Positions 1-64,000 of a stretch of DNA of 64,000 nt are shown here, one piece after another. Source of the stretch: Heterostelium album PN500. Lineage: Eukaryota > Evosea > Eumycetozoa > Acytosteliales > Acytosteliaceae. A model generated the notes under the pieces. It was not told the DNA's origin. It worked only from the letters and a program-made list of their open reading frames with translations, and did no database searches. The stretch's first letter is position 1, and each line of letters begins with the position of its first letter. Location of the stretch: positions 1,364,001 through 1,428,000 of the forward strand of contig NW_008805065.1 of assembly GCF_000004825.1 (NCBI RefSeq). Reading direction: 5' to 3'. The position numbers and the translations under genes are program-made.

Positions 1-30
1 TCTTCAATATTAATAATACAAAATATCTAG

Positions 31-169
31 TTTTCAATCAAATCATAATTACAATCCACCCACTCCAACCAATCCAACTCCCACCAAAAAACATTCACCA
101 AAGAACGAAAATCTATGGTTCCTGGATAAATCATCCATCAGCGAATTACTACCTCATTCTTTGATTTAA
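31..169 (+). CDS. 3' terminal exon of an unidentified gene (partial)
   Basis: A frame is open from about position 17 to a TAA at 167-169. An AG at 29-30 is a good acceptor, so the exon probably starts at 31 with one base completing the previous codon. The 45 or so residues are rich in Asn, Pro and Thr and end ...LLPHSLI. The rest of the gene lies left of the window, so the product cannot be named. The tail is typical of a disordered dictyostelid C-terminus. It could also be chance open frame, because it is short. Confidence 0.45.
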
Positions 170-1292
170 TTTTAAATTAATAAAAATGTGAAGCGAGGCA
201 CACTTCGTATGGGTCAATTTCAAACAATTCTACTTTGATTAGTTAGAATTTAGAGAGATTGTCTTTTTGAAGTTGTTTTTGTACTTTCAAAAAAAAAAAA
301 AAAAAACAAACATAAGAAGAAAATATATAATTTTCTTCTTTTTAAAAAAAAACTTTATTCTGATTGGATACCTACAACCCCATTTCTTTGTTATCAAACT
401 CTCACATCATCTCAGTGTATATCAAATTAATTAAGAATTTATGAAAAATAATTGCAAAATAAAAAATATTGTTTGAATTTATTCTAAATTTTATTATTTT
501 ATCCAAAGATATTTGATTAGATAATTTAATTAATCTAAAAAACAACAACAATTAATCGATTCCAAAATTTAATTTATAGTTTTTTTTGAACCTGGTCCAC
601 ATTTAGATTTCTTTAAAAACATACCCAGGAATGAAAATGTCGGGGCTTTCAGCAGTTAAACCTTTTTAATTTCAGAGAGACCAAAAAAAAAAAAAAAAAA
701 AAAAATTCCCAGGTGTATTAAATCTAAAAAGGTTAAAGTGTCAATTTTTTGTCGACATTTAATTTTTGCAATCAACCTGGTATGAAAAAGTGTATATGAT
801 GATGTAAATACCAGAAACTCCACAAATAATACATACTGAAAAAAATAGTACTATTTTTTTAATAATTTTTTTTAAATATTTAAGTGAATTGTATTTTTTC
901 CAGTAATATTATCAGTTCAAAAATAATGAAACAGAGTTAAATATTATCATATTGATCTGGTATTGTTTAAATATAAAAGATCTTCTTTGAATCCCTGTTT
1001 TTTTTATCTCATCCTATATTATTTTTTATAACTGCCTGTCAAAATAATTTTTATTAAATAAATTTTTTTTCTTTTATAATTAAGCGAAAATACTATTTTG
1101 AATTAAAATCAAAATTTTGATGAACAAATAAAGATATGATCTTTGTTATACTTTTGTGTTTTTACTGTTTAATGAAAAAACGAATTTCATTCTGAGCTGA
1201 TCAAAAAACTTTTTTTTTTTTAAAAATTTAATCATATTTATTGATCATTGATCATTAATTGTCAATTAATTAATCTGAATCACACACTCGGG
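170..1292. other. Intergenic, AT-rich, with one imperfect inverted repeat
   Basis: No coding potential is visible. The stretch has many homopolymer runs. An imperfect inverted repeat of about 15 nt lies at 658-672 and 719-735 (AACCTTTTTA against TAAAAAGGTT), enclosing a run of about 23 A. The last part is presumably the promoter of the gene starting at 1293. Confidence 0.6.
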
Positions 1293-4192
1293 ATGTTGGG
1301 TTACAGGTTATTGCGATCAAATATTGTTAAATATGGTCACATTGAAAGACCACTTCATTACAGTACTGTAGCTTCGTCTTTTCATCATCATCAATCAAAC
1401 AATCATTCATTTGTATCGCCACCACAATCCACACCTAAGATCGCTTCAATAACTACTAAAAGCAAACAAAATAATAATAATAATAATGATAACGATGCTA
1501 ATAAAATAATTACACAATCTAAATATAAAAATCCACCTGACTTTGCACCAAGCTCAATCGAACCATGGGCATCTACTTATAAAAATAATAAAGTGGCCGC
1601 ATATAAAGAGTAAGTAATATAGATAGTATCATCCATTATAGTGAAGTTCAATTAATAGTAACTTTTATCAATCACATCTATTTATTTAAATTTAGATTAA
1701 GAATATTAATTGATAGTAAAACAAAAGGATTACATTTCTATTTGGATGTTTTTGAATTCACTAGAAAGATGGCAGATGATCAGGGTGAACCTATGACTTT
1801 GTTGTTACTCAATCTGCTGTTGGAGGCAGCTACATCGTTGAAAGGTGACAAGAAGTTCATCTCTGCTATCATTAAAGAGATCAATATCGTATCGGATGAA
1901 GATTTTGGCAGTAAGACACACGAAATCATGTTGTCCTACTATTTGGAGCGTGGTAGCATTGCAGGAATCTCCTCACAACTCAGAAGCATCAAGAAAAAAA
2001 ATTTGGAATTTTCATCGCAAACCATGTCACACTTGGTGTTAAGAGCGTACGTTGCGCTACTCTCTAGCGATAAACCAAAGGCAAAGCAGCTGTCGAGCGA
2101 GGATTTGCAAGAATTTCTGTTGGAACACTTTGATTCCGCGTGTCAGAAATCGGATCGTAAGAAACAGAGAATCATGGAGATTCAACAGTTTTCGACGATG
2201 GTTGATTATTGGTTGCAGACAATGACACCACCCGAATTGATTAAACAGATTGTCAAGTATGTCAAGCATGTCCCAGATTACGTTGGATCCAGTCATTTCT
2301 TTGGAATGTTGGATACTCTCATGGCCAACGATGTTAATGAGTTCACACTACTCGAAGCTCTTGCCACTTCAAACATGCTAAATGTTCATAACAGTACGTT
2401 GATGAATAGAATGTTGTCGTTCTATCAGATCAGAGGTAAGCATAATATCACAGATGCACTACTCGAGTTGGTACAACACAAAACGGATGCATCGTCCACA
2501 CTTGCATTAATAGTCGGTGCGCTGTCGTCAAATAACAAGCAATCTGCACTCCAATGGCTTCAGAAATTTCAAGATCAATCTCTATCGATTCCATCATCTT
2601 TGTTTATGGATCTATTGTATTTCTTCAGACCGTCGGATTCCGATGTCGAAGCTCAGCTTGGTTACCAAGAGTTTGTCAGTCACTTGGTCAAGTATCAATT
2701 CGGTGGATTGAAACCGGAAGTTGTTAAACAGAGTGATTACACTAGTGACGCCATTGGAGATTGTACAGCCATCATTGCTAAACTAGAGACAGCAGATACT
2801 AAGGATCTTTTGCAATTGATAACCAATCAACTTGTTGCAGCAGATGATATGCGATTCACAAAGAGTTTGGTCGACCAATTGGTTTATCATTACTTAAAGA
2901 GTGGAGAGTATTATATGGCTATGAAATGGGTTGCTCATTCAATGAGAGAGTTCAAACTGCCGCTGAGTGAAGTAACTTTGTTCCATATGGTCGAATATCA
3001 TCGAGTTGCAAATCATCTGAAACTATTGCGATTTTGGGAGCAGCAGCTTATCTATCGAAATATTGCCACATATAGCGAATCTAAATATTTAGCCGGTTCG
3101 ACATTCTATTTACCACCGGGTTCAGTGCGAGACAAGCAGATAGCCGATAGATTGGAGCATATCGTAAACCTATCAAATACAGGTCAAATGTTAGAGATAA
3201 TCAAATTGTTGGGACAGCAACAACAGGACAATGAAGAGTATGCGTTGATTTTCGGTTGGGAGTTTGTATTGAATACCAACATAAGAAGAAAGCTTTTCAA
3301 CTCTGTATATAGTGGCAGTGTTTTTGCTTATCTCCTGACCACACCGAATCCAATGTCGATCTTCTTGGACACCGACAAGACTTCGCTAAACAATGAGCTT
3401 TGCATTGGATTTTTCAACTCCCGACATCCCAAAGACAGGAAAAGGGCAATTGAAGTTGCCAAGAATCTAATGGAGTCTGGTTCCATTCAAGATAGGTGTT
3501 GGGTACGCATAATAAAGGCATTGATTGAACAGTACGACCAGAACGATCATGACTTGAAGCCAATCATAGAGAAGCTGGATTCATATACAACAGAAAAGCT
3601 GAACAATCTCAAAGAACATGACAAACACAGTATCATCCTTTTGTCCTATCGATTTTGGAGACTGAGTGGAGCTGGCGATGCAGATGCTATCTTTAGCTTG
3701 TTTGCGAAGGAAAGCGATGCGATTCAGAGAAACAAGTTCTATGCCTTTGATATTGTATCGATTGTATTGTATAATCTATGTAAATCAGAGAAGATCAACA
3801 ACAGTGAAACGCCAATATTCGAGCAATGTGTTTCCATAGCCAGAAAGAGTCACCCGATACACGTCCTCGCAAGAACATTCAACTTGGGACCAATCACAGA
3901 GACAAACAAGAAAACACTCATCAAACACTTGATCATCGACAACAAATCGTTCAAACCAGATAATATTCCTGTACTCCAACAACTACAGAACCTTAAACCA
4001 CAGCTCGGCGAAGATCAATCTTCATACAATTTAGTGATGGAATTTTTGTTACAGATCATTTTAAACAAAAACAACAACAGTTCACAGTCAACATCTAGCA
4101 AGCAGAGTACAAGCAGCAAATCCAGCAGAAAATCAATCACCGAAAGCTCTAAATTTGTGGATCAGATTATCGAAAGTATAAATAGTAAATAA
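1293..4192 (+). CDS. Large predicted mitochondrial alpha-helical protein, unidentified
   Basis: Two exons, 1293-1609 and 1696-4192, joined at a GA|A codon across a gtaagt...tttag intron, give 937 residues. I chose ATG 1293 because the following residues (MLGYRLLRSN, rich in Arg, Leu and Ser, no acidic residues for about 15) look like a mitochondrial targeting sequence. A poly-Asn stretch follows near residue 75. The rest is helical, with no catalytic motif I recognise. The alternation of short amphipathic helices suggests a PPR- or TPR-like solenoid, as in organelle RNA-binding proteins, but this is inference. The C-terminus is Ser/Lys-rich. Coding GC is higher than in flanks, and the long frame leaves little doubt that it is a real gene. 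Confidence 0.85.
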
Positions 4193-4638
4193 ATTTTAAT
4201 TTTTTTTTTCACAGACTTTGAGAACATTTCAAAAGATCGATCGATCTCATCACCCACTCTCCAATCCATTAATGTTAGCGAAAAAAAAAAGTTGATAAAC
4301 CCACTGTTACCTTGTTTTTTTTTTTTTTTTTTTTTTAATCGATTTTATGATATAATTTCAATTAAAATAAAATATTTCATTATTAATAAAACCATCACTA
4401 ATAAATACTTATTCCAATTCTATTAGAAAAAAAAAATTAGAATTCATTTAAATAAGATTAAGATTAAGTTTTTATTCAATTCACAAAAAAGTACTAGTTT
4501 TTTATTTAATTTTTTTTTTAGTTTTTAGTTTTTTCCCATTTTTTTACAATAATTAATCAGAATCAGTTAATCAATCAAAATTTATAAATTTTCATATATT
4601 TATAGATAAATTTCGTATTAATAAATAAAAAATAAAAG
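4193..4638. other. Intergenic, AT-rich
   Basis: Tandem-gene spacer with long T and A runs (for example around 4316-4337). Nothing coding or structured is seen. Confidence 0.6.
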
Positions 4639-5442
4639 ATGGGATGTTGTTGTGGTAAAGAAAAAAAAGAAAAAGTTGAGCCAGTGGACAGTGGTAAATC
4701 TATGAAGAAGCTGGCGAAAAAGAAGGATGTAGATCATGTAGATTCAAAACCAACTTCATTGTATGTCGGCGCAGAGAAATACGATAAACGTGAATTGGAG
4801 GAAAGACTTCAGGAAAATCCAAACGATGTCGATGCACTAACGACACTCGGTGTAGTTCTAGCAAACGAAGGACGTGACAAAGAAGCACTCGAAGCTCTCA
4901 AAAAGGCAACCGAAATCGACAAGGAATCATCAAAGAGTTGGGTCGCATACGCAGAGTTTTACGAACGTAAAAAAGATCCAAAGAAAGCACAAGAAATATA
5001 TAAAGAAGGTAAGAAGTCGTTTATCTTTAATTAACAATCAATTTTAAAGTTCTTTAAATAACAATTCTCTCATTTTTATGCATTAATAATAGGATATAAA
5101 TACGCATCACCAAAGATTGCTTTGGATTCAAATGACTCTGATTTAATGTTACACTATGCTTTGAATTGTCAGAATCGTGGTGATATGGAAAAGGCAGAGA
5201 AGTTGTTTAGAAAGGTGATAACTTCTGGTCCTACCAATGTTCGTGGACTTGGATTATACGCAACGTTTGTACTACAACACGAAAAGGATATTGAGAAAGC
5301 AAGCAACTACTTCAAGCAGGCTGCTGACGTCGAACCTGCTTCAGCCTACTGGTGTCAACGTTATGGTGAATTCCTTCGTGATAATCTAAAGAATACACAA
5401 GAAGCAAACATTTACTTTAAGAAATCTGCATTAGCTGTATAA
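4639..5442 (+). CDS. TPR-repeat protein with N-terminal lipidation motif
   Basis: Exons 4639-5008 and 5093-5442 are joined at G|GA and give 239 residues. The N-terminus MGCCCGK has Gly2 for myristoylation and three adjacent Cys for palmitoylation, followed by a Lys-rich stretch, so membrane attachment is likely. From about residue 50 there are at least four TPR-like helical pairs: DALTTLGVVLANEGRDKEAL, then units around ESSKSWVAYAEFYERKKDPKKAQ, YALNCQNRGDMEKAEKLF and LYATFVLQHEKDIEKASNYF. TPRs bind protein partners; the partner is unknown. No other domain is present. The start is fixed by the lipidation motif. Confidence 0.88.
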
Positions 5443-5594
5443 CTAGATCCTTTTTTAATTACAAAACAAACAATGTAATGATATAAATATATCAATCAAT
5501 GTATAATATATAATAATAGTAGTAGTAGTAATAGTATAATAAATGTAATAAAAGAAATAATAGTATAGTAACATTGTTATTTTTTAATATTTGA

Positions 5595-7523
5595 TTATTC
5601 AAAATTAATAAGTAGTCTCTTTTTATTGATTTCCGTTAAATCTTGTACTATTATAGATTGATTATCTTCTGTTGTCAATGCAGAGGACTGTGAGAGGTTG
5701 TTGATTGATTTAAATAACTTTTGATTTGCTTTTCTCTTTGCATAGATTGTTCTGGTTTGACTAAGTGCATTCTTGTATGATTTAGTATATTTCTGATATT
5801 GTTCTTTCTTCCAAGTGAGTTTATCCATCTTTTGTGTTCTTCCTGCTTTCTTTATCATATTTGTAAAGTATGATTTCTAAAATAACAAAACTAATTAATA
5901 AAATGCTCTTTCTCTCACTCTCTAAAAGTATATCATATTCTTGTGTGTTAATACTTACTTCTTCTCTTGCAACTATAGTGTATGCAGAACCTTTTCTTCC
6001 TGCTCTAGCTGTTCTACCGACTCTATGTACATACAACACTGCCGATGGTGGCGCATTATAATTAATAACAGCATCTACATTTGGAAGATCCATACCTCTT
6101 GCTAAAATATCACTACATATTAAACTGTATTTATAATAATAAACATATGTTGTTAATATATATTACTTTAAAATATATCTATCTCTCTATCTATCATGGA
6201 GAGTTGTAATAAACATACACATTAATATCACCATTTGCAAATAACTTTAATAAATTTGAACGTTCGATAGAGTTGATTGACGATGAATATTGAGCTGGTT
6301 TCAATTTAACACCATCTACCTCACCGATGAAGCCTAGCAGTGTGTTTAGACGTTGTGTGATATCAATTGAATTTGTAAAGCAAATGATTCTTGCTATATT
6401 ATCATTTTGATCTGTTTGTTGTTGTTGTTTCGATTTAAATATATTACCTATGACACTGATAAGTGCCAATGGTTTTTGATCAGAGTGACATGCAATATAA
6501 CTCTCTTTAAGTGTGTCTGGTATGGTGTATTTCAATTCCGATATCTTGTTGGATTGGAAGTAGAGTGGTGCATTCAATTTCAACAATGAAATCTTCTCTG
6601 GATTGTAACTCATTGTAGCAGATAGCAATAGCTTGATTACTCTCGACTCTTTAAAGGATAGATGATCTATGTGTGATCTGAAATTACTACTTCCACCACT
6701 ACTTGTATTATTATACTTTGAATCACTTATACTTATATCACTATATATTTAAATATTTTGAACATTAATAAAGTAAATCTATAGATTGTAAGCTATTAAT
6801 AATTAATACATACCCTCTTGAACCAATAGATATCAATCTTTCTTTTGATACACTCGAAGAATCCATAACCTTCTCTAACCAATATTGGAATGACTCTCTC
6901 AATAATCTATCTGCTTCGTCAATAACTAAATAAGTGAGATGCTGCAAGTCAAACCCGGGTGTTTCATTGAGATGCTCTACAAGTCTACCAGGTGTACAAA
7001 CGATTATATCAACTAAACTTTGATATGTAACACTATTATTCCTAGATTATTCAATATAGAGATGAGTAAGTTTGTTAGAATTCTAAAATGAAATAAACAC
7101 CTTAATATATATATATATAGATTTAGTAACTACTTACTCATCATTGAAATGAGATGATACAATTAATGATTGCTCCAATGCGAATGATCTTAATCCAAGT
7201 GTTTCAACCACTAGATCGGTACCTTTGGTTATCGATTTGAATGTAGCTTCTGTTTGGGTGACTAGATCATGTGTTGGAACGATACAGATGACACGCAATC
7301 TTCTGACTACTCTATTATAAAGCTTCTGTACAATTGGTAAGACGTATGCAAGTGTCTTACCGGAACCTGTTGGTGCGCAAACACAAATATCATGTCCTTC
7401 GGTTCGAGCGATGAATGGTACTATTTCATTTTGAACTGCCAACAACTCTACTATTCCTTGATCGTTTAAGTTCTTTATAATCCAATCTGGTAAACCAATT
7501 GATTCCAATGATTGACTATCCAT
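5595..7523 (-). CDS. DEAD-box RNA helicase, DDX51/Dbp6-like
   Basis: Five exons on the minus strand (7523-7138, 7041-6814, 6740-6219, 6124-5959, 5876-5595) join in phase to 527 residues. All helicase motifs are visible: a Q-motif region, APTGSGKT (I), VPTHDLVTQ (Ia), TPGR (Ib), VIDEADRLL (II), LSATM (III), ARGMD (V) and [11 protein letters not shown] (VI). The short spacing, the long insertion before SAT and the YNPEK after it fit the Dbp6/DDX51 group, which remodels early pre-60S particles in the nucleolus. Subfamily is inferred from memory of these spacings. The N-terminal extension of yeast Dbp6 is absent; the protein starts almost at the Q motif. The C-terminal 95 residues are Lys-rich. 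Confidence 0.9.
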
Positions 7524-8764
7524 CTCTAGTAATTTTATTTACCAAGATAATCGACTGAAATTATTCAAGACTTTCGTTTTTATAAAATTTGTTCGTTTTT
7601 TTGTGCACAAAAAATGATCATTAATAAACTTTATGAAAAAAAAAATTGTTTCTTGTTTGTCAATATTTATTTATTTTATTATATAATACAACATTTCAAA
7701 GTTATACCATCTCAATCCTTGAAACCATGATAGAATCTAAAGATAGAAGTAAGTCTTGAACATAATAACCAATCACCCAGAAATTTATTAGTCTTTTATC
7801 CATTTCTTAATGTGTTAAATGAGAGCGAATAAATTCAATAATGGATTCGACAATTTACAAGTAATAATAGACAGTTTGTCAATGATGGTATATCTAATAT
7901 CCTGAACAACAGAAAATGCTAAATAAAAACATATTTAGATACCATAGTCTGACTTTATCAGTTCCAGTGTATCAGTGTTTGACAATAGCGTCCTGGTTTC
8001 ACCTATGGACCAACATTTCCTTCAACAAAGATCTTCAAGGGTCTAGATGCTTTAACTTTGCGATTTGTATTATAAAAATAAATATAGTCAAGTGTACAAA
8101 TCAAATAACTATTTTTTTTTTTCTTTTCTTTTTTTTTTTTTTTTATTAAATACTAGTACTCAATATTAATTCGAATTAAATACTTGAAAATATTGAAGTT
8201 CAAAAAAGAAAAAAAGAACAATAATATAATAGAAGTATTAAATAGGTAAAGCAGTAGAAAGTCAGTGAATGTATGATTCCAGTTAACTAACCCTAAATTT
8301 AATACACTCTTCAACTTTTATATTCAATCATGTTTATTCCCTGTTTGATCAAAAAAAAATTAATAAATAGATTAACCTTAGACTACAAATTGTGTAATTA
8401 ATATTCTGGAAAATTCACCTTTGGATTTTGTAAATTGTAACACACTATTTTATTTCAATGTTAACACTACAATATATATCTCAATATCAAAAAAAAATAT
8501 TCACAATGATCACTGTGTTATATATGTGGGTGTGTGTATATATAGTATCTCTATGACTTTTTTTTATAATTTTGTGATATTTGATAAAATCACAAAATAA
8601 AATACTGACGGAATACTGTTAAATTATTTATTAGATATTTCATTTACTTCAATATTCATTTCCTATAGAAAACAAACAATCTTTTATTTTTTACCTTTTT
8701 ATATATTTATATATTATTATTTTATATGGTTTTCTCATTAATAAATATATTTAACTAAAAAGAA
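7524..8764. other. Intergenic with a possible gene relic
   Basis: Divergent spacer between the helicase and the glycosyltransferase gene. On the minus strand, 7790-8090 has short coding-like stretches, including LKIFVEGNVG near 8000-8030 and DTLELIKSDYGI in the next frame, separated by stops. No intact gene can be built. The part near 8764 is presumably the promoter of the next gene and holds a G-box-like site at 8525. Confidence 0.45.
8525..8536 (+). promoter_or_regulatory. G-box-like site (possible GBF target)
   Basis: TGTGGGTGTGTG lies about 230 bp upstream of the EGF/GT14 gene start. It fits the G-rich half of the G-box/CAE motif bound by GBF in Dictyostelium, which drives cell-cooperation and prespore genes after aggregation. 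This is a motif match only; GT-rich sequence also occurs by chance. Confidence 0.35.
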
Positions 8765-10409
8765 ATGTATTTTTTTAAATTATTTTTATTTTGTATTATT
8801 TCATGTTTAATTGGTTTTGTTATTTCAGCTAAATTGGAATTGTGTGAGAATGGAGGTGTTTCTTTTCAAGGTCATTGTATTTGTCCTCCTCATTTTAGAG
8901 GTAAATTCTGTCAGTTTACAAACAACGATACAAAGTGTACACAAGCTTGGGATGAATCGGTATATGTCGGACATTTCTGTTGCTGGTCAAAACATAGAAC
9001 AGACAATCAACCAAAAACAGATTTAGAAAACAGCAATTGGAAGTTAGAAGACCACTCTGGACTCACTCAGAATCAAAAACTGAAAAATATTCTCAAGTAC
9101 TATGGTCCTTGGACACGAAACGATTTGCTCTACCTTAATCACATTTTCCAAACCACAAAGATTCAAGGATCATCTGCCAACCGACACAAATATGTTTACA
9201 CTGCAAAACACCAGAATCTCATTGAAGAGATAGAAACACCATCCAGTTGCACAGATGACAACCTCTCACCACCCTTAGCATTTTCATTATTAATTCACAA
9301 CATTAATATATCTTCTTTGGAAACATTATTTAGTATTTTATATAAACCTAAGCATTATTATGTAATTCATTGTAAGTTTTAAAAATAATAATAATTTTAA
9401 ATTAATTATATTTTACTAATAAAAATTATATAGTGGATCATAATTATAAAAATAAAGAAGAAAAGATTAAACTTGAAAAAGCTTTAATGAATTTCTATGA
9501 GATGTCCGATAATCCTTTGGGATATCCTTATAATATTAAATTAATGGAAGAGACTTTCCATGGTAATTGGGGATCACCTGCTTTGGTTTACATGGAGGTT
9601 GCATCGTATACTCATCTTTTCGATATGGTTAACCAAAGAATCTCTGCATTGAATGAATCTGAAAAACCAAAGTCATCCTACCAATGGTCACATGTAATCA
9701 ACCTAAGTTTGAATGATATGCCACTTGTACCACTATCAAGACTTCAACAATACTTTTGTACGAATTTAAATACCAGCTATATACAATCCTATCATGAGAG
9801 TTATGATGAAAGATATTCTGTAAGTATAAACTGTAATTTTTTTAATTATTACTCTTTCTAATTATATCAATTCAATCATCTTTTTTATAGATATCTTTAA
9901 TGGAGAAAAGTGATACTCAATATCATGATGTTTCACATCATCTGTTTGAGAAATATGAATGTGGTCTTGATGGTTGTAATCATTATTATAATAGATCGAT
10001 TGCTAGATATGGAACACAATGGCATATGCTGACCTACAAGTTTGTTCACTTTATGATCAGTGATATGAGAGCAATCGAAAGAATGTTCCAAATGAAATTC
10101 AGTGTCATTCCAGATGAGACCTACTTCCAACAAGCCAATCAAATCTTTATGAATGACGTAGAGACCAAGAGAACATACCACAGTCAAAATGTAATCTCAA
10201 CACAACTACAATCAAGTACAATCAAACGACACACCATGTGGAATAGAGGCGATCACAAGAATCGTTACGAAGTGCTAATACCAGACTTGGAGCAATTCCT
10301 CATAAACAATCGAAAGGATAATGAAGATAAACATATCTTTTTCATTAGAAAAGTATATGATCAAGAAGTAAAAGATCATATAATCAATAATTTTATAAAC
10401 ATTAAATAA
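8765..10409 (+). CDS. Secretory-pathway GT14-like glycosyltransferase with EGF-like domain
   Basis: Exons 8765-9371, 9434-9819 and 9891-10409 give 503 residues. Residues 1-22 form a hydrophobic signal or anchor. Residues 25-50 form an EGF-like module (CENGGVSFQGHCICPPHFRG..C). From about residue 170 the pattern LAFSLLIHN...LFSILYKPKHYYVIHLD, then a GNWG segment and INLSLNDMPL matches the core-2/I-branching and xylosyltransferase family (GT14), where the equivalent region binds the sugar nucleotide. The C-terminal part has IPDETYFQ, the position of the family's acidic catalytic region. It is probably a Golgi or ER luminal enzyme that adds GlcNAc or xylose; the substrate is unknown. Both introns are in phase and have canonical borders. 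Confidence 0.82.
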
Positions 10410-10514
10410 ATAAATAAATAAATAAAAGTGGTTAACACGTTTCTTTTTTCTTTAAAAAGATAAATTTGTTTATTATTTATTATTATTTATTATTATGTTA
10501 TATATTTATATTTT

Positions 10515-11398
10515 TTAAACAAGTAATAGTGCATTGATACAACCATCGTTCTCTGGATTGTTTGTGACCTGTGCGAATTTACCCCAAACTACTTTACCGG
10601 TTTGTGTTACCAAACCGAGATCGGAAACGTTGACTTCGATGATGGTACCCTTGGTGATGACACCGAGCTGTGTGTAGGTCGGTGACTGTGGATTCTTCTT
10701 GACACCGAGAATATCGAGGTAGAATGTTGATTTCAACTCTGGATGGGTGACGTGTGCCTTCTTGAAACGCAGACCGGTCGGACGGATGAAACGCTCGTAT
10801 TTCGGTGCCTTACGAGTGAATCCCTCACCGACAAATGTAACTTTAGTAACCATACGCTTCCATGCTTTCTTTTGACGCTTACCGGTCTTGACGACCTTGA
10901 ACATCTCGTCCTCGGAGATGGCACGTACCTTGGGCAGTGGAACGGCCCACTTTCCGGCCTTCTCCTTACGCTTCTCCTTCACCATATTCGAGAGAACCTT
11001 TGCACGCGATACACCCTCACGATCCAACAGGTAACCTGGAACGGCACCTTCCTTGACCTTCTCGTCGGTGGCCTTCTTGTTGGTACGCTCTTGGTGCATG
11101 GCAATGGTTCTCTTCATCTCGGCCTTCTCTGAATAACGCTTCTTATTCAGCAACTTGGCCTTGATACCATATACCTTTTGTGCCAAAGCACTCTTCTTGT
11201 GTGTCTCTCTAGATGTTCTCTTACGCAGTTTTTCATAATGATCGAAACGTCTACCGAATCTCTTTCGATGCAATTCAATATAATCTCCTTGAGCCTATTA
11301 ATTATCATCAACATATTATTATATCAAAATAGATTGATTCACAAAGAAATATATAAGTAATATGAATTTAAATAACCTCCTAAAATGATACATACCAT
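10515..11398 (-). CDS. nsa2: Ribosome biogenesis protein NSA2
   Basis: The protein is 260 residues, the same length as human NSA2. Exon 1 of the coding part is only the ATG (11398-11396); a gtatgt intron follows and exon 2 is 11294-10515, giving [17 protein letters not shown]. The core [47 protein letters not shown] and the end [16 protein letters not shown] are almost the human sequence. NSA2 is an S8e-fold protein that binds nucleolar pre-60S particles and is needed for 27S rRNA processing. It faces the REI1/ZNF622 gene across an 800-bp spacer. Confidence 0.97.
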
Positions 11399-12197
11399 AT
11401 TTTAGTGTCTCTATGTGTGTATATATGATATAAAAAAAAAAGTTTTTAAAAAGTTTATTATATAAAGAAAAAAAAAGTAGTTTTACTATTTAACAATATG
11501 ATTGATTGGTTGATTTAATAATTAAAAAAAAAGAAGATAATCCCTCTAGGTATTCGAAATCTTATTATTAAATGTAGAATTCAAATTTGATTAGATGGTT
11601 GATGCAAAAGTGTAGTTTTGTTTGTTTGTTTTAAGTTCGCTCGTTTAAATATTTATTCGATCGGTTTTGTTTTTGTTTTGTGAGTGTGAAGATGAAGTGA
11701 TGATATGATATGATTGATTTATTATTATATAAATTTGTTTGTTATTAATGAAAATAATAATAAATAATAATAATAATAATCGATAATATAAAAATAAATA
11801 AATAATATGGATTTTTTTTATTTTTATTTTTTTTTATTTTTTGTCAAAAAAAAAGTTAATTTTCCTTCGTTCAAAAAAAATAAAATAATAATATTAAAAA
11901 TCATCAATAATAATGTTTCGTTTTTAATCCATCTCAAGAAAACGACGATTTTCATCAAATATAAGTGAAAATTATTTTTTCAATATTTTTTCTTCTAATT
12001 TTACCATTGTTGTTTCAATTTTATAAAAAAAGAATAACATTCTAATTCTTTTTGTTTTTTTTTTTAGTTTTAAAATTTAAAAAAATTATAATAATAATAC
12101 ATTACAAACAAATCCAAATCATAAATCACAAATAATAGAAATATTTATTTATTATATAATTAATAATAACTTGTAACTAAACAACTATATATAAAAA
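11399..12197. other. Divergent promoter region of nsa2 and the REI1-like gene
   Basis: About 800 bp, extremely AT-rich, with TAA and T runs and nothing coding. It must contain the promoters of both flanking genes, which are transcribed away from each other. Confidence 0.6.
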
Positions 12198-12679
12198 ATG
12201 GAGAAAGTAGGAGAAACTTTTACTTGTATCTCATGTCGTGTCATGTTTGATAATCCAGAGGACCAAAGAGTTCACTATAAATCAGAGTTGCACAGATTCA
12301 ATCTAAAGAGAAAGGTATTGGATTTGCCACCCGTTACACTTCAGACATTCAATTCGAAATTAGAGGCATTGAAAGTAGAAGAGAAAACACAGAAAGATCC
12401 TACTGTCTATGAATGTAGAATTTGCGAGTAAGTTATCTTAATAATGTGATAATAATGAGTTATCAATTCAAATCCTAATTCTTCTTTTATTTATTCTTTT
12501 TTTCTCTACAACTATCTATCTATCTAGTAAACAATTTTCATCTGAAGGACCATATAATCAACATTTAATCTCAAAGAAACATAAATTAAATGTAGAGGCT
12601 GGTGTACCAGAGAAGATTAGAGTTAGAAAGCCAAAGGAAGAGAAAGTACCTGAGAAAGTACCTGAAACTGTATGTAATC

Positions 12680-12712
<33 letters not shown>

Positions 12713-13581
12713 ATACAATCGATTGTATATTATTATTATTATTTTATTGTGTTAACACAACTATCATTTAAATTAATTTAATCTAGTTGGAAGAAGCAGA
12801 AAAGATGGTTGAAGAAAAGATTAAGAATACACCAAAGTTACCACTTGAACATTGTTTATTCTGTAGACATGTTAGTGCGACACTCGATGAAAATGTAGAT
12901 CATATGGCAAAACAACATAGTTTCTTCATCCCTGATATTGATTTCTTGGTCGATTTACCAGGACTGTTAAGATATATGAGCGATAAGATTGCAGTTGGTA
13001 ATATTTGTTTGTATTGCAGTGGTAAGGGTAGAGCACTTCACAGTTTGGAAGCCGTACAACGTCACATGATCGATCTCTCTCATTGCAAGATGAACTACGA
13101 CACCGAAGAAAACTCTGATGAATACATTGAATTCTATGACTTTACTAACAGTTACAAAGATCGTTCTAATCCAGATGATGAACTTAAAGAGTATGTTATC
13201 ATTTTTTTTTATTATATATATCATTATATTCTAAAGATTAATTAACATGTTTGTTTGTTTATTTATTCTTTTTATTTATTTATTTTTAATTATAGTAATC
13301 TTGTTATTACAGAGGGTGAAATGATTCTACCGGATGGTACAGTAATTGGACATCGTGACTATGCAGTTTACTACAAACAACATTACCAAGTTGCAAATGT
13401 CAGACAATCATCGATTGCCAAGATCATCAATCAATACAAGACACTCGGATGGCACGAAGTCACTAGATCTACCCAAGAGATTGATCAAAAGATACGTCAT
13501 CGTCAAAATGTCATGGCTCTTAAGGTTGGAATGAAGAAGAACAATCAAAGACATCATCGTCTACAATTATTGATTAATTAA
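12198..13581 (+). CDS. REI1/ZNF622-like zinc-finger 60S maturation factor
   Basis: Four exons (12198-12427, 12528-12669, 12787-13190, 13296-13581) give 353 residues. The N-terminal finger FTCISCRVMFDNPEDQRVHY...LHRFNLKRKV is diagnostic of the REI1/ZNF622 family. A second finger (ECRIC..DKQFSSEGPYNQH) spans exons 1-2. Exon 3 holds LEHCLFCRHVS...VDHMAKQHSFFIPD and ICLYCSGKGRALHSLEAVQRHM, the third and fourth fingers. REI1 is a cytoplasmic factor that helps release Arx1 and recycle Tif6 from late pre-60S subunits. The intron at 12670-12786 contains a CAA run and would add poly-Gln if retained. The protein ends MKKNNQRHHRLQLLIN. Confidence 0.93.
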
Positions 13582-13817
13582 ATTAAATTAAAGTTAAATT
13601 TAAAACAACAACATCATTGTCAACAATTATTCTTCTTCTTTCTTATCTCGTTAAACTAAATATATCATTTAAAAAAAAAAAAATAACTATTCACTTTTCT
13701 TATTCATCTCTTTCTTTTCTCCTTTTTTTTTTTACAAAAATGATCATCAATTTATACAGGTTACTTTTTATTTGTTTAATTTCTTTCATGAAAGTTATAT
13801 ATTATTACTACTATCTC

Positions 13818-14149
13818 TTATTGTTTCATCTTTTCTTCGTATTGTTTCTTTGTCCATGTCTTGAAGTTTATAGCGTGGATGTCTTTCATTAGTTCGCCAA
13901 TGACATCGTTTGCCATACGATGTCTCTCCAAAAGAGACACACCTTCAAATTTATCTGAACCAATTACAATTGAAAACTTTGCTCCACATCCACCCGATAC
14001 ATCTTCTACAATCTATTAATGAATGAATAGTAAACAATATTAATATCTAAAAACTTTTTATATTATAATAATCAGTTATTACATACTATGTTTGAGTCTG
14101 GGAATCCTGATTTCAAGGTATTCTCTAATTGTTCAACTGTAACTGTCAT
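13818..14149 (-). CDS. BolA-family protein (BolA2/BolA3-like)
   Basis: A small gene of 85 residues. Exon 1 is 14149-14087 (21 codons) and exon 2 is 14012-13818; the intron is gtatgt...ttaatag in phase 0. Exon 2 begins IVEDVSGGCGAKFSIVI, the BolA signature with an invariant Cys, followed by LLERHRMANDVIGELMKDIHA where the conserved His of BolA lies. BolA proteins pair with monothiol glutaredoxins to handle [2Fe-2S] clusters in the cytosol or mitochondria. No targeting peptide is seen, which favours the cytosolic BolA2 type. The C-terminal YEEKMKQ is basic. Confidence 0.9.
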
Positions 14150-14399
14150 TGTTTGTTTCGATTGACTGTATAATACGATATATAGATAATTATTATGATT
14201 ATGAGAAAGTGACAATTAATTGAAAAATTAAAAACACCAAATTTTGTCATCAAAACGAACAAGGAACTGGAGTTGCATGGAAGCATTTTTCTTTTTTTTT
14301 TTTTTTTCTTATTTTTTTTTTTGGTGATTTACCAGCTTTGGTCGCATTCATTCTGAATCCATCAGTCTAAAATAGAACAGAACATATAATTTGTATAGT

Positions 14400-14919
14400 T
14401 TACACTTGTAATAACCTCAGTGTAAAAGCTAATATTACATGAAGTATTGTCAACCCTACTCCCCATGCAACACCGAAATACCATTCTAAAAGAAATGAAG
14501 CTGATCTATATATTGCTGCTATAATGGTAGCTTTGTTATATTATAATATAGTGTTATTATCTAAGTTAGTATAGTTTTATATATAGGTTTGTTGGTATTC
14601 ATTGTGTGAAATAATTATGATGATTATAATGATAAAACATACCTGATATACCACCGAAACTGATACCTATTGCAACACCAAAGACAGCAGTGAATATCGG
14701 GATGAAAGGAGAGAGCTTTGAACGTCTTAAGATGATCGATGCGATGAAACCAGATAAAAGGTAGGTCAGTGTACAGCTTACTGTACACCAAAAAGTTATA
14801 GCCAACCAAATATCACCATATTTATGAAAGTATCCATGAAACAAAGATCCATCTGTCAGAGTACGAGTATCAGGGTTAGAATCACCCAATATCATATCAT
14901 AACCTTTATTGATTGTCAT
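14400..14919 (-). CDS. Small multi-pass membrane protein, unidentified
   Basis: Exons 14919-14643 and 14518-14400 give 131 residues. After a polar N-terminus (about 35 residues) there are four hydrophobic segments: [20 protein letters not shown], then one after the charged [11 protein letters not shown], then two in exon 2 (around [15 protein letters not shown] and TILHVILAF). The second segment is Gly-rich, a little like Mic10-type membrane proteins, but the match is too weak for a name. The stop chosen (TAA at 14400-14402) is reached without further splicing. A third exon via a weak donor would change only the last few residues. Confidence 0.65.
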
Positions 14920-15860
14920 CCTATCCTAAATACTATCGGTCTATATAGATTATTCTCTATGTTCGATCGATCTACACTTGAATATACAAATAGTTATTTA
15001 AAATATACTAATCTTTGTGTGTTTTTTTTTTTGTTTTTTTTTGAAATATGTTATATGTCTTGGTGTTTTGTGTGATCACAAACGAAATTAACTAGTTGTG
15101 GTAATATATCTTGATTGTATGATTTTTGATTTTTCTATTATTTTATTTATTTATTATTTGTTTTTTTATTTATTTTTTGATTCTTGTATTCAAAGAACTT
15201 CGGATACTCCAAAAAAAAACTTTACTTTTTTTTTAATAGGTTTATTTTGTATTTTTTATTTTTTGATTTTTTTATTTTTTTGTTAAAGCATTTGATCGTT
15301 ATAAAAACAATGAAAGTTGGTAACTTTTTTTTTCATTCGTCTGTGCCAAATGGTAGTGTATCATAACAAATCACCAACTCATATTTTCATAGTAATTAAT
15401 TGTGATGATTAATGCATTTACGACCTTCAGAAAGTTGATCTGTTGACTATTTTGCATCACCATATGAACCTTTAATAGCTATCACTATATATTTATATTT
15501 TATCTCCTCACTATATTATATTTTATTTCCTCTCAAAACCTAAAAAATTTAAATACTAACTATTTTCTTTTTTCCTCATAATAGGTTCTACATCCATAGA
15601 GATTGATTATAATTGCAAATTAATGAATATAAATAAAATGAAACTTTTTAAATTATCATTTTTTTTGTGTAATTTTATTACTTTATTGTCTTATAATATA
15701 AACATTCAATATTTCCAATATCTCTTTTAAAACTCATCATACTTTTAAAGTCCACTTACTGCGCAATTGTAATATTTTTTTTTTTTGAGTTAACCGACAA
15801 AGCTACAACTATTTTGGTTCCAAAAATTGAAAATATTTTAATTTTTTACTTTTATAATTT
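14920..15860. other. Intergenic, AT-rich
   Basis: Long T and TTTA runs. Short open frames here are low-complexity Phe/Leu/Ile strings that reflect base composition. No coding or structured element is seen. It contains the promoter of the 14400-14919 gene and the 3' flank of the SEC14-GOLD gene. Confidence 0.55.
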
Positions 15861-17213
15861 TTATTCATCTATCTGCTCTTCTGTTGATTCTTTTGGAACT
15901 TCTTCAACTGTTGTTGGTTGTTCTACAATTTCTTTGTTTTCATTTGGTAGATTATCGTCTGTTGTAGTAGTATTAGTTGTTGTTGTTGTTGTAGGTTCTT
16001 CAGTAGTAGTTGTTGTTGTTGCTGCTGAAATTGAAGTTGTAACAGTGGTTGTCGAATTATTATTATTATTATTATTATTATTATTTGGTTTACTCTTAAT
16101 TGTAAAGTGAACAACTTTTTTGTTCATGAATGAATAGGTGTTGTTGAAAATAGCAGTATAGTAGCCGGGTTCTTCAATTCTAAACGATCCTGCATTGTAT
16201 TCATGTTGAGAGAGTGGAACTACAAATTGATTGGCAGAGAGCGGAGATGTGATTACTTTTCCATCTGCCGACTTGACGATACCAAATGAGATATCGTTGG
16301 TTTCTACAATGTATTCCCACTCGATGAGTTGATCCGATGGCAATTCACCTAGTGCCACCTGGTGATATTCCTTTGGCTTGACGGTGGCCATTTCAACTTT
16401 GGCGTCGTCGACACTTGCGATACCACCGTAGCGCGCAGGCAGAGAGTCGGCGTCGATAAACTGAAGCAACTCACGACGATACGTCTTGTTGCTGCAGATG
16501 ATGAACTTCTTTCTGGTGCGATCGTTGGTGAACGAACTAAAGAACGCGTAGAGACGCTCGAAAAACCATGGGACATTGATAAAGAATTTGCGCGCCAACA
16601 TCTCGGGATAGTTGTCTTGCAGGAGCGCGATCGTTGCTTTCGACGCCTGTTTGGTGCGCTTGTCCATGCTGAGCATCGACACGTCCTTGTAGTCGTGAAC
16701 TACCACAATAGATTCGCGGTCATACGCACGGAATCCACCGGATGTCTCTGAGAGCAGTTGAATCGATCGTTCCATCTGTGCGACTTTCCAACGGAGGAAC
16801 TGGTCGACTCCGTCCTTAAAGACAGTGTCGACGTCGATGTTGCAGTAGTAGTTGAACATGAGAGGACGTCCGTCTTTGTCGGCACGGTAGATCTCACCGA
16901 TCTTCTCGTAGTACTCTGGGAATTGCTCGGTCAAGATGTTGTCGACACCAAACTCCTTTCGCCATTTCAGACACGCCTGGAACATCGAGATGGCAGCATC
17001 CAACTTGAAATCTCTGGCTCTCAGAAACTTGAGCAAAACAATATCTCTGTTAGTTGAGTTTTGCTCTAGATTCACTGTCCAGAGAACCAATGTTTTTTCC
17101 TCTGGATAGCCAAGTTCCTCTCTGATCTTTGATAGGGTTTCATCCAACTTTGACCTGAAAGAATCTAAACCCTGTCTTTGAACATCATTTAAATCATTTA
17201 AGAATCCACTCAT
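15861..17213 (-). CDS. SEC14-like CRAL-TRIO and GOLD domain lipid-transfer protein
   Basis: A single exon encodes 450 residues. Residues 45-90 form the CRAL-TRIO N-terminal helices (LLKFLRARDFKLDAAISMF, WRKEFGVD). Residues 95-265 are the SEC14 lipid-binding domain, with SIVVVHDYKDVSM, LLQDNYPEMLARKFFINVPWFF and LPARYGGI. Residues 285-385 form a GOLD domain (IEWEYIVETNDISFGIVK to YSFMNKKVVHFTI). The layout matches patellin and SEC14L2-type proteins, which exchange phosphoinositides or other hydrophobic ligands and work at Golgi or endosomal membranes. The last 65 residues are poly-Asn, poly-Thr and acidic. Coding GC is clearly higher than in flanks. It is single-exon, unlike most neighbours. 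Confidence 0.93.
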   Translation of the reverse strand: MSGFLNDLNDVQRQGLDSFRSKLDETLSKIREELGYPEEKTLVLWTVNLEQNSTNRDIVLLKFLRARDFKLDAAISMFQACLKWRKEFGVDNILTEQFPEYYEKIGEIYRADKDGRPLMFNYYCNIDVDTVFKDGVDQFLRWKVAQMERSIQLLSETSGGFRAYDRESIVVVHDYKDVSMLSMDKRTKQASKATIALLQDNYPEMLARKFFINVPWFFERLYAFFSSFTNDRTRKKFIICSNKTYRRELLQFIDADSLPARYGGIASVDDAKVEMATVKPKEYHQVALGELPSDQLIEWEYIVETNDISFGIVKSADGKVITSPLSANQFVVPLSQHEYNAGSFRIEEPGYYTAIFNNTYSFMNKKVVHFTIKSKPNNNNNNNNNNSTTTVTTSISAATTTTTTEEPTTTTTTNTTTTDDNLPNENKEIVEQPTTVEEVPKESTEEQIDE

Positions 17214-17865
17214 TCTAACCTTTTTATATTAAATTATAATTTTTGGGTAAACAAATAAAATAAAAAAGTAAGTACTTAATAATAAGTGTGTATAAAAAAA
17301 AATAACAATCAGATAAATTTTGAGTGACTAATCATTTTGTGTTGTTTTTATTTTTTATTAATATAAAAGTTTTATTTTTATTTAATTTATTGCATGACTT
17401 TTCAGAATGGTTTAATAAATATATTTAAAAAGGATTTATAAAATTTATTTTTAAAAATATTTATAAAAGGGATTTTATTCTGAATTAGAGCAATAATGGT
17501 TTGCATTAAGTTCTGATCAATATACCTTTCTTTTAAAGGTTAAAGTAGATATTCCTATATCGGCTGTCAAAAGCAAAATCTACAACAATGTAAATATAAA
17601 GTAGATTCATTTAAACGGATTATTAAATAGGTAACTTGATTATCTTTAACACCCGATTGTTGGCAAGCAATCAAGAATATATATTCTATCAATAAATTTG
17701 AAATCTTTATTACACTTTAATGAATTATAATACTGTATGAATCAGTCGGTTAGGATTTTTGTATTTTTTTTTTAAAAAATTTTTTAAAATTGTTATTATT
17801 ATTTTACTTTTTTAAATAAAATTTACATAAACTAAGATAGGTAGATATCTATTTGTATTATAATA
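17214..17865. other. Divergent intergenic region
   Basis: AT-rich promoter region between the SEC14-GOLD gene (minus) and the GOLGA7-like gene (plus). A plain sequence with nothing coding seen. Confidence 0.55.
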
Positions 17866-18894
17866 ATGGCAACAGCACATAATCTGTCAGCGCCATTTCA
17901 AACGATATCGATTGAAAGAGACTATCGTGATTGTATCACTAAATTCTATAGAGAGTTACCAAATGAATTGAATGGAAAAGTATGCTGCTGTCATCATTGA
18001 TTGACCGATTTCAATCATTTATAATCTAATTTATAAATTAATAAACACTTTATAATTAGGTATCACAAAATGAATTTGAACATACAATAGATAAGATAAA
18101 TACTTGGTTGGAGAAAGCAGAGACTATCGACGGAAGAAATGTTTTAGAGGAATGCATAGGTTGTTTAACATTCTTCACTTCATATCTATGGTATAAAGAT
18201 AAATATACATCTGTAAGTCTGCTATATAAATAGATAACATTATAATTGGCCAACTAAATACTTACTTACTTACTTATCATTTGGTACAAAAATAATAATA
18301 ATAATAATAATAATAATGATAATAGAGTGTAGAGAAAATTAGTAGATTCCTTCAAGAACAAAACGATACTGTTTATTATAATAAAGGTATTTCATGGGTT
18401 AATCCAATGAATAATGGTTATTTAAAGGTAAGTAAAACGATGTTTATTAAGTGTTTAAAGATCATTTATAAATGATAATTAACTTTTGCAATCAATCAAA
18501 CACTTTAAACAAAACAAAATAGATTGATATTATCATTCAGAATCCAGCAAATGCAAATCAATCACTTTCACCATTTTCATCGACTTCACTTTCGTCACCA
18601 CCACAATCATCTGTACATACACAACCGACCATCAATATCAATAGTTCACCTGGACAGCTCACCTCTCAGACATCCGACAGTCATGCTGGTGGCGCTGCTT
18701 CACCAAACATCTCCACCGAGATATCAGAACAATCGTCAGCCATCACCACAAACAACACAAACTTTACCAACAACACAACAACTATAACAACAGGCAATCC
18801 AGATACAATCATTAATATCAACAATAACAATCCTCACACTGATTTCTCTTCGGATGACGACGACGCCGATGATACTGATTCCGATACTTTCTAA
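17866..18894 (+). CDS. GOLGA7/Erf4-like palmitoyltransferase accessory protein
   Basis: Four exons (17866-17979, 18060-18212, 18326-18427, 18523-18894), all in phase 0, give 246 residues. The first 130 match the Golgin A7/ERF4 family: ISIERDYRDCITKFYRELPNEL, FEHTIDKINTWLEKAE, LEECIGCLTFFTSYLW and KISRFLQEQNDTVYYNKGI..WVNP, then IDIII. GOLGA7 and yeast Erf4 bind and stabilise DHHC palmitoyltransferases (DHHC9/Erf2) that palmitoylate Ras at the Golgi or ER. After the domain comes a disordered Ser/Thr/Pro/Asn-rich tail of about 110 residues ending in a run of Asp and Ser, which the animal and yeast proteins lack. Confidence 0.92.
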
Positions 18895-19128
18895 AGAAAA
18901 TGTTATCTAAAGAAAAAGTAGCTAGCTAGCAGACAGACAGACAGACAGACAAACAACATCATCCAACTATATCAACAACAATCAAATCAAATCAAATCAA
19001 ATCAAACAGAAAAGAAATCGTCACTTCCCAAATGATAAATCAAAACAACTAAATCAACAGAATATTTAAAACCAACACAACCCACCACAAACTATAGAGA
19101 TGTAAAGTAATAAGGAATGAATATAATT

Positions 19129-20282
19129 TTATTTCATCTCTTGCCTTTTAAGAATATAGAACATCTCTATGATCAATACAATTTCGAAAATAAACTGGGC
19201 ACTCATGGAGAAAATTGCACCGAACGGTGTCTTTTGTCCATTGAATACGACAATCAGTATCACTGATATTGTAGCAACTAGGAATGTCCATGACAAGATT
19301 GTAACTATAAATGTTAACTTTATAATTTGTTTTTTTTTTTTTAATGTAATTTTAATTTATTAGAAAGTTTAATAAAATAATTTTATCATCACCTATTAAA
19401 CTATTATTACTTACTTTTGTAAATACTTTTTCTTTTGTTTTCTTTTCGAATTGTGCATCTCTGATCCTAACGAATATGAGTGATCCGTACACCATGAAAA
19501 AGAATGAAAATACGAATCCAACCACTACAATATAGATTCCATACAACAAATCGATGAGTTCAAGTCCACTATCTAATTTCAAGATATTCGATTGTTCTAG
19601 TCCATAAAGAATTCTTGCAGTCAGCTCTGCCAACAACCAAATAGTATTAACAACTATAAATACTCTTTTTGTAGCGGGAATAAGAATCTTATGACATCTT
19701 GTTGAAAATACATGGTGATAAACACTTATCCTATAATTGTTTTTATACAAAAAAAGTAAATAATTTTTAATACTGGAATTTGAAATCAATATACTTACCA
19801 ATGTAATAATACTAATAAATATGCTGTAAAAACAAAGTATAATGATAGTCCACCGAGTAATTGTGTTATTGTAGGTGGAATTAAATAGGTTTGGACCATT
19901 GGGTCCAAAGATAAATATAAAATTCTAACTATAATATTGATTTCCGATAAAATTTATTAAAAGTTAATTTAATTTTTTAAAAGTAATAATCATACTTACA
20001 AAATGTATTGGATAGTAATATTATAAAACAAATTGATTTCAATGAGAGAATTGGATGGATTTTAATAAAATAGAATAATAATTTATATAACAAGAAAAGA
20101 AAAGTACAACCATAGAGCACCAAGAATATACAACGCCAGAATAAAAAAACATTTCCCAATTCATCTTTGAATGGAGTCTCGCAATAGTTTCCATCCCAAT
20201 ATGCTATACATTCACAAATTCCATCTTTACATATACCATGCTTTCCACAAATATTATCAATTGAACAATTTAATGGTAACAT
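19129..20282 (-). CDS. EGF-like domain protein with seven transmembrane segments
   Basis: Four exons (20282-20000, 19928-19799, 19730-19415, 19317-19129) give 305 residues. Residues 5-35 form an EGF-like module with six Cys (CSIDNICGKHGICKDGICEC..YCE). There follow seven hydrophobic segments, with LGGLSLYFVFTAYLLVLLHW as the third, and a short Lys-rich tail. The exon 4 acceptor was taken as the AG at 19319-19318, since it keeps phase 0 and gives an uninterrupted sixth segment. The 7TM part recalls the THH1/TOM1/TOM3 family or a receptor, but no diagnostic motif fixes this. No signal peptide precedes the EGF module, so how its N-terminus crosses the membrane is unclear. Confidence 0.78.
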
Positions 20283-20960
20283 AATTGTTTTTAAAATAAA
20301 TAAATATAATAAATAAATAATTAAGTTCTTTTTATAAATATATTATATTATATATTTATTTTATAATTTAATTAATGATTGCTATTAAAAAAAACAAACA
20401 TAAGATAAAATCAATAATTAACAAATGTTTACAGATATTGAAATTGAAGGTGATGGTTGGTTGATAGATTCAAGTAGATTATACTCTCCATTCATTCGTT
20501 AATCCATTAATAAGTGTAGTATCAAAGATGCCAATTGTCTGGTCAAGTGGTGGTTGGTGGGTATGTGTTTTATTCTTTTACTACTGAATTTGGTAAATTT
20601 TAAGATATTATCAATTAAATAAGTTATTGTATATGTTCAAAAACAACTTGAAACCCCCTTTAAGAAATTGATTGAATTCTATTGGAAACTACTTTTACTT
20701 TTAAATCAAGCATATCAATGACACTCTTATACACTTTCACCACCGCTATTTTATATATAAATAATAAAAAGTATAAATTTGAATTAACACACACACAACA
20801 AAAATAATATATATTTTTTTATTTATTTACATTAACTTAATCACCACTAATTAAAACTTGTTGTTTTTTAATTAATTGATTAATCGATATATATATATAT
20901 ATGCTCGACGTGGGTACTACTATTATTTGTTATTTAGTATTATTCCTACTTGATTTCGTT
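20283..20960. other. Intergenic with a short coding-like fragment
   Basis: Around 20439-20560 on the plus strand, a stretch reading DIEIEGDGWLIDSSRLYSPF runs to a stop, and a neighbouring frame continues with MPIVWSSGGWW before a gtatgt. It may be a gene relic or chance. The rest is AT-rich, with a TA run at 20889-20902. Confidence 0.4.
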
Positions 20961-22832
20961 CTACTCCCAATCAAATACTTCTTCATCATCATCTTCCAAT
21001 AATGCACTGGCATTCTTTGATGGTGTAACTGGAGTGGTCGTAACTGTAGGTGTAGAAGTAGTGATAGTTGTTGATGTTGTTGGTGGTGGTGGTGATGATG
21101 ATGATGTATTTGTGGTTGGTTCAAATGATGATGTGGTAATATCAATCTTTTGATTAGATTGAACAACTGAATTATTATTATCATTATTATTATCAATATC
21201 ATCCTCCTCGTTATTAATAATAGTAGTAACCGATGTAGTGGTGGTTTGTTCTTCTAAATTAATATCACCCTCATCTTCATTTTCATTACCTTCACCAGTA
21301 GGTACTTGAGGTAAGGTAGTTGTTGAACTATTTAGTCTCTCCTAAAAAATATTATTTTAAAAAAGATATAAATGTAAATAATATATTCTTACTTTTACTT
21401 TTTTTTTTATGAATTGTTTGAATTGAGAACAAGATAATGACAATAACAACAAAATCATCATCATCTTCAATCAATCATGTTATTTATGAAAAAGTGATAG
21501 TTACCTCTTTTTGTTTACGTCTTTCTGCTTCTTCTTCTAAATATTTCAGTTCAATCTCTCTATTTAATTCTTCGTCACTATCAAAACACTCATTATTAGC
21601 AACATTATCAATGTTATTACTATTACTATTTTTAATGATGATATCATCTTCATCATCATCATCATCTTCTAATTGAACATTATTATCTAAATTTGAGTTG
21701 GTAATAGCAGTAGTACTTGTTGTTGTTGTTGTTGTTGTTGTCAAATTATCATTATTTTGAATTTCATTTGATTCATTATCAAACTCAATCTCTTCATCGT
21801 CGCCCCATCCTATTTCCTCATCTTTTGAAACTTCTATAATATTTTTTTTAGATATATATTATGTTAATATGAATTGAATATTTCCTCTTTTAAAGGTTTT
21901 AAAAAAGTATAACTAATTAATGACATACGTTGTAATATTAGTTTTCTTCTCTCTTCTTCCTTCTGTACTTTATATTGTTTATAAAAGTATTTCAACCAGA
22001 ATTGTTGATGAGTTATTTCATTTGGTACTAATTATTAAAATTAAATGTTTTGTTTTGTTAGTTAGATTGTTTTGTTAATTGTTAATTGTTAATTGATTTG
22101 AATAGCTACCATATTTAGTGTAGAGTGACTTTATATTATCATCTCCAGAGAGGATTGTGTTGATTTGACTGTTGTAGTTCTCTAGTGGACCAAATGATTT
22201 CGACCATTGTTCGTAGTCTTCGATGTTTGAAGGGTCGGATGTAAGGTAAGATAATCCTTTCATGAGAAGATTGGTAGATGATGTCTTTAGACTGTTTCCA
22301 CTGTCTGCGAATGATGACGGCGAAGTAGGTGAGACACCACTGCCACTACCGTTAGCGTTACCACCACCGCCAGTTGACTGATTTAATATACCTGCATTCT
22401 CAAGATTATTCTTTACATTGTCCAACTGAGTGTTTATTACAGTACTAGTGTCTTGATACAATGATTTCGAGAACTCTTGTAGATCTTCCTTGTAGATATT
22501 GACGACTTGATCAGATGTTTTCTTTATAGTCTCTACAATATTCATCTGTTGTACGGACTCCACCAACTGATTTCCGAGACTACCAATATCAACATTGCTC
22601 AAGTTATTCAAAGTACTCGATAGATTACTACTTAGACTTGAAAGACCACCCCAAAATCCCCTATAATTATAATAATTATAATAATAATAATAACAAAGAT
22701 GAGTCATTCATCATCATTTATAAAATAAACATATAATTTAGACTAATCTTACCATGAAGAAGTAGAGGGAGCAGTAGTACTATTACCATTACTCTCTATA
22801 TTATCGTTTTCTTCTTCCTCTTCTCTTTGCAT
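20961..22832 (-). CDS. BSD-domain protein, BSDC1-like
   Basis: Five exons (22832-22753, 22660-22110, 22027-21929, 21833-21505, 21341-20961) join in phase to 479 residues. The order of parts matches BSDC1: an N-terminal segment with SSWGFWGGLSS and amphipathic helices, then a BSD domain formed across exons 2-3 (YEQWSKSF, NEITHQQFWLKYFYKQYKV, with the typical F-W pair), then an acidic tail that ends EEVFDWE. BSD domains occur in TFIIH p62 and in synapse-associated proteins; the role of BSDC1 is poorly known. Long poly-Asn, poly-Thr and poly-Asp tracts fill exons 4 and 5. The start ATG 22832 is the only one in frame near the conserved N-terminus. Confidence 0.87.
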
Positions 22833-23876
22833 GGTATGGTATTATATTGACTTTTTGTTTGTTAACAAAAAAAAAAAAGAAAGAAGTTAGAGTTTAGTTT
22901 TTTTTAAAAAAAAAAAGTAGGTGGTGATGTAAATGTAAATTTATTTTTTAAAGTTCAACTGTTTTTTTTTTTTTGAGTCACCATTTCTTTTTTTATTGGG
23001 AACTTATATTTAAAACAAATCATGAAAATAATAAATATCTAAAATCAGCCACAAATTCAGATGATGAAGATTGAACAACACTCTAATTTAAAGAATAAGG
23101 GATATTACTCAGGAAATGGAAAATAATAAAAAGAAACAAAACATTAAACAAAGTTAATGGGTTCAAAAAAAAAAAAACAAAATTAATTAAATTAAATTAA
23201 AAAAAATCATTTGTTTCTAAATTTAGTTTTTTTGGTTTGTTCAAAAATATATTTTTCAATTAATTTAATTTCAATGTTTGATTAATATAAATAAATTAAT
23301 ACTTCTCAATCGAACCATCCAACCTGTGATCCAAATGAGATTGAACTTCAAAACCCTATTAATTCAATTCAAATACAACGAAAAAAAATAAATTAAAATA
23401 AAAACAAACAACTGTTTCTCAACAACCAACATCCAACAGCAAAAACAACAACACCATTCTATTATTGCATTCTATAGACACACAAATAAGAATAGGTTAA
23501 TTAAATTTATCCTTTTTTTTTTTAAATTTATTTTTTTAACACATTTTTAAATTTGTTTTTTTTTTTAAAAATTATTAATTAAAGCACAGAAATAGTATTA
23601 AATATATTATTATTATTATTATCCACATCTATTCAATTCATCCATCTTATTCATTCTTATTTTTTACAATATTTATATAAAAATCTTAATTTTATTTTAT
23701 TTTTCAACTTTTTTTTTTTTTGGCAATACAAATTTTACAATAAAAAAAGTACAAGTTTTGTTGTTGGATTTAATAACAATTCAGTTCAGTTCACCGATTT
23801 TTTTTAAAAAAAATTTTGTTGAATAGTCCAATTAATATCAATAATTATTTATACATATACATATAATACATAAAAA
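22833..23876. other. Divergent intergenic region
   Basis: About 1 kb of AT-rich sequence with many A and T homopolymers between the BSDC1-like gene (minus) and the endosulfine gene (plus). Nothing coding or structured recognised. Confidence 0.55.
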
Positions 23877-24264
23877 ATGACATCTACTGAAGAAAAGGTA
23901 AGCAATAGATTAAAAGATAAACAAACAAACAAACGATATATAGTCTTATTTACTCAATGTTTTAACATATATTTCCTTTTATAGCCACCCAATTTCGATA
24001 ATATGTCTGCAGACGAGAAGAGATTGTATGAGAAATACGGAAGATTACCAAAACAATCTCAATTACTTGCTAAAAAGGTATGAACATATCATTTTGTTGA
24101 CAGGTTATTGTTGTTTTAACTAACTTTTCAATTACCTACAATAATTCAACTAAATATATGATATATAGGATAAGAAGTTTTTCGATAGCGCAGATTGGGC
24201 AAAAGGACAACACGAAGCAAAAGAACAACAAAAACAACCTTCGGAAAAACCAATTAGCGAATAA
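23877..24264 (+). CDS. Alpha-endosulfine (ENSA/ARPP19) family PP2A inhibitor
   Basis: A very small gene: exons 23877-23897, 23985-24077 and 24169-24264, all phase 0, encode 69 residues. The sequence SADEKRLYEKYGRLP followed by KKFFDSADWAKGQ has the endosulfine signature; FDS(G/A)D contains the Ser that Greatwall-type kinase phosphorylates. Phosphorylated ENSA/ARPP19 binds and blocks PP2A-B55 and so controls mitotic entry and, in yeasts, nutrient-dependent quiescence. The canonical FDSGDY is FDSADW here. The protein is shorter than the human ones (about 112-121 residues) and lacks the C-terminal PKA site region. Confidence 0.93.
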
Positions 24265-24867
24265 ATAGCATAAGAACATCAAAAAAACATTGTAAACTAT
24301 TAAAAAAATCAAGCATACATGCATACATACCCTTTTTGAATTAAGCTTCACACTCGTAGATTGTACCATTATTTAGCCTACCCATCACTCAAGAGAACTA
24401 CTATAATAACATACACAGAGCACTACACTTACTTTTTTTTTTTTTCTTCATTTTAAATACCAATTGTAAACCTGACCAAGTATTACAATATTTTAAATTA
24501 AAAACATATCATTTTTAAAAACAACAATAATCAATCATTTAGAATTCAATCTTTTTTCCCCAAGCAGCAATGAGTCACTTAAGATGGAGGAATCGACACA
24601 GGTTGTTGGAGTGCCAACAATGTGTTAATCTTACATCTCCATCTTAAAAAAAAAAAAAAAACAACAAAACCAAACAAAACTAGTTTATCATTTTTATTTA
24701 TAACAAATAAAAAGTTAATCAAACCAATTTAAACAATAACAATGAATTTCTGATGATTTTAATAATAATATCTTTTTTTAGGGATTATTATTAAAAAAAT
24801 AAAAAACAAAATGAAACTGTAGAAATCTATTTCATGAAATCTGATTTGTTTATATAGTTTCATAGCT
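24265..24867. other. Intergenic, containing a structured hairpin locus
   Basis: AT-rich spacer between two plus-strand genes. A strong stem-loop lies at 24579-24647 (separate entry). The rest has no recognised element. Confidence 0.6.
24579..24647 (+). ncRNA. Candidate structured small RNA (Class I-like stem-loop)
   Basis: The ends TTAAGATGGAG and CTCCATCTTAA form a perfect 11-bp stem. Inside, ACACA/TGTGT and TTGTTGG/CCAACAA form an inner hairpin with the loop AGTG. On the 3' side, between the inner hairpin and the terminal stem, stands AATCTTACAT. Dictyostelid Class I RNAs are about 42-65 nt with a terminal stem and a conserved motif containing CUUACAG next to its 3' arm, so length, fold and motif are similar. 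I see no clear DUSE promoter element about 60 bp upstream, which weakens the call. It could instead be a 3' UTR hairpin or a small inverted-repeat element. The strand is chosen from the motif. Confidence 0.4.
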
Positions 24868-26229
24868 ATGAGTGGTAGATATATTTTCAAATCATTCAAA
24901 CCTCTCTTTAGGTATACTACTACTGCCACTACATCACATAGTAGTAGTGGAGTATTGTCTTTATATAGTATTAGTAGTAGTTATAGATTACAAAACACAA
25001 ATTTGATACAATCAAACAGATACACTTTAATCAATAGTCAAAATAATCTGATATCTGAAAAAAGATATTGTTCAACATCTTTATTTAACAATAATAATAA
25101 TAATAGTAATAACAATAGTAGTAATAATAATAATAATAGTTCTATTAATTATAAATCAAATTTAAATGAAAATGATATTAAAAAGATGATCAAAGAAAAT
25201 AATGATCATATTGATGAATCGGCAATACTTTTGTTGTATCAATCGGCGGTGAATGAGATCACTGCTAATCAGACAAAGTTGATGTCATGGGATTTGTTGC
25301 ATTGGGCTGCACTCTACCAACAACACAGTTGGTTCATCAAGAAGCTTATCGATCAGAGAAAGCAGTTGAGAAACAACAACAACAACAATGACAGCCAGAC
25401 AACGACGAGTGTCATCGTTTCCGACAAGTTTGGCGTTACTCCGCTACACATTGCTGTTGGACAAGGTCATTTAGAGACGGTGCGTTTGCTCTTGTCCGAA
25501 GGTGTCGATGTGAATGCACGTGATAAAAAGCAGTTTGTCAGACTGTCTGCACTACATCTGGCAATCGATCATCGCTATCCAAACATAGAAATCATCGAGT
25601 CACTCTTAGAGGCTGGTGCCAAGGTCAACCAAGAGACAACCGAGAGAAGGACACCAATCTTTAAAGCAATAGAGAAAGGTCATTCCTATGATATCATCAA
25701 ATTGCTTCTTAAACATGGTGCATCTGTAAACATACAAGATAATCCAAGAACAAACGGATGGGAATATGTAAGTTGATCACATACATTCTATTGAAGAATA
25801 AAATCAATTGTATTAATTTATATTTTTAGTATAGAGTAATGACACCATTACATCTTGCAATAATTCATAGAGATTTAGATGTATGTAATATTATCAATAG
25901 GAATAGGATACAATACTTATGGATATATTTTTATTTAGATTGTTAAATTATTAGTTGAACATGGTGGAGATGTCAATTTGAAACTTAAAGATGAAATGGG
26001 AGAGTCATTATTACATTTGTCGTGTATGAGATTGGATGAAGAGATGACTGATTGGTTGATCGAAAATGGTGCCGATATTCATGTATTGGATTGCCATGAA
26101 GGATCTACACTGGATTATGCTATATCGTCATTACCTCCACAACTACAAAAGCAACCAGAACAAAACAAATTTATCAATAAGCTAATCAATCAATATAATG
26201 TTAAAAGAGGTAAGGGTAAAAAGATGTAA
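24868..26229 (+). CDS. Ankyrin-repeat protein, predicted mitochondrial
   Basis: Exons 24868-25767, 25830-25880 and 25939-26229, all phase 0, give 413 residues. The N-terminus (MSGRYIFKSFKPLFRYTTTA) and the Arg/Ser-rich stretch up to about residue 70 resemble a mitochondrial presequence with a RYCS motif near the cleavage region. A poly-Asn stretch follows. From about residue 130 there are six or so ankyrin units, for example FGVTPLHIAVGQGHLETVRL and TPLHLAIIHRDLDIVKLLVE. Ankyrin stacks bind proteins; the partner is unknown. A mitochondrial ankyrin protein is not common. The C-terminus is Lys-rich (RGKGKKM). Confidence 0.87.
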
Positions 26230-26354
26230 ATGACAAGGAACAGGTCTTCTTTAAACTACAATATTGTTCAAACATCTTAAATAAATATTATCTTAAGATA
26301 TATATTATTTATATACATTTTTATAAAAAGAGAAAGAAAGGTTATATTTACAAT

Positions 26355-26381
26355 AAGAAAGAAAGAAAGAAAGAAAGAAAG
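26355..26381. repeat. GAAA tetranucleotide microsatellite
   Basis: About six GAAA units lie in the short convergent spacer between the ankyrin gene and the methyltransferase gene. A simple repeat with no sign of function. Confidence 0.8.
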
Positions 26382-26400
26382 TAAAAGATAAAAAAATAGA

Positions 26401-27328
26401 TTAAATAATATAAACTTTTGGTTCAAACTTCCAAAGTTGACCTAAAGGTGTTGTAGAGGTAGAGGATATAGTGTTGTTGTCATTGTTCATGTTGATGATT
26501 CTCTCTGATTTCAAACCGAATCTGTCAGCTATTTCTATGGTTTTACGGATGGTCAGTTCACTGGTAGTCTCACAGTTGTAACTCATTAGAAAATAGGAAC
26601 TACTTGATGTGTTTGAATGATATTGTGATTTTAATATTGCCGACACAAAAGAAAACATTTGTAATATACTTTCAACACTAAACGATGATTGTCTATATTA
26701 AAAGATCAAAGCAAAGCAAAGTAAGCTAATCGTTTTAGATTTAATATTATTAAAAAAACTTACATTAAATCAGATGCCATTATGATATCGAATGGTCTAC
26801 TAATCAAATTTATAAAACTAGGTAAGCTATGAATACCCATTACTGGCGATAATCCAATGGCAACACTCGAAAGAGTACATTCATTGAGTTTTATATTCTC
26901 ATTGAGTAGGTGAATTCCCTCGATCTCTTTCTCTGTAAGAATAACATTTGCACCAAGTTTGGCAGCATAGAGACCACAGATACCACTACCTGAACCAATT
27001 TCCAGAATTGTTTGACCTCTAATTATATTATCCTTCAAGAATTGGCCCATAACTATATTTGAACTAGATGGATCATTTTCATCGAATGAACTGATATTTG
27101 GATACTGGCTCGAAGGTGTTGACTCCTCCACAACCTGATCCATCATCCCATTGTTTCTATGTTTAAGTTTAATATCTAAATCATGAAATCTAATTGTTTT
27201 AAAATTAAACCTTCATTTTTCATTTCTATTAGTAATTTTATTTATTTTTGTTTATTGTCATAAAAAAACTAAAACCAAACTTACCCATTAAATTGGTTTA
27301 ATAATTGATATTGTAAATCTTCCCTCAT
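26401..27328 (-). CDS. Class I SAM methyltransferase, METTL21/FAM86-like
   Basis: Exons 27328-27285, 27210-26764 and 26692-26401 give 260 residues. The exon 2 acceptor is the AG at 27212-27211; earlier AGs would bring a stop in frame. Motif I is ILEIGSGSGICGLYAAKLGA, followed by VILTEKE (motif Post I acidic end) and FDIIMASDLM, where most of this group has DxxY. Upstream, KTIRFHDLDI resembles the beta-strand lead-in of the METTL21/VCP-KMT/eEF1A-KMT group (methyltransferase family 16), which methylate lysines of chaperones and translation factors. The substrate cannot be told. The DxxY motif looks altered (ASDLM), so the exact subgroup is open. Confidence 0.83.
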
Positions 27329-28480
27329 TCTCTCTTTCTATTTCTATATCTCTGTGAATGAATATTAGTAGTATATTTGATTTGAAAGAAGGAAATAAGA
27401 ATTTAAATTAAAAAGCTTTAAACCATTGATATTTTATTTAATACATTAATTAAAATTAAATATATTAAAGTTAATGGGTTGGTTGCTTTTTAGTAGTAGT
27501 AGTAACTAACAACATGTTTGGTAGTATAAAATTTGACATGTTCATTCATTGTGAAACAAAACAAAACATAACATAATAATAATAGGTATGAATGAAGTGG
27601 AAGTAACTCCCCAATAATGTATGTGTTTGGCAATTAACCATCATTCTGTGTGTTAAATTTAACATTCAATTTAAAATAAAAAATCAACAACAACACCATT
27701 TTAGCAATTTTTTATTATTTCTTTAAAATACCCCCAAAGACCATGAGCTTTAAATAATTATCTTCACACAAACTTAAACAATTTAATAAACATGATTTAA
27801 AAAGTGGTGTGTTAATTAAATTCATCAACCAACGCATTCATCAAGATATTAAAATTTGTTGGTTAACGTTATTATCAAAACATTTATTATATCTCAAGAT
27901 TAATTTTTTTACAAATATTGTTATTATTTTATTTTCTAACAATTTTTAATATTTGTATACAGATAAAATCAGAATCCTTCAACTATTTAAAATAGTGGAG
28001 CTAATAACCGAACCTACATTGCATAATTCATCATATATTATGTTGCCGAAGCTTTGAGAGTTCAAAGCCACCAAAAAGAGAACTTTCAATTGAATAATCA
28101 ACTATTATTAATTTAATACAATTCCCCATTATTTATAAATAGGGGTTATAAAAGTTAACTGGGATTCATCTTTAGTAGTCTATATGCATTATCTTACAAG
28201 ACCGATTTTTTTTTTTTTAAGATGGTTCACTTATTTTTAAGGTTTGGTCTGATGCCAACAGTCAACCAGATGAAAACAAAAAAAAAAAGAGAAAAAATAA
28301 AAATCCAAAGTATCGGTTTTGTAGGGATTTGATGGGAATAATCAGATTATAGAGTTCGGCAAAAGATTTTATTTAAATTTTTGGATATTTTTATAAAAAT
28401 TTTTATCCTGGCATTCATCCAATCTTAAAATAAATAAGCTGAATCTTTTTTTTCAATTATCATTAACAAAAATATAAACA
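27329..28480. other. Divergent intergenic region
   Basis: About 1.15 kb between the methyltransferase (minus) and the lysozyme gene (plus). A 12-nt inverted repeat with one mismatch lies at 28195-28206 (TACAAGACCGAT) and 28312-28323. CTTTGA/TCAAAG form a small hairpin near 28050-28066. No gene is recognised. Confidence 0.5.
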
Positions 28481-29456
28481 ATGTTTAACAAATTATCTCT
28501 TGTTTTCTTAGCAACAATTGTAGTTGTTGCTTATGGATACAGCTGCAGCAAACCGTGTTACGGTGATATGTGCTGTAGTATTCCATCGAACAATCAATAC
28601 TATCTAACAAGTTTCTGTGATGAAACCACTGCTTGTGGACCTTCTTGTTCCTCTGTAACATACTTTAGTGCTGATTCACAAAGGTAAGTACTTTAACATT
28701 CTACTTTCAATCGTTTTATTAATTTACATCTTGATGAAATATTAGATTTGGTTGTGGTGTTTATTTAACTATTTGCGCTGGTGGAGGTGGTTCAACATCT
28801 GGATCTAGCTCATCAGGTTCGAGTTCATCAGGATCGAGCTCAACAACTTCAAGTTCAGGCTCTGGATCTGGATCTGGCTCCAGTGGATCTTCAGGATCAG
28901 GATCAAGTGGATCCTCAGGTTCAGGCTCGGGATCGAGTTCAAGTGGATCTTCAGGTTCTGGTTCGGGATCTGGCTCTGGCTCAGGATCGGGATCAGGATC
29001 GGGATCTGGAAGTGGTAGTACAAACTCAGCTTCTGAGAAATTATATGTAGATGGAAATGAATTCTATGGAACCTGTGTAAAGGTTGTTACTATTGATTCA
29101 GGTCCTAATATGTAAGTGTTTAGAATATTTGATTCTCAAAGTACCAAAAAAAAAAAAAAAAAAAAGAAAAAGAAAAATACTAATTGAATTGATATCATAG
29201 TTATGTTGAACAAGATGCAGGTATGCCAATCATTGATGCCTCTCCACAAACCTGTCAGGATCTATTCGGTTCTAGCTCGTGTGGCTGGAGTGACTCTAGA
29301 CTTATCACTGCCACCCAGAGTCTTGATGATGGTCGTCCACTCGGTGCATTCAACGTTACAGTCAACGAGTTCAGAAAGATCATGGAAATCGGCGATATCC
29401 TATCACAGCAATGCCAAACCCCAAATTCAAATTGCAAATTTAACAAGTTAAATTAA
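28481..29456 (+). CDS. Aly-type lysozyme-like secreted protein with Ser/Gly linker
   Basis: Exons 28481-28683, 28746-29111 and 29201-29456 give 274 residues. Residues 1-19 form a signal peptide ending AYG. A Cys-rich part follows (YSCSKPCYGDMCCSI, then a stretch ending FGCGVYLTICAGG). About 85 residues of Ser-Gly repeats interrupt the protein. Then TCVKVVTIDSGPNIYVEQ, AGMPIIDASPQTC and SSCGWSDSRLITA, with GAFNVTVNEF, fit what I remember of the Dictyostelium AlyA-D lysozymes, which digest bacteria in phagosomes. The family assignment is from memory of these motifs. The Gly/Ser stretch is at the DNA level a TCAGGATC-like repeat (28790-29025). Confidence 0.75.
28790..29025 (+). repeat. Ser-Gly coding repeat tract
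   Basis: The stretch codes for alternating Ser and Gly and is built from TCAGGATC, TCTGGATC and TCAAGTGGA hexamer variants. It lies within exon 2 of the lysozyme-like gene and probably grew by replication slippage. The antisense frame is also open because of the repeat and is not a gene. Confidence 0.85.
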
Positions 29457-29726
29457 ATACAAACAAATATTTATTCAAATGAATACTTTTTTTTTTTCGC
29501 TACAATAATTGATTGTAGATTTTAACCAAGATAACAAACACTGTATGTTTCTTTTGAGGATTATATATTAAAACTATTAATATATTTACAGACATAAAAA
29601 TTGATTAAAAAAAAAAAAAGATTTTTATTAATTTGTTTTTCGTGTGATTGGTTGTCGGTCGACTGATTGATTACTTCATTGTGCACATGTATTTTTTGAA
29701 AAAAAACTTAATTAGAGATATTAATA

Positions 29727-30806
29727 ATGTTGAATAGATCAATTTGTAGAACCAATCAATTGGTTGCAAATGTAGTTTTAAATAGTGCAAGAGCTGGACG
29801 TTCAACTGCGACATCCGGTAACATTTTAATTAGAAGATCATTATCATCAACCACTTTAAACAATAATAGATTAAACTATAATAACATTCTCAATAACAAT
29901 GGAATAAGATCATACTGTAAATCCACTACAGAGACACCAAATAATAATAATAATACCGAACAAAAGACAACCGACAACACATCAGCAAAACCAGATAGAA
30001 ACAAGATCATTCAAAAGTACATTGTTAAAGATATGCCAGCTTCACACAAAGATTTCACCGACAAAGGTTACGAAGTAGTTTTCTACTCAAAGAGAGAAGC
30101 AATCTTTAAGAATCTAAAATTACTCTTTGGTGGTCAAATTGCATTGACTTCTGTAGTACCCATTGGATTCCTTTTGAAAGGATCAGAGGTATGTTTGTTT
30201 ATAAGTGATTAGTAACTTTTCACAATAGATAGATTTCACTCAACTAAAACCTATCTACACACCAAAACAAAACAATTAAAGATTAAATATACAATGTTTG
30301 GTATGATGTTAGTTGCATGGAGTACATCATTCTACTTTATCGGAAAGATGATGATGTCCAACTTTGTCATTAGACTCTACTATAAGAAAGGTGAAAATTT
30401 TATTTATATCGTTCAGTATGCACCGAATGCTCGTGTCTTAAAGGTTCCCATTGAAGATATCAAGCCTTCAAGCTTCAATCCCGACGGTACACCATTCCTC
30501 TTGTTAGAGTCTGACCAATTGTTCTTCTTTGAGCGTGATGGTATGCTAAAGAACCGTGAGGCCCTCGAGTACATTCTCTCGGGAGACGAGTACGACCTCA
30601 AGACAAAGTCACGTGAGGAAGCAGAATACAACGAACACATTGCCAACTCATTGGAAACCGCACAAAAGATCGACGCATCCAACAAAACTCTCGACGAACA
30701 ATTGAAATCACTCGAACAAGAATTAAATACATTGAAGAATGATAATGATACCCAACAACAACAACAACAATCATCATCATCATCATCATCAACATCAAAA
30801 CAATAA
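29727..30806 (+). CDS. Mitochondrial two-TM protein, TMEM186/TMEM70-like
   Basis: Exons 29727-30188 and 30282-30806, phase 0, give 328 residues. The first 65 residues are Arg/Ser/Asn-rich without acidic residues and read as a mitochondrial presequence (…RRSLSS, IRSYCKS). Two hydrophobic segments follow at about residues 135-152 (LLFGGQIALTSVVPIGFLL) and 158-180. Then NFVIRLYYKKGENFIYIVQY and VLKVPIEDIKP resemble the TMEM186/TMEM70 group of inner-membrane proteins, assembly factors for complex I and ATP synthase. The call is by pattern only. The C-terminal third is a charged coiled coil with poly-Gln and poly-Ser at the end. The acceptor at 30281 lacks a pyrimidine tract but is the only one giving an open frame. 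Confidence 0.7.
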
Positions 30807-30968
30807 AATAATAATTATAATATTATAAAAACAATGATATGATATTTAAAAAAAATTAGATTATATATATATATAGTTTTAATGGTATTATAGTATTGTT
30901 ATAATATATAATATTACTTTGGTTGTTGATATTATTATTGTTGTTGATTATTGTCGATATTATTATAT

Positions 30969-31684
30969 TTAAACGGAAACAACAGAGCCACAGATACCTC
31001 TTAGACATTCTCTTCCGTATGGAATGTATGAAAATATATAGTATAACAATGCACAAACTTGGAAAATAATTAAAAAGATGATTAAAATAAAACTCCATCC
31101 CTAAAATTATAATTGAATAAATAGTTAGTTTGTTAGTTATGCAACATGATTGTAGGTAGATCTCTATAATAATGATAATCATCACTTACAGAGAAAACAG
31201 CAACTAAAGTAAGAATCATCGATAATACAAAAACGATAGCACAGATTGCACGTGTTGGTTGCATCATATTCTTGAATTGTTTCACTGGACCCACAATAAA
31301 ACCTGTTGCTAGAAGCATACATATATTACCGACTGTATATAGAAATGCAAATGATGTTGGTGATGCCAAGAACAAAAATGCCTACAAAAAAAAAGATAGA
31401 ATGATGATCATCAAATTTGATTCAATAAAGTTAGTAACTAATCTTAATCTATCTATCTAACCTAGCTATCATCATTTAGATCAATAACTAGTTAAACATC
31501 AAAACTACATGATGATGATGATATTTACTAAAAATGAAAAGAATAAACCTAAACCTGCACTAATACCGAAACCAATCAGTCTTTGAGTCCAAGATAACGA
31601 ACATTGATTGTTGATCTCTTCCCAAACAGATTGATCTTCTTTGGGTTGTTCATTATTTCCCAATAAACTCTTTATTGAATCCAT
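30969..31684 (-). CDS. SFT2-family vesicle transport protein
   Basis: Exons 31684-31529, 31381-31190 and 31100-30969, all phase 0, give 159 residues. A charged N-terminus ends LSWTQRLIGFGISAGLGLFF, then four membrane segments follow: exon 2 has FLASPTSFAFLYTVGNICML, GFIVGPVKQFKNM and the Arg-containing TRAICAIVFVLSMILTLV; exon 3 has FILIIFLIIFQVCALLYYIF then SYIPYGRECLRGIC. These are hallmarks of SFT2 (Got1/SFT2-like), which functions in retrograde fusion of endosome-derived vesicles with the Golgi. Length is as in yeast and mammals. Confidence 0.93.
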
Positions 31685-32529
31685 TGCTTATTTTAAATTG
31701 TTATTAAATGTATATATAAATAGATTATCTAGTTTCAAAAAACTGCCTACAAAAAAATTACACAGAATGATGTCAAATTAATTTGTTTTTAATAAAAATT
31801 AAAAAAAAAATTATTTTGAAAAATTCATAATAAAAAATATCTTTTGCTAGCTACTTATAATTTTGTTTTTTACTTTATTAATCTTAACTTTCCAAGAGTA
31901 TTTAATTTAAAACCACGTTTATATTGTTGTAAATTATTTTTTTAATAAACAGCAAACACCCATACTCAGTGAAATTGAAAAGTTATTTGGGTGCCAATAG
32001 CTTTTCATAGAATAAGAAATCTTCGAAGAGTAGTAATCGTCAAGAAGATGTTTATATTATTTCTTTGTTTGAATAATAATCATTTCGTTTTTTTTCTAGA
32101 TGTTCTAATTAAAATCCTATATCTTTAAAAACCATTAAGATCAATGATTCCGATTCAATATTCAGAACACCACTGATAAGACTTTGAAAGTCGAAAAAAC
32201 TGTTTCGATTGACTCAAACAGTTTTGGGCAGAAGACCTTAAACATTAAAATGAAAGATTAATGTGTGTCAACATTTCAATTATATTAATATTCAACGAAG
32301 ATTTATGAAAAAAAAAATAAAAAGATCGACGATCGATCAAAAAAAAATAACCTATTAAAAAGTTTTTGATTTTTTGATTATTTTTTTTGGGGTTTACAGT
32401 AAAAAATATATTAGAATTGTTATTTTTACCTACCTTTACTCTTTTTATTTATTTATCATTATCATTATCCTTATATTTTTGTAATAAATATTAATATCTA
32501 TATTATAATACAAAAATAAAGTAAAAAAA
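31685..32529. other. Divergent intergenic region with a perfect hairpin
   Basis: About 0.85 kb between SFT2 (minus) and the RhoGEF (plus). AAAACTGTTT at 32196-32205 and AAACAGTTTT at 32216-32225 form a perfect 10-bp stem with a 10-nt loop. Otherwise AT-rich without recognised elements. Confidence 0.55.
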
Positions 32530-35434
32530 ATGGGACCAAAGAAAAAAAATAATAAAAAAGGAGGACAACAACAACAACAACAACAACAAAAAGATACATC
32601 TAATAAATCAAATAGTAATAATAATAATAATAAAGTAGAGAAATCAGATAATGAAGAGACATCAGCATCTACATCATCTATTAGTGTATCATGTGATTTG
32701 AGTGAATCAGTCGATATGTCAAGTGACATTTCAAGCTCTGTTGTAGAGCTTAGTGGTAACACTGATCTTGATCAAAGTGTAGACTCACTAGATGGTGCTG
32801 ATCAACACATAGATAGCCAATCAAATTCAACACCATCAACATCATCACCAACAACAATCATCACTGAAAATAATAATAATAATAATAATAATAACAGTAA
32901 TAGCAATCCTAATATTGAAATTGTGGATGTTGAAAAAGTTCAAAGTGGAAATAATAATGACAATGTAGTTTTAAATGAAATTTCAAAATTATATTCATTG
33001 TTATCATTAGTCTCCAATAATGTAATAGATATAAAAGATAAATTCAATAATAATAATAATAATAATAATAGTATAAATCATTTCATTAATAATCAAAGTA
33101 GTGGTAATTTAAGTACTATCGGTAGTAGTGGTGAGGTGTTTGGTGAGTTGAGATCGAGAAGAAGCGATAGTTTCACTAGCAATGGAGATAGCAGTGAATT
33201 CGATTGGAAATCAATGTATTTGATGCTCTCACAACAATACCAACTAGAGAAGAAGCGTGGTGATGAACTTGAGATTCAAGTCAAGGACTTGGTACACGAG
33301 AATCAATTGTTGACCGGACGTATCAAAGTTTTAGAATCACATGTAGAAGTAGAGAAAAAGAAATTACATCAAGGTAAGGAGAAATCATTCAATCAATTGA
33401 TTGATTATATTCATATATAATAAAGTTATTAATTAATGGTTTATCTTTTCATTTCTTTATTAATTTAGCTTTTGGTACGATTAGAACTGGAAGTAAGAAG
33501 TTGACAATGAAGTTGGGTAAAGGAAATATCGATTTGTCAACCATTCTCGATGAGTTGGGTCGCGATATCGATACGATTTCAGATAGTACGGCAATCGATC
33601 ACCGTTTGACAGAGAATGCACAGTCCATGTTGAACAAACTCAATAGTTTCACACCACACAACTCTGCAACTGAATTGTTGACTCCCGAGGAAGTTGCACA
33701 ACAAAAATCACAAACCACAACTGTTGCTCCATTAGTGTCACATCATAATCACAATACCGCTACTACTACTACCGCCGCGGTTGTTTCAGGTGAAGATACT
33801 ACACAACATCACCAACAAAGTTTTGCTACAATAATACCAGTTGAATCAACTACACCAACACCAACAGCAACTCCAATATCAACACCATCTTCAACTCCAC
33901 TATCTATTTCAGCATCAAATAGCTTAGAGAATATCATTGCAACAACAACATCGTCATCAACAACAGAACAAGAAACAGATGTAATTGATGTAGAAAGACA
34001 TAGTACTAACTACAAAGAGGCAGATGGTCAAGTTGTCACTATCTCTTATGGTGGCGAACAACTCAGAAAAGTAGTCAAAGTACAATCATACGTAAGAAGA
34101 TGGTATGCACAACAACAATACAAGAAATTAAGTAAGTACACATCGCAGTGAGATATTTATCTATCAAATTTGAATAATGTAAACTAATAGAACAATTCCA
34201 ACTTGTAGAAACAAAGAGATTGGCAGTTGGAGAATTGTTTGAAACCGAGTCAACTTATATTACACATTTGTCGAATTTATTAAAGATCTTTGTTGCTCCA
34301 CTTAGAGTAAGATTGCAAAACGGTGAGAATCTGGTGAGTGCACACGATATCGAGAGAATATTCTCAACTGCCAGCACCATCTTTAAGAGTAACTCTATAT
34401 TCTTGCATCAAATGGAGGATATGTACAAGAACTTCAATCGTTGGTCGCAAATCGGTGGTAGAATGTTGGAGCAATTGCCACTGTTTGAATCGTACATTGA
34501 GTATATTATCAATTTCGATCTTTCGCAACACGCACTGAAGCGTGCTCTTCAGAATACAAACTTTGCCAACTTTATAAAGTCGGCCGAAGCCAATGTGATG
34601 CTGGGAGATCTCGACTTGCCCGATCTCCTGATTATGCCCGTCCAGAGAATTCCACGATACATCATGTTGATCCAGCAAATCAGAAGATATACCTCGGCCA
34701 GCCATCCCGACTACATCCCACTGACACGCGCACTCGACGCATTCAAGAAGTTTGCCGACGGAATCAACGAGCGAAAAGGCATGAGAATCAAGGCGCTCGC
34801 ACTCGAAGACAAGATCCTCGGTTACAAAGACGACATCACCTCGAAATCGAGATATCTCATTCGTGAGGGACCTCTGCGTTACAAGAAGAACAACGAATAT
34901 GTATTCCTCTTCAACGACATGCTCATGATTTGTCATCCACAATACAAAAAGTCAAAGGTTCGTCTTGGTGTTTCATCTTCGCCAAGCAGTAGTAGTAACA
35001 GTCTCACCAGTAAAGATGGAAGTAATAAAGATGGAAGTAATAAGGATGGAAGTACTTCGCCATCGTTGATGTTACCATCATCGGTAAACGGTGGATCGAC
35101 ATCGCCAACTCCTTCATCGCCAACACAAGATCATCATCATCATCCTCACCACGACATGCCATGCTCCTATAAGTTCATAACAAGAGTGATGCTCGACGCA
35201 CGTGTAAAGATAGTTCAAGACAGTCACGAACCAAAGTTCCTCACAATCATACCAGATCAATACTCGATTGAGTTGACCGCATCATCCACCGAGGAAAGAC
35301 ATCTCTGGGTTAAAGATCTTATCACACTTGTCACCATCTTCACCAACAATCTACTGAACAATCCAACAACCAGTGCAAACATCATTCCAAGTAATAACCT
35401 ATCATCGTCAAGCAGAGACAACTCTTTAAATTAA
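32530..35434 (+). CDS. RhoGEF with IQ motif, DH and PH domains
   Basis: Exons 32530-33373, 33469-34131 and 34191-35434 give 916 residues. The first 215 are low complexity (poly-Gln, poly-Asn, poly-Ser). A coiled coil follows (QLEKKRGDELEIQVKDLVHE). An IQ motif lies at about 478-500 (VVKVQSYVRRWYAQQQYKKL), split by the second intron. The DH domain is about 512-700: VGELFETESTYITHL, LPDLLIMPVQRIPRYIMLIQ and LDAFKKFADGINERKG. A PH domain follows (REGPLRYKKNNEYVFLFNDM to HLWVKDLITLV), interrupted by a Ser/Gly/Pro/His-rich insertion of about 90 residues. It would activate Rho/Rac GTPases in actin control; the IQ motif suggests calmodulin or myosin light chain input. Confidence 0.93.
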
Positions 35435-35843
35435 TAATGTAATACTAAGTGGGAAACACACACAAATTATATAAATCATCTATTTATATACATAAAATAT
35501 AATCATATAAATTTAGAATATATACAAAACAATCAAATACCAAATGTACTAGTAATAAAACAAATATACAGAAACTTTATTAAAATCATAATCATAAGGT
35601 TCTTTTTTTCATTATTTTTGTTTGTGATAATATCATTTTGAAATCGACAGATCATCTAATAAAACAAAGATAAAAGGATAGATAATCATTACACGAGTCT
35701 ATTCATATGAATAACAAAATTGTAAAATAATGAATTGACATTGATTGTTTGGTTGTTTGTTTTCTTATTTAATAGGATAAAAATAGTTACAGATTTATTT
35801 GGTTGTTGTTTTTTTTTTTTTTTTAATTGTTGACTACAAAGTA
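35435..35843. other. Convergent 3' spacer
   Basis: AT-rich 3' flanks of the RhoGEF (plus) and ankyrin-KH (minus) genes, with a T run at 35810-35824. Nothing else seen. Confidence 0.55.
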
Positions 35844-36978
35844 CTAAGCAGTTGGTTTTGGAGTGTCTGATTTTGGCTTTGGTGGACCAGTTCTTGGTCT
35901 ATTATTTGGTCTTGAGTTGTTATTATTATTATTATTATTGTTGTTGTTGTTATTTGATTGTTGTTGTTGTTTATTTTTTACAGATTTGATGATCTTGTTG
36001 ATTTCCTTCATGGCATTCTCAATGTCTTCGAGTTCACCACGAATCACAACTTCTTTGGTTTGGCTATCGGGTGGTGGAATGGTGATTTTAACGTTGAATT
36101 CCTCACGCAAACGCTTGATTGTGGCACCACCGGCACCGATCAACAAACGGTGACTCTCCTTCGGGATGTTGTGTAGTGTCATGATGTCACCAAAGAACTC
36201 CTCTGGCTTGATCATGTCGAGAATACGCTGACGTGCATTCTCAACGTCGTCGGATCTACCTTTGATGGTGATGACTTTGTTCTCCTTCTCTTTGAGGTCT
36301 GGCACGGTGATCTGAGTGTTGGTGAGTTCACGCAACTCGTTGAGCTTCTTTCCGTCGCGACCAATGATTTTACCGTGATCGGACTTTGGTACTGTAAGCT
36401 TGATGGTGACGGCTTGGTCACCTTGCAGCACCTCCTTGATCTTTGAGAATACAACCAACTGCTCTGGTAGCAAACCAGCCATGTTCTTAATGGTTGGATC
36501 TGCACCGGCTTTCATCAACAGCTCAATGATTGGAAACTGGTCTTTCATAGTATCTATAGTAACCAGCTTGTGAAGACTGGTAGATCCAACTTGATTGGTT
36601 GCATTTGGATCTGCTCCTTTTTCTAATAAATATTTAACAATTTCTGAATTTGTTGAAAGAAGCAATTAATATTTTGAATTTCAAATTGGTATTGGATACC
36701 ATCATGGTTTAAACTATTATTATTATTAATTACTTACTAACTCTCTTTTTAACAATGGCACCATGTAATGGTAAATCACCAAATGAATCTTTTTGGTTGG
36801 GTGAAACTTTTACTACTTCAATTAAACGTTTGACTTCATCGAGTTGGTCAGCTTCGGCAGCAAACTTTAACATTGATCCATTGAGAGTATCTTGGTCATT
36901 GCTGTTTGTTGCTGTAGTTGTTGTTGTTGTAGTGGTAGTGGATTCATCATCAACTAATACATCATCGATTGAATTCAT
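35844..36978 (-). CDS. Ankyrin-repeat and double KH-domain protein
   Basis: Exons 36978-36738 and 36643-35844 give 346 residues. The intron falls inside an ankyrin repeat; use of the gtaagt donor at 36737 keeps the exact nine residues between PLH and IVK expected in a repeat, which supports the model. Three ankyrin repeats (about 30-150) are followed by KH1 with GKIIGRDGKKLNELRE and KH2 with RLLIGAGGATIKRLRE, both with an intact GxxG RNA-binding loop, then a poly-Asn and Arg/Pro-rich tail ending PKSDTPKPTA. Ankyrin plus KH resembles ANKHD1/MASK on a small scale. Likely an RNA-binding adaptor; the target is unknown. Confidence 0.9.
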
Positions 36979-38415
36979 TTTTATATTGAAATTTTTTGGA
37001 AATAAATAAATAGAAAAACCTGGAATTATAATTTATAATTAAATGTATGGAAAAAAAGTAAAACTAAAATAAATATTATATGATTGTTAGTTTATTGATT
37101 TAAATTTGGTTGGAATGAGAAAATAGTATGAAAAAAAATGGTTATAATAAAAAAAAAAGTTTAAGATAAAGGTCTTCTTTCTCTTTGCTTTTGCTTTTAT
37201 AGGATTTATGATATGTTTATAAATATATTATTAAAATATTGAATATGAATGAAATGTTTTTGTTAACATTGAGAACAAAACACCCTATTTCCTTTCATCT
37301 CTCAAATTATGATGATCAATATCAATGATGTATGTATATGTTTTTTTTTTTTTATTATTATATTGTGGAGACTCTTTTTTAGTAGTAGAGTATATTATTA
37401 TTTTAATTTAAAAAATAAAAAATGCTATTTGTTTTGTTGTTGTTGTTGTTGTTGTTGTTGTTTTGACACAAAATATATGGTAAGCGCAATAGCTCCTCTC
37501 TTTTTGCATTTGACTTTTTCTTTTTGTTTGTGATGAAGATGGGATGATATAGATGGTGATATGAAGTGTACCCCTACATTACACTACATTCCTCTTGTTT
37601 TAATTTATTTCAGGTGTGTGAATTTAGTTGTTCCGATTGGTGTGTGTTGTTGCGTTATAAAAACATTAAAGGAGTTGACTTTTTGTGTGTGAGTTGTAAA
37701 ACAAATATGAAAATATTGATTCAAAATGCTAATTTCGAGTGATTCTCAGAATCTATGCCATGCCATAACAAAATATATATTTATCACTACACCTTTATAA
37801 GAGATAAAGGTTGTTTGGGAGTTTACTAAAATACATACCAGTGGCAGAACAGAGAATTGATTCTGTGGGGATGGACAAAAAAAAATCGTTGGTAGTTTGA
37901 TATTAGGTAATTGATTGATTGATTGACTGATTAAAAAAAGTATGATTATAAAAAAAAATCTAAATATCTATCTAGTTATGTGTTTGTTGATCGGATATAT
38001 GTATATCAAGATTTATATATAATTTGTGAATAAAGTTATGTTTGGTCAAATGACACGCGCTGTTGATTTATTAATAAAAAAAAGAGTACTCTTTGGAGGG
38101 GAATCAATGTCACACAATTCTGAACAAGAAAATTAATTATCATAAAATTAGTGACGGTGAGAAAGCATCTTTTCATAATAGCTCAAAGATATAAAAAAAA
38201 CAAAAAAAAAATCGATTTTTTTCAAATTTTCAAAATTAGATGAATTTTTTTAAAAAATTTAAGAATATTTTTTTAACTAATAAATAAAACGATAAACTAT
38301 CTCCAAATATATAATTTGAAGTAGATTTTACATTTAACTTTTAAATAGTTTATTAAAGATATCTAGATTAATAAAGTTAAAGCAACAACAACAACTTTAA
38401 TATAATAATTGTAAA
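36979..38415. other. Long divergent intergenic region
   Basis: About 1.4 kb between the ankyrin-KH gene (minus) and rpb6 (plus). It has a TTG run at 37435-37461 and many T/A runs. I see no convincing ORF, tRNA or hairpin. This is one of the larger gaps, so an unrecognised non-coding RNA is possible. Confidence 0.5.
37435..37461. repeat. TTG trinucleotide repeat
   Basis: About nine TTG (CAA) units in non-coding DNA. Confidence 0.8.
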
Positions 38416-39046
38416 ATGGCTGATTACGAACATGATGGAGGGTGAGTGATTAGAATGAACAAACTCTGTTAATGTATTACACATTAACATATATGTAATA
38501 ACTGCGTAAACTAACTAACTAACTAACATTTGATTGATTGACTGATATAAAATTGTATTATATAACATTACATAGATATGATGGTGGAGATGATGAACCA
38601 GAAGAAGAGGAATTCGAAGAATACGTTGAAGAGGCAACAGAGACACAATACACAGACATAGTAGATCCAAATGCAACAGGTGATTCTGGTGAGTCTGGAA
38701 GAGTACCACCGCACTTGAGAAAGACTACTAGATACATGACGAAATACGAGAGAGCAAGACTTTTAGGTTCGAGAGCACTTCAAATTAGTATGAACGCTCC
38801 AATCATGGTTGAACTCGAAGGTGAAACAGATCCACTACAGATTGCATGGAAAGAGTTGAGAGCTAAGAAGATTCCTTTAATTATTAGAAGGTAAGTGAAT
38901 ACACTAGTGTTCTAATTTAACAGTTACTCTCTTTACTTTGTAAAAATAATTAATAATCATCATTTTTCGCAATTAATTTCTTTAGATTTTTACCAAATGG
39001 TGCATACGAAGATTGGTCTGTAGATGAACTCGTTGTAGCTCAATAA
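38416..39046 (+). CDS. RNA polymerase subunit RPABC2 (Rpb6)
   Basis: Exons 38416-38441, 38576-38890 and 38986-39046 give 133 residues. An acidic N-terminus ([13 protein letters not shown]) is followed by the conserved core [20 protein letters not shown], then [39 protein letters not shown] and the acidic-aromatic end EDWSVDEL. Rpb6 (omega in bacteria) is shared by RNA polymerases I, II and III and helps assembly of the largest subunit. The length agrees with the human protein (127). The first coding exon is only 26 bases. Confidence 0.97.
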
Positions 39047-39436
39047 ACAAACAATCAATATAAATAAACAGAAAAAGAAATAAAAAAAATAATAAAAACA
39101 AAAGAAAAGATATAAAAACAATCAAAAAAAAGATACAGTTGGAAAGCTTGATTTTAAGTTAAATTTGATTTATTAAGAAATTTATATAGATCACCACCAT
39201 TCATATCCAAATGTCTAGACGGACATGTTTACCATAAAAAGAAAAAATGGACCTTTATTTGAATTTATCTCAAAGTAGATATATCTACTTAAAGTAGAAA
39301 TAAAAAAAATTATTATCAAAAAGAAATTTAAATACCTAATTAAGTCTTTCTTTCTAACTTGACCTTAATAAAAAAAACTATTGTCATAATTTTTAAAAAT
39401 TTCAAAACTATTTTTTATCACAAGTAATTTTAATAA
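39047..39436. other. Short intergenic region with a perfect palindrome
   Basis: Between rpb6 and the TMEM128 gene. AAGTAGATATATCTACTT at 39273-39290 is a perfect 18-nt palindrome about 150 bp upstream of the TMEM128 start, and may be a protein-binding site or chance. Confidence 0.5.
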
Positions 39437-40008
39437 ATGTCTTCACAACAATTACATCAAAGAGCAGGAAGAAGTGAGAAAGGAAAGGAGTTAGACAAAC
39501 TAATCGAGCAGTTTTATAATAGTAGTAGCACACAGGAACAACAAGAGAAAGATAAAAACAAGAAACCAATCAATCCCAAATTGAAATGGATAAAGAAGAA
39601 GCTGGAAGCACTTTTTTGGTTATCACTAGGAGTTGCTCTTGCCTATTATACTGATTTACTTGATGTCATATTGCATAGTGATAAAGTTGATAGGTAATAA
39701 TGATAGAGTTGATGTTATTAATCAAACAACACTAACACAAACATTCTACATCTAGATTCTATTTTAACATTGGTTTAGTTGGATTGTTTGTTTTCTTTGT
39801 ACTTTATATAAATGTTGCATATATCTATGGTGCTAGAAATAAGTCATCACTTGATTGGGAAAAGGAATTTCCAAATTCAATAAGAGTTGCTACAGCATCG
39901 TTGATCATAACAACCATAGGTTTCATATGCGGATTTTGGCCTATCTGGGGTTGGTTTACACCACTATTATTGTTTATCTATACAGTATCAATATCTTATT
40001 TGATATGA
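39437..40008 (+). CDS. TMEM128-like four-pass membrane protein
   Basis: Exons 39437-39693 and 39756-40008 give 169 residues. After a charged N-terminus there are four hydrophobic segments: LEALFWLSLGVALAYYTDLL, NIGLVGLFVFFVLYINVAYI, a third starting RVATASLIITTIGFICGFWP and a last WFTPLLLFIYTVSIS. The second and third flank a loop with LDWEKEFPNSI. These features and the order fit TMEM128, an ER protein of poorly known function. The family call rests on pattern only. Confidence 0.82.
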
Positions 40009-40264
40009 TTTAGCATTTTATTATAATAGTTGATATAGTTGTCAAATTTCATTTCTAAAGTATAGTAAAGTAAAGTAAATAAAATCAAATAAATTAAATT
40101 GTACATAAAGAAATAATTAGTTCGACATTAGTTATTAAGAGATCATTTTTTTCTTATTGTTATCATCATAAATTCTGTATGATATTATTTTAATGATTCA
40201 AATGAATGAAAAGTTATTAGATTTTGATAAGAAAAATATGATCACTTGTGTTTCGACCTGTTCC

Positions 40265-40280
40265 CCCCAAACCCACACAT
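40265..40280 (-). promoter_or_regulatory. C-rich CAE/G-box-like site
   Basis: CCCCAAACCCACACAT reads on the minus strand as TGTGTGGGTTTG, close to the G-box/CAE motif of GBF in Dictyostelium. It lies about 280 bp upstream of the acyltransferase start, in sequence otherwise poor in G and C. Motif match only. Confidence 0.3.
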
Positions 40281-40283
40281 TAA

Positions 40284-40305
40284 CCAAATTTCTCACGAAA
40301 TTTGG
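40284..40305. repeat. Perfect hairpin, 9-bp stem and TCAC loop
   Basis: CCAAATTTC and GAAATTTGG are exact reverse complements separated by TCAC. It could be a regulatory or RNA hairpin in the promoter of the acyltransferase gene, or the end of the TMEM128 transcript. Confidence 0.7.
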
Positions 40306-40561
40306 GAACTTTCGATCTTCCAACAACATATTTTTAAAGCAGCTGTCAAAAGTAAAATAAAAATAAAATAAATTTCAAAAAAAGAAAAGATGGTTTTTTT
40401 GAATACTGATGCTTGAAGATGCCCTTCTAACATCATTTATTATAACCACATTAATATATATATATTATAGATAATATAATAGTTGCATAGAGTTTAGTTT
40501 TGTTTTCTTTTATAACTTATTTAATCATATAATAGTAGATAACAAAAAAAAAACAAAAGAA

Positions 40562-41921
40562 ATGGTAGATTTTCATAGGATAATGGTTGCTACCGTTACG
40601 ATTGGAGTTACATTCTTCACGTGTATGATGACTGTACTCTACTACATGTTTCCTTGTATAGTTTTAATTCGTCCATTTTCATATCGCTGGTATCTTGCTG
40701 CCAATAACTTTTCTGCAGACCTCTGGTACCGTATGAATCTGTTCATCTTTGAGATCTTCAATGGCATTACAGTTAAGATCTCTGGTGATGATGTACCCGA
40801 TGGAGAAGGTGCACTCATCATGATGAATCATCCATCAGAAGTAGATTGGATTTTCACTTGGTGTCTTGGAGTCAGAAAGAAATCACTTTCCAACATTAAA
40901 ATTATATTAAAAGATGTAAGTAGTAGTGTGTAGATAGATAAAACCTTTGAAATATAATTTAGAGAAATTCAAATTAATTTTAATCATTAAAACAGGAAAT
41001 TAAATATGTCCCTGCAGTTGGTTGGGGATGTGACAATCTAGATTTTATTTATTTGACACGTGATTGGACATACGATGAGAAACATCTTCAATACAGATTA
41101 GAGAAATTCAAAGAAGTCGGTTTCAGATCGTGGTTAACCATTTTCCCAGAGGGCACAGATATGGAGCCCGAGAAATTGAAAAAGAGTCATGATGTATTGT
41201 ATCATTGAATATTTGTTAACTAACTATTTATTTTTGAATATTATATTAATCAACTGTTTGTTTTTTGATTATCCATATAGTATGCAGATAGAATGGGATA
41301 TCCAAAGTTTAACAATGTTTTATTACCAAGACATAAAGGTGTCCAGACTTGTTTGGATGTGTTGAGACCGACTTGGGATGCAGTCTATGATATCACTATT
41401 GGCTATGAGAGTAAGCCAACAATTGGTACCTGTTTCACCGGTGTCAATCCAAAGGTGGTGAATATTCACGTCAATAGAATTCCCATCAAAGATGTGCCAA
41501 CCGATGAGAAACAACTTCAAGACTGGCTCTTCAAGCTCTACGCAGAGAAAGATAAACTTTTAGAGAATCTTAAAGTTCACAAACAATTCCCAAAACCAAG
41601 AATTACACCATTACGTATGTTATTATTATTATTAACAATTAAATCAATCAATCATGATCTATCACAAATATATTAATATTAACATATAAAAACAAACAAA
41701 CAATAACAGCACAATCAACCTATTTAGTTGCAGCATTTTGGTTTAGTTGTTTATTAGCATCATTTTATTTCATGTTGACATCGTCATCATTCAGAATCTA
41801 TACATTCTTGACTATGGTATTCTATATTGTATGCTCGAAATCCAATACACTTAGAACTCTTAGAGGTATCAACAAACCAGGAAACAAAAAGATAAGAGGT
41901 CCAAAAACACACACAAATTAA
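40562..41921 (+). CDS. 1-acylglycerol-3-phosphate acyltransferase, AGPAT3/4/5-like
   Basis: Exons 40562-40915, 40996-41193, 41281-41614 and 41710-41921 give 365 residues. An N-terminal membrane segment is followed by motif I MMNHPSEVDWIF (HX4D, the catalytic His-Asp pair), motif II around LTRDW..DEKHL, motif III TIFPEGTDMEPEKL and motif IV region FNNVLLPRHKG. The C-terminus has two more hydrophobic segments in exon 4. This order matches ER lysophosphatidic acid acyltransferases of the AGPAT3/4/5-LCLAT1 group, making phosphatidic acid or remodelling cardiolipin/PI. The exact substrate is not decided by sequence. Confidence 0.93.
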
Positions 41922-42263
41922 TTATATTTTATTAAATTATATTACAACAAACCACCAGATTAGATAGTCAGATAAGTCCTTTGTAAATTATATCTTCGAA
42001 TAGATCCATCTTTATTTAAATTATATTCCAAAAATATAAAAAAAACAGCTTTCTTTTTTTTTCTTTACAAGTTTTAACCATATTTGGTTATTGTCAATTG
42101 TTTTTCTCATTTTTTTTAATTGTGTGTGTTGTATGTTCACCAAATTTATTATTATTATTATTAGTGGTGTAAACATTAATGTTATGTTAAAGATGATAAA
42201 ATTAAATCTTAATAGATAATTATAATAAATAATATATTTATTTATAACTATTTTTTTGTATTG
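41922..42263. other. Short intergenic region
   Basis: AT-rich 3' and 5' flanks of two plus-strand genes. Nothing further seen. Confidence 0.5.
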
Positions 42264-42524
42264 ATGTGGAATTTGTTTTATTCAATCTTTCCAACTACAA
42301 TGTAGGTAAAATAAGCTATCTATACTTCAATTACATTACAACTCATCTAATAGATTTAATTTAATTTTACAATTATAGTAAAGCATTATCTCAATTTAGA
42401 AGAGTAAATGATCTATATAAACATGTCCAGGAGTCACAAAAGAATGTAGCTTTATTTCATTTAGGTCATTGGGTAAAGGTAGGTGAAACAAAACAGAGCA
42501 ATGAATAATAAACTTTTTAATTAA

Positions 42525-42555
<31 letters not shown>

Positions 42556-43563
42556 GATTTTAAAATAATAAAAGTTGAAAGTTGGTGGAACACCATTTAT
42601 AGTTAGAAGAAGAACACTCACTTGGTATCCTGGTTCGGTGTTTGAGAGTATAGCTATCTACGATAAGAATACCACGAAAAAGATCACCGATTTCATTACA
42701 CATCCATTCTTGGACTATGACAATCGTCCTATCAACAATGTGCTGGATGAAGTTGCAGTGGCACCGCTAAACACTGATCAAGAGTGCTCAGTAGATTCCA
42801 CCTCAAAGAATATAATGCCTAGAACACCAAACAAACATTTCGAAATAACATCGGAGCGTAAAAATCAACTAACCCAACCTACGAAACCATCGTTTAAATT
42901 CGAGAAAGACACCGAAGGCTACTATCTTATCGACCGCGACTCTGGCCAGTTCTCGCTGATACTAAACTATCTGAGATCTGGCGAGATACCTCTTACTCTG
43001 CCAACGAGTATCGATATCAACATGTTACTATTGGACTCACAATTCTATAGACTCTATGATTTAGAAAAGAAACTAACCAATGTAAGTTAATAGATATAAA
43101 ATTATCATAACAACTACTAACTAAACTAAACTAATAATTATTTAATAGAGAATACTATCTACAAGAAGAGATGAAGAAAGAATGTATGTATTGAATTCAG
43201 AGATGGCTCATAAAGATCAACCACCCTATTTTATTATTGACAAGAGCTGGGTCATTCAATGGAGAAAGTTCATCGACGAGGAAGGTGAACCTCCCAAATC
43301 AATCGATAATACCAAGCTATTTACCACTGATGGATCATTGAAAAAAGATTTGGAACTAAACTCTCATTATATCTGTGTATCAAAAGATACTTGGATGATG
43401 ATTGCCAAACGATATCCAAAAAGTGGTCCAATAATGCCAAGAGCAACAAAAGATATTTATAGTTTACCAATGTAAGTAGTTTATTATAATCATTATAAGT
43501 ATTAATACTAACATTGGATTCAATCATTTCTATAGTCCATCTTCTTTTTGGGATACAAGATAA
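42264..43563 (+). CDS. T1/BTB (KCTD-type) domain fused to DUSP domain
   Basis: Five exons are proposed (42264-42301, 42379-42478, 42575-43081, 43149-43471, 43536-43563), giving 331 residues; exon 1 is inferred from an in-phase ATG with donor gtaggt and is less certain. Residues around 40-190 read as a potassium-channel tetramerisation (T1) domain: LKVGGTPFIVRRRTLTWYPG, an inserted loop of about 75 residues, then YYLIDRDSGQFSLILNYLRS and LLLDSQFYRLYDLEKKL. Exon 4 has a DUSP-like domain (YFIIDKSWVIQWRKFI, IDNTKLF, ICVSKDTWMMIAKRYP), otherwise found in ubiquitin-specific proteases. KCTD proteins are cullin-3 adaptors, so a link to ubiquitin is likely. No USP catalytic part is present. Confidence 0.8.
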
Positions 43564-43760
43564 CAAAAAACATAAACATAAATATAATAAAAACAAATGT
43601 AAATAATAATGTGTAAATAACCTTTTTAAACAAAAAAAAAAAAAAAGTAAGTTAACAATTTTAATTTTATTGATTGATCATTATTATATTATTTTATATT
43701 ATAAAAAAGAGAAAATATAGTATTTAAGGTATTATATTATTATTATCTGTAAGATTTTGT

Positions 43761-44629
43761 TTATGAATCTACAGAGTCTTGTGAAGTGGTAGTTGATGGA
43801 AGATTGATTGGTTTTAATTCTCCGATACGTTTCTTTCTTAACAATCTTCTTTCAGTCTTTAATTTCTCTTTGTGTGATCTAACCTTTGTCTCGACCATGG
43901 AGAACGACTCTTCGTTGTCGTCTACATCCACTCTGTAACCAGCAAAGTACTCGGTGAGTTGCTCTGGAGTTGGGTCAAAGTTTGGTTCAACAAATGGTCC
44001 GATATTGAGTGCCAACGACGAAGATGGAACCTGTGAGATCTGTCCATTGTGTGGATTGAAAATACCATCGTAAATCTTTAACTTTTGTCCCAAATAATAT
44101 CTGTTGTTGTTCTTTGGTAACATTCCCATAACTGCATGTCTAATAATATGTTCTGGATTCTTTTCTCTCATTTCTTTTGCTTTTGTTTCCTAATGAATAT
44201 GATTATTATTATTGTTTGATTTACACATATGTTAATAGATAGATAGTAGATTAGATCAAATATTGTAAAACTATATACCTTTAAACCACCTGGATAACCA
44301 GAATGTTTTCTATATAACTTTTGATCCCATTTCTTTCCTGTGAATTCGATACGATGGGCATTTAATACAACTACATAATCACCACACAAACGAGTGGCAG
44401 AGTTGTCAAAGATTGGCTTATGCTTTCCACGTAACAATCCTGCAATCTTTGATGCCAATTTACCAACGTGATGTCCTGTAGCATCGACAACATGCCATAA
44501 TGGTGCTGAAGTGAGTGGGTTCTGTCATTTCATAAACAAACATGTTCATATTAATATCTAACCTGTTTTAATCAATCAAACTATAATGTTGAATATCATA
44601 TCTACCTTGAAAATAGCTCTAGATCCCAT
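43761..44629 (-). CDS. Mitochondrial ribosomal protein uL13m (MRPL13)
   Basis: Exons 44629-44606, 44521-44279 and 44189-43761, phase 0, give 231 residues. The core is bacterial-type L13: VGKLASKIAGLLRGKHKPIF, DYVVVLNAHRIEFTGKKW, HSGYPGGLKETKAKEM and HAVMGMLPKNNNRYYLGQKL. The bacterial-like PGGLK and MLPKN motifs and the C-terminal extension of about 80 residues rich in charged residues indicate the mitochondrial ribosome rather than cytosolic L13a. No long presequence is seen (MGSRAIFKNPLTSAPLWHVV), but the N-terminus is basic. Confidence 0.93.
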
Positions 44630-44896
44630 TTTAATATAATATATATAAAATGATTATTATCAATAATAACAATAATAATGCAAAAAAAAAAACGATAAAA
44701 TGATCAAAAAAAAAAAATTAAAAAAAATTAAAATAAAAAAAATGAAAAACTAAAAATTAATCAACTTTAGTTGTTCAATTACATTGCATTATTGATATAC
44801 AAATTATTTAGTAGTTAAATTAATGACCAATTGAAATTATTCGAATAATTCTTTGTTTTATAGTTAGTTGATTAGTAAAGTTTGTTTCGTACGAAA

Positions 44897-46623
44897 ATGT
44901 TATTCAATTGTAGTAGAACTTTTTTGAAACAACATCAACAACAGACAACTAAATCATTGGTAAAAACATTGGTTTTGTCAGTTCAACAACAACAACAAAC
45001 TATATATAGATTTTCAACAGCTACATCAACACAACTCTATCGTGATAGAATATCAAGCAATACAATCGACTCTATCAAGCTACCAAAGAATCAATGGTCA
45101 GTGAGTAGACTTGGTTTGAATGTAGACGATCTAAATCTAATAGAATCAGAGCAAAAAGCTACATTGTAAGTTCATCTCTAGTTTTTGATCAAGTTGGACA
45201 ATCTTGCCACACACCACCTTACTACTTTTTTTTTTTTTTTTTTTCAAATCCAGGATTTCAGCTTTTAAAAATGGATGTAATTTAATACATTCCTATAATA
45301 ACGATTCAAAGTCACCAACAGATGTGTTGTCTTCGATTGTCGGTGTTTCCGATGTGGATACAACAGACAAGCAGAGCAATGTGATTATAAAGCGATCGGA
45401 ATTAATATATATGCAGCGATCACGTCCACTTCCACCAAGCCAGTCACTCTCGGACCAGGCCGATATCCGACGTTTCATTGTCGACCAAGTCAGCTGCTCG
45501 CTGGAAAGACTTTCAACGCGCCAACTCGATGTATTTCTCCTGGACATCTCTAGCTGCATTTTGATGTCGACCAGCTTCGAACAGACTCGTCAACAGATTC
45601 AAACGTCGATGGTGGCACTCGAAGAGATGGTCGCCTCTGGCAAACTACAGAGCTACGGTTTGTCTCTGAATAACCTGGCACCAACCGCCGGAGAAACCAT
45701 AGAACTACTGGAATCCATCCTCCAATTCCAATCGCCACACTTCCAGTTCCTCGAATTTCCATTCAATATCTGTCAACACGAAACATTCTCTATGAACAAC
45801 TACAGCGTAAACACACAGTCACTCATTGAATTTGCCAAACAACACCAACTGACAACCATCAACTCCAGTCCCTCCTACTTTACCAACCCAGTCACAGGAA
45901 AACTATCTCGTTTCGCCAACGTACGTTCACACAAAGATCAAGACCTACACAAACTCCTAAAGGAAGCATTCGATCTTGCCATTCACCTTGAAATTATTAA
46001 TCCAATTTTTGTAAGTTTCAAACAAATATACAACAAACATATTTATTTAATAACTAACAACAGTATTATATTATATTATATAGAAAGATTCAGTTCAAGC
46101 TGAGATGATAAAGAGAACACCAGATATTATTGGACAATTGAGATGGGCACATCTCTTGGTGTATGATGCACAAAAGCATGAGAAGCTGTCAAACTATTGG
46201 AGTTGGCGACGTCTTTTGTCCAGCAAGATTCGTCCCCAGGTGAATGAGGCAGTGATGTCGATATTCAGCAATCACATTATGAATTCATGGGGTGCTGGCT
46301 ACCGCAAAGCCATCAACAATCTCTTTGATCTCTACAGTAACTCACTGGAGGCATCGATATTCGACCAACAGGAACAACTTGCCAACCAACTATACAAATC
46401 ACTAGAAATACCGATCGCATCGACATCGACAACCACCACCAACACCGATCTTCTCAAACTATCACAGCAAATCTCTGCTACCGCTGGAATCGACCTCACC
46501 ATAGAAACACTCACCAACACCGATGAATTGAAATCAATTTTTAACCAACCAAACAACAAACAAATTAATTTAACAACCAACCAACTTTGTAATTCAATAA
46601 ATTCAATCAATTGGAAATATTAA
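44897..46623 (+). CDS. Aldo/keto reductase-like mitochondrial protein, probably non-catalytic
   Basis: Exons 44897-45165, 45254-46010 and 46084-46623 give 521 residues. The N-terminus (MLFNCSRTFLKQHQQQ, poly-Gln, then YRFSTAT) suits mitochondrial import. The AKR barrel is recognisable: WSVSRLGL, then LISAFKNGCNLIHSYNN, VIIKRSELIYM, LDVFLLDI, MEEMVASGKLQSYGLS-like (VALEEMVASGKLQSYGLS) and FPFNICQH. In active AKRs the second motif is xNxIDTSxxYG with catalytic Asp and Tyr, and a His follows the DLxxxH strand. Here Asp is His, the Tyr is displaced, and the His is missing. The C-terminal half is not AKR-like. Probably a pseudoenzyme; the role is unknown. Confidence 0.8.
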
Positions 46624-46994
46624 TTAAATATTTTCATTACATTAAATAATAGTTTGCAAAATCATCAAATGCAAAATTTATGCACGTGCATTTATTTTCA
46701 TTTTTTTTTTTTTTTCAGTCAAGCAGATCGCAAGTTCTAAAAATCCATTCACCACAGTAAAGCACCACATATCAATTTCTTCATACTAAAAATTGATCGT
46801 CTTGCATTTGAGAAAAAAATTAAAAAAATTGAAAAAAAATTGAAAAAAATAAAAAAAATAAAAAAAAAGAACTACAATTCAGTTTGTTCAAAATAAGTTT
46901 GTCTTTTTTGTGTTTTTTTTTAAAACTTTATATTATTTAACTGTTTATTTATTTTAATTTTAATTGATTAATTTTAATAGCAGTAATAAAAAAG
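46624..46994. other. Short intergenic region
   Basis: Tandem-gene spacer with A and T runs. No further element seen. Confidence 0.5.
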
Positions 46995-49096
46995 ATGGCA
47001 TCGTTTTCACTAGATTTAGGAACTATTAAATCAAATACTGAGGGTTGGGGTCCAACTGGTAACATCGAGAAATTCGATGATATTCCATATGCCCCATTCT
47101 CAAAGAGTGAGAAGATTGGAAAGTGTTCCGATTTCAACTCCAACATGAAGCAATATCGTATGTCATCAAATTAATCAATCATCATATATTTAATGAACAT
47201 ACAAAACAAACCAATCGATCTATCAAAGAACGACATAGCAGAAAGACAGACAGGGATAGGTCAGCTAAACAACATAATAACAATTAATTGCTGCCGATTA
47301 CAATCTGTTTAGTTTTGATCGATCGATCAATTGATTATTTGTTTTGTTCATCAATCATTCATGCTGCTGCTATTATTATAAAATTTAACAAATTTTTACT
47401 TAACTTTTTAAATTTTACAAACAAAAATAATATATATTATAGAAAGACAAAATATTTATGGTGCTAATGCTTCTAATCCATTCACATTCAAGTTGGATGA
47501 GGATGAGGATAGCTTCCAATTGGTAGATTATTCAAGACCATCTGCCAACAAAGGACAATATAAACAGGGTCGTCGTCAATTGGGTGGTGGTCAACAACAA
47601 CAACAACAACGTGGATTCTACGGTCAACGTCAAGGTGGTCGTGTCATTTTGGATCGTCACTCCGGTCGTGGATCACACGGTGGTCGTAAACAAGGTGGAA
47701 ATCGTTACAACAATCGTTACCACTGGAACGATCGTCGTCAAAAGAATCGTGAATCATCCATTGAGATCGGTGCCGACTGGGAACTCAAGGAGGAGATCGA
47801 TCTTACTGTATTAAAACAATATGTTATTGAAGTTATTCCACAATCTGAATTAATGTAAGTAGTCATCACAACACACTCACATACACAAATCAATGAATAT
47901 CACACATATCAAACAGTAGTTGGTGACTAACCTATTTAACAACAAAACAATCTTAGTGCAACATGTGGTGCAGTTAGATATTATAATAAAGACATTGAGA
48001 GAGTCAATGCTAGAGATGAAAGAAAGCTACAGAGAACTGATAAGGAGATTCCATTGATCTCTACCTCTGACGACAAGGTCATCAGAACCAACTTTAAATT
48101 TGCTAATGTATATGCTACCGACGAGATTATGTCGACATTGATGACAGCCAATCGTTCTGTATACTCTTGGGATATCGTTGTCATCCGTATCGGTGGAAAG
48201 ATCTTCTTTGAGCATCGTCCAGGTACTACTAACACACTCACTGTAAACGAAACATCAAACTCACATTACGACGACAAAGATCCAGTCAACTCTGCATCTG
48301 CACTCTCAAATGAAGCTGCTGAAGTAAACATTAACTATTGGCAACAAGTTCTTACAAATGTAATGTATCAATAATAATAATAGTAATAACTTTTAAAGTG
48401 AAATTAACTTATTAACTTTTAATAATTAATAAATAATTATATATATAGGATGAACCACACAAGTTTGAAACTCAATTGGATGAAGAGGAATATGAAAACT
48501 GTGTACCAGTCGGTTATAGATATATGAAGTGGAATCTTGGAGATGACATTACCGTTTTGGCTAGAACAGAGGTCGATGGTTGCTACGTAGATAAAGATCA
48601 AACAACCAAGTTTGTCTCGATTAAGGCTACCAACGAATTTGACAAGAGAGATCAATCAACAGACTTTAGAAAGAACATCGATAATCAACGTGCTTCAGTG
48701 TTGGCCAACGAAATGAAGAACAACTCCACCAAGTTTGCCAAGTGGTCGATTCAATCAACACTCGCCGGTGTCGAAACAATGAACTTGGGTTACGTTTCAC
48801 GTTACTACCAAGGTGACCCAACCAACCACGTCGTTCTCGCCTCACAAAACTACTCTGTTTCCAGTTTGAACTCTCAGAATCGTGTCGATATGCGTAACAC
48901 CTGGGGTATTTTCAAGCGTATCGTACAGAGCTGCATGAAGTTACCAAACGGAAAATATTTGTTGCATCGTGATCCAAATCGTGCCGTCGTCAACATTTAC
49001 GCCGTCCCCGAAAATGCCTTTGATCCAGAGGAAGAAGAAGTTCAAGAGGAAGAAGAGGAAACCCAAAACAAGGGTTGGGCTCAATCCACCAGATAA
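46995..49096 (+). CDS. Eukaryotic translation initiation factor 3 subunit D (eIF3d)
   Basis: Exons 46995-47157, 47443-47854, 47957-48359 and 48449-49096 give 541 residues, close to the human 548. Typical stretches are NTEGWGPT..EKFDDIPYAPFSKSEKIGK, an Arg/Gly/Gln-rich basic region with RWHWND-like YHWNDR, IEIGADWELKEEID, VIRTNFKFANVYATDEIMST, SVYSWDIVVIRIGGKIFFE and, in exon 4, GYRYMKWNLGDDITVLARTE and FAKWSIQSTLAGVE. eIF3d is part of the 40S-binding eIF3 complex and can bind capped mRNA directly. Intron 1 (285 bp) is the longest of the gene. The acidic tail ends NKGWAQSTR. Confidence 0.97.
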
Positions 49097-49300
49097 AATA
49101 TATAAAATTATATTTTTATTCAAAAAAGAAAAGATAAAAAACAACAAAAAAAAAAAAATAACAAACTTCACTCGATAAAAAAAAAAACAAATCTGAATAA
49201 AAAAAATAAATAAATTATATATCTCTTAAAAAAAAAAAATCAAACGAACGAATCATTTTTTCATTGAATTATTTAATATATTATTATTTGTAAATACATA

Positions 49301-50590
49301 ATGGATTTATCTAAATTAGTAGCTATATATTCACAGAAACAAAATCAACAACAACAACAACAACAACAACAACAAAATCTAAATCCACTGACAAACCAAA
49401 ACAATAATGTACAACAAATACTACCGATTATCAGTACAAATAATAATATAAATACTACATTAAAGCAATCAAATAGTCGAACAGTTAGCAGCAATAATTA
49501 TATTAATAACAATAACATTAAGCAACCAAATAGTAATAATAGAAATAACAAGAATAACAATAGTAATAATAATATTCATCCTAATAATAATAATAATAAA
49601 AAGTTTAATGTTAGAAATCAACCACAAAATAATAAAAGGAAAAAAACAGATGAAGAAGAGGATGATAATATAGGTGCTGCAGCTGATGACGATGGTGATA
49701 TGGATGAGATGAAGAGAATAAAGTTATTTAATCAAAGATTAAAGACAATAAAGATACAAGAATCACCAGAAGATATTGAAAGGTACTTGGAAGAAAGAAG
49801 AAAAAGATACCCATCAAGACAGAATATAGAATCCAAACAAAAAGATATTCAAGAATCAAGAAAGAGAGGTGAAATAACTACAACTACAACAGAAATAACA
49901 AATGAAAATAATAAAAAGAATAAAAACAATAGAAATAATAGAAATAATAATCGTTTTAATAAGAAAAATAACAATAGTATAAAAGATAAACAAGTGGAAT
50001 CTGTAGCACCCAAAGAGGATGGAGAAGAAACAGATAGCAGTTTGACAATTGAAATAGAAGAAAAGATAATGTCTGATCAAACTGATATTGAAAATAATAA
50101 TATCACATCTCAAACTATTATTGTAAACAATGAAGAGACTAATAAACAAGAGGATCCTCTTACCGAGATGGTTGAGAAGATAGAAGAAATTGAAGAAGAG
50201 CCTTCATCACTTCAACACTTTAAATCAACGACCAACATTGATGTTGAGAAAGAAGTTTCCAAAATTACCAAAGTTAATAATAATAATGACAAAAATACAA
50301 AATTAAAGAATCAACAAAAACAACAAAATCAAACATCCAAGCCAAAGTCTAATTTTTCAAATACATTGTATTCAAAGGTAAGAAGTTTGTTTTGATTTCT
50401 GTGAATCTAGAAATTATTATTAATCCAAGATATCCAGTTATTTTCAAGAGAGATTTCTGCTGAAAAAAGTATAATTCTTCAATGTTTTAGACATCTGGCA
50501 AATACAATAAAAGTTAGAGATGGGCTCATTACAGAGGAGGAAGAAGATAGTGGTAGCGAAAACGAAGGTATCACAAAAATCGACAATTAG
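49301..50590 (+). CDS. NUFIP1/Rsa1-like snoRNP assembly protein
   Basis: Exons 49301-50377 and 50438-50590 give 409 residues. Most is low complexity (Asn, Gln, Lys). The conserved piece lies at about residue 148-185: KTIKIQESPEDIERYLEERR, KRYPSRQNIESKQKDIQESR, which is the NUFIP1/Rsa1 PEP-type motif that holds Snu13/15.5K during box C/D snoRNP assembly with the R2TP complex. The end (LFSREISAEKSIILQCFRHL) resembles the C-terminal helix of NUFIP1. Zinc fingers of animal NUFIP1 are absent, as in yeast Rsa1. Identification rests mainly on the motif. Confidence 0.8.
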
Positions 50591-50691
50591 TTAAATAAAT
50601 TAATTTTTTTTAACAATATAAATCGATTGATTTGATTTTTGATAATAATTATTATGTATTATATATTTTATTTTAAAGTATTAATATTATT

Positions 50692-53600
50692 TTATGGTTG
50701 ATAAATACCGGCGTCAGCCATCAGTTCTACAGAACCAATTGGACCAGTAGTGTATACGTAATTACCGTTGGCGTCTGGCTTACTGTTCATGTTATACGGG
50801 TTTTGTGGTTGTACGGACTTAGCGTTGGGTGCAGTGAATACCCATCCAGCTGGTATTGGGCCAAACCTGATGGTATAGGTGGTGTTTGGATCGACCTTGA
50901 ATGAGTAGTAACCAAGGCTGTTGGTTGTTGTTGTAGCTATTTGTTGTCCATCCTTTAGTAGAGTAATTGGGATATCGGGTACACCGACTTCATTGTTGCT
51001 TTGAAGTCCGTTCTTGTCGGCATCGTTCCATACGTAGTTACCGATGTATGATGGTGGATTAAGACAGTTGAGATCCATATCACCGAGGGCATTCAATTTA
51101 CCGAATTGATTCATTTGTGGAATGTTCTTAATGATACGGAACGATGAGTTCTTGGTACCGTTTGTTGTACTGTAATGGTGAACGACACCTTCGTTGACAT
51201 CATAGAGATCGTATGCATTACCAACAACTTCGTTGGTACCTGCAAGATGTGCCATATGACCCCAACCGGTTTCATCATGTGCCCAGGCAGAGTTGGCAAA
51301 GTTGTCGTCAAAGAACTCACCGAAACCTGGACCTTCAGCTGTGGATTGAATACCACTTGGACCGGTGTGAGCACCGTTCATACCACCACAGTTACCTTGT
51401 TTCTCGAGAATGTATTTACCTTGGTCATTCTTACAGGCGTACAATTGGTCACCACCTGGAATAGTTGAGAACTCTGCATTTCTGTCCTTGAGACCGATTA
51501 CCATGTTACCTTGGTATCCAATGAATACAATGTCAGAGACGATTGGATTTGGTGTGTATTGAATGACGTTGGCAGAGTATCTGCTCCATGTCTTCCAGAG
51601 TGCCGATCTACAGCTTGCAGTTGGTCTACCGTTGAACAATCTACATTGGACAGCACCTCTTGGGTATACCAACGATGCCTCCAAAGTGGATGTGAATGAT
51701 CCGTCGTCTTCAATCTTGTAGATGTACATCCAGAGATCGTCCAAGACACCTGAATCTTGACCGGTACAAACACCACCGACGTGCATGTTTCTACCGTCGT
51801 AACCAAGACCTTGAATAGCCCAATCGCCTTGGACATCACATGGATTGGGTGGTGTCAAAATTTTAACATTGGCATTGGTGGGTGTCTGTCTCAATGGAAT
51901 CTGTAAGACGGTTCTCTGATTCAATACTGTGGCGTAGAGATAATCACCAGCAATATCGATATCACCAAACATGAGACGATACTCGCTGTTTGGTTCCATT
52001 GGATAACCAACAAGATTGTAACTTGATGCTACCACTTGGTTGACATTGATATATGGAGTAGTTGCTCCGGTGGCTGGATCTACTCTGTAGATAGCACCAC
52101 TATCTCTCGTTTTGGTTCCAATCTTGTAAAAGGTTGCCAAGAACCATGCACCAGTTGCACGATCAAAGGCTACACCACTGACAGTATTGATGGTTGGATA
52201 CATAACAACCTGGTCAACGTTGGCGTTAAAGTCACCGGAAGTGTTGGTCTTGGCATTGTATGGGAATGTAATAAAGACTGGTTCGCTTGCCAATTTACCG
52301 GGTGAAACGGGTGGATCCTTAACGAAACAGGTAATACCGATCTTGACATCGTCTTGACAGTATTCGAATGGAATGATAAAACCGGCGTTGACATCGGTTC
52401 TAGAGGCAGTTGGGAATTGTAGGAGTGAACCTTCAGACTTTGCTTCAAGAATGGTTGGTTGATACGGACTTGGGTAGTTGTAGAAAATGACTTGGTATTG
52501 TTTGCCTTCAGTGAGATTTCCAAAGAAGTAGGCACCTTGATCGTCAGTTTGTACTGTACGAAGTACAGTGTCGCCATCGTACAAAGCAACTGTGATGTTC
52601 GGGAAGACAGTATCGAGACCATTGAGGAGACCGTCTGCATTGTAATCGTGGAATGAAATACCAGAGATGAAACCGGTTGGTGCGTTCTCCACGTAACCGG
52701 CATCAATGGTATTATCCACAGCGAGATATCGATCACGAGTTAATAAATTTGGATTGACGGTCATTAGTGGATCGTTGATATCGAGGGTAATGACATCAGT
52801 GTTACCAGTGGCAGGATTGACATTGGAATCAATGGTTCTATCGGTTCCAACATTTTGTGTAGTGAAAGTGAATCCACTTGGTAATGAAAAGTTGACAATG
52901 TAGCTTCCTGGTAACAAACCAGTGAAAATATATCTTCCATTTGTATCTGTGACGGTGCTTTGAACTGGTGCACCTGTCATATCTTTAGCGGGTTGCATTG
53001 TGCCATCAAATAATCTTACTTCAATGCCACTCTTGGGTACATATGGAATCTGAACACCCATCAAACCACCTGGTGCGTCCAAGAAGGTGAAGTCACCAAT
53101 GGCTAGTACCAATGGTGATACTATGGCATCGATATCGGTTCTCATGAAGTTAGCATTGATTCCAGGATAGGCAGCTGTGTTGACAGCTGGACTGTTTGTG
53201 GTGTCAAGTGAGAATGGAATTGAGAAGGTTCTCAATCTCATGTTGGCAAGAGAGGCAGTACGGTAGGTTTCATAGATGAATTGACTTCCGAGGTTACTGA
53301 AAGTAACGACATAGTTGTCACCAGCTGGTAGATTATCAAAGTAGTAATAGCCAGTAGCATTGGTTGTTTTCGGTTGAACTGGGTTACCAAGTACATCGAA
53401 TGCGGGGAGACCGTCTTCGGTAAGAGTGACAGTGATACCCTCTCCTTGATAGGTGATAGCGGTGACACCATGATTGTTATAGACAACTTGATCACCAACT
53501 GCGAATCTATTAGTTGGAACGACACCACGATTTTGATCTCGGAGAATCTTTTGAGCATTGGTAATACCATGGTCAATGGAAGGATCAACGTTGGCGAGTT

Positions 53601-56600
53601 GGGCATTCTCACCGATATTAACGTTGTTGATGACTGATTGAGTTGGGGTGACAGGTGATGGTTGGAAGTAGACGTATCCAGCTGGTACACCATTAAAGTT
53701 GAGTGTGTAAGTACCATATGGTAGATCATCGAATGAATAGTAACCACTGCCATCGGTAATAGCCGGTTGAATTACAATACCGTTTGATCCGACAACAGTA
53801 TTGTTATTGGCATCAGTCAGCATCACATTGACGTTGGCAACAGGTTGTTCACCAGCGTCTTTAGCACCGTTCTTATTGTTATCATAGTAGACGAAACCAG
53901 ATACAGCATTGATTGTGGTGTTGAGTGGTGGATTGACAAGACCGGCATCGATGGTTCTGAGGATATAGGTGGCATTGACAACACCCTTGTCGATATTTTG
54001 ATTGACGATGGAGATTGCTGGATTGGTATTGGTGAGATTGAAAGAGTTGGAGTAACCTTGTTGATTGGCAACATTATTTCCTCCGAGTGGACCGAAACTA
54101 TAGTTGGCTGGAATGTTTTTGAATACGACAATGTAGGAACCTGGTAAGATGTTGTCGATCCAGTAATTACCGTTTTGATCAGTGACAGCAACAGCTGGTT
54201 GTCCTAGCATATTGTTATTTGGTTGACCGAGTACGGTTGTGAGGAAATGGAGTTCGACGGTTACACCTGGTACTGGAAGTTCTCCTTGATCTTGCATACC
54301 GTTTCTGTTGGTGTCGTACCATACGTAGTCACCGACAGCGTACAATGGTGGAGTGAGATAACCTGCATCTTCAGTATCGTCAATCATTGTTGCATTGAGG
54401 GTGGGTGGATCACCGAGACCTGCATTAATGGCACGTGCACGACCAGCATATGGAGCTAAAAGAATATTGCTAATCAATCCATTTCTTACTTTATTATCGT
54501 TGGATCCGTTACCTGCTTCGAACAGTGTCTCACGAAGTACAGTAATTGGTGAGGAAATCATGATATCATAGACACCAGGACGAACTGCATCGATGTAATA
54601 GTAACCAGTGAGGTTGCTTATGGTTTGGTCGTAGAAGTTGCTACTAGCGTCGAGGAGGACAACCGTGGCACCGGATACTGGTGGTTCTCCTGGGTCTTGG
54701 AGACCGTTGGAGTTGATATCGTACCAGATGTAGTTACCTACTGCCATTTGTACCAATGGGATGAGAGCAGCGTTTTCAGTGTCGTCGATGAATGGAGCTT
54801 TGACACCGTCGGCTGGAACAGATGCACGAATTTGTGGAGCTGTTGATGAAAGTGTGAATGGCTGGGTGACACCAGAGGAAGAGTCAGCAGCAGTCTTGTT
54901 ACCAATCATAAGATTCATTGGAATGTTAGAGAATGAAATTTGGTAGGTTCCAGGTGGAATGTTGTCAATGTAGTAGAGACCGTTGGCATCGGTGTAGACA
55001 GCGTTGATTGGGTTACCATTGACATCTGGAGCAGTTCCTCCACCTGGGTAGGAGAGTTCAACTCTGACATTTGGTACTGGTAGATCGCCACCACCATTTC
55101 CGTTGTAGACACCATCGTCGTTACGATCGAACCATACGAGGTGACCAACAGCAAACGAGGAAGTTGGTACTGTGTTGGCTACATAACCGGCATCTATCGT
55201 TGGAAGATAGAGTACAGCTTGCATTCCTGGTACATTTGGTTGGATAAGGTTTGGAGTATTTGGATTAAGACTGATAAGAGTTGTTAGACCGTTGATGGTT
55301 GCTACTGAATTGAGACCGGCTTGACCATTGAATGGAATGGTGAAACGGAATCCAGTGATGTTTCCAAATTGGACATAGTATTGTCCTGGAGGGATTTGAT
55401 CGAAATAGTAGTGACCGTTATTGTCTGTTATGACATCCTTTACAATCTGACCAAATGAACTCAAAACTGGTTGGAATTGTGGGTTAACCAATTTAACTGT
55501 GACACCTGATGCTGGTTGTTCGCCTGGGTCTTGGATACCGTTGGAGTTGGCATCGTACCAAGTGTAGTCACCGATGGCATAGGATCTTGGTGGTTCTAAC
55601 TCTTGATCGATTGTTGGGTCAAAGAAGATTGAGAGAGGAGCATTATCATTTGGGGTAGTTGGACGAATGGTTGGAGTGTCTCTTGCTAGTCTGAAACGTC
55701 TCTCACCGTTCTCTGGATCCTTGTAGGTGAATCCAGGTGGAATGTTGATCCAACGCACCAAGTAGTCACCTCTTTGGAGATTCTCAAAGTTGTAGAAACC
55801 ACGTGCATTTGTTGTGGTTGGTTGAAGTGGACGACCAGAAATATCGATGACTGGACTTCCGTTGAGGTTAGTAAGCATAACAGTTACATTGGGTACACCA
55901 ATTTGTTGACCTTGATCGTTCGTATAGAATACAAAGTCACCGAAACCAAGAGGAGTGGCTTGTCTGAGACCACCGTTTTGTTCACGATCGATACGGGTTG
56001 CGACAAGACCTGGTGGATCTTGACCGTCGTAGGTTGGGGTGTTTTCATCGAGTGAAAAGATTGGAGTGGTACGAGTTGTTGGATCTGGTCTGGTTTTGTC
56101 TTCAAATACATAACCTAGTGGAAGGTTTTGGAAGGTAACGATGTAACGACCTGGTGGAAGGTTATCAAATACATAGTAACCATTTTGGTCAGTGACTGCG
56201 TTAGGTACGGAGTTACCATTGACATCGAGTGCTGGAAATCCATTGAAATTGAGTAGTCTGGCGACGACACCTGGTGCTCCAAGTTCATTGGGTTCACGAG
56301 TTGCAGATTCATCTGGGTCGAACCATACATAACGACCGACTGCATAGATCTCACTTTGAACTTTACCTTGAATGATACCAGCATCTTGGAAGGGATTGAT
56401 GTATTTATCTGGTGATTTATCCAATGGTGAGACAAGTCTGACTTCAGGATTGATTGTTGCCAGTGCAAAGAAGTTGGTAGAGTTGGATGTCGGAATGACA
56501 CGAGAGTCGACTTCATTGAGTTGTCCGGCGGCTGCAAATGGTTTAGTCCATGAGTAGCCATCTGGCAGATTGCTGAATTCAATTCTGTAGAGCCCAGGGT

Positions 56601-59600
56601 ATAGACCTGTGAATAGATAGTATCCATTGGAATCGGTAACTTGGTCTTTGACTGGTTGTCCGTTTATGTCAATCGGAGATGTTCTGTTGACACCATAGAT
56701 TTTAGCGACAACACCAGCTACACCTGGTTCTCCTGCATCAATCAAACCATTGTTGTTCTGGTCATACCAAATGAAATCACCAACTGAATAGGAGTCGGTA
56801 GTGATAAAACCTGCATTGGCATCAAAGAAACCTTGTTGAGAGATAAGAGTTCTACCGAGATTGGATGGTGTAGGACTGGCGAGAGCTGGGAATCTCATTT
56901 CAGGAGTTGTTCCAGTGATTTGGTTGGCTAGTGATGCTTCTGGTTGGAATCCAAGTGTTTGGACAGTACGATTGAGTACAATACCTTGTGCCAAGGTGAT
57001 AGATATGATGTAACCGCCTGGTGGCAAGAGATCATAGAAGTAAAGACCGTTGAGATCGGTTATTTGTGATTGGACAATACGACCAAAGATATCTCTGATA
57101 GCGTTACCGTCTGACGACCAGAGAATAGCACTGGCACCTGGAATTCTTGGTTCATCTGGCTGTGCAAAACCATCTTGGTTGGCATCGATCCATGCCAATC
57201 TACCGAGTGCATACGATGGACGGTACAATGGTAGATCATAATCTGGATTAATCATATCGGCTTTGATTGTTGGGAATTTATTCTTATCGACTGGAATCAT
57301 TCCAGGATCGGAATCATTGATTTCATAGACTGGTGTGAATTTGTTGACCAACTTCAAGTCAATGGTGACATTGAATCCATCTGGGTAACCGAAATGAATG
57401 GAATAGTCACCCGATGGAATCAAATCAAAGATATAATGACCATTGGCATCAGTGATGACTGGTGGGAATCTATTACCTTGAGAGTCGACAGCTGGATTAC
57501 CATTGGAATCGAATAGAGAAATTGGAACATTTGGAATACCGACTTCACCGCGATCTTGAATACCGTTTTGATTTTGATCGTACCAGACAGTATCACCAAT
57601 GGCATAAGTTAACTTACTAGTGCTAACGAGAGGGAAGTTGAAATTTGGATTGGAATAGGTTCCGTTAAGAGTAGAGATAATTGCATTGTTTGGAACGAAC
57701 CCATTCTGTCCTGGACCAACAATGAATGGATAGGTATAATCAGTACTAGGTTGGATTGTGGCAATTCCAGTGGAATTTCCATGTGATAGTTGTGGTGGGA
57801 TAGTTGAGAGTCTGACACAGTATTCTCCTGCTGGGAATCCGTTGAAAGAATAGAAACCATTGGCGTCTGTAATAGTCGGTGGAATTGGGGTTCCATTCGC
57901 GTGGGTGGCGGGAGTTTCACAATCTTTTTGAGTGAGCGAAACAGTTACACCTGGAACTGGAGGGTCATTTTCGTTTGGCAAACCATCGTTGTTCTTGTCT
58001 TCGAATATGAAATAACCGAGTGAGAAAGTGTCTGGTGGAGTTTGCTTTGGAATCAATGGGAAGTTGATATCTGGATTGATCGTGGTGCTATTGACTGGGT
58101 GGATACCGTTGTTCTCAACGAAACCTGGAAATTCTGGACCGACTTGGAATGGACCGGTAGTATTTTTAGATGGATCGATTGATGGTCCACCAGTGCTTGG
58201 TCCATGTGTCAAATTGGTTGGTGTGTTTGTAACACCAACACAATAGCTTGCTGTCGCAAGATTATCAAAGAAGTATTCTCCTTTCTGGTTGGTTACGACT
58301 GGCGCAACTAGTTTACCAAATGCATCGGTAGCAGGTGTTTTACAATCGTCGTTAAACAATGTGACGATGGAATCTTGAACTGGAGTGTCAATAGTTGGAT
58401 CGAATTTTCCATTTTTGTCATTGTCAACGTAGACAACATGACCGAACGATGTGGTTGGAACGGTTGGATCGGATCCAAGGATGACACCAACACGGAGGAC
58501 ACCGGCATCAACCAATATCTTACAATCACTAGTGTATTGAATACTGGCCTTTCCTTTTGGTCCTGTCAAATGGATGATTGGTGATGTTCCATTGGAATAA
58601 GCGAAACTCTCTGATGTTGGAGCCATACCGACGGTCTTGGTGTAGGAGTATCCAGTGAGAAGATTACTGTAGATGAGGTAGTAGTCACCGGTCTTTAGAT
58701 TCTCAAAGCAAACTGGTCCTTGGGAGTTGGTGAGTTTTTGTGCAACTTGATTTCCATTGACATCGATAACGTTTGAACCATCTTGGTTGAAAATGCTAAT
58801 GACAACATTGGATGGACCAACGTTTTCTCCTAATTCCGGTTGGTAAGCACCCTCCGGGCTGATAGTGTCATTCCAAAACATGACACAGAATCTAGCTACT
58901 GTTGTATAATCGGTACATGGTGGTGCAGTGGTGAAACCAGTGATGGAATGTGGACCAGTGATCGTTTGGAACATGGTGGATAGAGTCTGGTAACCAGTGA
59001 TGGAATGTGGACCGGTTGGTGGATTGGTATTAGTGTAGTAACCAGTGATAGAATGTGGACCAGTGACTGTGTATGGACCAGTTATAGTATGTTGACCTGT
59101 ACTCAAGGAGTTTTGTCCAATCAAAGAGTTTTGAGTGGTAATTGAATTTGGACCGAGTGAAGAATGAGTAGTTTGCAATCCGGAAGTTGTTAATGGATAG
59201 GCAGTTGTGATAGTATTTGGATTTGTTGGAATACATGTGTCAACTCCATTGAGTTTAAGACATTGATGGCCAATTGGACAATAGTATTGACCGCATCTGG
59301 TTGGTGGATTACCGGAAGTTGGATATACAGTTGGGTTGCCAGAGGTTGGACCAATTGGTACACATGTTGGAACTCCATTGATATTGACACAGGTGAATCC
59401 TACTTGACACATGGATCTACCGCATGGTGTTGGGGTACCTGATGTTGGGAAACCAGAGGTTGGACCAATCGGTACACAAGTTAGCACTCCATTGATGTTG
59501 GAACAAGTGAATCCAGCTGGACACATGTATCTACCACATGGTGTTGGGGTACCTGATGTTGGGAAACCAGATGTTGGAACACTGGATGTTGGACCGCCTG

Positions 59601-62065
59601 GTACACAGGTTAATACTCCATTCAAATTGGCACATGAGTATCCAATTGGACATTGATAGTTTCCACATTGTTGACCAGTGGTTGGAACACTTGTTGGAGT
59701 TCCAGAGGTTGGACCACCTGGTACACAAGTTAACACTCCGTTGAGGTTTGCACAACTAAATCCGCCTGGACACATGTATTGACCACATGGTGTTGGGGTG
59801 CCTGATGTTGGGAAACCAGAAGTTGGATTACCAGAGGTTGGACCGCCTGGTACACATGTTAACACTCCATTCAAATTGGCACATGAGAATCCAGATGGAC
59901 ATTGATAGTTTCCACATTGTTGACCAGTGGTTGGAACACTTGTTGGGGTACCAGAGGTTGGACCACCTGGTACACAAGTATCGACACCATTGAGTTTGAC
60001 GCAACTATATCCATGTGGACATTGGTGGTTTCCACATTGTTGACCGGTGGTTGGGGATGGACCAGTGGTTGGTCCACCAGAAGTTCCGAATGGAACACAA
60101 GATGGAACATCACCAATCAATGCACAATAGTAATTTGGTGGACAGAACATGTTTTCACCACATTGACATCCAGTTGATAATGTTGATGGTGCTACAGTTG
60201 TTGGGTTGTTTGAAGTTGGGTTATATGAAGTTGGGTTGTTTGAAGTTGGGTTGTTTGAAGTTGACCATGGTCTACATTGTCTAACAGTTTCATCGCACCA
60301 GTATCCCCATCCACATTGAGCATCGTTTTGACATGCACCGCCAGTGGTTGGGTTACCAGAGGTTGCGGTTTGACCGGTTGATTGACTAGATGATGACCAT
60401 GGCTTGCATTGACCAACGGATTCATCACACCATTTACCCCATCCACATTGAGCATCGTTTTGACACACACCACCAGTGGTTGGATTACCAGAGGTTGCGG
60501 TTTGACCTGTAGATTGGCTAGTGGATGACCATGGCTTGCATTGTCCACTGGATTGTTCACACCATTTACCCCATCCACAGTCGCTATCTTGTCTGCATCC
60601 ACCGGCTCCAGTGGTTGGACTGCCAGAGGTTGAAGTTTGGCCTGTTGATTGACTGGATGATGACCATGGTTTGCATTGCCAGCTGGATTGGTCACACCAG
60701 TATCCCCAACCACATTGAGCATCGTTTTTGCAATGACCAGTACCAGTAGTTGGTGATCCTGAAGAAGAGGAAGCGGAGGTAGCGGAAGTTGCAGAGGTAG
60801 CGGAAGTGGCCGATGTTTGACCACCGTTTTGATGACAATCCATATTGATATCAAGTGGAATGCGATAGACTTGACCATTTTCAATGAATGAAAGCCAAAC
60901 AGCAAATCCAAGATTTCCATTCTTTCCGTTGGCACCAATACCGATTTGCATTGGCATTTCATCCATTCCACCGACGAACGATATCTTTCTGCCTTGGTTG
61001 CAACCGGTACCTATCCAGTAGGAGTTTGATGGCAATGGAGTGTAGAATCTCCATGATCTGACATCGATTGGACCCTTTGGATAGTAAGCGTGGCTGTCCA
61101 ACTCCTTACGGATCTCTTCACCTGGAAGAGTGGCAGCAAACTCAATGTTGACAGCCCATGTGTGGCAACTGTTGGCACCATCCTCCAATGGGAAGAGATT
61201 ACCAGTCAACAAGAGATTTCCGTTAGCGAGAACACGGAGATTGGCGGCGTTATTAACGAAATTCCACATACGTTGGTTGTCGAGTGATTGGAGTTGCTCA
61301 CCAATGTAACAGGCGTGACCTCCGAAAGTTCCACCGAGCTCTGGATCGGCAATCGGTGCAACACAGGTGTATGATACATCACAGTAGAGGAGTGCGCTCG
61401 ATGGAACTTGATTCTTGTGAATACCGCGAGTCTGAAGTGGATAATCGTTCTTCACTGAGATGTCATTGTCAGAGCGAACCAACTCGAACTGGTCGAAAAG
61501 GACATTTCCTTCGGTGTCGGCACGTCTGCTGGCAATACGGATACCGTGGTATTGCTGACCGTCATTTGGGAATGGAACAAAGGCAGTAACCCATCTCAAG
61601 GGAAGCTCTCTGTTACCGGTGGCGGCAAACTCTGGCTCACTCTTGGAAACCAATTCCATCGATGGGCCAAGTGAAAGATCTGATTTTAAAAAACTTATAC
61701 TTATGGATGGATTTCTTGATTCTTCTCTATCAGGAGTTGTTTTGAAAGAAATACCATTAAACTAATAATAATAAAAATCGTAAGTTAAAAATTTTGTATT
61801 TTAATAAAATATATTATATTATATTTTTATAATTTACCTCTGATCTATCAAAAGATTGCTCTTGCATCATTGAAATACTTTGGAAACTTTTTCCACTAAA
61901 TATAATTGATTTCGAATTTGAAAATAGAGGACTACCATTATCAGATTTAAAGAGTTGGTTTGAAAGCTGAATGTTTTCGTGTGATACTACTAAATGATGT
62001 GCTAGCATCACTAAAATAGTGATGCCTATCCAATATAATTTCCAAAACCTATTTTGGATTGCCAT
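50692..62065 (-). CDS. Giant secreted colossin-type protein with SdrD-B-like repeats
   Basis: Exons 62065-61838 and 61761-50692, phase 0, encode 3765 residues. Residues 1-28 form a signal peptide. Residues about 100-400 form an unrecognised N-terminal domain. Next come four Cys modules (CKNDAQCGWGYWCDQ type), eight shorter Cys modules (CGxxxCPxGxxCxxLNGVxTC), and a Thr/Ser stretch with repeated GPHSITGYYT. Then about 16 SdrD-B-like domains follow (typical start YAVGDYVWYDTNRNGMQDQG, with VTDxNGxYxFDNLPPGxY). After a 430-residue domain with propeller-like strands comes a last SdrD-B domain. No membrane anchor or sorting signal ends the protein. Colossins are dictyostelid proteins with these Cna-B/SdrD-B folds; this is one by domain content, but the exact orthologue is not known. 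Confidence 0.93.
52400..58900 (-). repeat. Array of about 16 SdrD-B-like (Cna B) protein repeats
   Basis: Each unit is about 110-150 residues with a Ca-binding-like DxNxNGxxDxGE loop and a later TDxNGxYxFDxLPPGxY strand pair. Units have diverged: the first and some middle ones (for example LGFGDFVFY and FAVGDQVVY) lost the acidic loop. The units start with YAVGDY, YAIGDT, YSVGDF, YAVGRY, FAVGHL, MAVGNY and similar. A seventeenth copy sits apart at the C-terminus (about 50770-51040). This array makes up more than half of the protein. Confidence 0.9.
58920..59224 (-). repeat. Mucin-like Thr/Ser repeat with GPHSITGYYT units
   Basis: Within the colossin gene, a short stretch repeats GPHSITG(Y/F), GQHTITGPYTVTG and similar, all rich in Thr and Ser and suited for O-glycosylation. 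It links the Cys modules to the SdrD-B array. Confidence 0.85.
59226..60176 (-). repeat. Eight short Cys modules with nearly identical DNA
   Basis: Units of about 23 residues, CGxYxCPxGxxCxxLNGVLTCVP, separated by GGPTSGxPTSGxPTTGQQ linkers. Several units differ by few bases (for example around 59540 and 59780), so the array has spread recently by unequal exchange or gene conversion. Related small Cys-rich repeats occur in dictyostelid spore-coat and follistatin-like proteins. Confidence 0.85.
60264..60732 (-). repeat. Four tandem Cys modules of the CxxDxxCGWGxWC type
   Basis: Units CKNDAQCGWGYWCDQSSWQC, CRQDSDCGWGKWCEQ, CQNDAQCGWGKWCDE and CQNDAQCGWGYWCDE each end KPW or RPW, linked by SSSSQSTGQTATSGNPTTGG. 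Each has four Cys spaced C-x5-C-x5-C-x6-C. They are near-identical repeats inside the colossin gene and may act as binding modules for matrix or cellulose (inference). Confidence 0.85.
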
Positions 62066-62940
62066 TTTTTTTTAGTTTATTTTCTTTACAAAAAAAAAAA
62101 AATAAGAATCAATCCTATTAGGAAGTGAGAGGGTGTTGTGGTTGATGTTGGTTGGTTGGTCTGGTTGATCGTATAATTTAATATTCGATCAAATTAATTT
62201 AGTTCAACCAGTAAAACCTAGGAAATATTAAAATTAGAAAAAAAAAAGAAAAAGAAAAAGGAAATGTTAATTATATTATTAGATTAATATATTCAAATGA
62301 TATTACTTTTTTGATTGGATTTTCTTGAATTTACAAAAAAATTGGAAATATTAGAAAAATCGGAATAAAGAATAATAATCAACAAAAAAATATTATAAAT
62401 TATTTATGTTAGCTTAGATTTGTATAATATGTTATCTAAATATTTTATTTGTTGATGAAACTATAGTTGTTGTTGTTATTTGATTTTGGTTGTTTGATTA
62501 ATATTCTTATTGTTGGTTGGTAACAAAACAAAAAAATATATTTTAATTAAAAATGAATTTTAATTAATTTAATTAGTTGTTGTTGTCAGTGGAACCATTG
62601 AATAGTACTTGAATTTCAACCAATAGAGGATCACTCACTCTGAAGTGTTATGATCATATGATAACCAAACAAACATTTTCAACATGTAATTTTGTGTGGA
62701 CAATATAATCTTAACTATGAACTTTTTACTATACTAACAATAGCAAACTAAATCAAACCAAACCAAACCAAAACAAACCCAAACAGAAAATAATTAAAAA
62801 CAATTAGGAGGTAAACATATTTTGGTATCCACAGATAGTAAGGTTCACAAACAAAAAAAATGATGATGATTTGGTATAATCAAACTTCGTAGTAACAACT
62901 ATAAAAATTAAATTAGGCTCTCTCAATTGTTGTTTTTTTA

Positions 62941-63080
62941 ATATGAATACTGATTATTCATATGAAATCATTGGGTGAATTGATCAATTTCATATGAATA
63001 CTGATTATTCATATGAAATCATTGTGTGAATATGAATACTGATTATTCATATGAAATCATTGGGTGAATTGATCAATTTC
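62941..63080. repeat. Three-copy palindromic repeat array
   Basis: Copies 1 (62941-62991) and 3 (63030-63080) are 51 nt and identical in what I can read; copy 2 (62992-63029) is the first 38 nt with one change. Each copy contains ATATGAATA, CTGAT and TATTCATAT, a 9-bp perfect hairpin, and the long copies also contain the palindrome AATTGATCAATT. The array ends in ATTTGAAC. Such arrays may be transcription factor sites or a structured element. Confidence 0.85.
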
Positions 63081-63276
63081 ATTTGAACAAACATATAAAC
63101 AAACCATTTCATTCAAACAACAACACAAAATTAAATGTAGCTCCACTACCCACATCTTCTTCATTTAAATACATCAAGCAACACACACGCACACACACAT
63201 TCCAACAAACATCAAATATCGTATGATTGCTATCACATAAAGCTTTGAAATTATAAGAGAGAGATAAGTTTGAGTT

Positions 63277-63287
63277 TGTGGGTGTGT
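63277..63287 (+). promoter_or_regulatory. G-box-like site
   Basis: TGTGGGTGTGT matches the Dictyostelium G-box consensus well. It stands 1.2 kb upstream of the colossin ATG and just 22 bp from a second site in reverse orientation. Confidence 0.35.
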
Positions 63288-63308
63288 AAGCGATGTTGTT
63301 AGTTTCTC

Positions 63309-63320
63309 TACCCCCACACA
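63309..63320 (-). promoter_or_regulatory. G-box-like site, reverse orientation
   Basis: TACCCCCACACA on the plus strand gives TGTGTGGGGGTA on the minus strand. Together with the site at 63277 it makes an inverted pair. Confidence 0.3.
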
Positions 63321-63758
63321 TTTTATATAAAGACACACTTATATATATTTACACACACTTATTGCAATGCAACGGGGTTTCCAATTACATATTTTATTTT
63401 GTATATGGTTTAAAATATTGTAGTGGATCAATATTATGTATAAATCTTCATCAACTCTCTTTGTGCCCCGTAACAAATAAATAAAATAAAATACAAAAAC
63501 AAAAATAAAACTTAACTTTACAAACCTTAAAAGATTTTCATTCATATGCTTACAATTTTATTTCTTTTTATCATTACATTGAATTCTTCTTGCATTTATG
63601 ATTTCACTTAACTTCACTTTCATTACATTCACTATTATTATTGCTTCATTTCACACAACACCACAAACCATCACCCACCACATTCATTTTTGAACATGAA
63701 CTTATGAGTAATGTAATGAATGCGTATGACTTATGAATTGAAATGAACAAGAATGAAT

Positions 63759-63780
63759 ATTCATTCATTCATTCATTCAT
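63759..63780. repeat. ATTC tetranucleotide run next to a palindrome
   Basis: About five ATTC units follow GAATGAATATTCATTC (63751-63766, a perfect 16-nt palindrome). Simple repeat. Confidence 0.75.
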
Positions 63781-64000
63781 TTTGCTCTTATCATAAATGG
63801 TTTACATTGATTGTTTGTTTTGAATAACAATAATAATATGATTCCAAAGGAAAATAGATAAATAGATAAATAATTATAAAAATGTTAATTCGATGTTTGT
63901 AAAATTCTGAAAGTTTATAACCTTTGATAATCCTACAAAATTGGGGTGCTTGTGGTGTTTTTGCAAAAAATAAATTGGTGCGTATTGTGAGGTGAGAATG

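Follow-up and report, generated by a model that had tools for sequence, protein, structure and literature searches.

Giant proteins built of short repeats raise the question of where they came from, and of which part of them could tell. Colossin A (colA) of Dictyostelium is seemingly a structural protein of the slug made of bacterial Cna_B repeats. The first-pass annotation of the locus described here gave colossin, for its Cna-B domains, as a listed candidate for horizontal transfer in Dictyostelium, and so it is in the passages of PMC3188802 that treat it, which credit the first D. discoideum genome paper with the listing. Transfer of the colossin repeat is thus already in print. The origin of a repeat so short is hard to read from its sequence. 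The present gene offers a traceable marker, a 440-residue head together with a partner domain of position-specific class. The gene lies in a stretch of 64,000 nucleotides from Heterostelium album PN500, analysed whole and called the window throughout; the 'window' protein and its 'window' domains are the products of this one gene. Its features are as follows.

50692..62065, minus strand: whole gene; predicted splicing gives a giant colossin-type protein of 3765 aa
61838..62065, minus strand: exon 1, 76 aa, opening with a hydrophobic, signal-peptide-like stretch at about aa 8-29
61762..61837, minus strand: predicted intron, GT..AG, A+T-rich
50692..61761, minus strand: exon 2, an open stretch of 3689 aa
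60826..61371, minus strand: N-terminal domain (N-domain), aa 207-388, without a Pfam family; its relatives lie within giant proteins of the Saprospiraceae family
60265..60732, minus strand: Cys modules of type A, four copies
59227..60168, minus strand: Cys modules of type B, seven regular copies and one irregular
58828..59226, minus strand: Thr/Pro/Gly-rich linker, limits approximate
52459..58827, minus strand: stalk of 16 SdrD_B domains, beginning with a weak one and closing with the pre-propeller U domain
52459..52668, minus strand: pre-propeller SdrD_B of the U class, the propeller's partner in bacteria
51043..52365, minus strand: predicted beta-propeller head, aa 3209-3649, without a Pfam or NCBIfam family
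50836..51045, minus strand: post-propeller SdrD_B (D), the last domain, with no hydrophobic tail behind it

Most of what the first-pass annotation had seen in the protein itself held. It placed 3765 residues in one frame; the length is right after splicing, but the frame is interrupted by the predicted intron. Its 17 SdrD-B-like domains are recovered by Pfam, whose SdrD_B model matches exon 2 in 17 places (E 9.8e-239), and by a purpose-built profile that finds 16 before the propeller region and one after it. The GDMDLNC that it noted in the C-terminal region starts at 51084 (and GNYVWND at 51042), and its two families of Cys modules are both there: type A, C-x5-C-x5-C-x6-C with GWG, in four copies at 60732-60265, and type B, CGxxxC..G..C....NGV.TC, in seven regular copies at 60036-59227 plus an irregular copy from 60168. 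The Pfam scan gives the N-terminal part no family of its own and one Prokineticin match at E 0.2; neither Pfam nor NCBIfam names a family for the C-terminal region 51043-52365; and the NCBIfam models of SdrC and SdrD match the protein far under their cut-offs, with two other models matching weakly over SdrD_B parts. Eleven calcium-loop-like motifs, one of them poor, lie in the SdrD_B part. The most hydrophobic 19-residue stretch of the protein is N-terminal, starting at aa 10, and hydrophobicity along the whole protein reveals no hydrophobic tail at the C-terminus, which reads ..ADAGIYQP. To judge from these features of the sequence, the protein is probably secreted. Base composition varies along the window, the five 2-kb bins of 52001-62000 having 43-45% G+C and the other bins 26-39%, with one at 40%.

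The Pfam domains of its neighbours place the gene in a eukaryotic chromosome: seven of the nine neighbouring ORFs scanned have Pfam matches, including ribosomal S8e, CRAL/TRIO, RhoGEF, KH, ankyrin and NUFIP1. Contamination of the assembly was considered and rejected on account of these neighbours, the predicted intron and the presence of eight propeller copies on five contigs. The genome to which the window belongs (32.9 Mb, 39 contigs) has at least 108 SdrD_B matches at E<=0.001, and eight places matching the propeller region, here taken to be genes: one each on contigs C4 and C14 and two each on C30, C11 and C12. Introns or stops interrupt some of them. The more distant of these copies are 29-34% identical among themselves, similar to the 28-33% between each amoeba copy and its top bacterial match. 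Two copies on one contig, L013 (C12:584858-586114) and L015 (C12:731677-732935), are about 90% alike; the former has an in-frame TAA within the propeller and the latter a frame change, as a broken copy or an intron would give. A third large amoeba frame (G000 C9:359775-364262, 1790 residues) has many SdrD_B matches, with no propeller match among the matches listed, and a stretch at C15:215228-216139, within a frame of 451 residues, shares 56-63% identity with the Cys modules of type A.

What is the head? The first-pass annotation called the C-terminal region 'propeller-like', and structure prediction agrees. AlphaFold2, given the window's three-domain block and 37 bacterial rows as input, models the block with a mean pLDDT of 79.4 and a pTM of 0.84, and region 51043-52365 is predicted to be a beta-propeller, which we read from its strand pattern as having about six blades. 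When the model is compared with solved structures by Foldseek, the first 50 matches are largely beta-propeller proteins, headed by the designed SAKe6 propellers (best E 7.2e-9); others are nidogen (1npe, TM-score 0.70 by target length), Kelch proteins, Bacteroides surface proteins and the A and B domains of SdrD. These matches speak at the level of general fold, TM-scores being low on a query of 670 aa.

Sequence relatives were sought in the amoeba's own genome, in bacterial and archaeal genomes, and in plasmid, phage and viral records, and bacterial relatives, as the first-pass annotation anticipated, were found. A four-row alignment, run against the species genomes of bacteria and archaea, yielded 289 propeller relatives, each required to match one of two short patterns, the top one at E 3e-45 (tblastn, residues 2-414); the best 80 of these genome-contig relatives, ranked by similarity to an amoeba copy, were kept. 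Once clustered, the rows represent eight phyla—Bacteroidota, Chloroflexota, Actinomycetota, Acidobacteriota, Planctomycetota, Myxococcota, Campylobacterota and Pseudomonadota. Whole-genome profile searches, whose loci are the best matches only, found the propeller in 120 of the 248 genomes sampled from the family of the Saprospiraceae genome L021 (E<=1e-30), with a profile, A1, that contains three bacterial rows. An amoeba-only profile at E<=1e-40 found it in 15 of 297 genomes in the phylum of the Acidobacteriota centre and in 12 of 301 in that of the Chloroflexota centre. Around the Pseudomonadota centre, two of 398 genomes of the phylum matched at E<=1e-4, namely the centre itself and a partial match at E 7e-5. 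The bacterial link that the first-pass annotation wrote as GLGD(L/M)E..C exists, with the consensus FGKANGLGDLExLC over 38 rows, 37 of them bacterial. On this sequence evidence we regard the homology of the window propeller to the bacterial propeller as firm. Among the bacterial frames, one (G009:C125) runs open for 7272 residues with a propeller, and an Acidimicrobiia MAG has two adjacent propeller frames (L043, 3136-6747 and 6967-10995) that are sister rows in the tree.

The window region alone, used in tblastn against plasmid records, matched 16: five are Streptantibioticus and Streptomyces megaplasmids (E 2e-17 and 7e-14), one encodes a protein of Spirosoma that bears the annotation 'SdrD B-like domain-containing protein' (E 4e-4), and the remaining ten are at chance level (E 3 to 10). 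Phage records gave no match to the window propeller region. Carriage by phage was considered and rejected. In the viral collection one of 35 pattern matches is a relative; that one, the IMG/VR contig L101, has a propeller frame of Streptomyces-like form by its architecture.

In bacteria the propeller seldom stands alone. Among 136 distinct full-length non-amoeba propellers—reduced from 164 stretches at 95% identity, with L101 of the viral collection and the plasmid loci L018-L020 counted along with those of genomes—132 have SdrD_B on both flanks, and the four exceptions want for the upstream SdrD_B only. An earlier count of 147 of 151, which like the class test below excluded 13 re-fetched loci, held some further duplicates (L140, L141, L142 and L147). 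Bacterial SdrD_B domains were sorted by position into upstream (U), downstream (D) and other, generic (I) domains, and a profile was made of each from 62 clustered rows; in five-fold cross-validation these placed 181 of 186 bacterial test domains correctly. The amoeba pre-propeller SdrD_B falls in class U in all six copies, or five independent ones since L013 and L015 are near-copies; that of the window scores 63.3 bits as U, 54.4 as generic and 39.1 as D. Elsewhere in the amoeba stalks, 24 of 25 SdrD_B domains are of the generic class, and on these scores the stalk is built of the generic bacterial-type repeat. Behind the propeller the scores are close, two of seven amoeba domains being best in D and five best as generic, with the window's own at 71.7 bits as D versus 71.6 as generic. 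The U class of the pre-propeller domains suggests that propeller and upstream SdrD_B were inherited together, and this joint inheritance is, from the sequence classes, well supported; constraint from contact with the propeller, shared by all such domains, could add to the U signal.

The arrangement of the block differs. The first-pass annotation had bacterial surface proteins ending with this region, and there the bacterial frames go the other way: exactly one SdrD_B precedes the first full propeller in 82 of the 85 frames with a visible start (77 of 80 with near-duplicates removed at 95%), and the propeller starts at a median of residue 191. Two of the three remaining frames have no SdrD_B ahead and one has three: the frame with three is L037, whose earlier propeller the profile splits in two, and one of the two with none is L062, a broken frame. 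The bacterial block is N-terminal, whereas that of the window lies at the C-terminal end, with 16 SdrD_B domains ahead of the propeller if U is counted: the order is inverted. Five bacterial frames (L021, L030, L037, L049 and L100) have two SdrD_B-propeller-SdrD_B blocks apiece, the first propeller of L037 being matched in two pieces.

The other end of the protein has bacterial relatives of its own. Used alone, the window N-domain weakly matches six of 150 Saprospiraceae-family genomes at E<=1e-3 (best E 1.7e-6), and the direct matches, eight in number, lie in frames that stay open for 1088 to 5948 residues; tblastn against plasmid records gave none. A four-row profile (the window, an amoeba paralogue and two bacterial rows, the last of which favour bacterial matches) finds the domain at E<=1e-8 in 42 of 248 genomes, the frames reaching 8209 residues. 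In the reverse direction, a bacteria-only profile of 15 rows matches the window frame at E 2.6e-12 with 44.5 bits, the best of 3000 shuffles reaching 7.5 bits, a control that is not fully independent as the 15 rows were gathered with profiles containing the window domain. It also matches the amoeba paralogue, L105, a separate frame that has an N-domain and one SdrD_B. From these matches the window N-domain is bacterial in kind. In L105, and among bacterial frames in L201, SdrD_B follows the N-domain directly. Some bacterial genomes have both an N-domain and a propeller (G001, G023, G043, G164 and G227, for example), and no single bacterial frame contains both among the propeller and N-domain loci examined, with their limited flanks. 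The longest of these frames, G128:C12 with its 8209 residues, has several N-domains, and two others, L192 and L193, also have repeats of SprB. SprB is a gliding adhesin. On a plasmid of Aureispira anguillae, a 'PKD domain-containing protein' (NZ_AP026868.1, 24099-24575) matches the bacterial N-domain of L193 at 35% and E 2e-16.

The Cys modules behave otherwise. The same kind of search returned two weak matches among 150 genomes of one family, both with internal stops and neither credible, and plasmid records gave no match; within those sets, the modules, called amoebozoan in the first-pass annotation, have no credible bacterial counterpart.

How does the window protein compare with systems already named? 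Staphylococcal SdrC and SdrD, of the MSCRAMM class, share the SdrD_B B-repeat with it: SdrD is among its PDB sequence matches, and the NCBIfam SdrD model matches ten of its stretches. The SdrD model nonetheless scores 410.9 against a cut-off of 2500, its best stretch covering model positions 570-1078 of 1379, and the SdrC model 375.7 against 1700. MSCRAMM Sdr adhesins end in a sorting signal with a hydrophobic tail, and the window protein has no such tail. Another comparison is with an unnamed bacterial family of SdrD_B-propeller-SdrD_B proteins, found in Saprospiraceae, Spirosomataceae, Chloroflexota, Acidobacteriota, Streptomyces and others, which shares with the window the three-domain block, the U-class flank and the FGK-NGLGD link; it differs in having the block N-terminal, with further repeats, if any, behind, and in giving no credible Cys-module match in the sets searched. 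The Dictyostelium colossins are large or giant dictyostelid proteins with Cna_B-type repeats, and the window protein has an array of Cna_B/SdrD_B-type repeats; PMC4334915 lists the colossin D family (OG5_138577) among those expanded in group 2 and gives P. pallidum 22 members. The relevant passages of PMC3188802 and PMC4334915 mention no propeller head or N-domain. Neither those passages nor literature searches turned up the head block, the U partner, the N-domain or the inverted order, and searches of the main text of PMC4931340 and PMC11589745 gave no colossin, Cna or SdrD. We call the head block undescribed solely because literature searches on colossins and SdrD_B in amoebae found none.

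From which bacteria, and in which direction, did the block move? Two propeller trees were built, one by careful search from 97 rows reduced to 49 at 65% identity, the other by quick search with 61 rows added at 55%, giving 83. L014 is partial, and L016, which overlaps L015, was not included. Both trees group the eight amoeba copies in a single clade (100/99 with 49 rows; SH-aLRT 97 with 83), and bacterial phyla are intermixed around them. The bacterial sister clade that the first-pass annotation looked to is partly there: with 49 rows the nearest to the amoebae are one Saprospiraceae and one Acidobacteriota row (89/84, not starred), but the 83-row tree does not resolve the donor lineage and the position of the root is uncertain. 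With midpoint rooting the amoeba clade lies within the bacteria; minimal ancestor deviation disagrees and puts the root of the unrooted tree on the amoeba stem, at 0.184 versus 0.193 for the next branch. The window row is among the long branches, and long amoeba branches may pull a root of this kind. A tree of U domains (74 columns, with D and I domains as an outgroup that does not itself fall on one side) groups five of six amoeba U domains, at two separate positions and not significantly, with the bacterial-U side, and joins the window's own U domain to two generic bacterial domains (98/98); with p 0.296, the AU test on this short tree cannot reject a single clade of bacterial U domains. The trees alone leave the direction unproven. 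Transfer from bacterium to amoeba is likely, mainly because of distribution.

The explanation that we consider probable, then, is that the head block of at least eight amoeba genes, common with bacterial surface-type proteins, came from bacteria and was rebuilt in the amoeba as part of a secreted fibre of the matrix or sheath. A bacterial transfer into the amoeba lineage would have been followed by gene duplication; the generic SdrD_B repeats would have multiplied, and Cys modules been added. The protein would be exported by its signal sequence and held in the matrix, or cross-linked by disulphides, through N-domain and Cys modules, with the 16 SdrD_B domains as a calcium-stiffened stalk and the C-terminal propeller as a binding head. 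Anchor at the N-terminus and head at the C-terminus would reverse the bacterial layout and keep its working principle. The matrix or sheath role is a reasoned guess from this architecture. The suggestion of the first-pass annotation, that the source was an entire bacterial surface protein, goes beyond the evidence: N-domain and propeller are together in no examined bacterial frame, and the order differs. A broader version is quite possible, and we offer it tentatively: dictyostelids would have gained most of a giant adhesin—N-domain, stalk and head—reversed its polarity, moved the anchor to the N-terminus by means of Cys modules, and then radiated the product as a matrix family of aggregative multicellularity. 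It is possible too, if somewhat doubtful, that stalk, U-propeller head and N-domain arrived by separate transfers and were joined in the amoeba, which differs from the explanation we favour only in the number of events. The missing combined frame and the inverted order both suit such piecemeal assembly, as do the generic look of the post-propeller domain in five of seven amoeba copies and the existence of L105 as a frame apart; L201, with its N-domain directly before SdrD_B, points the other way, and bacterial genomes that have both N-domain and propeller mean that one source could supply everything.

Explanations that dispense with a bacterial donor fare worse. Were the block inherited vertically from early eukaryotes, surviving in these amoebae while other lineages lost it, transfer would not be called for, and the minimal-ancestor-deviation root and the position of every amoeba copy on one side of one branch would be as expected; we think this unlikely, as the mixing of eight bacterial phyla suggests frequent transfer, the long-branched window row can pull that root, and most amoeba U domains go with the bacterial ones in the paralogue-rooted tree, if not significantly. 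The same unrooted tree and amoeba-stem root would also fit a head that arose in amoebae and spread to bacteria, which is very unlikely given copies in eight bacterial phyla and in nearly half the sampled genomes of one family, with a position-specific flanking domain near-constant among them. Chance or convergence among repetitive, beta-rich proteins, SdrD_B-like domains and propellers being common folds, we hold to be scarcely credible: tblastn similarity extends over most of the head at the E-values given above, the flanking domain is of a position-specific class, the N-domain far exceeds its shuffles, and the Cys modules, put through the same search, returned next to nothing.

On the explanation that we favour, bacteria are the probable source of much of the scaffold of this protein, which was rearranged and to which Cys modules of the amoeba's own were added. 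Head and partner domain together make its source testable by phylogeny. The finding suggests that the amoeba turned parts of bacterial adhesins into matrix proteins of its own, possibly in the course of the evolution of its multicellular stage.
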